Under the pieces are notes generated by a model. That model was not told the DNA's origin, ran no database searches, and saw only the letters and a program-made list of their open reading frames with translations. This document shows positions 1 through 64,000 of a DNA stretch of 64,000 nucleotides, one piece after another. Origin of the DNA: Yamagishiella unicocca (Eukaryota > Chlorophyta > Chlorophyceae > Chlamydomonadales > Volvocaceae); NCBI GenBank assembly GCA_003116995.1, contig BDSL01000113.1, positions 62,001 through 126,000 of the forward strand, written 5' to 3'. A program made the position numbers and the translations under genes. The first letter of the stretch is position 1. Each line of letters opens with the position of its first letter.

Positions 1-94
1 GAGAGAGCAGAGACACAAACTACCGGCGGAGGTCCCAGGGCAGGTCCGTTCTTCTCGGTGCTAAGGGGGTTGCAAGGCAGACCCGTGTAAAGCG

Positions 95-3000
95 CTAAGG
101 GGGTAGGGTCTGCATTGTTGTGTACAGCTTGTCCTCGCTGTAACGACAGCTGCTTCGCCGGAACCCGAACGTAAAGCACACCCCACAATTCCTCTTTTGA
201 AACGTGGCGCCACCTGGAACGAAGGCCCCCCTCGTCCCTGACGGCCCCTCGTCCCTCACGGCCCCTCGTCCCTGACGGCCCCGCGCACCAGTGCATGGCC
301 CGCTGCAGGTTGGCGGTCTCGGGCGTCTTGAACTTGGACGACAGGTTCTGAACGTCCTGCGTGTGTGGGTGGGTGATGTGAAGGTGGGTGATGTGTGGGT
401 GGGTGGACTCATGGACAGATGGGGGGCAGGAAGGTGCGGGGGGGGGGGGAACCGTGGTGTGGTGGTGGGGTTCGGTTGCGGTGCTCGCACACAGCGACCA
501 GACCCCTCCATGCTTGCCCCCCCACTCAGCTGCCCCAGGTCCGTCGACCCCCTCTCCTCGAGGTCCACCACCATCACCCCGAACCCAGCGCCCTGGCCCC
601 CAGCCACCTTCATAAGGCCCCTGAGTCGCTCCACGGATCCGCAGATGTCCCGCCACACGGGGGCCTGGGGGGAGAAGTGTGTTTTCGGGGGGAGGGAGAA
701 AACCCGTTTACACGACATGAGAGGAGGAGGGGCGCGGGCCGGCAGGGTCCGCGTGTGACGGTGTGAGATCACTTGTGGGCCGCGGGTGAACCCGAACAGA
801 CTGTCGTACGAGTAGAACGGGCCCAACCCCTCCCACTGCAAAGCCCTCGTCCTCCTCCCGCACCCGCCATTCCCTGTCCCTCCCCTTCCCCCCTCTACCC
901 CTCGCCGTTCCTCTCCACCCACCAGCTCCCACACCGATACACGGGCTGGGACCTAGCCGGGCTCCGCCGCGTCTCGCCCCACCCCGTCCCAGCCCGCCAC
1001 CCAGGTTTTCCCACTTGCGCCTCACACGCTACCGCACATCAGTTTGTTTCTCTATCTTTAACAGGCCGCCGACGGACCGTGTCCACGGGTTTCTCAGGTG
1101 CCAACCCAAGTTTTCCGGCATGCGCGCGTGTCCCAAAGAAGGTAGTTCCTGCTCTCCGTGTAGCCGGGTCTTATCGTTGCTACCCCCAATTCTTTTCTGT
1201 AACCCCCAGTTCCTTTCCACATACCCACACCCGGTCCCCCCACCTGCAGCCGGTCCAGGTCCACCGAGTCCGTGAGCGGCACCACCACCGCCCGGAAGTA
1301 CGGCCGCGTCTGCGCCAACGACTTAACCGCCACCCGGCCCTCCGCCTGCACCCGCAGGTACACGCCCTGCTCTGTCTGCTTCACGTCGATCACCTGGGGC
1401 CGCAGGGGGGGGCAGGGGGGCAGGGGGGCGAGGGGAGTGAGCGCGGAGCGGGGGAGGGGGTGTGTGTGTGCAAGGAGGCGGGGGGTGGCATACGGACTGG
1501 GTGGCGGGTGGCGCCCCCCCTGGGCATCTCCGCCGCACCCCTCACCGCCAACCTCTTCCTCGCATGGTTCGAACACAAATTCTCGGCCTCAACCTCGCTT
1601 CCGCCGTTCGCGCCGCCCTCGCCGCCTTCGCCTTCTCCCTCCGCTCCCTGGACGACCTCCCCTCCCTCCGCTGCCTGGCCGATCCCCCCCCCCCAAAGCC
1701 CCCACCTCGCGGCACGACTTCGGCTCCCTGCCGCGGACGCCGGCTACCCCAGCCCGGTATTGCACTTAACATGTAACGGCTTGTATCCGGGCTCGGACGG
1801 GTCCGGGCTTCGCATGCCTCTCTAGCACGCCCGGCCACCAAACCAAGTTTCCATCACGCACCCCAAGACGAGCTCCCCAAACATTTCTCTACACCGTTCT
1901 TGCTCGGGATTCTTGTTGGGGTTCGCCTAGGCGCAGAAGCCGGGGGTGGAACTCAACTTCCGACTTCCTATACATAACCCAAGTCCTATAGCGTACAATT
2001 CAGAACCAGGGTACCAAACGTTCCTAATCAGTTTCACTGATTACCTAAGTGCTGACCTACGGGTTTCCTCCCCGAAACCCCCTCGACGTCCTATGCCGTA
2101 TCAAACGGTTTTATCGCATATCCCCTCCTCGACGGCCCCCATACTCCTTTCCTACAGGCTTCGTCACGTTGTCACCTTTACGTTACGACTCAGCAGCGCC
2201 TCCCCCCCATCTGCTCGCCGGCTATATCTTTCCTTTACCACCATCTTCATCGCCCTTGTTGGCCGTGGATTCGCGGATATAACTCCCTCGTTCCCTCTCT
2301 CCCTCCCCCTCTTGCCTCCCCCCCCGTTTCCTCTCTTGCCTCCCCCCCCGTTTCCTCTCTTGCCTCCCCCCCCGTTTCCTCTCTTGCCTCCCCCCCCCGT
2401 TTCCTCTCTTGCCTCCCCCCCCCGTTTCCTCTCTTGCCTCCCCCCCGTTTCCTCTCTTGCCTCCCCCCCCCGTTTCCTCTCTTGCCTCCCCCCCCGTTTC
2501 CTCTCTTGCCTCCCCCCCCCGTTTCCTCTCTTGCCTCCCCCCCCCGTTTCCTCTCTTCCCCCGTCCAGTAGCATGCGCGCGCATCCAGGTGTCCGAAGGC
2601 TATGCACCCACTACAACTCCCGTGTCGAGTTACCAGTCCCTTTATGTAACCCCCCGTCTCCTCTATTCTCCCCCCTCGTCACGCACCCTGCGGCCGACCT
2701 GGCCTTCCAGCCGGCCGTACAGGCCCCACTGGCACCTCCTCCAGTGCTAATCGGTTTAACTTTCCAGTGCCGACCTAGGGGTCTCCTCTCATACCCCTCC
2801 AGGGCATGTGGGCCGCCTGGCCCCGAGAGGCCCCCAAACCTCCCCGCCTCTCTTCCCCCACCTGAGACCCCCGCTGCCCCCACCTTGATGATGGTCGACA
2901 AGCAAAACACAAAGCCTCCCGCCTCGTAACCCCCTAGACGGGTGCTGGCGCCTGAGGGCTCAACCGTCGAGTGGACGAGCATCTGGTGCGGCGAGCTGAG

Positions 3001-3638
3001 CAGCTCCTCCAGCAGGAGCATGTAACTGCTGCTGTCGTACAGGCGGAGGACTTTGCAGCTGCCTGGGAGTAAGAAGGAGGTTGCACAAAGAGTGAGAGGG
3101 AGGGGGGTTGGGAACCGTGTTTAGGGGAGCCATCAACATCCTTGGTTAGCGCGAAAACCGGCCACCCTCGTGGGGGCCCCCCACCACCAGCCCGGCCACC
3201 CTTTCCTACTTAAGCTAACCGACCATACACCCCACCAGCCATACAACCACCCTGTCCGGTGCAAACCATACCGCATCACAACGCCACCACACAGACATGA
3301 GTATATTTCGCAACCTCGTTTCAGGTGGCCCCAAATCCCGGCTCCGCTGAGCGAGACCCGTCCCCGTGTTCGCACCCGGTGGTAGCACCTCCTTTGGCGT
3401 AAAGGGCAGAAGAGGCAACGAAGCAGGAAATCGCACGGCTGCAGAAGGGCACAGTGAAAAATGTTAAGGCTGGCAGTGTGGCTTGATGGTGAGGTGGGCA
3501 GCGCTCACCTTGGCATACGATGACTTGCTGACGCAGCCGGGATCTACTGCAGGTCAACTTCAACATGTTGGTAGGAGCTTTGACCGCGGCGCGGCAGGCC
3601 CTCTCCCGCAAAGGCCGTGCCCCGAGGGCGCCCCTCAT
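95..3638 (-). CDS. LON-domain (PUA-like) protein, candidate organelle-targeted
   Basis: Seven exons join in phase on the minus strand: 3638-3509, 3438-3376, 3062-2884, 1393-1244, 664-491, 356-289 and 137-95, giving about 268 residues. After a basic, Ser/Ala-rich leader (MRGALGARPLRERACRAA) that resembles an organelle transit peptide comes LPLLPFTPKEVLPPG, then KVLRLYDSSSYMLLLEELL, then VIDVKQTEQGVYLRVQAEGR and PYFRAVVVPLTD. This is the order seen in the N-terminal substrate-binding domain of Lon, as found in plant and algal stand-alone LON-domain proteins. No AAA+ or Ser-Lys protease domain follows, so it should not be a protease itself. The exon 5 donor is the least certain: GTGGGG at 525 is also possible but breaks the phase with exon 6. 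A start at 3734 would add 32 residues. It is divergent from the methyltransferase gene. The substrate is unknown. Confidence 0.82.
930..1190 (+). repeat. Dispersed repeat DR1, 3' part
   Basis: ACACGGGCTGGGACCTAGCC, then TTGCGCCTCACACGCTACCG, CACATCAGTTTGTTTCTC and CTTTAACAGG, followed about 80 bp later by GTGTAGCCGGGTCTTATCG. The same order of blocks occurs near 19915-20055, and on the minus strand near 29270-29530 and (partly) 42254-42570. Confidence 0.8.
1500..1760 (+). pseudogene. Reverse transcriptase relic inside intron 3 of the LON-domain gene
   Basis: In one plus frame the sequence reads GISAAPLTANLFLAWFEHKF (near 1520-1580), similar to the RT motif before the catalytic box. A different frame then reads FSLRSLDDLPSLRCL (near 1634-1677), resembling the F/YxDD box with the aromatic lost. 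The two parts are out of frame, so this is a decayed fragment. The arrangement matches the better preserved fragment at 38066-38437 and suggests a Penelope-like or related RT. The assignment to an RT clade is inference. Confidence 0.4.
2281..2560 (+). repeat. Minisatellite of about 24 bp, about 10 copies, in LON gene intron 3
   Basis: The unit GTTTCCTCTCTTGCC followed by a run of 7-9 C recurs about ten times with unit length 22-26 bp; variation is mostly in the C-run. The unit resembles the tail motif of the dispersed repeat DR1 (GGGTCTTCTCGCCACCCCC), so the array may have grown from one DR1 tail. Confidence 0.93.
2568..2660 (+). repeat. Dispersed repeat fragment (DR1-related 5' segment)
   Basis: AGTAGCATGCGCGCGCATCC followed by GGCTATGCACCCACTACAAC and a GTGTCGAGTTACCAGTCC segment is matched, inverted, at 44998-45070 (GTTGTAGTGGGTGCGTGCAT and so on), and loosely at 38915-38960. 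It lies in intron 3 of the LON-domain gene. Confidence 0.7.
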
Positions 3639-4142
3639 CGTGCTGTCGAGGAGCAATATCAGAGGCCCAACAGCTACTATATTGCGAGTATGATCCTTAC
3701 GTTTATACAAACAGGCAACCTGCGCTGAGGGCACCTGGTTTTGTGCAGAGCAAAACCCTGACCGATGTCACAAGACAAGACAGCGCTCCCTACAATCGAT
3801 GATGTCCACAATATGCTGTGCTTTATGTTCGTTTTAAGCTGTCTTGTGCTTAGGATGAACTCTTCACCAACATGAGGACGGGCAGCGAGTGGTGGTTAGC
3901 TAACTGCTTTGCCATTAGGAGGCAAATATCGACCACGTATCCAAGAAGTAATAAAAAAATGTTGATATCCACCGCATGCCAAGTATGCATATGGTACGTG
4001 ATAGGCCAACCTTGGAAGTAGCTGCGCCCCTGCAAGCGTGGTGCCAACGAATAGATTTACAGCAGGAGCTGTAATCATTGATTTCCAGCTAGCAAGTCAC
4101 CTCATTTGGTATAGGCAAGCCTAGCGTAACTTGTCGCTGCCC
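3639..4142. promoter_or_regulatory. Divergent intergenic region between LON-domain and methyltransferase genes
   Basis: About 500 bp separates the two start codons, which point away from each other, so both promoters must lie here or in the 5' leaders. It is noticeably less GC-rich than the flanking exons. I see no convincing TATA box or other named element in it. Confidence 0.5.
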
Positions 4143-7100
4143 ATGGCGGCGGAAGAGGTGGAAGAACCTTGCACTGCGGAAGCACGAGGGAGCCAAGACA
4201 GCAACGGCGCCGAAGGAAGCGCCCATAGGGGCGATGGGTTAGAGGAGACTGAGGCGGAGCGGCGGTTAGCTGCGGAGCAGGCGGCGGAGGGGCTGGACGA
4301 GGAGTTGGAGGAGGGGGGCCCCAAGGACTGGCAGCGCTTCTACATGGACTACCACCAGGTGGGGAGACGTGAGGCGGTACCTGGCAGCACCAGATCGTAG
4401 GTCATGGCGCCGCTCTTGGGGCCCGGGGATGGGGCCGGGCCGTCCTGCGTGCATTAGGATGGAAATGAAGTCAACTTGGGGCGACCTTCCGCCAAACTCT
4501 CGGCGCTGGCAACGATAAGGCGCAACACCGTACGACACTTGACGGCAGCAGAAGGGCACTTGCCCTTATGCGGTTGGGGGTTGGGGGTTGGAGGTTGGAG
4601 GTTGGAGGTTTGGGCAAGACGCATCCCCACCCCAGCGCACACTCTCTCCTCGCCTGCCCAAAGCCATGCGATGTGTTGCCGGCCCTCCCTCAAGGCAGCC
4701 CCTCTCACCCCTCTCACCCCTCTCACCCAACCCCAACCGCCCAACCCATCCAATCCCAACCCAACCCCGACCGCCCCAACTGCGTGCACACGTGTGTCGG
4801 CCCGCCCCCACCAACATCGTGCCTTGTGACCCCCCCCCCCCGGCATCACCTGCACACCCCTGCCGCAGCGCTTCGTCGACGACTGCGTGTTGGAGCTGCG
4901 GGGGGGCCGGGTGCGGGTGCGGCTGGCTCAGGCCGCCAGCGCCAAGGTGGCGGCCAAGAGGGCGGCGGAGGGCCGGGGGCGGGGGCGGGGGCAGCAGAGG
5001 CAGCAGCACCACCTGGACAAGGCGTCAGACCCCGCGCTAACGGGTGCGGCCGGGGGGGGGCGGGGGTTCGAGAGGGGAGGGCAACGGGGGGGCAGTGTTG
5101 GGGCCGGGGCGCGGCGCCCGCGTGCGCCCGGAGAGGTACGGAGGCGGAAGGAAGGACTACATGGGCACGTGGGGGCGGAAGGGGGGGGGCAGGGAGACGT
5201 GTGGGGGCAGCGGGCAGGGAGACGGGTAAGGACGTCTTGGCGGGTGCAGGGTGGGGCGGGTGGGTGTGCGCATTGGGACGGGTGGGGGGTGTGCGCATTG
5301 CTGTCCGGGCCTCCCAGCCCGGGGGAAAGAGTACGCGAGTAGGAACCAGCACGTTATGATGCAGGTCAGCAGCCTCGGCGCAAAGGAATGAGGGGTCACC
5401 GCGGCTGGGAGCTGCACACGCCGCCTAGCTCGGGGGTGGTCCTAACGACCTCCAACCCGTCCCCGCCCGCCCCTCCCCCGCCAGAGCAGGCACGACCGTG
5501 TGGGACGGCGCCGTAGTGTTGTCGCACTACCTGACTGAGACTACCGTACTTGTACGACCACCTGGTCAGCCGTACGCGTACAGCGGCGGGAGCCTACCCA
5601 CGGTTCTGGAGCTCGGGGCAGGTGCGGCGGAGCAGCTGGGGGGGGGCGGGGTGGCGGGGTTGGAGGGGCACATGGTGCAGGGGGTGTGGGGGGGGCGGGT
5701 GCGGGACTTGGAGCGGCGTGCAGCCATTGAAGCCGTGCGGTCTCGGGCGCGACGTGAGCACCACCCGACACGGCGCACCGCGCGTAGCCGGCCCGAGGGG
5801 GGGGGGCAAGAAGCGCGCCTCGCCTCTGGTCCTGGCCGGCCCCACCTCCCCACCCGCACCGACGCAGTGACCCCCCTGGACCTCCAGGTACCCCAACGTA
5901 CGGCCTCCTCGCCCCTCTGCCCCGCGCGCCGCCCCCACGTGCCTCTCTCAGGCACCGGCGCCGTGTCCCTGTCCCTGGCCGCCTGCCGCTCCGCCTGCCG
6001 CGTCACCGCCACCGACCTGTCCGACCTGCTGCCGCACCTGCGACTCAACGTGGACCGCAACAGCGCGCTGCTGCAGCCGGGGCGGCTGCACCTGCAGCCG
6101 CTGCGCTGGGGGCCTGAGGGGGAGCAGGATGTGCAGGTGAGGGGAGGAGGCGGAGACCCAGTGGTGCCTGCGGGATCACCGGAGGCGAACAGAGGCTCAC
6201 CTGCAAAGGGGCAGCACTCAAGTACCCAGCGTTCGCGCACCTCCCCCCCGACGGCCATGGATTCTCGGATTACCCTAAGCGCTCCCCCCTTCCCCAGTCG
6301 CGTTACCGGTCCTTTATTGTAACCCCCCCCCACCTACGGGTTTTCACACCACCCCCCACCTACGGGTTTCCTCTCTACCTCCCCCTGCCGCCGGACTATC
6401 CTGTCCCTGTCGCGTAAACGGCTCCTATGCCACTCCCCCATCGACCGGTGCGGGTCATTGGCCGGGTCCACACAAAACACACCCAACGCACACGGCCTCC
6501 CCCCCCTCGATCCCGTACCCCCACGATCCTGCGCAGCGGCTGGCCCCCGTACAGCCGCCATACGATGTGATAGTCGGCTCGGACCTGATCTACTACTCGT
6601 ACACCCCGGAGACCCCGCACAGCCAGCTGCTGCTGTGGACGCTGCGGCGGCTGTGTGGTCCGCACACGGCCGTGTACCTGTCCCTGTCGCTGCACCACAA
6701 CCCGGAGGAGGTGGAGCGCTTCCTGGGCTGGGCGGCCGATCAGGGCTTCCACGTGCTGAGGCTGCGGAAGTCCATACCCCCGGAGTGGCGCGTGCCGGAC
6801 GTGGTGGTGGTGCGGCTCACGTTGAAGAACCCGACCCCCCCGGAGACCTCGACGCCCCCGGAGCCCGCAGCGGAGGAGGAGGCGGGTGCGCCGGCAACGT
6901 CGACGGAGGGGGTGGAGACGGCGGCGGCGGGGCAGGCGGCGGCGGCAGAGGTGACGGCGGCGGCAGAGGTCGCGGCGGCGGTGGCGGAGTTGGCGGTGGC
7001 GGCGGCAGAGGTGGCGGCACCGGCGGCAGAGGTGGCGGCGGCAGAGGTGGCGGATGGGGTTAAGGGCAGCGTGGCTGCGGCGGGGGCGGCGGCGAGACCA

Positions 7101-7163
7101 GGTTCAGGGGCGGGGGCGGGGGCGGGGGCGGGCAGCAAGGGGGCGGTGGAGGCGGGGACGTGA
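4143..7163 (+). CDS. METTL21/MTF16-type protein methyltransferase with Ala-rich tail
   Basis: Five exons join in phase: 4143-4358, 4869-5043, 5490-5621, 5952-6136 and 6537 (or 6555)-7163, giving about 444 residues. The acidic N-terminus runs into RFVDDCVLELRGGRVRVRLA. Family hallmarks follow in order: TGTTVWDGAVVLSHYL (about 130-145), the SAM motif I VLELGAGTG (169-177) split by an intron, an acidic motif II residue D196 in VTATDLSDLL, and DLIYY (252-256) in the position of the MTF16 DxxY motif. Known members methylate lysines of chaperones, eEF1A, eEF2 and similar substrates using SAM; the substrate here cannot be told. After about residue 320 a Pro/Thr-rich stretch passes into Ala/Glu/Val repeats (AAAEVAAPAAEV) absent from core family members. 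The start is the first ATG (CCATGG context) before exon 1. Confidence 0.87.
6297..6345 (+). repeat. DR1 tail-like motif in methyltransferase intron 4
   Basis: CGTTACCGGTCCTTTATTGT followed by AACCCCCCCCC matches the dispersed tail motif. A CACCTACGGGTTTTC / CACCTACGGGTTTCC pair follows. It is fully intronic (intron 6137-6536). Confidence 0.6.
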
Positions 7164-7990
7164 GCAGTGATTGGGCGGGCGTTCAATGAGGTGGTCACTG
7201 GCCACTGGTGATCACTTCCCATTGGCGGGCTGAGGCAGAAGCGATTGGAGTGGTGGTGCTCGCCTGGTGGGCAGACCACCTGCTGGACTGACAGAGCGTA
7301 CCAGCAGGGCTTCAACGTGCCGCCGGGTGTCTGTCGGGGCCCCGGGGTGTCGTACTTGGAAGGAAACGTCGCTCCCGTGCACACGCCCTCAAACGTCGAC
7401 TATCGTGTGAAGTGTGATCCAGACCGCATGTGGACCCCAAGCCGGGTCCCCAAGCCGGGTCCCCAAGCCGGGAGCCGGCGGGCTCCGGCCCCTGCGCCTC
7501 CTCCGCTCGAGCCCCGCGTCCGGGCGCGACAGGGGGGGTCCAGACGGGTCATCGCGAGTTGTAAGCGGCGGATCAGGTGCCCTGGTGCCTGTTTTAACAG
7601 TTGAGGGGGACGTCATCACCTGCAGGCAGGTGCTGCGTCCTTCAGGCTACCCACCCACTAGCTCACCGAATCCGCTACGACCCACCAGCCGCCCCCTGGG
7701 GCCACCATTGGGGCTGGCAGCGAGCCCCGCGGGTGCTCCGCCGCCGCTCCGCCTCCTGGGCCGTAATGGACCACCTTGCACCGCCAGTTTCGTCAAGCAG
7801 ACATCATAAGAGCTAAACGTACATCAACTCTGATAACGTATCGACCCGGACCTCCGCGGTGAAGGAACCAAGCGGGGCTTTGCTTGCTCCGCAACGGGCA
7901 ACGGGCAACTGTATACGCTGGATGGGATCGCAGACCTGGATGCTACCCTTATGCCAAATTCCCCCCGCATACTCCAGTACCTACCCCCTG
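7164..7990. other. 3' flank, no gene recognised
   Basis: It contains the presumed methyltransferase 3' UTR. A threefold direct repeat of CAAGCCGGGTCCC occurs at about 7438-7476. Plus-strand frames at 7600-7810 are Pro/Arg-rich and match nothing I recognise. Confidence 0.5.
7560..7564 (+). promoter_or_regulatory. Candidate polyadenylation signal TGTAA for the methyltransferase
   Basis: TGTAA lies about 400 nt after the stop codon on the coding strand. TGTAA is the usual signal in Chlamydomonas-type algae; a pentamer has many chance matches. Confidence 0.35.
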
Positions 7991-7992
7991 CC

Positions 7993-8340
7993 TCACTCTC
8001 CCCGAATGCTCTCGGCCTCAACAGCCAAGTCCCGTGCACCGCCATGCCCCTGCACCTCCTCGAGGATGTGTGAGTATCCTGTGGGTCCACCTGGCCCATC
8101 TGGTGCATGACCCTTGCGATTAACTGAATGCGTTGCCCACACCATATGTAGCGGATTGATGCATCCCTTCTCATCACAGATGTGCATGGCAATATGCTTG
8201 TCACTGGGCGGGGGCCCTGTGTATGCCCACAGCACCAGGACATGTGCATCAACACATTCTGATGGCGGTACTGCGCGTAGGTCTGCTCCAGGGAGCGAGG
8301 CAGCCCGAGTTAGTCTCGCGTGGGCCGGCTGGTCGCCTTG
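7993..8340 (-). pseudogene. HNH-endonuclease-like fragment
   Basis: The minus frame is open from 8340 to a stop at 7993 and reads ...VLVLWAYTGPPPSDKHIAMH, then ICDEKGCINPLHMVWATHSV, then NRKGH. The His-Cys...Cys-x-Asn-Pro-x-His...Asn spacing is that of HNH nucleases related to homing enzymes (first His and Cys near 8185-8175, CxNPxH near 8165-8145, final N/H near 8110). No ATG precedes the domain; a stop sits just upstream at 8341-8343, where AATAG could also be a splice acceptor. It may be an internal exon or a truncated copy. HNH domains of this form are repeated in volvocalean genomes, but the role of this one is unknown. Confidence 0.5.
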
Positions 8341-8343
8341 CTA

Positions 8344-10344
8344 TTTTCGTTCGGCAGGACAGCTTGGGTATGCGGGCATGATCCACCCAAGTCGCTTGTC
8401 AACGACAAGGGGACTTCCCACCCAGTTGAGGTAGCGACAGGCCTAAACACCGGGTGGGCCGGTTGGACAGGCCCGTGGGTTGCGACGGGTTGCGACCCAC
8501 CCACCGTGCGCCAAACCGTGCACTAAATCGTTTTCAAACTGCTACCGGCGGTTCACTTCATGGTAGCATCGTGCGCGACTAGGTCGTCGCCGTGCAGCCA
8601 TCAGGCGGCCTCGCACCCAAACCATGCAGAAACTTGAGGACGTAGGGAACGGATTGAAGATTGACTTCGCCGCTCTACCGGCAAGCCTCCACCCAGATAA
8701 AGCTGCTCAATCCTGATGATACCCGTTAATTAGGTGCTGAGAGAGCACTCGAAATGTATCGATCTGTCGCGCAAGATTTAAACAGTAACCGGGTGGCTGT
8801 CAGGAACGGTCACCTCAAAGGGCCCTAACCGACGAATAAACAGGTGTGAACCAAACAAAGATTTGCGCTTTAATGTGCTTAATGCGTTATCCATGTTCGG
8901 CACATGCAAGCGCAGGAGCGCAGCCGAACCTTTCCTTGCGCTACCGGTACAGATGCACTACCTGGCACTCGTGCCATAATCCACCTTGTGCTGGGGAATT
9001 GACAATTGGCTGCTATGCAGCAAATTGGCCGTCAATACTTTTATTCGTGAGAATTAGTCGCGCGGAAAGCCTCCACCTGGCGATAGCTTCTCTCGTTGTT
9101 CGGTCACAAATTCATATAGTGCTTAGAAGCTTTTCATACCCTGGTGCGCTCATGACGACCAGGTCCAGGCGAGTGACCTTCCAGTGCAGTGCAAGCAGTA
9201 GTGACAGTTATCGTACTGCGGGCGGACTGCCCAGCTCCAGCCTACCAGACGACGTGCACCTGGCCGGCGGGTCATCGTGCTGCCCGCCCCCCCCCTCGCC
9301 CCCCCTCGGGCACCCCCTCGCCCCCCCCCGCCCCGCCCCTGTTGGCTAGGCCGCCACGTGGACCGCAGCACCCCCCCCCCGCCCGCCGCACTGGGTTCCT
9401 CAGGGCGGGAGGATCACTCGTTGGCCCCCCCTCCACAACATGCACCACCTCGTCACCCACCCTATCGACTTAGGGCGAGCACTGCGCGAGCAGGCGGGCA
9501 GCTCGCGGCGCCCGCCGCTCCCGGTGTGCCCACAACACACAAGAGCCTCCACCTCCACCTCTGCCCAACGAGCCGCCTCATCCACCACCGCACGCATAAC
9601 GCCACCCCGAACTCCGGAAGCGCGGGGTGCGGCCCTCAACACCCCGGGCTCGGCCCCACACCGCTACAGCTGGGTGCTCCCCCCGGGGGCTGCCAAGCCG
9701 GCCACCACGTGCTGGAGAGCTGTGCGGCCCCCCCTGGAGCCGTCCGTCCCCGGAGAGACAGGGGAGGGGGCAGCGGGGAAACGCCCCGTGTACACGACAA
9801 TAGGTGGGGAGCGGGGAGCAAGGCGGGTCTCCGTCCCTATTTGGATTTGCTGTGCCCCCGCCGCGGCTACTACCGGTACCGTCTCAGGTTCAAGCAAGGC
9901 ACACAAACCAACACATGCTGCGGGGATCAACAGTATTATAACGATAACGAGCCATACCGCAACTGGACAGCGGATGTCTCAAAAAGGTTGCGTTCAGGGT
10001 TATGCGGCGGTGGCGGGGCCAGCTGGCTCACGCCACCGCGGGCCGCCATGGGACGCCAGTTCAGCATCATGACAGGGAACATGCATGCCAGCAATCGCAG
10101 TTCGTGTAACCGGGCGCCACCCCGCGGTCTGTGCCAACGCGGCTCATCACGCGCCCTCCCTAGCCCTCCCTAGCCCCTCTCTCGCCCCGAGAGCATTCCT
10201 CAGCCTAGCTGCGCCGCTCGTCCACCCGTACGTCACAAACGCTGGCCCAAAGCCCGCCTCAGCCGCAATCCCACAGCCGCAGTGCCACAGCCGCCAATAC
10301 CCGCTTGATGAGCAGCTGGCCCCCGCGGGAGGCGCTGCCTGCCC
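8344..10344. other. No recognisable gene
   Basis: Several Pro/Ala/Arg-rich frames are open on the plus strand (for example 9277-10173 and 9440-10072), but they overlap one another in different frames and show no domain, no exon phase pattern and no similarity to neighbouring genes. C-rich runs occur at 9290-9340 and 9370-9390. The part up to about 9200 is less GC-rich. Confidence 0.5.
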
Positions 10345-13300
10345 TCACGGCGCGGTAGCCAGCGGCGGCAGCATCACCCGCCTGCTGACACCGCCAGCGC
10401 GGGCTCGGATGGAGCCGACGACGGGGGCCCGGGGCGCGCCAGGGCCGCCGCCAGTGTTGCCGCCGCCGCCGCTGAGGGCCCTACCGCCGCTGCGATCCCC
10501 GCCGCCCCCGCCGCCGCCGCCGCCACCAGCACCGCCCTGGCCGCCAACGTCATCATCCTGAGCGGCAGTCCGGCCGCTGCCACTGTCAGCGCCGCGAACG
10601 AATGCAGCGCCGTTGCCGGACATCCGAATCGCAGTGCCATCACTCGATGTACGGATTGCGGTGCCGTTCTTAGACGTACGGACTGTGGTACCGTTGCCGG
10701 ACATCCGAATCGCAGCACCGTTACTGGATGTACGATCCGCTGCCGCCGCCGCCACTGCCGCCGCCGCCACTGCCGCCGCCTTGTCCAGCTGCTTGGCCAT
10801 AGCGCTACCGGCCCCGCTGGGCCTGCCGCTGTCGCACGCCTCCGCCCCCTGCAAGTCGCCGTACACCATACCGCGCATTTCCTCGGCTCCCCGCCTGAGC
10901 TCCTCCATCAGCCGCGCCACGGCGGTCTGCAGGAGGCCCACCAGCGCCGGGCTGGCGGTGATGGTGTTGGCGTTACGGTCCAGAGCAGCTCGCAGCCTGT
11001 GGGAGGGGGGGGGGCAGGTGTGGTTGGGGGGCCAGTGAGGTGTGGTTGGGGGGGCCAGCAAGGCGCGCGAGTGGAACTGCCAAGTCAGCCGCGTTGCTGT
11101 AAACTGCCACCGGTGTTTAATTGTCTTCAGCCGCGAGAAGCCGCCAACAACGACAGCAACGGACCTAGGCGGCCAGCTGTCCATGCGGGTGCGGAGGGGG
11201 CGATGAGGGAACGGAAGGGCGGGTGTCCCAATTGTGTGGGGGGGTTCCTAACACGAACCCACAACCACCATTCCGCCCGTGCCAGGCGCTTAAGTACGGC
11301 AGCTTTGGGTCGCGGATATAGCGGGATTGAAGCATGCCTTCATTTCCACCGCTTGAATGAACACTTGCGCCGTCATCGTCGACACTGCCATACGGCAATC
11401 CCGCCGTACCTTCCGGCGGTCATCATGTCGCGTCCTTCAGCCAGCTGGCCCTCGTTGTTCTCGAACACCACGTCGGCCTCGTCCACCAGCGCCAGCACTT
11501 CGCGCTGAACCAGCGGCAGCTGGTCCGTGATGTGGCGGGCGGCGGCCACCGCGGTGTTGATGGAGTCGTACACGGCGCGAGCCTGCGGATGACGTGGGGT
11601 GGGTTGAGGTAGGAGCGGTGCGGGGGTTCAGGCCGTGGGTCGCAGGGTCGTGGGGCCGGGCAGCAGGGGGCCCGGAGGTGTATCCGTGGCGCCTGCTCCC
11701 GTCCGTGGGGTGTCGTGCACATGTCCCGGGCTCCCCCCAGGTGACGAAGTCAGTCCCAGCAGCACAGTGGTGCAGTTGCAAGTGTCCACCGCCAGCGCTG
11801 CCTTCCAGCCGTGCTTGCCGCCCCCAGACCGACGCAGCTGCTCCCCCAACAACACCCCCGCCCTGCTGACCGCGCTACGCCCCGCGACCGGAGCCTGCCG
11901 CAGCTCCAGGGGCGGCCGCAGCAGCAGCACCGCAAGCACACACACCAGCAGCGGGCAGGGGAGCCGCGGGCTGGACGCACACGCCGTCGCAGCAGCCACT
12001 CCTGAGGCATCCCGAAACCCCCTATCGTGCGTTTCGTGCCCCTTGACCCCCCAGCCCCCCTATGTCGTGTAGCCGGGTCTTCTCGCTACCCCCCACCCCC
12101 GCCTGGGGCAAGGGTTTCCCTCGAACCCCCGCCTGGGGCAAGGGGCACGGGGCCGCCCCTGCACACTCCAAATGCGTGCCCGCACACTATTCGCTGAGGT
12201 GTGTCCGCCGCCCCCTATGTCGCAACCGGGCCTTCTCGCCAATCCCCCACCCCCCAATCCCCCCTCCCAGGAACCTACGCCCTCCGCCGCAGGCCTACCT
12301 TCGGCGGCAGACACGCCGGGAAGGTCACGCCGATCACCCGCGGCTCCACCCCCCACTCCCAGCTCCAGCTCCAGCCCGGCGTAAGGCCCTCCGAGCCGAC
12401 CTCCCGGGCGAACACCGGGACGTACGACGAGCTGTTGCCGCCCGCGCCGCTGATCATGCTGTCGTACGCGCTGCTGATGACGCTGCCGTTCTCGGAGGCC
12501 ATAGTGACCTGCGGGTCCACGAAGATGAGGTCAGACACCGGCAGCTGAGCTCCGAAACTGCCGCTGCCGCTGCTTCCTGCGGCGCCGGCAGCAGTAGCTG
12601 CAAGAGCGGTAGCAGCCCTGCCGGCTGACGCCGCCGCCGCCACCTGTCGCGCCGCCCGGATGGCTGCGTCCAGCACCAGCTTCACCCCGCCCACGATGGG
12701 GTAGGCCGCCGCCTCCCCCGCCCGCAGCGCCGAGCCCTCCTGCCCCGAGCTGGCACCCGCTGCGGCGCACTTGGCCAGGCGGAACAGCGCGTGGTTGGCG
12801 CCCGTCACCGCGCGCCGCAGCACCGCCGCCGCCTCGTCGGCCTGGGCAGCGGCGGTGACGCCGTGGTGTACGGCGGCGGCCGCGGCGACCGGCACCCCGC
12901 GCGTCAGGGAGAGGCTGCGTAGGATGACGTTGCCGCCGTTCAAGGTGGACGCCGCCAGCGTGGTGGCGGCGGCGGCGGCCGCGGCTGCTGCGGCTGCTAG
13001 CTCCTGGCTGCTGGGCAGCACAGCGACCAGCCGCCGGCCGGCCTGCGTCTTCAGACGGACCGCCGGCGCGAGGGAGGTGGCGGCGGCGGCGGCGGCCACT
13101 CCGGCGGCTACGGCTGCGGCCTGGTGTGCGACCATGACGGCGGCCTCCATGATGGCGGCGGCGCCGTGCGCACTGGCCACTGCGAGCGGCGTGGCGGGGG
13201 GCCGCACACAGGGCGCAGAGGGCGCCTGGCTGCCCTCACTGCCCTGCGGCTGCGGCTGCGGCTGTGGGCACAGGGGAGGTCGAAAGAGGGGGTGACGGCC

Positions 13301-14300
13301 AGGTGCGCGAGACGGAAGGGCTCGGGTCTACCCACGTGAACAGCAGTGGATGCCCCAGGGTCCATGCTGCCCGCAGACAGCCCCGACCAGTTGGCCGCCC
13401 GCGCCCGCAAGTCCCAGGGCCCTTCGTTTCCTATGTCGTGTACCTGGGTGTGACCTCCCTCCCCCCACCTGCGGCAGGACCCCTCCGGCGAGCCGTGGCA
13501 GCAGCCGCCAGGCGAACGTGGCCATGCCGGGCGAGGGCGACGGCACCACCGCAACCTGCAGCCGCAGTCCCGGCGCCGCCTTCCGCATGGCCGCCAGCGC
13601 GGAGTTCACTTTGGTGGCCTTCTGCTGGAGCCGCTGCTGCAGAGCCGCGCACAGCGCTGACGGCCCCGTCGGGAGGACGGCCACCGTGAGCTGCTGCTTG
13701 CTGTCAGCGTACGACAGTTGGACGGGCGCGGCCTGCGCCTGAAGCGCGTCCGCGAGGTCCTGTACGGCGTCCGCCAGGGCCCTGTCGGCGTCTGCGACCG
13801 CCGGCCTGCTTGCGAGCAGGTGTCGTATCTCAAACGGCAGCGGGCGGCTGCTGCCGTCGGCGTACAGGACATCCAGCAGCACCTGGGGAGTGCTGCGGAC
13901 GCTCTCGGCCGTTACTTCCACTTCCAGCCCGTATTCCGGATCAGGGGACGCGGCATAGGCGAGGGTGGCCTGCGGGCGACATTTGGGGACGCCGTGTCAT
14001 GGGCAACCAAGGGGCGCGAGGCCAGAAGCCGCAGGCCAGGTATCTCTTCGCAATTACCTTCGCGTCCCATAAAGCGTCATGAAGAGCATTGTTCAGGGCA
14101 ACAACGTCGTTTATGGCGTCCTCAAAATCTGTAAAGAAATCGTCGTAAGCGCCGACGCCCAAACGCTTTAGTTGGACCGGTTCTAAGCTTGAATCATCTC
14201 TTTCTTTCTCTACACGTGGAATGTAGGTCAGCGTTGCGGCTACAGGCGCGTCCCGGCTCACTCCGCATCCCCTGCAGCCAAGAATACATTCCGTGATCAT
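10345..14300 (-). CDS. Large Ala-rich helical protein, paralogue A (unrecognised family)
   Basis: Five exons join in phase: 14300-14058, 13969-13469, 13243-12299, 11582-11410 and 10996-10345, giving about 837 residues. The N-terminus carries GCGVSRDAP then an acidic helical stretch with FFTDFEDAINDVVALNNALH. A beta-rich part follows (EYGLEVEVTAESVRSTPQVL), then long Ala-rich helices with HALFRLAK, a VTFPACLPPK joint, and ARAVYDSINTAV. The tail contains imperfect ten-residue repeats (RTSKNGTAIR, RTSSDGTAIR, RMSGNGAAF) and poly-Gly. Shared landmarks with the gene at 16620-23431 are GCGxSR, the LFxLAK segment, TFPxCLPxx, and (V/A)RAVxDS at a phase-0 exon start. The start at 14300 is the first ATG in frame; an upstream exon cannot be excluded. 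I do not recognise a function. An extra exon between 11,600 and 12,000 looks coding-like in one frame but does not fit the phase. Confidence 0.62.
12061..12100 (+). repeat. DR1 tail motif in an intron of paralogue A
   Basis: TATGTCGTGTAGCCGGGTCT then TCTCGCTACCCCCC. A second, diverged copy lies at 12215-12260 (CTATGTCGCAACCGGGCC). Between them CCCGCCTGGGGCAAGGG is directly repeated. Confidence 0.75.
13431..13466 (+). repeat. DR1 tail-like motif just inside an intron of paralogue A
   Basis: CCTATGTCGTGTACCTGGGT and a C-rich end abut the exon ending at 13469, so the repeat covers the first bases of the intron on the opposite strand. Confidence 0.6.
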
Positions 14301-16619
14301 ACATCAGTTAGTTCTGATTGATGCCAGACATCACTCATTTTTCTTTCACGCACATGTATTTGCCTGCTGGTGCAGCTTAGACCACTTCAGCGCATCGTGT
14401 GCCAGTTCAAGGGTTGCTTCATACGAAATGTGGGAGGGAAACTATGAAGGATAAACAACGAGTGAAGTAATGTTTATGTGTTGTCATGGTACGGCGGTAC
14501 AGCCTTACTAAAACGTGCTGTGCGCCAAGTGTTGGGCATCACAAGAGCATTCAGAACCTGTCGGCGCCGGCGCCCGAGTCCCTTTCGCACGATCAGCATG
14601 ATGCTGCCCTTATAAGGCGCACGGGTGGTTGCTCGTCACGCCGTCGCAGCTCGCTCCCTCCCGCCTCGTTCATATCTGCTGGCGTTGGCGGGCAGCGACG
14701 AGCAGGGCCAGCGCTGAACACAGGCCTGATGGCGCCTCCAGTGCAGAGACCTAGAATAGCTTTGCAGTATTGCCCATGCGCTGCGCTCGACTCAAATCCA
14801 GTTTGGATCCACCCCTGCGCTGCGGTTGGCAGCGGGGTGACCCCTGTGGTTGCGCACCTGTCAGAACAGCACAGGGCTGGCAAAGCTGTGTCGTGCAGGC
14901 GTTCCAGGAAAAGAGGCGACTACAGTGTCAAACAAAAATAGGCGATTACAGTGTCAAACAATTTGGGCTTTTACTAGGGCCCCGCCGTACTGCAGTCGCC
15001 TCATTTGTCGACAGCGTGTGCACATTCACATGCCGTCATGCCCAGTCTCTCACGGACGCTCGCCCAACCATGCAACCAACCAATTGCAACCGACAACGGT
15101 TCCTCCACTTCCACACCAACAACGTTATGCGGGCGCCGTCGTGGCAGCCAGCCCATGCACCTATGCTCAACGAGAGCCACCCTGCCCTGCCTACAGCAGC
15201 AGTGATACGTCGTCCTGCCACCTCCCACCAGCGACGCTGCAGCAGCGCAAGTGAACGCAACAGCAGTGCCCGAGCGCGGACCAGCGCCTCGCATTAACCT
15301 CCAACCGTCAAGCGCCCACCTCGCCTCTAGCTCCGCGGGGGCCGTAACTCGCCCTCAAGGCCGCCAGCGCGCATTCACAAGAGCCTGCCGGCAGGATTGG
15401 TGGCAGCGCCCTCGCGCGCGGCTCAGGGCAGTCACCTCTGCGCAGCCACCCGCACTACCTCCCTCCGCCCACCCACGCCAAACTTATGCGCGCCGACTGG
15501 TCCCACCCCTCATGCCTTCCGCTCCTAGTACTGCGCCTCTGGTACTCCGCACTCGCCGCTGCCTGCGCTCCGCGCTGCCTCCTGCCCCCCGCTACCCCAC
15601 CCGCCACTCGGAGCCCGGCCGCGGGACGAACCGCTCACCGGTGGGGCGGCGGCACGGGCTGCCCCCCTCATGCGGGGGTGGCTGTCCCCCTCATGCGCCC
15701 CGCATTGGTGCCGCTGGGGAACTAGGGGACTAGGGGCACGACCACATGACCACAACTCAGCTACGCGCAGCTCGCGACAACGGCAGCCGGCAAGGCACCG
15801 CCTGCTGCCACGACGGCTGCGCTAGGTGCGCTCATCGCTCCTCGCACAACATCCAGATGCTTGCTTTCGATCCCGCGATCTGGTAGGGCCCACAGCGATC
15901 TGGTAGGGCCCACAGCGGGGTGCTCGCACGTGACCCCCAAGGCGGAGGTAGCCCCCCGACATGACAAACATAACTCGTGGGTCAGGCAAGGAGCCACAAG
16001 CGCAGGTGGCGCCCGCAAGCCCACGTCCACACAGCAGGAAGAAGCGCATGAGTTGCGTCATGGTCAAGTGTCTGCTCTGGAGGGAGCCGAGGTACCCAAG
16101 TACACGCCGTACACGAGGTACAGGCCGTACACGCATGGTCTGGTCTAATTCTTGAAAGTAACAGCAAGCCAGAAGGCGCGGGTGGCGGAGCTCCTGTGCA
16201 CATCCACAGCGCCGTGCACATCCACAGCGCCGTACCCGCGGCCCTGTTGCCCCGTGTTCGTCGACGAGCCCCCATCTACCCCCCCAAACCTGCTACGCCC
16301 AGACCGGGACATACATTTACAAGCCAGCCCGCTGCCCCGGCCTCGCTCTCGGAGCCCCAACGAATTGGCACCCGCTCCGCTACGCAGTGCAGCGCAAGGT
16401 TGATGACTGACACGGGGATTAAATCCTGCGACCACGTCTCCTCTCCTCTCCCAGGGGAACCAAGCGCCCTACACGGCGGCCCGGCTCAGCAGGTCAACCC
16501 AGCGCCGGCCCACCCCTGTTCACCGGCTTGAGGGGACACACCGCCCCGGCTGGTGCAGCCGCGAGGCCCCCTGCCGCCCTAGCTGCCTGCCGGGGCAGGC
16601 GGACGTGAGGGAGAAGGGA
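14301..16619. other. Intergenic, short tandem duplications, no gene recognised
   Basis: Short direct repeats occur: GACTACAGTGTCAAACAA / GATTACAGTGTCAAACAA at about 14917-14961, GATCTGGTAGGGCCCACAGC twice at 15878-15917, and CACATCCACAGCGCCGT twice at 16199-16233. A series of GTACACG-type words lies at 16090-16135. Open frames here lack domains. A TGTAA on the minus strand (16321-16317) could end the transcript of the gene starting at 23431. Confidence 0.5.
16317..16321 (-). promoter_or_regulatory. Candidate polyadenylation signal TGTAA for paralogue B
   Basis: TGTAA on the minus strand about 300 nt past the stop codon at 16620. Confidence 0.4.
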
Positions 16620-19600
16620 TCACCTCTTGGCAGCAGCCGCTGGGGCGGGAGCGCCCTGGGCTGGAGCCTGCGGCTGCTGCTGCACCCCTGCCGGCTGCTG
16701 CTGCACCCCTGCCGGCTGCTGCTGCACCCCTGCCGGCTGCTGCTGCACCCCTGCCGGCTGCTGCTGCGCCGCTCCAGGCGGCTGCTGGGACGACCCTACC
16801 GCGAATCCGCCGTAGCCCATCTGGGCGAGCATGGCAATGGTGTTGGCATCGTACCCAGCCGACCGGTAGGCGCCCGCCATGCCGCCGCCCGTAGCGCCCG
16901 CCGCAGGGATCGCGGCTGGTGCGGCTGGTGGGGGCGCTGGGGCTGGTGCGGCTGGTGCGCCGTTGGTTCCTGCCGCGGCGCTGGCCAAGGCGGCTGCGAG
17001 GTGGTGAGATGACTTGGAGCCTAGGGTGATGCTGCCCAGGGTGCTTGTGCCGTACGTGCCGTACGCGGCGTACGGGTTGTTGTACGCGTATCCGTACGCC
17101 TGGGCCATGGCGAGCTGGGCCGCGTAGTCCGCGCTGGTACCGTGCGCCGTGAGGTCGGGCGCGTCGGGGACTGGCGGCGGCTTGGAGGGTGCCGCCGCGG
17201 GCGGTGGTGCTGGTGCTGCCCCTGCTGCCGCCGCTGTCTGCGGCTGTGGCGGCGGTGCGGGGGCCGCTCTCGCGCCGGGTGTGGCCAGGGGTGCCAGCAC
17301 GGGGGGGCCCGGGTGCGACCCCGGCAGCATGGGAGGCGCCGCCGCCGCCATGCCATTCATGCCGTTCATGCCGTATGCGGCGTACGCCGCGGCCTGCTGC
17401 ATCTGCAGCTGCATCTGCTGCTGCTGCTGCAACATCCCGATTCCGCCGAGTGCCGACACGGCGCCGCCGCCAGCCGCGGCCGGGTTCACCGCCCCCGGCG
17501 GCGGCGTTGGCACCGCCGGGCTCGGCCCCTGCGCCCGCGGCCCCCCCTGCGGGCCCATCGCGCCTATCGCCAGCGACTGCTGCATGACCGCCAGCGCGGC
17601 CGTGTCCATGTTGCCGGCGGTGAGCGCAAGCGTCATGGTGGCCGCCAGCTCCGTGGGGTTGACGGAGGAGCGCATGAGCGCCAGCAGCTCGGGGGAGAAG
17701 GAGGGCTTCACGATGCTGCGAGGCAGGTGGGTGGTCATCTCTGCGCGCCGCGGCAGGGGGCAGTGCGGGGGAGGGGGGTAGCGGTCAGGGGATTGGGGAG
17801 TGCTGGGAGGCTGGGGGGGGGTGATGGGCCTCGAGGAGCTGCGCTGACTGCGGCTTCCAACCCGGTGACCGAACGGAATGCACGCCGCAACGGAAGCCCC
17901 GCCACTGCCAAAGGGGACAAGCCGTCTCCCCAGTGCTTCTCTACACTCCACACCCATTTCGCAAGTGAACGTCGGTGGCCCCGCTCCCCCGGACTCCCAA
18001 GCCCCCGGGCCCACCAGGCCCAAATGGCACCACGCTAAGTCCCCGCATACAACCCCTCGACCCCCACCTCCAACCCCGCTCCCTGCACGCCCCCTCTCCA
18101 TTCCCGCCCCGCCCACCTGCCAGCTTGAGCTGCAAGTCCGCCCTGATCTCCCTCTGCGCCCGACTGTACGCGTCCGCGATGCGCTGCACGTTGCGGCTGT
18201 ACGCCTCGAACACCTGACGCGAGAGCAGGAGGGGGCGCCGCAACCGCAACCGCAACCGCAACCGCATCAACATAAGGTGCTGCCGTACGCTGGAAGGCGG
18301 CCCAGCAGCAGCGGCACCATCCCTCGGCGATAGCAGCGGCAGCCCGGCCGCAGCCCCTGCCGTCGATCCCCCACATCACTTTACACGGGGGGCCCCAAAA
18401 CCGCTCACACCCCTCCCGCCCAGCCCCAGCCGAGCCGCGCAGGCAGCTACATGAGTAAGCCGGCTGCTCGGCGCTGCCAGGGCGCCCCAGCCAGCGGTCG
18501 CGCTCTCCGGCCGCGGCCCCTGCTGCGCACCTGCTCCGCCTCGAAGATGGCCGCCAGGTTGTTGTTGATGACGCGAGCCACCGCCGCCGCCTCCCCCAGG
18601 CCCAGTCTCCGCGCCCTGGCCGCCTCCGGCGCCAGCGAGTAGAAGTCCCTCACCTCGTCGTGCAGCCGCCGGTACTGGGGCCGCAGCGGGGCCAGGCTGG
18701 TGCGGCTCTCTTGCACCACCGCGGAGAGGGCAAGCAGGGAGTCCCACACGGCGCGGACCTGCGGGGGTGAGGGAGCGGGGGCCGGAGTGGGGCGGAGGGC
18801 CGATGGGCATTGGGGTGGGGCGGGGAGCGGACGCGTGGGGTCGATAGGGCAGGCTGCAGGGAGCCGCGGGCGGCGTTATAGCGGTGGGGGCAGAGGCGGC
18901 ATGTGACAAGTAGTTTCCGGCAGGTGTACGGCAGGCGGGAGGCCCGGTGACGCTGTGTGGAGGAGCGTTGACTGGAGGCGTTGACCTGCAGCCGGGTCCC
19001 GCCGCGGGTTGCCCCCTCCCCTTGTGCCTCCTCGTTTGCTCTCCTGCGTCCTGTGCTCGAAGTTCCTCAGTACCCCACCCGGGATGACTCCCTGCCCCCT
19101 CCTCCCGCTTCTGCGGCCCAGTCACCTGCGCCGGGAGGCAGTCCGGGAATGTTTTCGTCATGAGCAGCGACTGGTCCACCACCACCTCCAGCTCGAAGCG
19201 GAACGTGACGTCGTCGTTGATGAAGCGCGGGGTGATGGTGAAGGGCTCCTGTGGGGGCAGGCGGGGGGGGGCAGACGGGGGGCCAGGGAGGGAGGGCGGA
19301 CAGACGATCAGCGAGGGTTGGGTGGGGAGCCGGGGGCCGGAGGGACCACGTCGCTGGCAGCAGGAGTGGGGGATCTGAGTGGGGGATCTGAGTGGGGGAT
19401 CTGAGTGGGGGATCTGAGTGGTACGGAACGATGGCCGGCTGCGGAGACAGCGAGGTGGGCGCTCCGTAGGTGGCTCCTCCGTCCCTAGGTGGTCCCTAGG
19501 TGGTCCCTAGGCGGCTCCTACTACCGCGTACTGGAGGGGGGGTCAGGTGATGGGTAGGACCGCCACACCAGCCGCAGGGGAGTTCCGGGTCGTGACCCCC

Positions 19601-22600
19601 CCGCCCCACTCGAAGCCCCGGGGTCCCGCAGCCCCTCCTCCACGACCTCCCGCCACCTCGCAGCCGGGTCCCCACGGGACTGTCCCTCCCTGCCCCGCGA
19701 GATTACCCCTCCCTGGAGCACATCCGGTTTCCCCTCCCCGCTGCGGGTCATATGTCCGGATGGCTGCTGCAGCGCAACAGGCCACTGCGCTGCCCCCCCC
19801 CACGCTGTTCAGCTGCCACTGCTGCCGCTGTGCCGCCCCTAACCCCCTGACCTCGACACCGCCACACTGTGGCCGGTGACAGCGGGGTGATGTCGGAAAC
19901 GCACGCTCCGCCACCCAGGATCTCCCACTTGCGCCTCACACGCTACCGCACATTAGTTTGTTCCTTTTCCTTTAATAAAAGGCCGTAGATTAGTTACTAG
20001 TTAGTTTCTGCCCCGCGTTTCCTATGTCGTGTAACCGGGTCTTCTCGCCACCCCCATCCCTTCCCCCACTCCCTCACCGCTCTCTGGCACCACGGCGCCC
20101 GCTACCGCCCCCACATGCCCCCGACCTCCCGCTTGCCTAGGTCCGCACCTGCGCGCTCACCGTAGCGCATCATCATGAGACACCGCGCGCCCTCCAACGC
20201 GGCACCCTTCCCCTCTGGGTCGGCACCTCCACCGAGCTCCCCGTCGCCGCGCCTCCACCTTCACCTTCCCCTGGCCCGTCCCCCCCACTGCCGCCCTCAC
20301 CGCCTTCCGCCTGCGACACCACCCCCGGTGTCCCCTGCCCGCATGCTTCGCGCCGACCGCCATCGCCGACCGCCCTGGGCGCTGGCCAGGTGACTTTAAC
20401 GGCTAAGTAGGGAGGATTCTCTGTTAGCGAATTGCCTGTCTATTGCCTTCTTGCCTGCGGGCTTTTCCTCGCAACCCGCCAGTCTCCCCCCTCCCGCACT
20501 GCTACCCGATCCGCTCAGCTCAGCCCAGTCCAGCCCACACCGCATCCATCGCCGCAAACCCCCACCAAGTCCTCCGACATGCACACTCAGCCACGTCTCC
20601 TCCTCCTCCTCCTCCTCTGCGTTGTGTACCCTATTAGGGTTTCCTCGCCAACCCCCATTCGCTTGCGCCCCCAGCCTGGTGCCGCTCGCTGCCCGCCCCC
20701 TTCGTCCCCCTCTGCCCTTGGCGCCAACCCCCCCTTCCCGCCGCTAAGTTGTTGCCAAATCAGGCCCCCCCATCCAACCACAATCTGCGTCTCCCCACAA
20801 TTTGCGCCTTCCCCCCCCCCGCACAGCCGTACCACCCACTGCCATACCCCGCTGGGCATACCCGGCGGACCGACCCCCTCCCTTCCACCTCGTCGCCGCG
20901 GACTCTTCGTCGCCGTGGCGCACGTACCTCGCAGTACCTCCGCCCCACTGCCCCGCACGCGTCCTGCCGTGCTTGCGGGTGCTGTTGTGTCGTCGCGGTT
21001 TCTCAGCAGCCAGGACAGCGCGGTTCGAGCCACAAGCCGGGAACGATATTGCAATAACAACCCCCCTCTCCCCCTCCCTCTCCCCCTCCCCCCTCCTCCC
21101 CTCCCCTCTCTCCCGCCCACTCACGTGATGCGTCAGCAGCGTCACCAAGTGCACGCTGTCCAGGTGGCGCTTGCACATGATCCACGTGGTGTCAGCCACC
21201 CGCCGTACGGCCTCACACACCATCTGCGCCACGTCACCCAGCGTGCCGTCCGGCATGCTGAGCGGCGTCGAGTAGATCCACGCCGTCTTGGCCACCGCCT
21301 TGGCCAGCTTGAACAGCACGGCGTTCAGCTGCTGGATCTTGCGGTTGGCCTCAACGAACTCCTTGGCCACCGGTAGCGTCTTGAGCTTGCGGCAGTGCTT
21401 GGGCTCCTCCACCAGCGACAGCGGCGGCTCGTACCGTTCGAACAGCCTGGCCAGCTCGTTGCCCACCACCGCCACGCTGCGCTCCGCCCGCAGGATGGCG
21501 TCCGTGATGCCGCTGTACACCACATCCACCAGCGTCACACAGGTGGCCTCCTCGCCGAAGATGGCGGCGGCGGAGCCGGGAGGGGGCGGGGGGGTCTGGT
21601 CGGCGGCGGGCCGGAGCGTCCCGCCGCCGCGGCCCCCCATGCCGCTCTGCGAGGCCACCCGAGAAGGCGCCCGGGACGGCGCCGACGAGGAGGACGCCAC
21701 GGCGCTGGCTGCTGCTGCTGCGGCCAGCCCGTTGGCGCTGCCGGCGCGGCTGAAGCGCACCGACATCCGCGGCTTGTGGTGCGCTTTGGCCTCCGCCGCG
21801 CCGCCCGAGGTGATGGCTGCGGCCTGCTTGGCTGGGTGCGGGTGGCGCATGAGGCGCACCACCGCGCAGCGCCCCTTGACGGCGCAGGCCGCGGGTGTGA
21901 CGTGGAAGTAGATGCCGAAGTTGGGCCCCAGGTGGTGCTGCAGCGCCGCGACGCAGCCGTTGAAGTGCTGCAGGTGCTGCGTCAGAGTCTGCGGCGACTC
22001 GGGCCCATCGCTAGCATCCGTGGAGGCGGACTCGGCAGTGCCGGGCGGCCGCCCCGGACCGGACGACAACCCGTCACTGCCGGGCTGCAGGCCGCCGTCG
22101 CTCCGCCGGGCGGGCAGGGCGGACGACGCCGCCTCGGCCGTGGCAGCCGGGAGCCTCCCGCTGCTGGTGCGGTCGGCACCCGGCCCGTGCACCGAGCCCC
22201 CCTGCGCGCCGCCGCCGCCCTGGGCGCCCTGCCCGGGGGTCTCGGTCAGCAGAGCCAACGTCGCTGCCCCCGAGGTGTCCTGTCGTGCGAGGCGCGGCAC
22301 GTCCACGATCATGGCGTTGCTGCCGCTGGTGCGGCCCGGGGCGCCAGGGATCCGCCCGGCAGTCGCTGCGGCTTCGGCCTGCGTCTCCAGGAATTCCATG
22401 ATCCCCAGCCGGGCATGAGCCAGCGCCGCGTCGGCTTCCCGGAGCTCCTGGTTCTTCAGCCACTCCACGAGTATGTGGTGCTGGCGGAGGGTTGGGTGGC
22501 CGGGTGGGGAGGGCAGGGGCAGGCGCAGAGACAGGGGGGAGGGCTGCTGTGAGCGAGGGGATTGGCGGCTGGCGGGCAGGTGGGGCTGGCTGGGTCCCGC

Positions 22601-23431
22601 ACTCGAGTGGGCTTCAGGTTACAACGTGGGGGGGATGAGGGGGGGGGGACTTGGAGGCTGCTTAATTAGGCAAGCCGACGCGCGGCGCAATGCAGTGGTT
22701 TGAGCGTGGGAGTGAGGTTAAGCTCGGTGTGGTCCTACGACTGCCGCGACGGCCATCAGGGTGCATCGATGCAGATACGTGATGTGCACGAGGTACTGCC
22801 GGTCCCGTTGGCAGGTGCCCGGGCGTTGGACATGCGCTGCTGCGGGGTGTTGCAGAACGCTGGTTGCACAGTGGGTTAGCTATGGGGAAGCCCGGGTCTT
22901 CGTACATTCAAATCCGGCAGCAGGCCTTGCGCAGGTTTTGAATAGTTGACGTGTGTCCTACAGGACGTGCGTGCAAGGCGTCCGGTGCAACGTGCGTTGC
23001 CCAGTCGCATAAAATCCGTCGCGTGTATGGTGACCGTCCACACCTCCCCAACTTCTTACCTGAGGAGAGGCGCGCTGCTTGTTGAAGGGCGTGACCAGGT
23101 CGAGGTGCACTGCGTCGACATTCCGACTGATCGCCACCTCTGCTACCATGGCTCCCAACGCCGGAGCAAGGAGGTTCTGGACATTTACCGCGTAGTCATT
23201 GATGACATTGTTCCACGTGACAAACTGCGCCAGAATTGTCTCCATTTCCTCCAGTACAGCATCGAACTCGGGTATGTGCTCCGTCCGCTGGAGCACAATA
23301 TTCTCAAGCTCGTAGTCCTCTTCATCCCGAACGACCTTTATCTCCGGCGCCACAGAGGACGCCGAACGGGATGCGCCGCAACCCAGTTTGGCGACAACCG
23401 GAGCCCCCGCGGGGACCCCCCGAGGACGCCG
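16620..23431 (-). CDS. Large helical protein with Pro/Gln/Ala-rich tail, paralogue B (5' end incomplete)
   Basis: Six well-supported exons share compatible phases: 23431-23060, 22480-21125, 19248-19126, 18758-18531, 18213-18117 and 17740-16620, at least 1,098 residues. No start codon is visible in the first exon, so a 5' exon is missing. Segments include GCGASRSASSVAPEIKVV, an acidic helix (FDAVLEEMETILAQF), LNAVLFKLAKAVAK, PRFINDDVTFRFELEVVVDQ, TFPDCLPAQ, VRAVWDSLLALSAVVQESR, helices with VINNNLAAIFEAEQ, and NPTELAATMTLALT. The tail has QQQ/Met-rich and Tyr/Ala-rich stretches and four copies of QQQPAGV near 16680-16770. A further low-complexity exon may lie at about 20150-20390, but its phase does not settle. 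Domain order parallels the gene at 10345-14300 on the same strand. Function unknown; no membrane segment is evident. Confidence 0.68.
19372..19420 (+). repeat. Short tandem repeat GAGTGGGGGATCT
   Basis: Four copies of a 13-bp unit in an intron of paralogue B. Immediately after, at 19480-19515, TAGGTGG-type words repeat. Confidence 0.9.
19915..20055 (+). repeat. Dispersed repeat DR1, 3' end plus tail motif
   Basis: TTGCGCCTCACACGCTACCG CACATTAGTTTGTTCC, then CCTATGTCGTGTAACCGGGT and CTTCTCGCCACCCCC about 50 bp later. It lies in an intron of paralogue B. A weaker copy of the tail motif is at 20619-20655. Confidence 0.82.
20860..21060 (+). repeat. Dispersed repeat DR1, middle part
   Basis: GTCGTCGCGGTTTCTCAGCA then CAGCGCGGTTCGAGCCACA corresponds to the middle of DR1 as seen at 39220-39270 and, inverted, at 29600-29640 and 45630-45670. 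Confidence 0.6.
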
Positions 23432-24016
23432 CTGCCAGGATCACGTCGAACGCCCCTTTCAACACTGACAATGTGTTTAGCGGTCAAAGCCTTGCGTCTA
23501 CGAGTTCAGCTGTTCTAGCCTCGCTGTCCGCGGGCCGCGTAGCTCAACGACCAAGTCCAAGAGGTCCTTCGGCACAGGCTTGTGTTGCTATGGTGTAACT
23601 GGACCGTTCTTATACAGCGCACGAGCAGCGCTGCGTTGGCAAGGTGCAGAAAGGAAAGTGGTTCGTTTTTTTCAAGAAAACTGTCACGCTAGCAGCAACA
23701 ATATGGATAAGACTTTGTCTAGGTATTCTTTAGCCGCCTAGAAAGCTGTTGGCCTGGGGATGTGGACCTCGAAGGTGCAACCGCCGTACCATGGTATAAA
23801 TGCAGCCAGCCAGTGGTGCCACACTCGCATGCGGGCAGCATCCCAGTGAAGGTATCCCATGCAGTTCGTAAGAAGCATCACTATCATGTAGTCTTTAGTT
23901 TTACAGCAATCGCCACTCTTTCAGCTTTCACGCTATGTTGATACATGACGGCAGCAGTGCGCACCTCGGCCCCAAAAGCTTTAATTGCCACTAGAATTCA
24001 TTACTGGCGTACTAGC
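23432..24016. promoter_or_regulatory. Region between paralogue B and the carboxypeptidase gene, with a TATA box
   Basis: TATAAA at 23795-23800 lies about 215 bp before the carboxypeptidase start codon on the plus strand and is a plausible core promoter element. The missing first exon and promoter of the minus-strand gene should also lie here. The region is AT-richer than its flanks. Confidence 0.45.
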
Positions 24017-27000
24017 ATGCCAGGCCTGAGTGGGCACATTTTTGTCGGCTGTCTGCTGTTGCTCTACAGCACAAAGCTCGCAAAGAGCCATGAACATTAC
24101 AGTTCCCTGGGCGAACTGCTCCACTGGTATACGCACGCGGCGCAGAACCACCCGTCGCTCGTGCGGTACGTTTGTAAGTTTTAATCTTCGCGTTGGCAAC
24201 GAAAGTCGACGCGCTCCTCGGCCCTGTGTCACAGCTACACCGAACTGAAGGAGCCTGGCTATGATCATGCGGTAGTGCCGGTAGCGACCTTCAGCAATTT
24301 TGAAGTTGGCGAAGGTACGCTTACGGGCGGCACGCAGGGGGACACGCCGTTCAACAAGCCGGGACTGCCTTCGACCTCTTCCCCCCTTTCCCCTCTTCAC
24401 CTCTGCCCCCGTGCTACACGTCTCCGGCCAACAGAGCGCCACAACAGCAAAGCCTCCGCCCTACTCGTCTTTGGCGAGCATGCCCGCGAGCTCATCACCT
24501 GCGAAGTGGGGCTTTGGCTGTCTCGAGTGCTGGTGGGCGACACGGCGGAGATCTTCAGTTGGGCCGAGTGGCCCCGGGCCCTAGCGACGCTGGGCATTGG
24601 GCCGGACAGCGCCCAGGCGGTGGTCCAGGGATGGGTGCAGCGCATCCTCGACAACCTGGTCGTCAAGGTCAGTCGCAGGGGCTGCACGCCAGCTGCGGTG
24701 GGCGGGGGATTTGGGGGTTGGCTGGAAGCGCCACCTGGCTGAGCGCTTGGGAAGGAGGGGCAATGTCGCAAAGCGCGGTCCCATGTGATGTGGTGGGGTC
24801 AAGGGAGGGCAGGGGCATGCTGCAGGTTCAAAAGGGGCCCAGGGACGTGAGCGTAAGCGTCTCACGTCCGGGCGCCGGAGTCCTGGCGTGCGGGAGCGTA
24901 AGGGGGCAGCGAGGAGCGCGACGGGAGGTCCCTGACGGCGGGTGGTGCCGCTCTGGTGGGACCGGTCCCTGGCCTGAAGCGCAGTGCGCGTGATGGACAC
25001 CACCCAACGCACCAACCAGCCCCTCGTCACTTCGCCTACCCAAGAACTGTCGCCTGCCTCCCTCACTCCTCCGGTGGTCTTCTCGCAGATATTGCCGGTG
25101 GAGAATGTGGATGGGAGGCAGTCGTGGGAGGCGGGCAACCTGTGCCTGCGGAAGACCAGCAAGGGAGTGGACCTCAACCGCAACTACCCCTTCGCCTTCG
25201 CCACGGAGGTGAGCGTGTTGACGCTGTAGGCTTGGGGGATTAGGCTGTTGATTTGGGGGAGCTGTCGTTCTCAGGGTGGGTTTAGGCGGGGTGAGTCCAG
25301 TCCAGGGGTTCGAGGTCAAAGAAGGGGGGGCGAGAGGAGGGGGGGAGGAGGGGCGGGAGGAGGGGCGGGAGGAGGGGCGGGAGGAGGGGCGGGAGGAGGG
25401 GCTAGGAGCCCGACCTGCATTCAACAAGGCATACAACGCCGCAGCTCCGCAACCCCCTTGCCTACATCCCCGCCCCCCCCAGTCTATGCTACACCTCCCA
25501 TGTCGAGTAACCGGTTGTTTTCTGTGACCCCAACCCAGCCCCACAGCCGCCACGTGTGCTCTACATCCCCCCTCTCAACCCCTCCCACCCCCACAGCCTC
25601 CCCACAGCGAGATGTTCGGCGGGCCCCACCCCTTCAGTGAGGCCCAGAGCCGCATCATTGCCCGGCTGGCGCTGGAGGGCGGCCGCATCCCCAAGGCCTA
25701 CATAAACGTGCACAGCGGCGAGTGGGCGGTCTACTCGGGCTGGGACAGCAAAGCAGCAGTGGGGCCGGGGCTGCCGGTAAGGTGGGGGCGGGCTGGGGAA
25801 CGGGTGTATCAGGGGCCGCAACGAAGGTAGTAGGGGAGTGCTGCCAACAGTGGAGACGGCGGGAGATAGAGGTCGTGGTTGCTGCCGGGACGTCATCGTT
25901 GCCCCCTAGCTGCCGCTGCGAGACCGGGTGTCGCGGCGCTGCGGGGCGTGGCTTGCCGCTCGCAGCCCGGGCGGTCAGAGTGCGGCACGAAGGTTACCAG
26001 AGCCTGTTTAGGCTGCCCGATTCAAGTGGCCGACGCGGGTGCGGTCCCAGGGCACTAGCGGCGTCCTCCCGGCTCCAGCACGTCACCTAGGGGGCGGGAG
26101 TAGAGTCCTGCGCGTCACACACGGGCGAGTCAGCGCAACGGCCCGAGCTCGAGCTTCACCAGTGGCATCCACCGTACCCCGCTGTCCGTGCAAATTGTAT
26201 TGGGGTCACGTTCCCTGGAGTGAGGCGGTTCGGCTGCACGTTCACGCGCACCCGACGGCTTAGCGGCTGCGCAATGGGACCGCAGCGATCCTCCCAGTAG
26301 TTTAGGCCTCCTTGCAAGGTCCCTCAGCACGCAGATTCCTGGCCCTGATGCACGAAACATCCACTGCACGGCGGTCTTACCCGGCCCCCCCCGCGCCCCC
26401 GCGCCCAGGGGGACCTGTCCGAGCTGCTCCTCAAGTCCGGTGACGTATGCCGCTGCCAGGCCGGCCCCGCCGGTGCAGTTTCCAATTACCTGGCCTTCGG
26501 CACGGGGATGGACTTCATGTACACCCAGCTGGGCGTGCCGTACGCGCTGACGTACGAAGTGTACGGCCAGGGGAACATGTTCGGCTCTGGCTCTGCCGGG
26601 CGCCTACCCGATGGTGTGTTGGGTGCTGGGGGCGAAGGGTCGGGGTCTGTTGGTGGCGGCGGTGGGTCCGGGGGGAGTGAGGAGCGGCGGAGGCCGGGGG
26701 ACAGACTCTCTTGGCAGGCCGGAAGCAGCGGTGTTGCTTCCTAGGGCGGCCGACACGCCCCTCTTCCATCTCAAGAGCAAGCAAAGGCCGTCGGGTGCGA
26801 ACACGCCTCGGAGGGCTCCGAGGCCAGGTGGCGGGCAGTCGGGCCGCTCGCGCCGTCCTTCGGTCACCCGGGATCACCCACCCTCCCTTGAGCTCCCTTG
26901 AGCGCCGCGTACCCCAACCCCGCCGACTCGGCAGTCCGGTCCCCCACTTCCTGAAAGCACCCCCTCAGAGTCGACCTCTGTCGCCCCTCGCGCCGCGCTC

Positions 27001-28986
27001 ACCGCCCCTGCGCCCGCTCCCCCCCCCCCGCCCCCGACTCGCCGTTCCCTCCTTCCGTGCAGGCGTGAGGAGCCCGTCCCTCGACACCTACCCCTACGTC
27101 GTCGACGACGGCATCGCTCGCTCGGTGCCGCGGGTTGAGGACCTGCTGCCGCCCCCCACCGCATCGGGCCACAAACACTACCACCAGGAACACCACCAGC
27201 GCAACCAGGCCCGCGCCACGGCCGCCCGGGCGCGGCGCGCGGCTGGGGAGCAGGTGGTGGGAGCGGCTGGGGCCGGGGCACTGGTGGGCGCGGCGGCGGG
27301 GGCGGGTACGGGGACGGGGGTAGGCTGGGGCGCGGGGACAGGGGGACGAGACGGAGTCCGGCGCCGGCGGTCCACTGGTGTGCGCCGGATATTCCAGCGG
27401 CCCGGTGCGGGGGGTGTGAGGGGGCGGCTGCGGGAGGACAGTGGCGGCGAGGACGGCGTCAGGGAGGGCGTCAGGGAGGGCGTCAGGGAGGGCGGCGGGG
27501 AGGGCAGCGGCTACGGCGGTCTCGGTGCACGCAAGCTGCGTGCGTCAGTCGCGGAGGACGTGGAGGTGCGGGAGCGGACAGCTGAGCGGACAGCTGAGGT
27601 GGAGGCCGAGGTGGAGGCGGATGCAGGTGTCGATGCGGGTATCAGCGAGGGGGAGGGGGACACCGCGCCGTGGGTGTCCACGCTCGCGTCGCTCGGCGGC
27701 CGCAGCATGAGGCGGCTGGCGGCGGCAGCAGCGGCGGCAATCAGCGAGGTCGGCACTGGCGACGGTGCCCTGGCGGAGGCGGAGGCCGCCTTGTTTGACG
27801 GCATCGCCAACGCTGATGCGGGGGCGGCGGCGGGCATGTCTTTGGACCAGCTGGATGCGCGGGGACGGCGCAAGTTGCTGGACGCCGATTTGTCGGGTTT
27901 CGGAGGCCCGGACGGCCCCGTCATTGCGATGGTTCGCAGCAAGCCGCAGGTAGGCGAGAGCTGAGAGTTAACCCGCGGGTTGGGGGGTCACGGGCCGACG
28001 AGAGCACAGGCTAAACAGCAGCAGGAGCTGCAGCAGGGACGACTCATTTGGCGCGATGGGTCCAGACGGTGACCGCACTCAGCCACCCGCCATCACCACC
28101 CGGGCCGCAGCAGCGGGTCACGCGGGCATGTGTCTCGCTGTGCAGCAGGGGTCCAGCACACACATTCCCTCACCAGCCGCGCACGTTTGCGTGCCACATA
28201 ACGATTTCCAGCCCCAGCAAGTCAGCACGCGCCCCACCCCCTTACGCCAACTCACGGACTCGCCTTGTGCGTCCGGACTCGTGTACGCGCGCCTTCATCA
28301 CCACTGCCTCCTTCGTGCTGCCCCCTTGCCGTTCGCGCCCCCCCCCGGCTCCCCGGTCATCCCCGATCATCCCGCAGATGCAGCAGGGCTGCTTCGACAT
28401 GTTCAACCCGGTGCCAGGCGGCGACTACCGTGACGTGGTGTCCCGCTGGGTGGTCATCCTGCTCATGACGTTGGACCACGTGGCGGACCCCGCCAACCCA
28501 CAAGCATCGCCCCACCCCTTGCCAGGCACGGTGCTGGCGGGTGCCGGGGGCGGCCTCTCGGCGGGGACGGCGGGCAGGCGGCGACTGCTGGAGGAGGGGG
28601 AGGTGCAGGTGCAAGCGGCCGGGAGGATCGGCGACGAGGTATCGCAGGGACAGGTGGCAGGCGGTGGGGAGGAGGAGGAGACGGAGATGCGGGCGGGGGC
28701 GCATGAGGCGAACCTGGAGGGGTCGGAGGCGGCAGCGATCGGTGGAGGCGGCGGCGGGAGCTCGGAGGGGCATCTGTACGGCAGTGAGGGTTTTGACAGC
28801 CTCGTGCGGCAGCGGGGTTACGAGGTGGACCCTGTGATGCGGCAGCATAGCCTGGTGGTGTTTGTGGCGCTGTGCCTCCTGGGGGCGGTGTTCGTGCCGT
28901 GGTGGATGTACACCATGCGCTGGCCCGCCAGGTCGCAGCAGGCCCCCAGCAGGCGCATGCGGGCCTCGGCGCGGGTATTCATCTGA
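24017..28986 (+). CDS. M14-family zinc carboxypeptidase, secretory, single-pass membrane protein
   Basis: Eight exons join in phase: 24017-24165, 24235-24314, 24435-24667, 25089-25208, 25597-25776, 26409-26613, 27063-27949 and 28378-28986, giving about 820 residues. A hydrophobic leader (HIFVGCLLLLYSTKLAKS) indicates secretory entry. The Zn ligands are visible as GEHARE (His92, Glu95) and NVHSGEW (His233). VDLNRNYP (about 181-188) holds the substrate-carboxylate-binding Asn-Arg pair, and LTYEVYG supplies the catalytic Glu304. GCFDMFNPV and the following DYRDVVSRW resemble the C-terminus of the plant exopeptidase family of Arabidopsis AT5G42320. Between EVYG and CFDMFNP lies an insert of about 310 residues rich in Arg, Gly, Ala and Glu, including VREG repeats. 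A hydrophobic segment (about 776-797) near the end suggests membrane anchoring with a short basic tail. It should remove C-terminal residues from peptides; the substrate is unknown. An upstream in-frame ATG at 23945 would bury the leader, so 24017 is preferred. Confidence 0.9.
25335..25405 (+). repeat. GGAGGAGGGGCG tandem repeat in carboxypeptidase intron 4
   Basis: About five copies of a 12-bp GGGAGGAGGGGC unit. A diverged DR1 tail motif (TGTCGAGTAACCGGTTG) follows at 25500-25530 in the same intron. Confidence 0.85.
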
Positions 28987-29160
28987 CGGGCTCATTGTCG
29001 CACGGCTGGTTTGGTAGGCCTGCGGCATCGCCTTTCCGAGGGGCAGCAGGGGGTTGGTTTTATGGTTGGCACGTGTGAAGTTGGGGTCCCATGAAGTCTA
29101 GGCCATTCGATGGTACCTGGCAGGTGCGGGAGATAATCAGCACGCGGCCAGGTGGAGCTC

Positions 29161-29165
29161 TGTAA
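29161..29165 (+). promoter_or_regulatory. Candidate polyadenylation signal TGTAA for the carboxypeptidase
   Basis: TGTAA 175 nt after the stop codon at 28986, on the coding strand. Confidence 0.45.
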
Positions 29166-29269
29166 GAACTGACGAAGCGCAACGCTGACGTGCAAACGGC
29201 GTCTGAGGAAAATCAGTTGAGGAACGCCGGCGTGGACTGTTAAGCCGAGGTGCTTGAGCCGGGGGTGTC

Positions 29270-29830
29270 AAAAAGACCGGTTACACGACATACCGGTAGG
29301 TACAATAGCTAGTGCATTGTCTCGGGACACTAAGTTATGGGCGCATGCTGGAGCACTTTTGTATTGATCACCGAGGAACCTGTGTTTGTTTTCTTTCTGT
29401 TTAAAGGAAAGGAAACAAACGAATGTGCGGTAGCGTGTGAAGCGTAAGACGGCGAACCGGCTTGGTGGACTGAGACATGGTGAGGCCAGGCGCGGTGCAG
29501 CCCGTCTCCGTTTCCGTCGCAGCCCGGGTACCGACCGTAATCGTGGAGACGTGACACGTTACCAAGCGGCACTGCCGGGCTTCTGTTCCCATCGTGTGGC
29601 TTGGGCCGCGCCGCCTTGCTGTTGAGGCACCGCGGTGACAGCTGGAGCCGTAGGCGCACAGCGGCAAAATAAGCGTACGGGACATACAAAATCCAACTTC
29701 CAAACGCGGCCGGGTGACCCACCTGGCCAGAGCGGACAGCGGTTACCATCATCGCGAACAGTCGCGAAGCATGCGTGGAGGGGAGCGGCGGAAGGTGTTA
29801 GGACATACGTGAGGCAGTGAAGCGGAGGTT
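29270..29830 (-). repeat. Dispersed repeat DR1, most complete copy
   Basis: Read on the minus strand, the copy starts near 29820 with CACTGCCTCACGTATGTCCT. It passes through GTCCGCTCTGGCCAGGTGGG, CGGCCGCGTTTGGAAGTTGG, ACCGCGGTGCCTCAACAGCA and CACACGCTACCGCACATTCG. It ends near 29395 with CCTTTAAACAG, and the tail motif TATGTCGTGTAACCGGTC lies at 29270-29293. The 44690-44870, 45440-45790 and 38980-39280 copies match parts of it. No open reading frame with a known domain is present, so it is probably non-autonomous. Confidence 0.8.
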
Positions 29831-31530
29831 CGAGGCCAAAGCAACGATCCGCTGCGGCGCGGTGAAAGAGAGGGGTTTGACAGTCGCCGGATATGTCCTG
29901 CTGGGTACGGCGTGATACGGCACTAGGCGTGGAGGTGCAAAACCGGGTGTGAAAGTATGGGAATGATTAGTCCTAGAACGGGGTTATAGCGGTAAAGGCA
30001 TAGTGGGATGGAGGTGGGGGTAGTGCGAGGTCTGGGGCACAAGAGGGTAGCAAAGTGCGGTTCGTGGGAGATGGATCCCCTCGACACTGCTGAACCATGC
30101 GGGCGATGAGTGACAAGAACCCGTGGAGGAGGGATATGAGAGAGGCACGAGGCAGAACAATGCTGTATCACACCGCTACAGAGAAGAATGCAGTGTGCTG
30201 AGAAATGCAGGACAGGGTAACTTCACAAGTTACCCTGTGCGTCGACAGTCTTCGGCTGTGCGTTATTACAGCACTACGTTTGGCCATCTCGCTCCTCTCC
30301 GTGTAATCCGGCCCCGGGGATTTATATGATTGGACATCCCTTGCACGAGGCCAGCGATAAAAATGTATAACCTATGCGGCGCACCTCCCTGTTATCGCTC
30401 CTGCCCACTAACTCGTACGGCCGAATCCATGTCTAACCCGCCATCATTAGCGGAGCCTTGCCATCTTGTACATGTATTTGTATGCCGAAATCCAATCTCA
30501 CACATCACACGTGCACCCAGTCTATCATACATCAAGCTACCCTACGTGTTCCTAACTGCTTCACTGCGGAGGGGCCGGTGGGTTGCCAAGTCAAAATGCC
30601 GCCCGCACGTGTGCGGAGGCAACCCCGGAACATCAATACCAGTTCCAAAGCGCATTGTGTGCCGCACTACCGCCCCAAGGTAGCGGCGAAGACGAGACCA
30701 AGAGAACCAAAATGTTGAAGGGCCCCCTCAGAACCGACGCCTGGTCTACTCCCTCTCACCCTTCAGTCGCCACGTACTACCACGAAATGTTGCCGCCTTC
30801 AGCAGAGAGCTCTCCAGATCTGCTGTTGGGGTACCACGGCGCATCGTGTAGTTCGCCGCCCGCGCGACGAATCCGAATCCCTCCTCGCATGCAGCGCTAC
30901 AAAGCTCAAAAGCTGCTCCTTAACCCGCTTGGCGCCATCGCGCCTGCTGGTCCGTCGTCTCATGTTAACAGGCCTCTCCCTCCATCGGCCAGCCAGCCCA
31001 GCAAGCGCCATGTCGAGGCGCAAACTACTCGAAAGTCACACTTCGCTCACTCAAAATATCTCTCTTGCACACGCGGGTCGGAAGACGGGCATACACCGTG
31101 CCGCCTGCCGTACCGATACCGACGCAGACTCGGCCATCAGTACCAGCCCAGAAGGCGAGAGGGTGTAGGAACGCACCCACCACTACAACCATCAGCACCA
31201 GCACGCCACGGGTTACAGCAGCCTCGTATCGGACACATACTTACACGTATAGAAACACATCAATTCGGACATGTAATAGCAAAGACAGCAAATTACACAA
31301 CGACACGACCCGCCGTAATGGTGCATGAGGGCTCCGCGCAAAAAGTGTTGCACCGGTCGCCCAACGGTGTCTACCGTACTGATTGATACACAGCTTTCAA
31401 AATTGCGGCAGGGCGAACGAACACGCATGGACTTGTACAAGCATTGAGGTAAACCGCAAGCTTTGCATCAACCTAGGAAGCTACTTTACCCAGCCGCTGA
31501 CAAGCGCGCACCGACAACGCACATCAGGAG
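29831..31530. other. No confident gene
   Basis: A plus frame is open from 30583 to 31386 (267 codons), rich in Pro, Arg, His and Ser. Overlapping frames are open on both strands, no domain is visible and no splice pattern supports it. The inverted pair GGGTAACTTCACAAGTTACCC at 30216-30236 is a perfect short palindrome with the potential to form a hairpin. Confidence 0.4.
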
Positions 31531-31531
31531 C

Positions 31532-31536
31532 TTACA
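31532..31536 (-). promoter_or_regulatory. Candidate polyadenylation signal TGTAA for the Mpv17-like gene
   Basis: TGTAA on the minus strand about 50 nt past the stop at 31586. It supports the view that the short reading frame is the real 3' end. Confidence 0.45.
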
Positions 31537-31585
31537 TCGGAATATTCTGGTGGCTTGACGCGTACGTCAGCGGTACGGCTGCCTA

Positions 31586-32248
31586 TCATGCCAGCGCGTG
31601 CTGCGCGTGGCGTTGCAAAACCCGCTTGTGCTCCTCTATGCGGACCGATGAAGACTCTAACAAGGCCAAAGCCGATTGACGGTATGCAGGATTTATGGTG
31701 AGATAGGCGGCTTGCCAGATAAAGCAGCCGACCACCTGCGAAACGAGGTGGTGAGGGGACGCCGTTGGGGTCAAGTAGGGTTACAGTCCCGCCTACCATT
31801 TCTTTGCGTCGTTTGCAGTCCAGCACCCAGTCCACGCAAAACGGGCAAGCGGCGGCGCATTAATATCACCAACCTGGTCCAATAGGAACTTTACGGTGAC
31901 GGCCACGGGGCTAGTCGCTGCTGATGGCATGATTGCGAGATCCATCCACCGGTTGAACGATAGAAGAATCGGTCCAGCGCAAAGGGCTCCAATACAGAGC
32001 ATACTTCCAGTTCGGCTGAATGACCATTGCTCCCGAAGGGTGCGAGTGCGGTCTCGGTTCATAAACTGCGTCAAGCAGTCTCCAAACGCGAAGCCGACTG
32101 CCGTCGGCACGCATTTTGCGAGTAAAGGGCGCCGTTGAAGCTCGCGCGACAAGCGAATGGCGAGAACAGCCGGCTTTCGCCGAAGGCTGAGAGGATTTTT
32201 GCCCCAGGGGCTAGCGCCTCCGCTGCCGGCCCCGCCAGAGGAAAACAT
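31586..32248 (-). CDS. Mpv17/PMP22-like membrane protein, C-terminally short
   Basis: Two exons, 32248-31874 and 31735-31586, join in phase 0 to give 174 residues. After a basic N-terminus come LLAKCVPTAVGFAFGDCLTQ, a WSFSRTGSMLCIGALCAGP stretch, a short loop, and VTVKFLLDQVVGCFIWQAAY. This is the Mpv17 pattern GDxxxQ ... RxxxxxxxGxxxxGP ... KxxxDQ in correct spacing. Family members are multi-pass proteins of peroxisomal, mitochondrial or plastid membranes. The usual last third, with a WP..Q..NF..VP signature and a final helix, is absent: the frame ends with a helical basic stretch (RIEEHKRVLQRHAQHALA). Overall length still equals a normal Mpv17, so the C-terminus may have been replaced. It could be a decayed copy; the first exon looks intact. 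Confidence 0.6.
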
Positions 32249-33829
32249 TGGCTCGGGGCTAACCGAAACCGGTCAGAAAGGAGGAAGAGGTCGAGCTGCG
32301 GTAATATCAACGGCTGCACAGACACGCGGCTCAGAAAGGTTCACGCAGCGATACGCGTATATGCGCCTGTAACTTTGTCGTCGCGTGCTCTCCACAAGGC
32401 GGCAGCGAAGAGTATCCCTTTTTGACAACGGCAGAATATGCATTGCTTGTTATGCCGGATATTGTGTACACTGAATGGTTGAGACTTGTGTACGGTAGTC
32501 CACGTCAGGTGCCCGAAGTCTACCGCTCTTGCTTTCTTGACCATGCATACATACCGGTACATAAAGACGCATATTTGATTTGTGACCTTTCTGGGGCCTT
32601 TCGGACCCACATACAACATTCGTCACACGTCGGCAATGACACGGGTACCCAAAGTTGTTCGGTGTAGAAATCATTGATAAAAGCAGTACGGATACATACA
32701 TGAACTGCATATGACATGGGGCCGAGATGTGGACTGCAGGTGGAGGGCTAATAAAAAACTTCCTATTTGTTAGTTGTGGGGCGCTGGTATACCTGTCGCG
32801 ATTATAATGTTTGCCAGGGAGAAAAATACGACCACTGCATTTTGGTGGCTCGCCAACAGCATAATGCCTCTCGCTATCCCTCTGTCCGCGTCCCCACTGA
32901 ACTATGCGGGTTTGCCCCTCCATTTTCCCCTCAGAATTCCATCACCCGAGGGGCTCTTGTGGTCCGGCAGGGTAGGGTGGCTCTATTTGCCTAGCTAGCA
33001 ACGCAGCCACGTTAGCTTTCATTGAGGTATCCGTTACTTCTGCAACGATTTGTGTTCGTGGGCCGTTATGCCCGCCATACTTGGACGTAGCGTTAACCCC
33101 GTGTGTGTGGCATGTAGAGAGTTTAAATGTTAGGGTTAGGTAACACGTACAAGGACACATGCAGCTAGTACGCATCGTTGTCCATGGCGGCGGGCTCGCT
33201 TTGGCGTCATGAACCAAGCAATTCCTTTCCACATATTGCATGCCATGATGTTTATTATTCCGGCGGTGGGCCTTGGGTGCCGGAGGTCTCCTTTTTCGTC
33301 GGGGACCCGCCCTCGTGGGTGCAGCAGGCTGTCCTATTTTTCTGGCACTGGTGCTGGCTTTTCGTAAGATGCGATCTCGGTGTTGGGGCCCTCCCGCTTG
33401 TCCTGGGTTTGCCCGGCGTATTTTGTGCCTTTCGAGGCTTTCCTGTGCCCCTGGAACGTCTACTGGGTTCAGTCCCGATTCTCAAATGGTGAGGCCACGG
33501 ACACGGGGGCCTCTTCATGTCCCGGGCTTGGCGACACTGTAACATATTATTATCGTGTAGCTTCGCAAGTGAGTGGCTGTTACAGCGACCCAAGGAAGTG
33601 CTGGATTCCGCTAGCAATTCGTGGAGATTAGTACGTTAACTTTACGGACATCAATATCGTAAGTTTTGGCAGGTTACAAGGACCCACTGGAATGCTTGTT
33701 TGCGCTTCTTTTTTAATTTGTTTTCGGCCATTCTGCGCATTACTTGCAACCGTGCAGCATAAACTTCGCAAACCAGACCCCTGGTCTTGCGGTTGGACAG
33801 TGGTTGTTGGACCATGTTAGACTGTATTC
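32249..33829. other. No recognisable gene
   Basis: Presumed promoter of the Mpv17-like gene at the left, then DNA of mixed composition with short overlapping frames in all registers. I see no domain, no tandem repeat of note and no clear regulatory element. Confidence 0.45.
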
Positions 33830-35042
33830 ACGTACAAGATAATAGTACACGTTACAGTAGATTGCAGACCAAAAGGCAGAACCATCGGGCATATCGCCTG
33901 ACACTGCAGGAGACAGAACCCAACTGCAACGTAACAAAGGAAAACCACCACGACGCCAGCCAACAGCCCAGAGGCAAAAACAGCCACGGTACAAGCAGAA
34001 TAACAGCCGAACTCTCATCCCAGACATCACGCGCCCCAAGCAGGGCACGCCCACCCGTGGAAACAGAAAACAAGCAGCAAGGGGAAAACCCTGCCACCAC
34101 GCAACCGGGGCCAATCAAGACCCCACAATCACATCAGCTCACGTCAGCCGGCCCCTCACACACAAAGCGACGGGAGACTACCCGCAAAAAGGGGTGCCGG
34201 AGGCCCAATGCGGCACAATCCATCCGGGGAAGCCCCAATGCAGCAAACCTATAAAGAAGGGCCCCAAATTCCACCACCCCACAGCGGATGGCACGATCCT
34301 GGAGATCAATCCCCGGAACAACCGGCCACCAGCCCGCGCCCGTTTCAAGGCCGCAATCATAAACCGGCGCCCAACTTCTATTGCAGTAATAGCGGCCAGG
34401 ACCACCACATCCCAGGGTTGCACGGCCGGGGGTGCCTGTAACACCAGACCTGCGCCCGTGTCACCCCTTCATCTAGCCGGGCCTCTAGTTGGTCAACGAC
34501 AGTCTGAGTCACCGGCCAGAACCAGAAGTGGTGCAAGCGAGGGGAAACCTCCCCTGGACGCTTTTCGGACGGCTCGCCACACCCACAGGGGGTAGCCGCT
34601 ACCCTCCGAATATATGCGAGTGCCCGAGAAGGGGGATCCCATCCACAGTCAGCCGCCACCATCCTTCCTTACCGGAAGGCTCCCACTTCACCCCTGACCA
34701 GAGCTGCCGGAACACTTGCTGCAGGGCAATAAGGGCCGCTGGCGGGGCAGGCCCGGTGCCCCCAAGCGCTTCTCGCACAAATAGCCCATGCGCTGCCCGC
34801 CGAGCGTCCGCGACCCCGGCCAGCTGCACAGCCGTCGCAACCCGAACAGTCATCTCCCTCAGCGCCAGAGGTGGCCCACCGCCCAACCGCCACCTCAGGC
34901 GCGTGATGAGCATGGACACCACTTCCCAACCGCAGGCGGAGCAGGAGGCGCTCCCGGAGACCTCAGTGGCGGCACCAGGGCCGCAGCTTGCCTCCATGGG
35001 GCCGGCAAGGTAAAGTGCCTGGAACGTCGAACACAGTCTCAC
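33830..35042 (-). mobile_element. 3' end of a non-LTR retrotransposon (L1-like), decayed
   Basis: On the minus strand, several frames read as the C-terminus of a volvocalean LINE protein. WWRLTVDGIPLLGHSHIFGG lies near 34600-34660, and PCGCGEPSEK...RLHHFWFWPV near 34500-34580 has the CxC...HH arrangement of a zinc-binding tail. VVVLAAITAIEVGRRFMIAA lies near 34340-34400. The parts are in different frames, so the copy is mutated. The non-coding tail (about 33960-33840), containing GTGTCAGGCGATATGCCCGA and ending shortly after ACTGTAACG, is shared with 45180-45300. TGTAA would be its polyadenylation signal. Confidence 0.5.
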
Positions 35043-35629
35043 CCTGTCCGGTTAACAGCTATGCCTGGCATATGTACAGGTGCCGACGGGCAGGTAGAGC
35101 AGTACCTCAGAATACCGGTCTAGTAATGCAAAATAAGCAGAACGGGGCATCAGGGCTTTGACACCAATATGACTTGAACACAGCCATGTTAGTGAAAGTG
35201 CTGGTAGTCGAAGGATGGCACAGTCTTGAACACGATTTCCTTCGGACACGCACGATAACTCTTGAACACGATATGCAGCATCAGCACCACAACTTTTACC
35301 CTGCATAGCAATTGCAAGGCTAATAAGCTTACCTAGTGCTTACAACACAAATGTTCCTACGCGCACGCAAAACAAAGCGCGTAACAAAACGAAGTTCGTA
35401 ACCATGCACCGCACGGGCAGTTACCGCCCATGACAGTAGGCAAGCGCCATTGCCTGAGTACGGCACGGGCTCCTTCCGTAATAATGCCAGGGTATGCTGG
35501 CGTGAACACAACTAGGAAGGGCGGACTAAGATCCAATCCAACACTACACAAAAGCCAGGAGTATGCGCGGGAAACATTTGGGCCAAACCAGCCACTAAAA
35601 GCCAGCTGACCTGCAGGTGCGATGACGTT
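35043..35629. other. 3' flank of the secreted Cys-rich protein gene
   Basis: No reading frame of note. A minus-strand TGTAA at 35344-35340 is about 290 nt beyond the stop codon at 35630 and may be its polyadenylation signal. Confidence 0.4.
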
Positions 35630-38600
35630 TCAGACATTGATGGAAAACGCCCAGTCTGCCGATGTACGCGCAACAATCGTGCCATTAACTACCATTGCCA
35701 CAAGCAGCCCGGCTGGGTTAGGGAGTCGACCGTTGGGCGTCGGCGCGTTGGTGCATCGAAAGAACAGAGTGCTATTGCCCGGACGCAGGCTGACTGGCAC
35801 CACGACGGCGGAGGTCGTGGCCTCCACGTTTGTGATGTATCGTGAATTCACAAAAATGCTGACGTAGCTGTGGGGACGAAGGAGGTAGGGAGAGCCGGCG
35901 GGTGGTCTACGGTTGCTTGCAGGCGCCCGAGTCCGTTGGTTCGGTTCAGTGGTGGTAGCGAGGGGCAAGGTAAACGCCAGCAACTTGGATTTTGTTTACG
36001 CTGTGAAAGAACAACGGCACAGCAGCCAGGCAAAGATTGCTTTACATGGCGATGCAGCTGGACGTACAGCTGGAGGACGGCGGTGGCATGAGTATATCTG
36101 CACTCAGGTTAGCCATTGTTCCTATCCTGAACAATGGTCCGTCCATGACCCCCCCAATACCCGTCCACACCTGTCCACGACGATGTGAAGCTCCGCGTAT
36201 ATTGTGGCGGTCCCTGCGATTGTGTAGTTCATACTGAATTTTGAGACGACATCCATCCGCGCGTTAATATCGGCGCTTGAGTTGGACCAGATCCAGCGCG
36301 CCCGGGTGTCGATGAAGCTGGACAGGTGCCAGGGAGCCATGTTCCACGGACCCAGGTCGAAGGCCGCTGCGGTCAGCGCACAAGCGAGGAGGGGCCCATC
36401 CAGCAGTGTCCGTTCATCCATCGGCCTTAGGGAAATAGTCGCATACTTGGTACAGTGGCACTGGTACAGTGGTACTTGCCCGTTCAAACCATCCAACCCC
36501 GCATGCTGGATCATCCGACCCCCTCTTTCCGGGGCTCTTTAGGTGCGATCGATCACTGGCGCGGTTCTGGCAGCGGCCCGCTAGCTCTCATCGCCTGGCA
36601 GCTAGCTCTCATCGCCTGGCAGCTAGCTCTCATCGCCTGGCAGCTAGCTCTCATCGCCTGACTCCTGTCCCACTTGCCCGGGTACCCCTGTTGCAGCTTC
36701 GGCAGCGCTCTATCCCCTCGACTCACCACCTGTGGGCCCGTACCCGGCAGCACGAGGGATGGTGGTGGTGGTGTCGGTGTTCCAGGAGCCGCTGGAGCGC
36801 GCGAGGATGGTCCCGTCAGCGGCCACCAGCGCTGCCAGCAGGCCGCCCGGATTCGTGTTGATGAGCTGGGGGTAGAAGGCGTTGGTCCCACGGATGAGGA
36901 GGGTGTAGGTGCCGTACTGCAGCGTCAGGGGCATCGTTTGCACACTGCGATTTGATGCCGGCCAGCCGCTCATGAGGCTGCCCCTGTACATGCCGGTGAG
37001 GACCACGTCGACATGATTGTCAGCTACGACGTAGAGGGTGGCGTTGGTGGCGCCGGTGGTGGTAAACTCCCGGGAGAACGTCGACATAACATTGGTGGCC
37101 GCAGTCGTGGCTGCACCCGGCGCCGTCCAGATCCACTTGGCCTGCTTGTCGACGAAGTTGATCAGATTCCACGGCGCCATGTTCCAGGGTCCCAACACGT
37201 TGGCGCCTGTGCGGCCCGGGAGAGAGGAAACACCGGCGCGTGTGCGAGTCTTACATACTTATCTAGCCGTGCCCGAAGCTATGAGGGAGGGAGCGGGGGG
37301 TGACAGTGCTCAAATTGGGGGATGGGCGCGGGGTGCGTGAGAGGCGGCACGTGACAGGTGACGTGGATGGAGGTGGTGCCGGTGGCGGCGGCCCCAAGAA
37401 TCCGCAAGCAGGCACAGCCGCAAACAACGGGCGCTTCCTAAGGAGGCAGCCTACCATGCCGTTGATGCGTTAGTAAAGATTTGCTAATTAAATCCCGACC
37501 GCGACAGTCTCGCCCTCGCCTTGGCCCGCTAGTCCGGTCGCCGACCGAGCAGCTTACCCGGAACACAAACATCGGCGCCCACAGCGCCGGCAGTGGTCCT
37601 GCCGGCGGGGCAGGGCAGGCACCACGTTGCGGCTGTGAAGTTGTTGAATGTGTCCTCGGGGCAGGCCTTGCAGGGCCAGAACGTGTTGTTCGCGTTATAA
37701 GATCCTGAGGTGGGTGGCGTCACCAGTGCGTGCTCCGTGAGGTAGCGATTTAGGTCGGAGGCATGGACAGCCAGGACAGAATCTTTTGGTACGTACGCCG
37801 GGAGCGATCACTGGGCCGGCCGCTCACAAACCCAATGCAGCTTTCGTCCCTTCACTTCAAGAGTGCACCCCCCAGCCTTCTCTTATCAAACCCCCCCAGC
37901 CGCGTCCTCCTTCGATCCGCCGCCGTCTCCCACCAATTTTCTGGCCAATTCTAACCCGCCTGGCCCTTTATCGTCGTCGTCACTACCCTCTACCCGACCC
38001 AGCCGGACAATAAAACCCACACACAGTCACCTTCACCACTTGGCCTCCTCAACACCCCTACAAACGTGTCAACACCTGCATCACTCGTGTCGTCCCCGGA
38101 CTTCAACACGCTCTTGCACACCCTCCTGGACTCCACCTTCATCCGACTTGGTCCCGCCCCCGGACAACAAACCTGCGGCATGACCATGATGGGCGTTTCC
38201 GCCTCCGCCTCCTGGTTCATCGCCAACCTCTTACTGGCCTGCTTCGAGTACAACTGCCTGCAGCAAAGCCTCCGGCCCGACCTCCCACCAGCAGCCCGCA
38301 CCGCCCCCGATAGATGCCAGTCCTCCGTACGGCTCCTTGATGACCTCCTCTCCCTCCAAAATCCCCACATGGCCGCCCTCTCCTACGCCATCGACACCCA
38401 CCTGGGCCCCCACGGCATCTACCTGCCCGCCTTGTGAGTCGAGGCTCAACATCACGCACACTCTCTTCACCAAGAAATGCCGTTTCTTAACCTATTGACT
38501 GCTTGGCCGTGAACATGGCACTCCCCCTCTTGTGTGTTCTCTGCCTGGCCCTGTCCCCTTGCTTGCTATTGGCTGTGCTGGTGAGTGGGGAGCTTTGATA

Positions 38601-38724
38601 TGTGTGAGCCCCTTGCGGCGTGTCTGGAGGGGCAGGCCGGTTGGGTGCCTTGCCTTCGGCGGTCTTTCCGTTAGGGCAGGGTTAGCTGCCCTTGGCCAGC
38701 GCCAGGCCCGGTCAGATAGGATGT

Positions 38725-38780
<56 letters not shown>

Positions 38781-40922
38781 GCATCTATCTCCTTCGCGGC
38801 TCAGCGCAGCATTTATAAAACACACACGCGCATCTATAACCCACACGCGCACGCACCCCTGTCAACACCCCCCACACACATTTCTCCTCGCCATCTTCCT
38901 TGCCACAAAGTGCGCCAGCATGGGCGCACAACCAGGCGTCCGAATCACATATCAGGCGGGCCCACCATCGGTTCCGTCTATTTCACCGTGCCGCTTAGGA
39001 TTCTTCGTTGCTTTGGCTCATGTCGTCCGTTTTGCTGCCTCACGCGCGTCCCGACGCCTCGTACCGTTCCCCCTATCGCATGCTTCGTGATGACGGCCGT
39101 CGGTATCCGCTATCCGCTCTGTCTAGGGGTGTTTAACCGCCGCGTTCGGGAGTTTGGACTTGTCTTCCATGTTTGCTTGCCTTTCGGCTACGGCCTTACT
39201 TGCGGTTGCGGTTGCTGCTCTTGTCGTCGCCGCGGTTCCTAACTAGCCAGGGCGGCGCGGTTGAAGCCACCCCCATCCCCCCCACGCGCACCCACCCAAT
39301 CCCCCACCCACCTGGATTACACGGAGACGAGCACTCCGTCGCACCCAGCGTCAGGGTACGCCACGGGTCGTTGCCGGTGCAGGACGTGCACGATGTGCTG
39401 CCGGGCCACTTGTTAAACGAGTCGATGGGGCATGGCTTGCATGGAGCGAATCCAGTTGCGCTGTAAGAGCCTGGAAGGGAGGAGGGGCGGGGAAAACCGG
39501 CGGGTTATTAGGGCGGTCGCATTGATGCAGGCAGAAGCGGGATGGAGGGCCGTCGGGGGCGCAGGTGGGGGACCGGCGGGAGGGCACGCGACAATAATAA
39601 TAATAATAATGTTATGTTTTTGGAGACGTTAGGCACCAAAGCGTGTCACATTGGGCGTGCGACGTCTGCGTGAAGCGCGCTCACCTCCGTGACCTAGCAA
39701 GCACCCTGCACCGCACACCTGGCTGACATCGGATTGGTTCGGGAGCCGGCAGGTAGCAGATGGGGCTGCCAGCGGGCGAGACCTGTCCGGCGGGGCACGG
39801 CGTGCACCACTGGGATCCCGAGGTGGAGGCGTACGTATTGGGGGGGCAGCGCTGGCAGGGGGCGCCGCAGAGTGGTGCGTCCGTCACCAGCTCCGAGTAC
39901 CAGCCTGGGGGCCCGAGAAGACCCGGCGACAAGACACGGGAAGCGGAGGGTAAAAACTCGCTGGCGCATAGGCTTCGGATACACGATAGATAACGTGCGC
40001 ATGCTGGAGAAGGGGGGTTCGAGGAAGACCCGTGGAAGAAGGGGGGAGGGGGTGGTGTAAGGACACAGGGGAGGGGGGGAGAGGGGGGAAGGGGCCGAGA
40101 GAGGATGCTGTTGTGAGTCTACAAGGTTATGAGGTCACAGGTGGGTGCAGGGGCGAGGGCTGCAGAGAGCTCATCGGAAGCTCTCCGCCTATAGATAGAC
40201 TTGTATGCCAAGGGAGTGGAGGGAAACTCGTTGGACGTGGCGCAAGGAACCGAGCGAAGAAGTGAGGGGCGTGGACCGTCCACTTGCGCGCAGCTCCAGG
40301 GGGGCCGCGTTGTTTACCTGGCTCGCACAGTGGCAGACACTCCCCTCCTGCCTCAACCGACCAGGTGCCATCTGGGCAGGCGCTGCAGCTTCGGGCACCT
40401 AGCACCAGGCTGGTGCGGCCGATTTGGCAGGGCCCACATGGCGAGGCGGGGTCGTCCTTGCCGTCAATCGGGTCGTACTTTCCTGGGGCCCGGTGCCGAG
40501 GCAGGAGTTTTCATCACGTTATCAGGCAGAGAGGCGCAAGCCGCCGCAAGAATGGTGATGGCCTCCTCCGCCCCCCCCCCTCGCTCTGCTTAGCGGCCTT
40601 ATTAAGTGCCCGACCCGAGCAATTGCGGCAGCGGGCGCCCCGCAGCCAACAGCGTTGCAGCGGGGAACACGGCAGGCCGGAGGAAAATAGCATGCGATGC
40701 GCTCCGAGAGCCGCCACACCGGACACTCACCCGCCGGGCACGGACCTGCGTAGCGAGGGATAAGGCTGGTTACGCAAGTATCGACAGTCATTCATTAAAT
40801 GGAGCTGATTTGAGACTCCCTGCTTACGTTGCCCACAAGTTGTACTTACCCTGGGCGCTCCCGACTGTTAGCAACATGGACGCCAAAAACGGCAAACATG
40901 TTAGCACCGCGGTAGCGGTCAT
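35630..40922 (-). CDS. Secreted Cys-rich protein with GCC2/GCC3-like modules and two tandem C-terminal domains
   Basis: Nine exons join perfectly: 40922-40850, 40745-40731, 40482-40318, 39904-39719, 39470-39312, 37704-37558, 37206-36727, 36366-36171 and 35867-35630, giving 552 residues. Every intron is phase 1. Exon 1 is a signal peptide (LPFLASMLLTVGSAQ). Exons 2-6 encode Cys-rich modules such as CQRCPPNTYASTSGSQWCTP and CPEDTFNNFTAATWCLPCPA, which match the GCC2/GCC3 (ephrin-receptor-like) pattern. Exon 7 (about 249-408) and exons 8-9 (about 409-552) are two copies of one domain. It begins LGPWNMAPWNLINFVDKQAK / LGPWNMAPWHLSSFIDTRAR, has a WIW, and ends with NPGGLLAALVAADGTILARS / NPAGLLVAMVVNGTIVARTS. 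Potential N-glycosylation sites are present and there is no membrane segment or anchor. It is likely cell-wall or matrix-associated; the ligand is unknown. Confidence 0.86.
36578..36662 (+). repeat. 20-bp tandem repeat in an intron
   Basis: CTAGCTCTCATCGCCTGGCA occurs four times in succession in the intron that separates the two C-terminal domain copies of the secreted protein gene. Confidence 0.95.
38066..38437 (+). pseudogene. Reverse transcriptase fragment in an intron
   Basis: One open plus frame reads QTCGMTMMGVSASASWFIAN then LLLACFEYNCLQQSL, a spacer, and SVRLLDDLLSLQNP followed by YAIDTHLGPHGIYLPAL. This is the RT pattern G(I/V)xxG...AN..L...E and xxDDLLS, with the aromatic of YxDD replaced by Leu. 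The DDLLSLxNP...IYPxxL arrangement recalls Penelope-like RTs. It is antisense to the host gene and lies in the intron 39311-37705. It is truncated on both sides. Confidence 0.45.
38725..38780 (+). repeat. (CA)n microsatellite
   Basis: Uninterrupted CA dinucleotides for about 50 bp. In the same intron as the RT fragment. Confidence 0.98.
38910..39280 (+). repeat. Dispersed repeat DR1, 5' and middle part
   Basis: TGCTGCCTCACGCGCGTCCC, TATCCGCTCTGTCTAGGGG, CCGCGTTCGGGAGTTTGGAC and TCGTCGCCGCGGTTCCTAAC match the minus-strand copies at 29560-29830, 44690-44870 and 45600-45790. Located in intron 5 of the secreted protein gene. Confidence 0.75.
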
Positions 40923-41620
40923 GTCGATAAAACGTGCCTGAGATGTAAGTACAAGGCCACGGCCTTCAAGGCTTTGTGTGTGATGGAAGCCTGCGTGCGA
41001 AGGACCAAGGTCGAAGGACGTTCAGCGTACCTCCGACAGATGCCGACGCGCAGCTGGTATTCGGTGCGGCAGGGCAGGGTAATTGTTTGTTTGTGAGCCA
41101 CTAATGATCTGGTACACGGCGCCTAGGCCGCATAGCTGCTGCCGGTATGCCTGTAGCGAATACGAGTTGTTTGTCCCAACATCACTGGTTAGTGGCAAGC
41201 CTTATAAATACTGTTTAGCCGCGGAAGTAGTATGGGTAAGTGAATCGTCCGGCAACCAGGCAACAGTTTAGTCGGCTAGTCGGGAACTAGATACGGCAGA
41301 TGGCGTCAGATAAGTATGGTTGTTTGCGAGCACCTGCGCGCATGCAGCCTCTTCCTCAGCCCCATGTCATCCACCAGCACGCACGCCGTGCAGCCTGAAG
41401 CGCGACAAGAAGGATCGACAGTTGATGCCATCCTGCTGACACGCCCGCAAAGTGTATGTACGGCAGGAAGGGGCATTCATGTGACCACAAGAGCCTAGAC
41501 ACAAGTCTCGATGCCCGCAGGAAGAATGCAGCGACTAGCAAAAAGCGTGCAGTCAGCATGCGGGCAAGGTAAACCTCAGGGGCACATAAACCTCAGTCCG
41601 GTAAGACTCCTGGGTTACTG
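40923..41620. other. 5' flank of the secreted protein gene
   Basis: Presumed promoter. TATAAATA at 41203-41210 reads TATTTATA on the minus strand but is 280 bp from the start codon, so its role is uncertain. Short frames on both strands at 41316-41560 have no support beyond being open. Confidence 0.35.
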
Positions 41621-41625
41621 CAGCC

Positions 41626-42151
41626 GTTGCCTGTGCCGGCTAACCCCTCGGACAGCGTCTCTATGGACTACGGGTCTACGTGCTGCAGCCGGGTCTACGT
41701 GCCGCTGCTCAACTCGCTGGCGGAGACGGTCTGCGATGGCTGGTGGGACTTGGTGAGTGGGTAGCTGGGGGAGGGGACGGGGCCGAACGGGGCGGCAGGA
41801 TGGGGTGCCCGAGTACCACCCACCCAGCCACCCGGCACTGCTGCCGCTACTGCTACTGCCACTGCTGTTTGGGCAGGGCCGTAGGGACGTGCCGCTAAGC
41901 GTTTGCAAAGGGCGGGCTTGCGCACCGCATCACTTGCTGTCACGGCTCCATGCATTCATACTGGCACCGACCTGCAGCGTGGCATCTCTCCCCTCTCTCC
42001 TTCTCCCCCCCTTCCGCCCGCCGCCCACCCCTCAACGGTTTTCACGCCACTCCCAGCCCCTTTATTTTACGCGTTTTTCCGCAACCCCCCCGCTCCATTC
42101 AGTGAGGTTGCTGCGGGCTGCTGGGCACTGGGCACCTTGGCGATGGTAATG
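41626..42151 (+). CDS. Two candidate orphan exons of a membrane protein
   Basis: Exon A ends at 41752 (donor GTGAGT) and reads ...NPSDSVSMDYGSTCCSRVYV then PLLNSLAETVCDGWWDL. Exon B (about 42108-42152, acceptor TGAG, donor GTAGGT) reads VAAGCWALGTLAMVMQ, in the same phase. Together they look like an extracellular Cys-containing loop followed by the start of a membrane helix. No start, stop or further exons could be placed, and recombinase-related DNA follows, so the gene may have been interrupted. I do not recognise the family. Confidence 0.28.
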
Positions 42152-42253
42152 CAAGTAGGTGGGGGGGGCCCGAGGGGGCTGCAGTGGGGGTATGGTTCGC
42201 AGCGATAAGTGTGACAAAACAAAAGGAATGCTGCGGGGGCCTGAGGGAGGGGG

Positions 42254-42570
42254 CGAGAAGACCCTTTTACACGACATAGAAGACGGAGGAGAAAACGCGC
42301 GGTCGTTGGATGCTTTACGAACACGTGTTCGGGTTTGCTTGCCAGAAAACTCTCATTGACTTCCGGGACCCTCTGTTGCAGCTCGTCGACGTCGTGCCAG
42401 ATGAAACGAACAAAACTGCTGGGAGAGTTCGTTTTACCATTTGGGCCGCATAGAAGTGGAGGATTTGGTTTGTGGGCTGGATACCGTGGGACGAGTGAGC
42501 GTCGAATCCTGGCCCGGCCCCAGCCCGCATACAGACCATTACCGTACGTGGGGACGAGGCACTTCACCGA
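42254..42570 (-). repeat. Dispersed repeat DR1, 3' part
   Basis: On the minus strand, TACGGTAATGGTCTGTATGC GGGCTGGGGC lies near 42545-42515, and the tail motif TATGTCGTGTAAAAGGGTCT at 42280-42261. Order and orientation agree with the other DR1 copies. Confidence 0.65.
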
Positions 42571-42599
42571 CCCTGACAGGCAAGAGTCCGCCCCAGGTA

Positions 42600-43674
42600 G
42601 CGGCGCTCGACCGCGCCGCCCTGGCTAGTAAAAACACCGCTGTGACACCAGCAACAACCGCCTCATACGTGCACGCAGCACTTGGCAAGGTTATGACCCA
42701 GAGATCCGTCGGTTCATCGCGTTCTGCGCCCGGCACCACGCCCCACCGTTAGGAACCGACCCGCGCCTAGTCGCCCTGTATTTGACATCACGCCAACAGA
42801 ACGCGCAAGAACGCCATATTGGCCCACAAGCCGTAGAACGCGCCAGCGCCGCTATCACAGCTTTCCACGACCTAGCTGGCCTTCCATCGCCATGCGCGAC
42901 ACCGCTGTGCAAACTGCAAGGGAAGCGGCGCGCCGCACCCTGTGCAGCAACCGACGCCCACGTGGTGTTGCAACACCAGAGGAGATGCAGAAACTAGTAG
43001 AAGTCCACCTACACGACGACACGCCACTAGAAACCCGCATGATCGTTACGTGCGCCATCATAGCGTTCGCCGGCTTACTACGCTACGATGACCTCGCACA
43101 CATCCTAGTGCACGAGGAGCTACTACGGTTTTACGACGACCGGGTCGAGATCTATCTTTACCGCAGTAAAACCGATCAGTACTGCGGAGGCGCAGTAGTC
43201 ACCATTGGTCGGGTCGGCGGACCATGCTGCCCCGTGCAGCTACTCGCCACGCTGCTCACCATTGGCGAGTACAAAAGGCTCCCCAGCCTTTGCCCACGCC
43301 GAGGTGGGAACGGCGCATTGGAGGATGCCGAAGACGTCGGGCCACTACTGCGGGCCATCAACCCCCGCACAGGCCGTTTCGCGCAGCTCACAGCAGCCCT
43401 GCCAGCCGTAATCCCGCCACTCTCTTACGACGATTTTCGGGCCGCACTCAAGCGCCTGTGCAGCGTAGCTGGGATCCGCACCACCCTATGCCCGCACGAT
43501 CTGCGCCGCGGAGGCGCGACAACCGCTGTCGCAAATGGCGCCGACCGCACCGTAGTGCAGAAACTCGGTCGCTGGAAGAGCAACCAAGTGTTCGAGTTCA
43601 CCTACGTGCGCGAGAGCGCTGAGAACCAGGTTGAGGTCACGGGCCGGCTCGGCCTCCGCCTCGGCCCTGCCTGA
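42600..43674 (+). mobile_element. Tyrosine recombinase of DIRS/Crypton type (N-terminal part frameshifted)
   Basis: The frame 42892-43674 (260 codons) holds a complete catalytic domain. Arg64 sits in FAGLLRYDDLAHI, a Lys in YRSKTDQY, His202-x-x-Arg205 in PHDLRRGGATT, Trp228 in LGRWKS, and the nucleophile Tyr238 in FEFTYVRE. SKTDQ and HDLRRGGAT are typical of recombinases of DIRS-like retroelements and Cryptons. The core-binding part lies upstream in two other frames: SKNTAVTPATTASYVHAALG (near 42625-42690) and YDPEIRRFIAFCARHH through FHDLAGLPSPC (42692-42895). So at least two frameshifts, or unseen introns, separate it from the catalytic frame, and the ATG at 42892 is probably not the native start. 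No RT or RNase H is seen beside it. Confidence 0.75.
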
Positions 43675-43783
43675 AGCGATATCTGTTGCTACTTTCAAGG
43701 TCCGGAGATGATGCAATTTGATGTTGTACTACCGGCCACTATAGGCAACATGAAAAATCTGTCGACTGACGATTGTTTGCCCT

Positions 43784-43930
43784 TTCCGTTTTGCAGCTGG
43801 TTTGGGAGATGGGGATGCCGGGAACTGAGTGCCGGTCAGGGGATTACCGGGATCTGAGTGCCGGTTTTAGTGCTACTTGGGAGGTTTTTTGCCGCCGGGA
43901 GCTGAGTGCCGGCGTGCGGGACTGTTCAAA
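43784..43930 (+). repeat. Triplicated GGGANCTGAGTGCCGG next to the recombinase
   Basis: GGGAACTGAGTGCCGGT, GGGATCTGAGTGCCGGT and GGGAGCTGAGTGCCGGC occur within 110 bp directly after the recombinase gene, a possible element end. Confidence 0.8.
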
Positions 43931-44690
43931 CTTGTAACGTACTGAGGACAAGAAACGCAGACTTCTCTGTAAGAGAAGGCTAGTTCTTGGAGGAAGTACG
44001 GCACAGCCGTACTCCGTCTTATTGATAACTAGGCTGATCCCGCTTTCAGCGGTATCCGCCGTAGTATAACATTATCATAGTATATTCCTAGTTGTCCCTA
44101 ATAGTTGATTCCAACATGAACGACGGGAACCTGCCGGCCCCTGCAGCCTCAGCAGCTTCATATATTATAGGGGGGTATGTATGTCAATATGCCTATAGCT
44201 TTGGATGGTGAGGGTGATACAGCAGCTGTTCCAATTGTATGTTGCGGAGACATGGGTACCTCATGGGTGCCAAGCAATCAACACGTACGGATCATTGCTT
44301 GTAATACAAATTCTATTGGCATTCCATACCTACTGCCCCCAAATTCAGAAAAAAATGGATATTCGAGCCCGCCAATTGAGAATCCGCTAAGAAACAGCTA
44401 ATAACAATTCTGCCTCCCCTGCGAAAGATAAGCAGCTAAACACGTTTGGCGGTTGCGCTAAGTGGTTAAGAAATTTGCTAAGAAGGGCGGTACCGGCAAT
44501 TTCTTACCACTAAGTTATTAAGAAAGGGTATTGCCGCTACCGTGTTGCTTAGCGTTGCTTAGCATTTTTCTTAGCTAAGAGAGCGTTAAGTCGGTTTCCG
44601 TGCGTGCTCAGCAGCCCTTGAGTCTGCTTAGCGGGCCCGCCCTCCTGCCGTTTCTCAGCCTGTTAAGCTGCTAAATCACTGATTTAACCC
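43931..44690. other. AT-richer spacer with GCTAAG words and a hairpin
   Basis: AGTGGTTAAGAAATTTGC near 44460 and GCAATTTCTTACCACT near 44497 are inverted copies that could fold. Around them GCTAAG/CTTAGC occurs repeatedly up to 44635. No gene is seen; the 74-codon plus frame at 44177-44401 has no support. Confidence 0.55.
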
Positions 44691-45075
44691 ATATAGCCGT
44701 TTGGTAGGGTAGAAGCCCACAGCCGAAAACGAGCGTACGAGCAGACGGTTCCATGAGACCCACCTGGCCAGAACCCAGCTGCAGAGCGGTTAGCGACATC
44801 CGTCAACGTGAAGCGTGCGGGACGGGAAACGGTATGAGGCGTCAGGACGCGCGTAAGGCAGCGTAACGAATCTACATGGGCCGTGTGCGGGGACAAGGCG
44901 CAAACATGGGGAGCGGCAGAAACGGGGGTTGGGGGGGTCCGCACGGGGATGGGCATTGCGGCACGCACAAGGGAGGATACATAAACGAACCGGTAACTCG
45001 ATATGAGAGTTGTAGTGGGTGCGTGCATAGCCTTAGGATACCTGGACGCGCGTACATGCTACTGCTGGACTAGGG
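44690..45075 (-). repeat. Dispersed repeat DR1, 5' part
   Basis: Minus-strand reading gives AGTAGCATGTACGCGCGTCC, GGCTATGCACGCACCCACTA, then TGCCTTACGCGCGTCCTGAC and GGCCAGGTGGGTCTCATGG. It shares the first block with 2568-2660 and the second with 29760-29830 and 39040-39110, so it links the two blocks into one element. Confidence 0.75.
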
Positions 45076-45179
45076 TGGACGGCCACAGAAACGGACGCGA
45101 CGACGGTGGGTGCAGTGAAATAGAAGAACGAGTGGGCTATAGTGTGGAGTGCAAAGCAGAGTACGTTGTTGTTGTAACG

Positions 45180-45330
45180 GTTACAGTGGGTTCCAGACCA
45201 AGAGGTAGAACCATCGGGCGCATCGCCTGACACTGAACAAGACGGAGGAACAAATACCGACATGCACCGAAACAAAGGCAAACCACCAGAACACCAAATT
45301 GACAGCAGGCCGTAGGTATACAGAGTGAAG
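45180..45330 (-). mobile_element. 3' tail of a non-LTR retrotransposon
   Basis: Read on the minus strand: GGTGGTTTGCCTTTGTTTCG, GTGTCAGGCGATGCGCCCGA, TGGTTCTACC, ending CCACTGTAACCG. It aligns by eye over about 120 bp with the tail at 33840-33960. TGTAA near the end is the expected polyadenylation signal. Confidence 0.6.
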
Positions 45331-45439
45331 GGGGAAGCGATGACGCGGGATGCACCGAGGGCTGGCGACGGCCCATCCCACGCACAAGGGGGGAGATTTG
45401 CGGCACAGGGGTTTACTACCGATATACCTGAGGATGTGG

Positions 45440-45790
45440 CCCATCCTTGGGCGGTAGCGTGTGATGATGAGGCGCAAATGGGGGAGCTGGGGGTGTATGT
45501 GTGGCGCGCTGGGACATGGTGGGGCCAGACGCGGCGAAGCCCGGCTTCGTCCCAGCCCGTATGCAGACCGTTACCGTGGAGATGATGAGGTACGTGCCGC
45601 GTTACCAAACGCTACCTATCCGGCGCGTGGCTTGAACACCCCCACCCTACCTGGCTATTGAGAAACCGCGGCGATGGCAAGAGCTACCGATGGCAAGAGC
45701 AGCAGCCGCAACCGCAAGCCTACAGCCGAAAAACAAGCCTAGAGGTAGGAAAGACAAGTCCTAACTCCCGAACGCGGCCGTGAGGGGTGG
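45440..45790 (-). repeat. Dispersed repeat DR1, middle and 3' part
   Basis: Minus-strand CGCGTTCGGGAGTTAGGACT, CGCCGCGGTTTCTCAATAGC, GGTAACGGTCTGCATACGGG, CGCCGCGTCTGGCCCCACCA. It lies directly upstream, in the same orientation, of the retrotransposon tail at 45180-45330. Confidence 0.78.
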
Positions 45791-47260
45791 GACGAGGCAG
45801 ACGGCGGCGCCGGAGGAGAGAGGGGAGAGGCAGAAGTACTGGTGGGGAAACCGGGGAGTGTGGCGGGCCAGAGCTGGATGTATGAAGGCGGGGCTGACTG
45901 CACACAGCTGCAGAAAGGCGGTGATCAGGTGGGCGATCGACCTCGTTGGCAGCGCAGGGCAGGGGGTCATTTTGCGCCTTGACGGTGGCGGCATAGTAGG
46001 CGGGGGGGAAGAGGGACTGGCCCGTGACGGTGAGGGTCGGTAGGGTGGGGTAATAAAAGAAATCCGCGAATCCAAGGCCGACAAACCAAGGGCGATGACG
46101 ATGGGGGTCCCAGAAGAGATGATTGGGAATGCTGCGGAATCATAAAATAACGGTAACGTAGATTAGTAGGAAAAAGATGGTGCTATGAAGGCAACTGTGG
46201 TGATGATCATGAGCTCATGAGCTGGGTAAAGGGGGCTGAAGAGAAGCTGGTGACCGCTGATCGGAGCCAATGCATGGTCGCAACGACGTCTCAAGCGGAG
46301 AGCAGTCCGGTAAACTGACCTGAAGAACGGCAAAGAAAGACCGAGGCGAGCGAGCAGGGCGGCGAGCGTCAGGACCGGACCTGGAGGATGGAGGCATGCG
46401 ACTTGCAGGCGGCAGGGACAGAAGGGATGGGATGAGATGTGCGACGACTATGTACCACTATGTTAATATGGGAAAGAAGGAAAGGAGGACAATATGGTGC
46501 GGGATGGGTGCGGTGTTTAGGTATGTACGGCGTGGAGGGGCGTGGAGGGACGAGCCACGACAAAGCAAGATGCATGTGGCGTGTGGGGTAGGAGGGTAGG
46601 CGAGCTGCCTGCCTGCTGGCGGCCAGGGGCGTGCTGTGGGAGAGGAGAGCTCGCATGTAGGCGGGGGAGACAGGGCCGATAACATGGGGATGCACCAGCG
46701 GCGGGAGGAGGGGGCAGGAGTTGGGTGGGGTGGGAGATCCGGCCAGTGGGGCGGCGATGGTGGGCCAGCACCGGCTGCGAGGGGGGGGGCCTGGTTGTGG
46801 GACGTACGTGACGGGGGTAGGTGCGGGGCCGGGTGATGGGTAGGCAGCAGGGGCCGAAAGCAGTGGAGACGGCGCGGTTCGTAATGGTGCACCAAAGTGA
46901 GGGTGAGGGATTATGTCTTCGTGGGGGGGTAGTGAAAACCGTTTGACGTGGCGACGGGACATGATAGTTGGTGTGTTGTAGTCGAACACCGATTTTTGTG
47001 GGCGCATGTGGGAGCAGTGGGATTGACTACCGGCAAACCGGCAGAGGCGGCCTGTCGGAGCTGTGTAGAGAAGAAATTGGATAAGCAAAAGCGAGATAAC
47101 GTGCAACGAGTAAGACGGAGAAAAGGGTGGGCGAAATGGGGCGTGGCGAGGCGAGTGGCGATGGCAACTAGGCATGTATGAATGGCCCTCGAGGTTGCGG
47201 ACGTGTGAAGGTGCTGTGTGTCACAATAACGCGGTGGCGGGTACAGGACAGGCAGTGGCT
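45791..47260. other. No confident gene
   Basis: A minus frame is open from 47175 to 46369 (268 codons), Pro/Ser/His-rich and of low complexity. A partly overlapping frame in another register is similar in quality. No domain and no splice pattern. Confidence 0.4.
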
Positions 47261-47269
47261 GTGAGTCGG

Positions 47270-47535
47270 TTATTGTCGGTTGGGGCAGACGAGAGGGGGC
47301 ACGCACGATGCATTATCATGGCACAGGGAATGCACGCCAGGGAGCTACCAGCCCCTGCAATGCAGCAGCGGGTCCAGGACAGTGACCCTGGGCCTCTCTG
47401 AGTCGACGGGGATAGACGGGAGGGGGCACGCACGTGCCATAATGACACAGGGAACGCGCGCCAGGGAGCTTCCAGCCCCCACAATGCAGCGGCGGGTCCA
47501 GGACACTGGCTCTGAGTCGGTGGGGGCAGACGGGT
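47270..47535 (+). repeat. Tandem duplication, unit about 125 bp, two copies and a partial third
   Basis: Blocks GAGGGGGCACGCACG, CCAGGGAGCTNCCAGCCCC and GCGGGTCCAGGACA recur in the same order at about 47290-47384 and 47420-47503. A third start (CGGTGGGGGCAGACGGG) is at 47518. Confidence 0.9.
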
Positions 47536-47553
47536 TCCTTTTCGGAGTCGGGG

Positions 47554-48720
47554 ATGTTGTCCGCCACGCGAGCTCTGGAAACGGCAGCTCGTAAAGGAGA
47601 AATACATGTTCACCTTCCTGCCGATCATTTGAGCGTGCCGACTGAGTTCCTCCACTTGTGCCATTTGGGGCTTTTCGGCGTTGAGCAGGCCGCCCGTCGC
47701 CGCTATCTTCCATCGTTAAGCTATAGGATAAATACAAGTAACTATGCCAAGGTAGCTCGCAAAGAAGTGATTGGCCGCGCGGGTACATTCTCGTCCCGAG
47801 CCGGTGCTGCGCGAGGTGGCAGGTACCGGTATACAGGCGATTTCAGCAAGTTAAGACAGAACCACTGCGGCGGCCGTGCACGGTGCCCGATCCTATGTAT
47901 GTATTTTGCAGGGCACTCCAGTTGCAATTCGTTTTGGGGTCGAATTCTGACGCCCGGACTTGCACCCAGATTCGCCGGCAAATCCGGCCAATTCAGACAC
48001 CATAAGGGCCCTCGTTGTCGAGGACCTGGATCTGAGGAAATGTTTTGTGGTCTTTGTCGTACAATCCTGTCGACAGAGATGAAGGTTCACGGAAGATCTA
48101 ATTGCATAGAATATTGTTTCACAAGCAGAACTTGTGGGCATACCGAACTTTTGATACACTGTGTTAAGCAACACGAAATCGCATACCTCCGTTGCTCATT
48201 TAACGACGAATTCAACAGTGACCTTTCGGAATCGCTTCAACAGACGACTGGCGGCTTCGGGAGCGATGTCCAATTTGTTTTGCCATCCTTACGAGCCCCC
48301 CCACCTCCGATCCTGCTGCAGGGCGGGAGTAGCTACCCTAGACGTAGAATGAGCCACGTTGTACCGTGTAATGAGCCGACGCTGTACAGCTTGATTGGTC
48401 AGGATATTGCATTTGTAATAACTGGACACCGGTTACTTCACCCGTCAGCACCTACTGCTGCTATCGCTTGTCAGGAAAGGCAAACCCGCCTGCAGCATGT
48501 GCTACTGGCGGCGCATGAGGCACCTGACACGTTTTATGTCTCATGCAGGGTTAATTTGGCTTCTACGTCACGGTTGCGGCGGACTGATGAGGTGCGGTTG
48601 CTTGACGAATGCCGTCTTCCGATCCTGCAGCAGGGCAGTAAGCGACTACAGGGTGGGAGTAGCTGCCATAGAACGAGCCAAGCTGCATTGCATAAATGCA
48701 ATTTATCGGGCTATAGTTAG
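47554..48720 (+). CDS. Open frame of 388 codons, unknown and doubtful
   Basis: A single uninterrupted plus frame starts with ATG, in DNA of average composition where stops should be common. It holds a Cys-containing stretch (MFCGLCRTIL ... CIEYCFTSRTCGH) but no recognised domain. Its 3' third contains an internal DNA duplication (near 48308-48505 and 48616-48780), read as ILLQGGSSYPRRR and ILQQGSKRLQGGSSCHR. It lacks the codon bias of the clear genes here and has no obvious introns. It could belong to a mobile element or be open by chance. Confidence 0.22.
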   Translation: MLSATRALETAARKGEIHVHLPADHLSVPTEFLHLCHLGLFGVEQAARRRYLPSLSYRINTSNYAKVARKEVIGRAGTFSSRAGAARGGRYRYTGDFSKLRQNHCGGRARCPILCMYFAGHSSCNSFWGRILTPGLAPRFAGKSGQFRHHKGPRCRGPGSEEMFCGLCRTILSTEMKVHGRSNCIEYCFTSRTCGHTELLIHCVKQHEIAYLRCSFNDEFNSDLSESLQQTTGGFGSDVQFVLPSLRAPPPPILLQGGSSYPRRRMSHVVPCNEPTLYSLIGQDIAFVITGHRLLHPSAPTAAIACQERQTRLQHVLLAAHEAPDTFYVSCRVNLASTSRLRRTDEVRLLDECRLPILQQGSKRLQGGSSCHRTSQAALHKCNLSGYS

Positions 48721-48785
48721 ATAGCTTCACTCGCCAGCAGCTGCTGATTGCGAGGAAAGGCAAGCCGGCCTGCGGCAGGCGCGAA
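48308..48785 (+). repeat. Direct duplication about 310 bp apart
   Basis: GATCCTGCTGCAGGGCGGGA...GTAGCTACC and GGAAAGGCAAACCCGCCTGC are echoed by GATCCTGCAGCAGGGCAG...GTAGCTGCC and GGAAAGGCAAGCCGGCCTGC. The copies are diverged, indicating an old duplication. Confidence 0.65.
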
Positions 48786-49099
48786 TTGCAGACTATTTTG
48801 ACGAAGCTGACATGTTCAATTCATCACTTCTTCAGGTCTTGTATGGATTCTACGCCATGGCTCGTGTCCACCGCCTGCTATCGACATGCCTACGTGGCGT
48901 CAATTGCCCAGGGAGCTTTCACGGTTATCGAGTTTCAACTTCCTGACTTCATCGTATCTTGCAAGCGCTTCGTAACTTGCTGCTGTCGAAGCCTCTATCT
49001 TTGGCCGCCAAAGTATGCTGCCATTCGTCAGCTATGCCGTCTGGTTAATCACAGGCAAGGCTTCAAACGGATAACCTTAAATAGTGTAAGATGCTCTGT

Positions 49100-49849
49100 A
49101 CCAATATAACGTTTATCAGGCCTTCTCTGGCTTAGGGTCAGCTGTGCGTTAGGGGAGTATTCAGGTTTCTGCTTGTATTTGATCCCTGCCCTGTTTGTCC
49201 CTGCCCTAGCCCTTGTTCTTGTCCTGGTTATCCATGTCCTGTCTGTGAGGGCGCTGGTCTCTTTCCCCGATATTCCGTTTTTTCTGCCCTTGTTAAGTTG
49301 ATTGCTCGTTGGTTGGTCATGGTTAATTGGCCCTCGGTGCTCCCGTCCATGAAACCTGTGTACGTTCTCCTTGCATGGAGTCCTAGCGTACCCCGGAAGC
49401 GGAGTCATACAATCCAACCTATCCACCCTCCCTCCTTCCCACCCTTCTTGTGCAGTCAAGCTCCTTTCGCTGAGGCTGTGGAGCCAGTGGTAGTTAAGAT
49501 CTACCTGTTGCTTTCGTGTCCTATCTCGACGTACGGGGGGCCTCCTCCCGCTCTGCCGTCTTTCCACCCTCCTCCTTCCCCTCCATCGCCGACGCCGAAA
49601 CCGGCGCCATCGCGGCCGTGGCTGCCACCCCGCCAACAGCTCCGCCACTGCCTACACCGCTGCCTCTGCCGCTGCCTTCTGCCTAAATCGCCTCCTCCGT
49701 CAGCTCCGCTGCCGTCGCCGAGTCTCAACCCTTCCATCGCGCCTTCACCGCCGCCTCCATCGCCGCGGCAGCTGCAGCCATCGGCCAAGCTGCCTCCACT
49801 CTCCACCACTGCCTCCACCGCCTCCGACGCCGACGCCACCTTCTCCGCC
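49100..49849. other. Left flank of the tandem repeat block
   Basis: Unique-looking DNA with CCCTGCCCT-type words at 49185-49215. It leads through Pro/Ser-rich codons into the minisatellite. The plus frame opening at 49298 begins MIARWLVMVNWPSVL, which is not a convincing signal peptide, and no pherophorin-type globular domain precedes the repeats. Confidence 0.5.
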
Positions 49850-51828
49850 ACCTCCTCCTCCGCCTCCGACGCCGCCGCCGCCACCACCGCCGCCTCCATC
49901 ACCACCTCCGCCGCCTCCATCACCGCCTCCGCCGCCTCCATCACCGCCTCCGCCGCCTCCATCACCGCCTCCGCCGCCTCCATCACCGCCTCCGCCGCCT
50001 CCATCACCGCCTCCGCCGCCTCCATCACCGCCTCCGCCGCCTCCATCTTCGCCGCCGCCGCCTCCCATCACCGCCGCCGCCGCCTTCCATCACCGCCGCC
50101 GCCGCCTCCATCACCGCCGCCGCCGCCTCCATCACCGCCTCCGCCGCCTCCATCACCGCCTCCGCCGCCTCCATCACCGCCTCCGCCGCCTCCATCGCCG
50201 CTGCCGCCGCCTCCATCACCGCCGCTGCCGCCTCCATCACCGCCTCCGCCGCCTCCATCACCGCCTCCGCCGCCTCCATCACCGCCTCCGCCGCCTCCAT
50301 CGCCGCCGCCGCCACCTCCCTCGCCGCCGCCGCCGCCTCCGTCACCGCCACCGCCACCTCCATCACCGCCTCCGCCGCCTCCATCACCGCCTCCGCCGCC
50401 TCCATCACCGCCTCCGCCGACTCAATCACCGCCTCCGCCGCCTCCATCACCGCCTCCGCCGCCTCCATCACCGCCTCCGCCGACTCAATCACCGCCTCCG
50501 CCGCCTCCATCACCGCCTCCGCCGCCTCCATCACCGCCGCCGCCGCCTCCATCACCGCCGCCGCCGCCTCCATCACCGCCGCCTCCGCCTCCATCACCGC
50601 CGCCGCCGCCTCCCATCACCGCCGCCGCCGCCTCAATCACTGCCGCCGCCGCCTCCATCACCGCCGCCGCCTACCATCACCGCCTCGGCCGCCTCCATCA
50701 CAGCCTCCGCCGCCTCCATCACCGCCTCCGCCGCCTCCATCACCGCCTCCGTCGCCTCCATCACCGCCTCCGCCGCCTCCATCACCGCCTCCGCCGCCTC
50801 CATCACCGCCGCCGCCTCCATCACCGCCTCCGCCGCCTCCATTACCCGCCTCCCGCCGCCTCCATCACCGCCGGTGCCGCCTCCATCACCGCCGCCGCCG
50901 CCTCCATCACCGGCCTCCGCCGCCTCCATCACCACCTCCGCCGCCTCCATCACCGCCTCCGCCGCCTCCATCACCGCCTCCGCCGCCTCCATCACCGCCT
51001 CCGCCGCCTCCATCACCGCCTCCGCCGCCTCCATCACCGCCTCCGCCGCCTCCATCACCGCCTCCGCCGCCTCCATCACCGCCTCCGCCGCCTCCATCGC
51101 CCCCGCCGCCGCCTCCATCACCGCCGCTGCCGCCTCCATCGCCGCCGCTACCGCCTCCATCACCGCCTCTGCCGCCTCCATCACAGCCTCCGCCGCCTCC
51201 ATCGCCGCCGCCGCCGCCTCCATCACCGCCTCCGCCGCCTCCATCACCACCTCCGCCGCCTCCATCACCGCCTCCGCCGCCTCCATCACCGCCTCCGCCG
51301 CCTCCATCACCGCCTCCGCCGCCTCCATCACCGCCTCCGCCGCCTCCATCACCGCCTCCGCCGCCTCCATCGCCGCTGCCGCCGCCTCCATCACCGCCGC
51401 TGCCGCCTCCATCGCCACCGCAGCCGCCTCCATCGCCGCCGCCGCCGCCTCCATCGCCGCCTCCGCCGCCTCCATCACCGCCTCCGCCGCCTCCATCGCC
51501 GCTGCCGCCGGCCGCCTCCATCACCGCCGCTGCCGCCTCCATCGCCACCGCCCACCGGCCGCCCCTCCATCGCCGCCGCCGCCGCCTCCATCACCGCCCC
51601 GCCACCTCCCGCCCCGCCGCCCCATCACCGCCTCCGCCGCCTCCATCACCGCCTCCGCCGACTCCATCACCGCCTCCGCCGCCTCCATCACCGCCTCCGC
51701 CGCCTCCATCACCGCCCCGCCGCCTCCATCACCGCCCCGCCGCCTCCCACCCCCCCCCCCTCACCGCCCCGCCGCCTCCATCACCCCCCGCCGCCCATCA
51801 CGCCGCCGCCGCCTCCATCACCGCCCCG

Positions 51829-51859
<31 letters not shown>

Positions 51860-54800
51860 CCCCCCCGCCTCCATCCCGCCCCCGCCTCCATCACCGCCTC
51901 CGCCGCCTCCATCACCGCCTCCGCCGCCTCCATCACCGCCTCCGCCGCCTCCATCACCGCCTCCCGGCCGCCTCCATCACCGCCTCCGCCGCCTCCATCA
52001 CCGCCTCCGCCGCCTCCATCACCGCCTCCGCCGCCTCCATCACCGCCTCCGCCGCCTCCATCACCGCCTCCGCCGCCTCCATCACCGCCGCCTCCGCCTC
52101 CATCACCGCCGCCGCCGCCTCCCATCACCGCCGCCGCCGCCTCAATCACTGCCGCCGCCGCCTCCATCACCGCCGCCGCCTACCATCACCGCCTCGGCCG
52201 CCTCCATCACAGCCTCCGCCGCCTCCATCACCGCCTCCGCCGCCTCCATCACCGCCTCCGTCGCCTCCATCACCGCCTCCGCCGCCTCCATCACCGCCTC
52301 CGCCGCCTCCATCACCGCCGCCGCCTCCATCACCGCCTCCGCCGCTTCCATTACCGCCTCCGCCGCCTCCATCACCGCCGGTGCCGCCTCCATCACCGCC
52401 GCCGCCGCCTCCATCACCGCCTCCGCCGCCTCCATCACCACCTCCGCCGCCTCCATCACCGCCTCCGCCGCCTCATCACCGCCTCCGCCGCCTCCATCAC
52501 CGCCTCCGCCGCCTCCATCACCGCCTCCGCCGCCTCCATCACCGCCTCCGCCGCCTCCATCACCGCCTCCGCCGCCTCCATCACCGCCTCCGCCGCCTCC
52601 ATCGCCCCCGCCGCCGCCTCCATCACCGCCGCTGCCGCCTCCATCGCCGCCGCCGCCGCCTCCATCACCGCCTCTGCCGCCTTCATCACCGCCGCCGCCG
52701 CCTCCATCGCCGCCGCCGCCGCCTCCATCGCCGCTGCCGCCACCTCCATCGCCGCCGCCGCCGCCTCCGTCATCGCCACCGCCACCTCCATCACCGCCTC
52801 CGCCGCCTCCATCACCGCCTCCGCCGACTCCATCACCGCCTCCGCCGACTCCATCACCGCCTCCGCCGACTCAATCACCGCCTCCGCCGCCTCCATTACC
52901 GCCGCCGCCTCCATCACCGCCGCCGCCGCCTCCATCACCGCCGCCGCCGCCTCCATCACCGCCGCCGCCGCCTCCATCACCGCCGCCGCCGCCTCCATCA
53001 CCGCCTCCGCCGCCTCCATCACCGCCTCCGCCGCCTCCATCACCGCCTCCGCCGCCTCCATCACCGCCTCCGCCGCCTCCATCGCCGCTGCCGCCGCCTC
53101 CATCACCGCCGCTGCCGCCTCCATCGCCACCGCAGCCGCCTCCATCGCCGCCGCCGCCGCCTCCATCGCCGCCGCCGCCACCTCCCTCGCCGCCGCCGCC
53201 GCCTCCGTCACCGCCACCGCCACCTCCATCACCGCCTCCGCCGCCTCCATCACCGCCTCCGCCGCCTCCATCACCGCCTCCGCCGACTCAATCACCGCCT
53301 CCGCCGCCTCCATTACCGCCGCCGCCTCCATCACCGCCGCCGCCGCCTCCATCACCGCCGCCGCCGCCTCCATCACCACCGCCGCCGCCTCCATCACCGC
53401 CGCCGCCGCCTCCATCACCGCCTCCGCCGCCTCCATCACCGCCTCCGCCGCCTCCATCACCGCCTCCGCCGCCTCCATCACCGCCTCCGCCGCCTCCATC
53501 GCCGCTGCCGCCGCCTCCATCACCGCCGCTGCCGCCTCCATCGCCACCGCAGCCGCCTCCATCGCCGCCGCCGCCGCCTCCATCGCCGCCGCCGCCACCT
53601 CCCTCGCCGCCGCCGCCGCCTCCGTCACCGCCACCGCCACCTCCATCACCGCCTCCGCCGCCTCCATCACCGCCTCCGCCGCCTCCATCACCGCCTCCGC
53701 CGACTCAATCAACGCCTCCGCCGCCTCCATTACCGCCGCCGCCTCCATCACCGCCTCCGCCGCCTCCATCACCGCCGCCGCCGCCTCCATCACCGCCGCC
53801 GCCGCCTCCATCACCGCCGCCTCCGCCTCCATCACCGCCGCCGCCGCCTCCCATCACCGCCGCCGCCGCCTCCCATCACCGCCGCCGCCGCCTTCCATCA
53901 CCGCCGCCGCCGCCTCCATCACCGACGCCGACGCCACCTTCTCCGCCACCTCCTCCTCCGCCTCCGACGCCGCCGCCGCCACCACCGCCGCCTCCATCAC
54001 CACCTCCGCCGCCTCCATCACCGCCGCCGCCGCCTCCCATCACCGCCGCCGCCGCCTCCCATCACCGCCGCCGCCGCCTTCCATCACCGCCGCCGCCGCC
54101 TCCATCACCGACGCCGACGCCACCTTCTCCGCCACCTCCTCCTCCGCCTCCGACGCCGCCGCCGCCACCACCGCCGCCTCCATCACCACCTCCGCCGCCT
54201 CCATCACCGCCTCCGCCGCCTCCATCACCGCCTCCGCCGCCTCCATTACCGCCTCCGCCGCCTCCATCACCGCCGGTGCCGCCTCCATCACCGCCGCCGC
54301 CGCCTCCATCACCGCCTCCGCCGCCTCCATCACCACCTCCGCCGCCTCCATCACCGCCTCCGCCGCCTCATCACCGCCTCCGCCGCCTCCATCACCGCCT
54401 CCGCCGCCTCCATCACCGCCTCCGCCGCCTCCATCACCGCCTCCGCCGCCTCCGTCACCGCCTCCGCCGCCTCCATCGCCCCCGCCGCCGCCTCCATCAC
54501 CGCCGCTGCCGCCTCCATCGCCGCCGCCGCCGCCTATCTACATCACCGCCTCTGCCGCCTTCATCACCGCCTCCGCCGCCTCCATCGCCACCGCCGCCGC
54601 CTCCATCGCCGCTGCCGCCACCTCCATCGCCGCCGCCGCCGCCTCCGTCACCGCCACCGCCACCTCCATCACCGCCTCCGCCGCCTCCATCACCGCCTCC
54701 GCCGCCTCCATCACCGCCTCCGCCGACTCCATCATCGCCTCCGCCGACTCAATCACCGCCTCCGCCGCCTCCATTACCGCCGCCGCCTCCATCACCGCCG

Positions 54801-56870
54801 CCGCCGCCTCCATCACCACCGCCGCCGCCTCCATCACCGCCGCCGCCGCCTCCATCACCGCCGCCGCCGCCTCCATCACCGCCGCCTGCCGCCGCCTCCA
54901 TCACCGCCTCCGCCGCCTCCATCACCACCTCCGCCGCCTCCATCACCGCCTCCGCCGCCTCATCACCGCCTCCGCCGCCTCCATCACCGTCTCTGCCGCC
55001 TCCATCACCGCCTCCGCCGCCTCCATCACCGCCGCCGCCGCCTCCATCACCGCCGCCGCCGCCTCCATCACCGCCGCCTCCGCCTCCATCACCGCCGCCG
55101 CCGCCTCCCATCACCGCCGCCGCCGCCTCCCATCACCGCCGCCGCCGCCTTCCATCACCGCCGCCGCCGCCTCCATCACCGACGCCGACGCCACCTTCTC
55201 CGCCACCTCCTCCTCCGCCTCCGACGCCGCCGCCGCCACCACCGCCGCCTCCATCACCACCTCCGCCGCCTCCATCACCGCCGCCGCCGCCTCCCATCAC
55301 CGCCGCCGCCGCCTCCCATCACCGCCGCCGCCGCCTTCCATCACCGCCGCCGCCGCCTCCATCACCGACGCCGACGCCACCTTCTCCGCCACCTCCTCCT
55401 CCGCCTCCGACGCCGCCGCCGCCACCACCGCCGCCTCCATCACCACCTCCGCCGCCTCCATCACCGCCTCCGCCGCCTCCATCACCGCCTCCGCCGCCTC
55501 CATTACCGCCTCCGCCGCCTCCATCACCGCCGGTGCCGCCTCCATCACCGCCTCCGCCGACTCCATCACCGCCTCCGCCGACTCCATCATCGCCTCCGCC
55601 GACTCAATCACCGCCTCCGCCGCCTCCATTACCGCCGCCGCCTCCATCACCGCCGCCGCCGCCTCCATCACCACCGCCGCCGCCTCCATCACCGCCGCCG
55701 CCGCCTCCATCACCGCCGCCGCCGCCTCCATCACCGCCGCCGCCGCCTCCATCACCGCCTCCGCCGCCTCCATCACCACCTCCGCCGCCTCCATCACCGC
55801 CTCCGCCGCCTCATCACCGCCTCCGCCGCCTCCATCACCGTCTCTGCCGCCTCCATCACCGCCTCCGCCGCCTCCATCACCGCCTCCGCCGCCTCCATCA
55901 CCGCCTCCGCCGCCTCCATCACCGCCTCCGCCGCCTCCATCACCGCCTCCGCCGCCTCCATCACCGCCTCCGTCGCCTCCATCACCGCCTCCGCCGCCTC
56001 CATCACCGCCTCCGCCGCCTCCATCACCGCCGCCGCCTCCATCGCCGCCTCCGCCGCCTCCATCGCCACCGCAGCCGCCTCCATCACCGCCTCTGCCGCC
56101 TTCATCACCGCCGCCGCCACCTCCATCGCCGCCGCTGCCTCCGTCACCGCCACCGCCACCTCCATCACCGCCTCCGCCGCCTCCATCACCGCCTCCGCCG
56201 ACTCCATCACCGCCCGCCGACTCAATCACCGCCTCCGCCGCCTCCATTACCGCCGCCGCCTCCATCACCGCCGCCGCTGCCTCCATCACCGCCGCCGCCG
56301 CCTCCATCACCGCCGCCGCCGCCTCCATCACCGCCGCCGCCGCCTCCATCACCGCCTCTGCCGCCTCCATCACCGCCTCCGCCGCCTCCATCACCGCCTC
56401 CGCCGCCTCCATCACCGCCGCCGCCGCCTCCATCACCGCCGCCGCCGCCTCCATCACCACCTCCGCCGCCTCCATCACCGCCTCCGCCGCCTCCATCACC
56501 GCCTCCACCGCCTCCATCACCGCCGCCGCCGCCTCCATCACCGCCGCCGCCGCCTCCATCACCGCCGCCGCCGCCTCCATCACCGCCGCCGCCGCCTCCA
56601 TCACCGCCGCCGCCGCCTCCATCACCGCCGCCGCCGCCTCCATCACCGCCGCCGCCGCCTCCATCACCGCCGCCGCCGCCTCCATCACCGCCGCCGCCGC
56701 CTCCATCACCGCCGCCGCCTAAATCACTGCCGCCGCCGCCTAAATCACTGCCGCCGCCGCCTCCATCACCGCCGCCGCCGCCTCAATCACCGCCGCCGCC
56801 GCCTCAATCACCGCCGCCGCCGCCTCAATCACCGCCGCCGCCGCCTCAATCACCGCCGCCGCCGCCTCCG
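49850..56870 (+). repeat. 21-bp minisatellite, about 7 kb
   Basis: The basic unit CCATCACCGCCTCCGCCGCC plus T repeats about 330 times with substitutions such as CCATCGCCGCCGCCGCCGCC and CGACTCAATCACCGCCTCCG. Because 21 is a multiple of three and the unit has no stop, long frames are open on both strands: SPPPPPP, ITASAAS or HHRLRRL on plus, MEAAEAV-type on minus. Longest is 49298-56722. The amino-acid character switches between these three along one frame wherever the period slips, which argues against a real Pro-rich wall protein. Higher-order structure is visible: blocks with CCGACTCAATCACCG recur at 52866, 53286 and 53700 (about 420 bp = 20 units), and blocks with ACCGACGCCGACGCCACC at about 53922, 54104, 55182 and 55364. 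Confidence 0.95.
51540..51990 (+). other. Irregular, poly-C containing part of the minisatellite
   Basis: Units are broken (GCCGCCGGCCGCC, CCACCGGCCGCCCC) and a C-run of about 28 bases lies near 51833-51860. The regular period resumes after about 51890. All three plus frames shift here. It looks like poor consensus quality. Confidence 0.6.
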
Positions 56871-57089
56871 CCTCCACCTCCGCCGCCGCCGCCGCCTCCA
56901 CCACCTCCATCACTGCCTCCGCCGCCGCCTCCTCCTCCGCCGCCTACAGCTATGCCTACGCCTCCACCGCCGCCTATGCCCCTCCTCCGCCGCCTCCTTC
57001 GCCATCTCCACCGCCACCGCCGCTTCCGCCTCCACCGCCGCCTATGCCACCCTATCCTCCTCCACGTCCGCCACCGCCATGGCCGCCGC

Positions 57090-61326
<4,237 letters not shown>

Positions 61327-64000
61327 AATGTTCCAAAAACTCGAGAAAAACGGCAAAACGTTAGGGTCACTTTTCTACCGTAAAATGTTTGCATTTTGTT
61401 GTACGGATATGAGATAAAAGGTAGAACACGTCGTGGGGAACATAACAGTGCTTGTGGGACATCGAACAACACTGTGGCTGGCGAGATATGAATTTTCAAA
61501 CTTTCCTAAAAGTGACGTCAAATGTTCCAAAAACTCGAGAAAAACGGCAAAACGTTAGGGTCACTTTTCTACCGTAAAACGTTTGCCATTTGTTGTACGG
61601 ATATGAGATAAAAGGTAGAACACGTCGTGGGGAACATAACAGTGCTTGTGGGACATCGAACAACACTGTGGCTGGCGAGATATGAATTTTCAAAATTTCC
61701 TAAAAGTGACGTCAAATTTCCAAAAACTCGAGAAAATCGGCAAAACGTTAGGGTCACTTTTCTACCGTAAAATGTTTGCATTTTGTTGTACGGATATGAG
61801 ATAAAAGGTAGAACACGTCGTGGGGAACATAACAGTGCTTGTGGGACATCGAACAACACTGTGGCTGGCGAGATATGAATTTTCAAAATTTCCTAAAAGT
61901 GACGTCAAATGTTCCAAAAACTCGAGAAAATAGGCAAAACGTTAGGGTCACTGTTCTACCGTAAAACGTTTGCCATTTGTTGTACGGATATGAGATAAAA
62001 GGTAGAACACGTCGTGGGGAACATAACAGTGCTTGTGGGACATCGAACAACGCTGTGGTTGGCGAGATATGAATTTTCAAAATTTCCTAAAAGTGACGTC
62101 AAATGTTCCAAAAACTCGAGAAAATCGGCAAAACGTTAGGGTCACTTTTCTACCGTAAAACGTTTGCCATTTGTTGTACGGATATGAGATAAAAGGTAGA
62201 ACACGTCGTGGGGAACATAACAGTGCTTGTGGGACATCGAACAACACTGTGGTTGGCGAGATATGAATTTTCAAAATTTTCTAAAATTGACGTCAAATGT
62301 TCCAAAAACTCGAGAAAATAGGCAAAACGTTAGGGTCACTGTTCTACCGTAAAACGTTTGCCATTTGTTGTACGGATATGAGATAAAAGGTAGAACACGT
62401 CGTGGGGAACATAACAGTGCTTGTGGGACATCGAACAACGCTGTGGTTGGCGAGATATGAATTTTCAAAATTTCCTAAAAGTGACGTCAAATGTTCCAAA
62501 AACTCGAGAAAATCGGCAAAACGTTAGGGTCACTTTTCTACCGTAAAACGTTTGCCATTTGTTGTACGGATATAAGATAAAAGGTAGAACACGTCGTAAG
62601 GAACATAACAGTGCTTGTGGGACATCGAATAACGCTGTGGTTGTCGAGATATGAATTTTCAAAATTTCCTAAAAGTGACGTCAAATGTTCCAAAAACTCG
62701 AGAAAATCGGCAAAACGTTAGGGTCACTGTTCTACCGTAAAACGTTTGCCATTTGTTGTACGGATATAAGATAAAAGGTAGAACACGTCGTGGGGAACAT
62801 AACAGTGCTTGTGGGACATCGAATAACGCTGTGGTTGGCGAGATATGAATTTTCAAAATTTCCTAAAAGTGACGTCAAATGTTCCAAAAACTCGAGAAAA
62901 TCGGCAAAACGTTAGGGTCAATGTTCTACCGTAAAACGTTTGCCATTTGTTGTACGGATATGAGATAAAAGGTAGAACACGTCGTGGGGAACATAACAGT
63001 GCTTGTGGGACATCGAACAACACTGTGGTTGGCGAGATATGAATTTTCAAAATTTTCTAAAATTGACGTCAAATGTTCCAAAAACTCGAGAAAATAGGCA
63101 AAACGTTAGGGTCACTGTTCTACCGTAAAACGTTTGCCATTTGTTGTACGGATATGAGATAAAAGGTAGAACACGTCGTGGGGAACATAACAGTGCTTGT
63201 GGGACATCGAACAACGCTGTGGTTGGCGAGATATGAATTTTCAAAATTTCCTAAAAGTGACGTCAAATGTTCCAAAAACTCGAGAAAATCGGCAAAACGT
63301 TAGGGTCACTTTTCTACCGTAAAACGTTTGCCATTTGTTGTACGGATATAAGATAAAAGGTAGAACACGTCGTAAGGAACATAACAGTGCTTGTGGGACA
63401 TCGAATAACGCTGTGGTTGTCGAGATATGAATTTTCAAAATTTCCTAAAAGTGACGTCAAATGTTCCAAAAACTCGAGAAAATCGGCAAAACGTTAGGGT
63501 CACTGTTCTACCGTAAAACGTTTGCCATTTGTTGTACGGATATAAGATAAAAGGTAGAACACGTCGTGGGGAACATAACAGTGCTTGTGGGACATCGAAT
63601 AACGCTGTGGTTGGCGAGATATGAATTTTCAAAATTTCCTAAAAGTGACGTCAAATGTTCCAAAAACTCGAGAAAATCGGCAAAACGTTAGGGTCAATGT
63701 TCTACCGTAAAACGTTTGCCATTTGTTGTACGGATATGAGATAAAAGGTAGAACACGTCGTGGGGAACATAACAGTGCTTGTGGGACATCGAACAACACT
63801 GTGGTTGGCGAGATATGAATTTTCAAAATTTTCTAAAATTGACGTCAAATGTTCCAAAAACTCGAGAAAATAGGCAAAACGTTAGGGTCACTGTTCTACC
63901 GTAAAACGTTTGCCATTTGTTGTACGGATATGAGATAAAAGGTAGAACACGTCGTGGGGAACATAACAGTGCTTGTGGGACATCGAACAACGCTGTGGTT
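61327..64000 (+). repeat. 194-bp satellite array with 776-bp higher-order repeat
   Basis: About 14 monomers, beginning immediately at the end of a CATACA tract and running off the window. Each monomer carries CAAATGTTCCAAAAACTCGA, GGCAAAACGTTAGGGTCAC, GTTGTACGGATATGAGATAA and GGAACATAACAGTGCTTGTG. The monomer is AT-richer than everything around it. From about 62274 diagnostic variants recur every 776 bp: CGTAAGG at 62595 and 63371, and the AAAATTGACGTC junction near 62284 and 63060. This is four monomers per higher-order unit. The first monomers at the left edge do not follow the four-type order. A minus frame of about 65 codons is open in each monomer but lacks an ATG, so coding is unlikely. 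Confidence 0.97.

What the first reader, a model, noticed from the sequence alone, without database searches (positions are those of the whole stretch)
61327..64000. Satellite with a four-monomer higher-order repeat
A 194-bp monomer array becomes an exact 4 x 194 = 776-bp higher-order repeat after a few irregular edge monomers. Homogenised higher-order units flanked by diverged edge monomers are characteristic of centromeric alpha-satellite-type arrays and are seldom described in green algae. The AT-rich monomer contrasts with the GC-rich flanks.
Basis: partly seen in the sequence, partly recalled or inferred. Interest (0 to 1): 0.8.

Follow-up and report, generated by a model that had tools for sequence, protein, structure and literature searches.

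The report
Possible satellite centromeres in volvocine alga
The repeat at the end of this window belongs to a family of short AT-rich repeat blocks at about fifteen places in a green alga's genome, mostly framed by C-rich and G-rich simple repeats that mirror each other; they may be centromeres, but that is untested.

Summary
The array is real: 194-bp monomers from window 61,325, about 97% alike, ending about 1.4 kb past the window (21 copies, 4 kb) inside a 315-kb contig. The exact 776-bp higher-order repeat is one four-monomer stretch present twice (62,294-63,845); it fades outside. A four-monomer period recurs in one other array (C1167); others show periods of 2, 3 or none.

Genome-wide the family is more interesting. 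A 26-bp core occurs 724 times in 133 Mb, in at least 17 contigs, about 15 loci after merging likely duplicates. Eleven of these carry both 194-bp monomers and a related 207-bp monomer. Monomers are homogenised locus by locus. DNA abutting the arrays is strand-asymmetric in one sense: outward, G exceeds C at 17 of 17 GC-bearing ends, and T exceeds A at 7 of 7 ATT ends. In the DNA read, no array contig holds a long telomere tract.

Best reading: compact centromere cores that are also constitutive replication origins, as proposed for Candida from a similar skew switch. This mechanism is inferred; chromatin and replication data are lacking. The window's own array is the most diverged, lacks a 207-bp block, and its skew rule fails farther out, so it may be a relic. 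Host: a volvocine, possibly Yamagishiella unicocca.

The parts
61325..64000 (+). 194-bp satellite array, 13 complete monomers and a partial one; continues outside the window to about 65,384 (C113:127,384), 21 copies in all
   Evidence: Tandem Repeats Finder; monomer split; core copies in contig C113; extension read from L002
62294..63069 (+). first copy of the 776-bp four-monomer unit
   Evidence: zero mismatches to the next copy
63070..63845 (+). second copy of the 776-bp unit, identical to the first
   Evidence: exact lag-776 run 62,148-64,044
61325..61905 (+). three irregular edge monomers (194, 194, 193 bp), 5-13 mismatches from monomers 3-19
   Evidence: distance matrix; lengths
61228..61326 (.). 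(ACACAT)n microsatellite abutting the array
   Evidence: over the 200 bp next to the array the strand read outward has GC skew +0.64 and TA skew +0.21
57100..61227 (.). C-rich (TGCCCC) minisatellites alternating with (ACACAT)-type microsatellites, the array's left flank
   Evidence: C-skewed bins run 49,750-61,250
49816..56945 (.). 7.1-kb array of a 21-bp C-rich minisatellite (about 342 copies) continuing the C-skewed flank

Best explanation
The array belongs to a family of compact satellite loci (a block of 194-bp and usually a block of related 207-bp AT-rich monomers, 4-14 kb in all) present at roughly 15 places. I propose that these are the centromere cores of this alga and that each core also acts as a constitutive replication origin. 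Proposed working: kinetochore chromatin sits on the AT-rich, near-nucleosome-length monomers; forks start in or at the core and run outward in every cell cycle; strand-biased mutation and slippage then leave G+T-rich microsatellites on the leading strand on both sides, so GC skew switches from negative to positive across the core. Gene conversion and unequal exchange within a locus homogenise its monomers and now and then make short multimer duplications such as the 776-bp one. Shown: the array anatomy, the number of copies, locus-private homogenisation, the skew switch next to the arrays, and no long telomere tract in the DNA read on these contigs. Inferred: kinetochore binding, origin firing, one locus per chromosome, and slippage as the cause of the flanks. 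The window's own array (C113) may be an inactive or decaying member.
For: 724 core copies, backward-pattern control 0, in at least 17 contigs. 194- and 207-bp monomers occur together at 11 of about 15 loci, in either relative orientation. Nearest neighbour lies in the same locus for 257 of 261 monomers of the 194 type and 297 of 299 of the 207 type after merging contigs taken as one locus (chance 0.09 and 0.12); without merging, in the same contig for 234 of 261 and 281 of 300, most misses falling between the contigs I merge. Adjacent 200 bp read outward: G over C at 17 of 17 GC-bearing ends (16 of 16 after merging one shared end; sign test 1.5e-5), T over A at 7 of 7 ATT ends (6 of 6 merged). 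In C145 the skew is about -0.4 over 6 kb on one side and about +0.96 over nearly 7 kb on the other. C774, C145 and C17 show a GC minimum at the array inside GC-richer flanks. In C. albicans a skew switch with a local GC drop marks all centromeres and was tied to earliest-firing origins (PMC2924309, passages). If the host is Y. unicocca, the Chlamydomonas centromere element was not found there (PMC8226300, passages).
Against: No CENH3, Hi-C, FISH or replication data. The chromosome number is unknown to me, so one per chromosome is untested. The window's own locus breaks part of the pattern: 81-86% identical to the other 15 consensus sequences, no 207-bp block, TA skew near zero beyond 500 bp, flanks not inverted copies, and from about 4 kb to its right the DNA is C-rich again in both stretches read, 131-136 and 150-158 kb of the contig. 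C17 also has 194-bp units only. One end (C145 left) has the opposite TA skew. Skew can also come from transcription, and in C. albicans it was seen at many telomeres and two internal origins too, while S. pombe centromeres and neocentromeric loci lacked it (PMC2924309, passages). The CENP-C family search found nothing, though it is weak for a split, divergent gene. Only 4 of the 16 contigs whose length I saw exceed 100 kb; the rest are unplaced and may include duplicates or chimeras. Chlamydomonas centromeres are 252-480 kb LINE clusters (PMC10030371, passages), far larger than these arrays.
Confidence: 0.5

Rival explanations
1. Ordinary heterochromatic satellite without centromere function, perhaps pericentromeric or at scattered silent sites, homogenised by unequal exchange; its flanks are just slippage-prone simple repeats.
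For: Small arrays, local multimers, DNA read around C113 rich in many unrelated tandem repeats; no functional data.
Against: Indifferent flanks should not obey one orientation rule at 17 of 17 and 7 of 7 ends; 194 and 207 blocks recur together at 11 of about 15 loci.
Confidence: 0.22
2. The arrays are strong replication origins or bidirectional transcription initiation zones, not centromeres; skew comes from outward forks or outward transcription.
For: Skew switch with G and T excess on the outward strand.
Against: Would not by itself explain a limited set of locus-private satellite arrays; an AT-rich satellite is not needed for an origin.
Confidence: 0.12
3. Subtelomeric satellite comparable to the Sultan repeats of Chlamydomonas (recalled), with G-rich flanks.
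For: Arrays often lie near contig ends; the outward G+T strand is telomere-like; one locus (C951/C1129) has a short (TTTTAGGG)n tract; C. albicans telomeres also show skew (PMC2924309, passages).
Against: Telomere arrays listed (capped list) are on other contigs; the C104 chromosome end has no satellite in the 1.3 kb before its telomere; C113's array is 123 kb from one contig end and about 188 kb from the other; flanks are outward on both sides, not one; C17 runs 15 kb past the array without a telomere tract.
Confidence: 0.09
4. Internal tandem repeats of a transposable element.
For: Several dispersed copies.
Against: Array ends fall at many different monomer phases and abut different simple repeats; by eye no common termini among the ends printed; monomers are locus-private rather than shared.
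Confidence: 0.04
5. Flanks grew by outward, 3'-end repeat addition at array edges (telomerase-like healing or break-induced replication), so the orientation records repair rather than replication.
For: Several microsatellites begin with a few bases shared with the monomer edge (GGGT, GGCAT/TATT, CCGTAA/TTATT); (TTTTAGGG)n follows (ATT)n at one locus.
Against: Microhomology was judged by eye and not tested against chance; most flanks are not telomere repeats.
Confidence: 0.03

Closest known systems
Small regional centromeres of Candida albicans and C. dubliniensis with GC-skew switch and early origin (PMC2924309, passages read)
   Same: GC and T/A skew reverse at the core; local GC minimum inside GC-richer flanks; core of a few kb
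   Different: Candida centromeres share no sequence with each other; here a shared 194/207-bp satellite fills the core and the flanks are simple repeats with very strong skew; replication and Cse4 data exist there, none here
ZeppL LINE centromeres of Chlamydomonas reinhardtii (PMC8226300, PMC10030371, passages)
   Same: Repeat clusters in a volvocalean alga at a limited set of loci
   Different: Made of LINE clusters, 252-480 kb; here AT-rich satellite of 4-14 kb; ZeppL reported as not found in Y. unicocca and V. carteri
Transposon-based centromeres of Chlorella, Coccomyxa, Chromochloris (PMC11005252, passages)
   Same: Green algal centromeres
   Different: That paper reports transposons, and no tandem satellites in its two Chlorella genomes' centromeres; here the core is a satellite
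Alpha-satellite and other higher-order-repeat centromeres (recalled)
   Same: Monomer near nucleosome length, AT-rich, locus-private homogenisation, short multimers in some arrays
   Different: No long homogenised higher-order array; kb rather than Mb; flanking strand-skewed microsatellites

Membership tests
Higher-order-repeat centromeric satellite (alpha-satellite type) | Tandem AT-rich monomer of roughly nucleosome length | tested here: met
   194 and 207 bp, GC 0.35-0.41 in C774, C145 and C17
Higher-order-repeat centromeric satellite (alpha-satellite type) | Long homogenised higher-order arrays | tested here: not met
   About 2.4 copies of the 776-bp unit, fading outside the window; of 24 blocks tested, 7 show a favoured multimer lag of 2, 3, 4 or 5 at uncorrected p below 0.05
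Small regional centromere with skew switch (Candida type) | GC skew negative to positive across the core, with same-sense T/A skew | tested here: met
   At 200 bp: GC 17 of 17 GC-bearing ends; T/A 23 of 24 ends, exception C145 left. C113 fails from about 4 kb on its right
Small regional centromere with skew switch (Candida type) | CENH3 (Cse4) binding | not testable with these tools
   No chromatin data
Small regional centromere with skew switch (Candida type) | One locus per chromosome | tested here: inconclusive
   About 15 loci; chromosome number not found in the searches made; most contigs unplaced
Small regional centromere with skew switch (Candida type) | Early replication origin at the core | not testable with these tools
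   No replication data
ZeppL/LINE or other transposon centromere of green algae | Core made of LINE or LTR elements | tested here: not met
   The cores read are tandem 194/207-bp units throughout; no transposon library was searched against the flanks
Subtelomeric satellite | Arrays adjacent to telomere arrays at chromosome ends | tested here: not met
   No long telomere tract in the DNA read of 16 satellite contigs, one short tract at the C951/C1129 locus; listed telomere arrays lie on other contigs (capped). Contigs were read in part only
Transposable element with internal repeats | Fixed termini shared by copies | tested here: not met
   Array ends at different monomer phases, judged by eye
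Monocentric CENH3/CENP-C kinetochore in this genome | CENP-C gene | tested here: inconclusive
   PF11699: no match, six-frame without introns; control genomes give only below-cut-off hits

The most novel reading that the evidence does not exclude
Centromeres of a volvocine green alga are compact satellite cores (194- plus 207-bp blocks) that serve as constitutive bidirectional origins, written in the DNA as inverted, extremely strand-skewed microsatellite flanks: a satellite version of the skew-switch centromere described in yeasts, in place of the LINE-type centromere of related algae.
Probability: 0.4. Interest if true: 0.82.

Novelty: new variant of a known kind. Interest (0 to 1): 0.6.

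Why it matters
The green algal centromeres described in the papers whose passages I read are transposon-based (PMC11005252, PMC8226300, PMC10030371). Y. unicocca and V. carteri lack the ZeppL element used elsewhere as a centromere marker (PMC8226300, passage). If these loci are centromeres they would supply candidate sequences for such an alga, point to a turnover from LINE to satellite among related algae, and offer a sequence-only signature (inverted strand-skewed flanks around an AT-rich core) for finding centromeres and constitutive origins in other assemblies.

Tried and rejected
Rejected: alpha-satellite-like long higher-order array. Rejected: the decayed last units of C113 and C17 as relics of the 207-bp type; they score about equally against 194 and 207, so they are left unassigned. 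Tried: half-monomer dimer origin of the 194-bp unit; no lag stands out (best 0.345, median 0.268). Tried: a conserved protein box in the monomer; the longest run invariant in the 25 consensus sequences used is 9 bp and is not significant (shuffle p 0.18), so no binding-site claim is made. Tried: naming the species by protein; one window open frame gave 9 hits, the 6 named ones volvocine, at 57-75% identity, none near identity. Tried: CENP-C family search, no match. Pfam on seven open frames from the window and C17: no family. Chromosome number: not found. Subtelomere paper PMC8287924 is not held, so Sultan repeats are recalled only. A first overlap script failed because I assumed minus-strand loci were turned; corrected. 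A BLAST step with unsupported gap costs failed inside and was repeated.

Counting limits: 617 of 724 core copies are in the DNA I held. C1268 was found but never fetched; parts of C645, C797, C1197, C1248 and C1167 were not read; one or two further contigs may be missing. In one search the one C1248 unit of the 207 type was dropped; C951/C1129, C704 left/C1197 and C704 right/C616 were merged as same locus, the C704 split being my choice of position; one search repeats the count without merging. C1315 and C1394 share an identical 194-bp consensus and were kept apart; ties counted as same locus. Of the 15 loci, C113 and C17 show 194-bp units only, C1248 shows 194-bp units and a single hybrid 207-length unit, and C1268 is known only from search hits of the 207 type.

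Full report
1. Observation. Tandem Repeats Finder reports one array at window 61,325-64,000, period 194, 13.8 copies, 97% matches. GC drops from 0.58-0.68 in the 4 kb to the left to 0.40 in the array. Read into the neighbouring DNA, the array ends about 1.4 kb beyond the window: 21 core copies, C113:123,325 to about 127,384, then a decayed unit and a short (GGT)n stretch. The contig is 314,995 bases long, so the array is internal in it. The four monomers at 62,294-63,069 are repeated exactly at 63,070-63,845; the exact lag-776 match is a run of 1,121 bp spanning 62,148-64,044. Lag 4 beats the other lags tested and no shuffle of 20,000 is as good. Past the window the lag-4 match fades. The higher-order repeat here is one four-monomer duplication, about 2.4 units. 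Among 24 single-type blocks tested across the family, lag 4 is also clearly favoured in the 194-bp block of C1167; C17 and C1248 favour lag 2, C1394 (207-bp) lag 3, C145 (194-bp) lag 5, C1129 (194-bp) weakly lag 3; the other 17 favour no lag at uncorrected p below 0.05. In C173 a mixed stretch of about 998 bp is repeated, by the spacings. Short multimers are thus a habit of the family, not a long homogenised array.

2. Family in the genome. A conserved 26-bp core, with up to 3 mismatches, occurs 724 times (224 forward, 500 reverse; backward-pattern control 0). DNA and pattern searches place copies in 17 contigs: C17, C113, C145, C173, C616, C645, C704, C774, C797, C951, C1129, C1167, C1197, C1248, C1268, C1315, C1394. 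I held 617 of the 724 copies. Two related monomers exist, 194 (or 195) bp and 207 (206) bp; the 207-bp type carries a 10-bp subrepeat of 3.3 copies. After merging contigs that share private variants or junctions (C951 with C1129, C704 left with C1197, C704 right with C616) about 15 loci remain; C1315 and C1394 may also be one. Eleven of the 15 carry both types in the DNA seen, in either relative orientation, for example C145 207(-)/194(+), C774 207(-)/195(+), C951 194(+)/207(+), C797 207/194, C173 207/mixed/195, C704 194(-)/207(+)/194(+). C704 may be a chimera, since its right part matches C616 and its left part C1197. C17 and C113 have 194-bp units only; C1248 shows one hybrid 207-length unit; C1268 was not read.

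3. Homogenisation. The nearest relative of a monomer lies in the same locus for 257 of 261 (194 type) and 297 of 299 (207 type), against 0.09 and 0.12 expected from group sizes; mean differences are 6.6 within and 20.6 between loci (194) and 4.9 and 12.5 (207). Without merging contigs the figures are 234 of 261 and 281 of 300, most misses falling between contigs merged as one locus. 194-type consensus sequences are 89-100% alike between contigs, except C113, which is 81-86% from all 15 others.

4. Flanks. Reading outward from each array end, the adjacent 200 bp have G over C at 17 of 17 ends that hold G+C, and T over A at 7 of 7 ends made of (ATT)n; T over A holds at 23 of all 24 ends, the exception being C145 left. 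After merging ends of the same locus these are 16 of 16 and 6 of 6. The orientation of the monomers does not matter. In C145 the skew is about -0.4 for 6 kb to the left and about +0.96 for nearly 7 kb to the right; in C17 it is -0.94 to -0.99 over the 2 kb to the left and +0.8 to +1.0 over about 2 kb to the right. Left and right flanks look like reverse complements by shared 8-mers in C17, C173, C797, C774 and C951 (45-136 shared, 0-1 on the same strand), weakly in C145 (4 against 0), and not in C113 (9 against 11). C113 also fails at distance: its left flank is C-rich for 11.5 kb, but to its right, after about four copies of a roughly 510-bp repeat seen by eye, a C-rich minisatellite fills the DNA read at 131-136 and 150-158 kb, and its T/A skew is near zero beyond 500 bp. 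In the 64-kb window itself the only run of strongly skewed bins longer than 250 bp is the one that abuts the array. Eight of the 32 ends of the 16 contigs read, and both ends of C1268, could not be examined because the contig ends there, reads N, or was not fetched.

5. Position. In the DNA read of 16 satellite contigs there is no long telomere tract; one short (TTTTAGGG)n tract was found in C951 and one in C1129, which I take as the same locus. A three-unit telomere match lies inside C17 at 733,327, some 600 kb from its array (capped list). On C104 the 1.3 kb before the telomere hold no satellite. C17 continues 15 kb beyond the array without a telomere tract.

6. Host. One open frame of the window gave nine protein hits at 57-75% identity; the six with species names are volvocine algae. 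The assembly (133,378,104 bases, 1,415 contigs) is close to but not the same as the published Yamagishiella unicocca plus-strain assembly (134,234,618 bases, 1,461 contigs, PacBio HGAP3; PMC6123790, passages). I think it likely but unproven that this is the host.

7. Explanation. [quoted passage not shown] The same paper saw skew at many telomeres and at two internal origins, and none at S. pombe centromeres, so skew alone does not prove a centromere. I propose centromere cores doubling as constitutive origins (0.5). Rivals are plain heterochromatic satellite (0.22), origin or transcription zones without centromere role (0.12), subtelomeric satellite (0.09), transposon-internal repeats (0.04) and outward repeat addition at array edges (0.03). 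Function is not shown for any locus, and the window's own array is the least typical and may be a relic.

8. Known and new. Green algal centromeres in the papers whose passages I read are transposon-based (PMC8226300, PMC10030371, PMC11005252). PMC11005252 states that its two Chlorella genomes lack tandem satellites in their centromeres. PMC8226300 found no ZeppL element in Y. unicocca or V. carteri. The searches listed no paper on this satellite; apart from PMC8226300, whose passages discuss Y. unicocca centromeres only to say ZeppL was not found, none of the listed titles is about Yamagishiella centromeres (listings seen; PMC4856071, which names both words, was not opened). The library lacks most subscription journals. 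On this basis I rate it a new variant of a known kind.

Noticed in passing
window 49816-56945: 7.1-kb array of a 21-bp C-rich minisatellite (about 342 copies) that keeps several reading frames open over thousands of bases (one ORF of 2,474 aa, mostly repeats), probably not a gene.
   Followed up: no
L021 (C113:128000-135999) and L033 (C113:150000-157999): About four copies of a roughly 510-bp tandem repeat right of the array, then a C-rich minisatellite built on GGACCCCTGCCTCAGTCCCC with interspersed other blocks, seen in both stretches read.
   Followed up: partly
L031:3328-6127 (C17, near its end): A 259-bp tandem repeat, 10.8 copies, 97% matches.
   Followed up: no
L028 (C951 right flank): (ATT)n of about 0.7 kb followed by a short (TTTTAGGG)n tract and then a G-rich microsatellite: an interstitial telomere-like stretch with its G-strand pointing away from the satellite. 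A short telomere-like tract was also counted in C1129.
   Followed up: partly
C704 left flank (L025) and C1197 left flank (L038): A recurring unit in the C-rich flank (containing ATAACCATATGAATG.TGCCCAGAGGA) shared by both contigs, which helped to see them as one locus.
   Followed up: partly
C616 (first 2,500 bases) and C1248 (just below 5,001): Runs of N; C616 is exactly 15,000 bases and C1167 exactly 7,500, which may reflect consensus windows without calls or withheld stretches.
   Followed up: no
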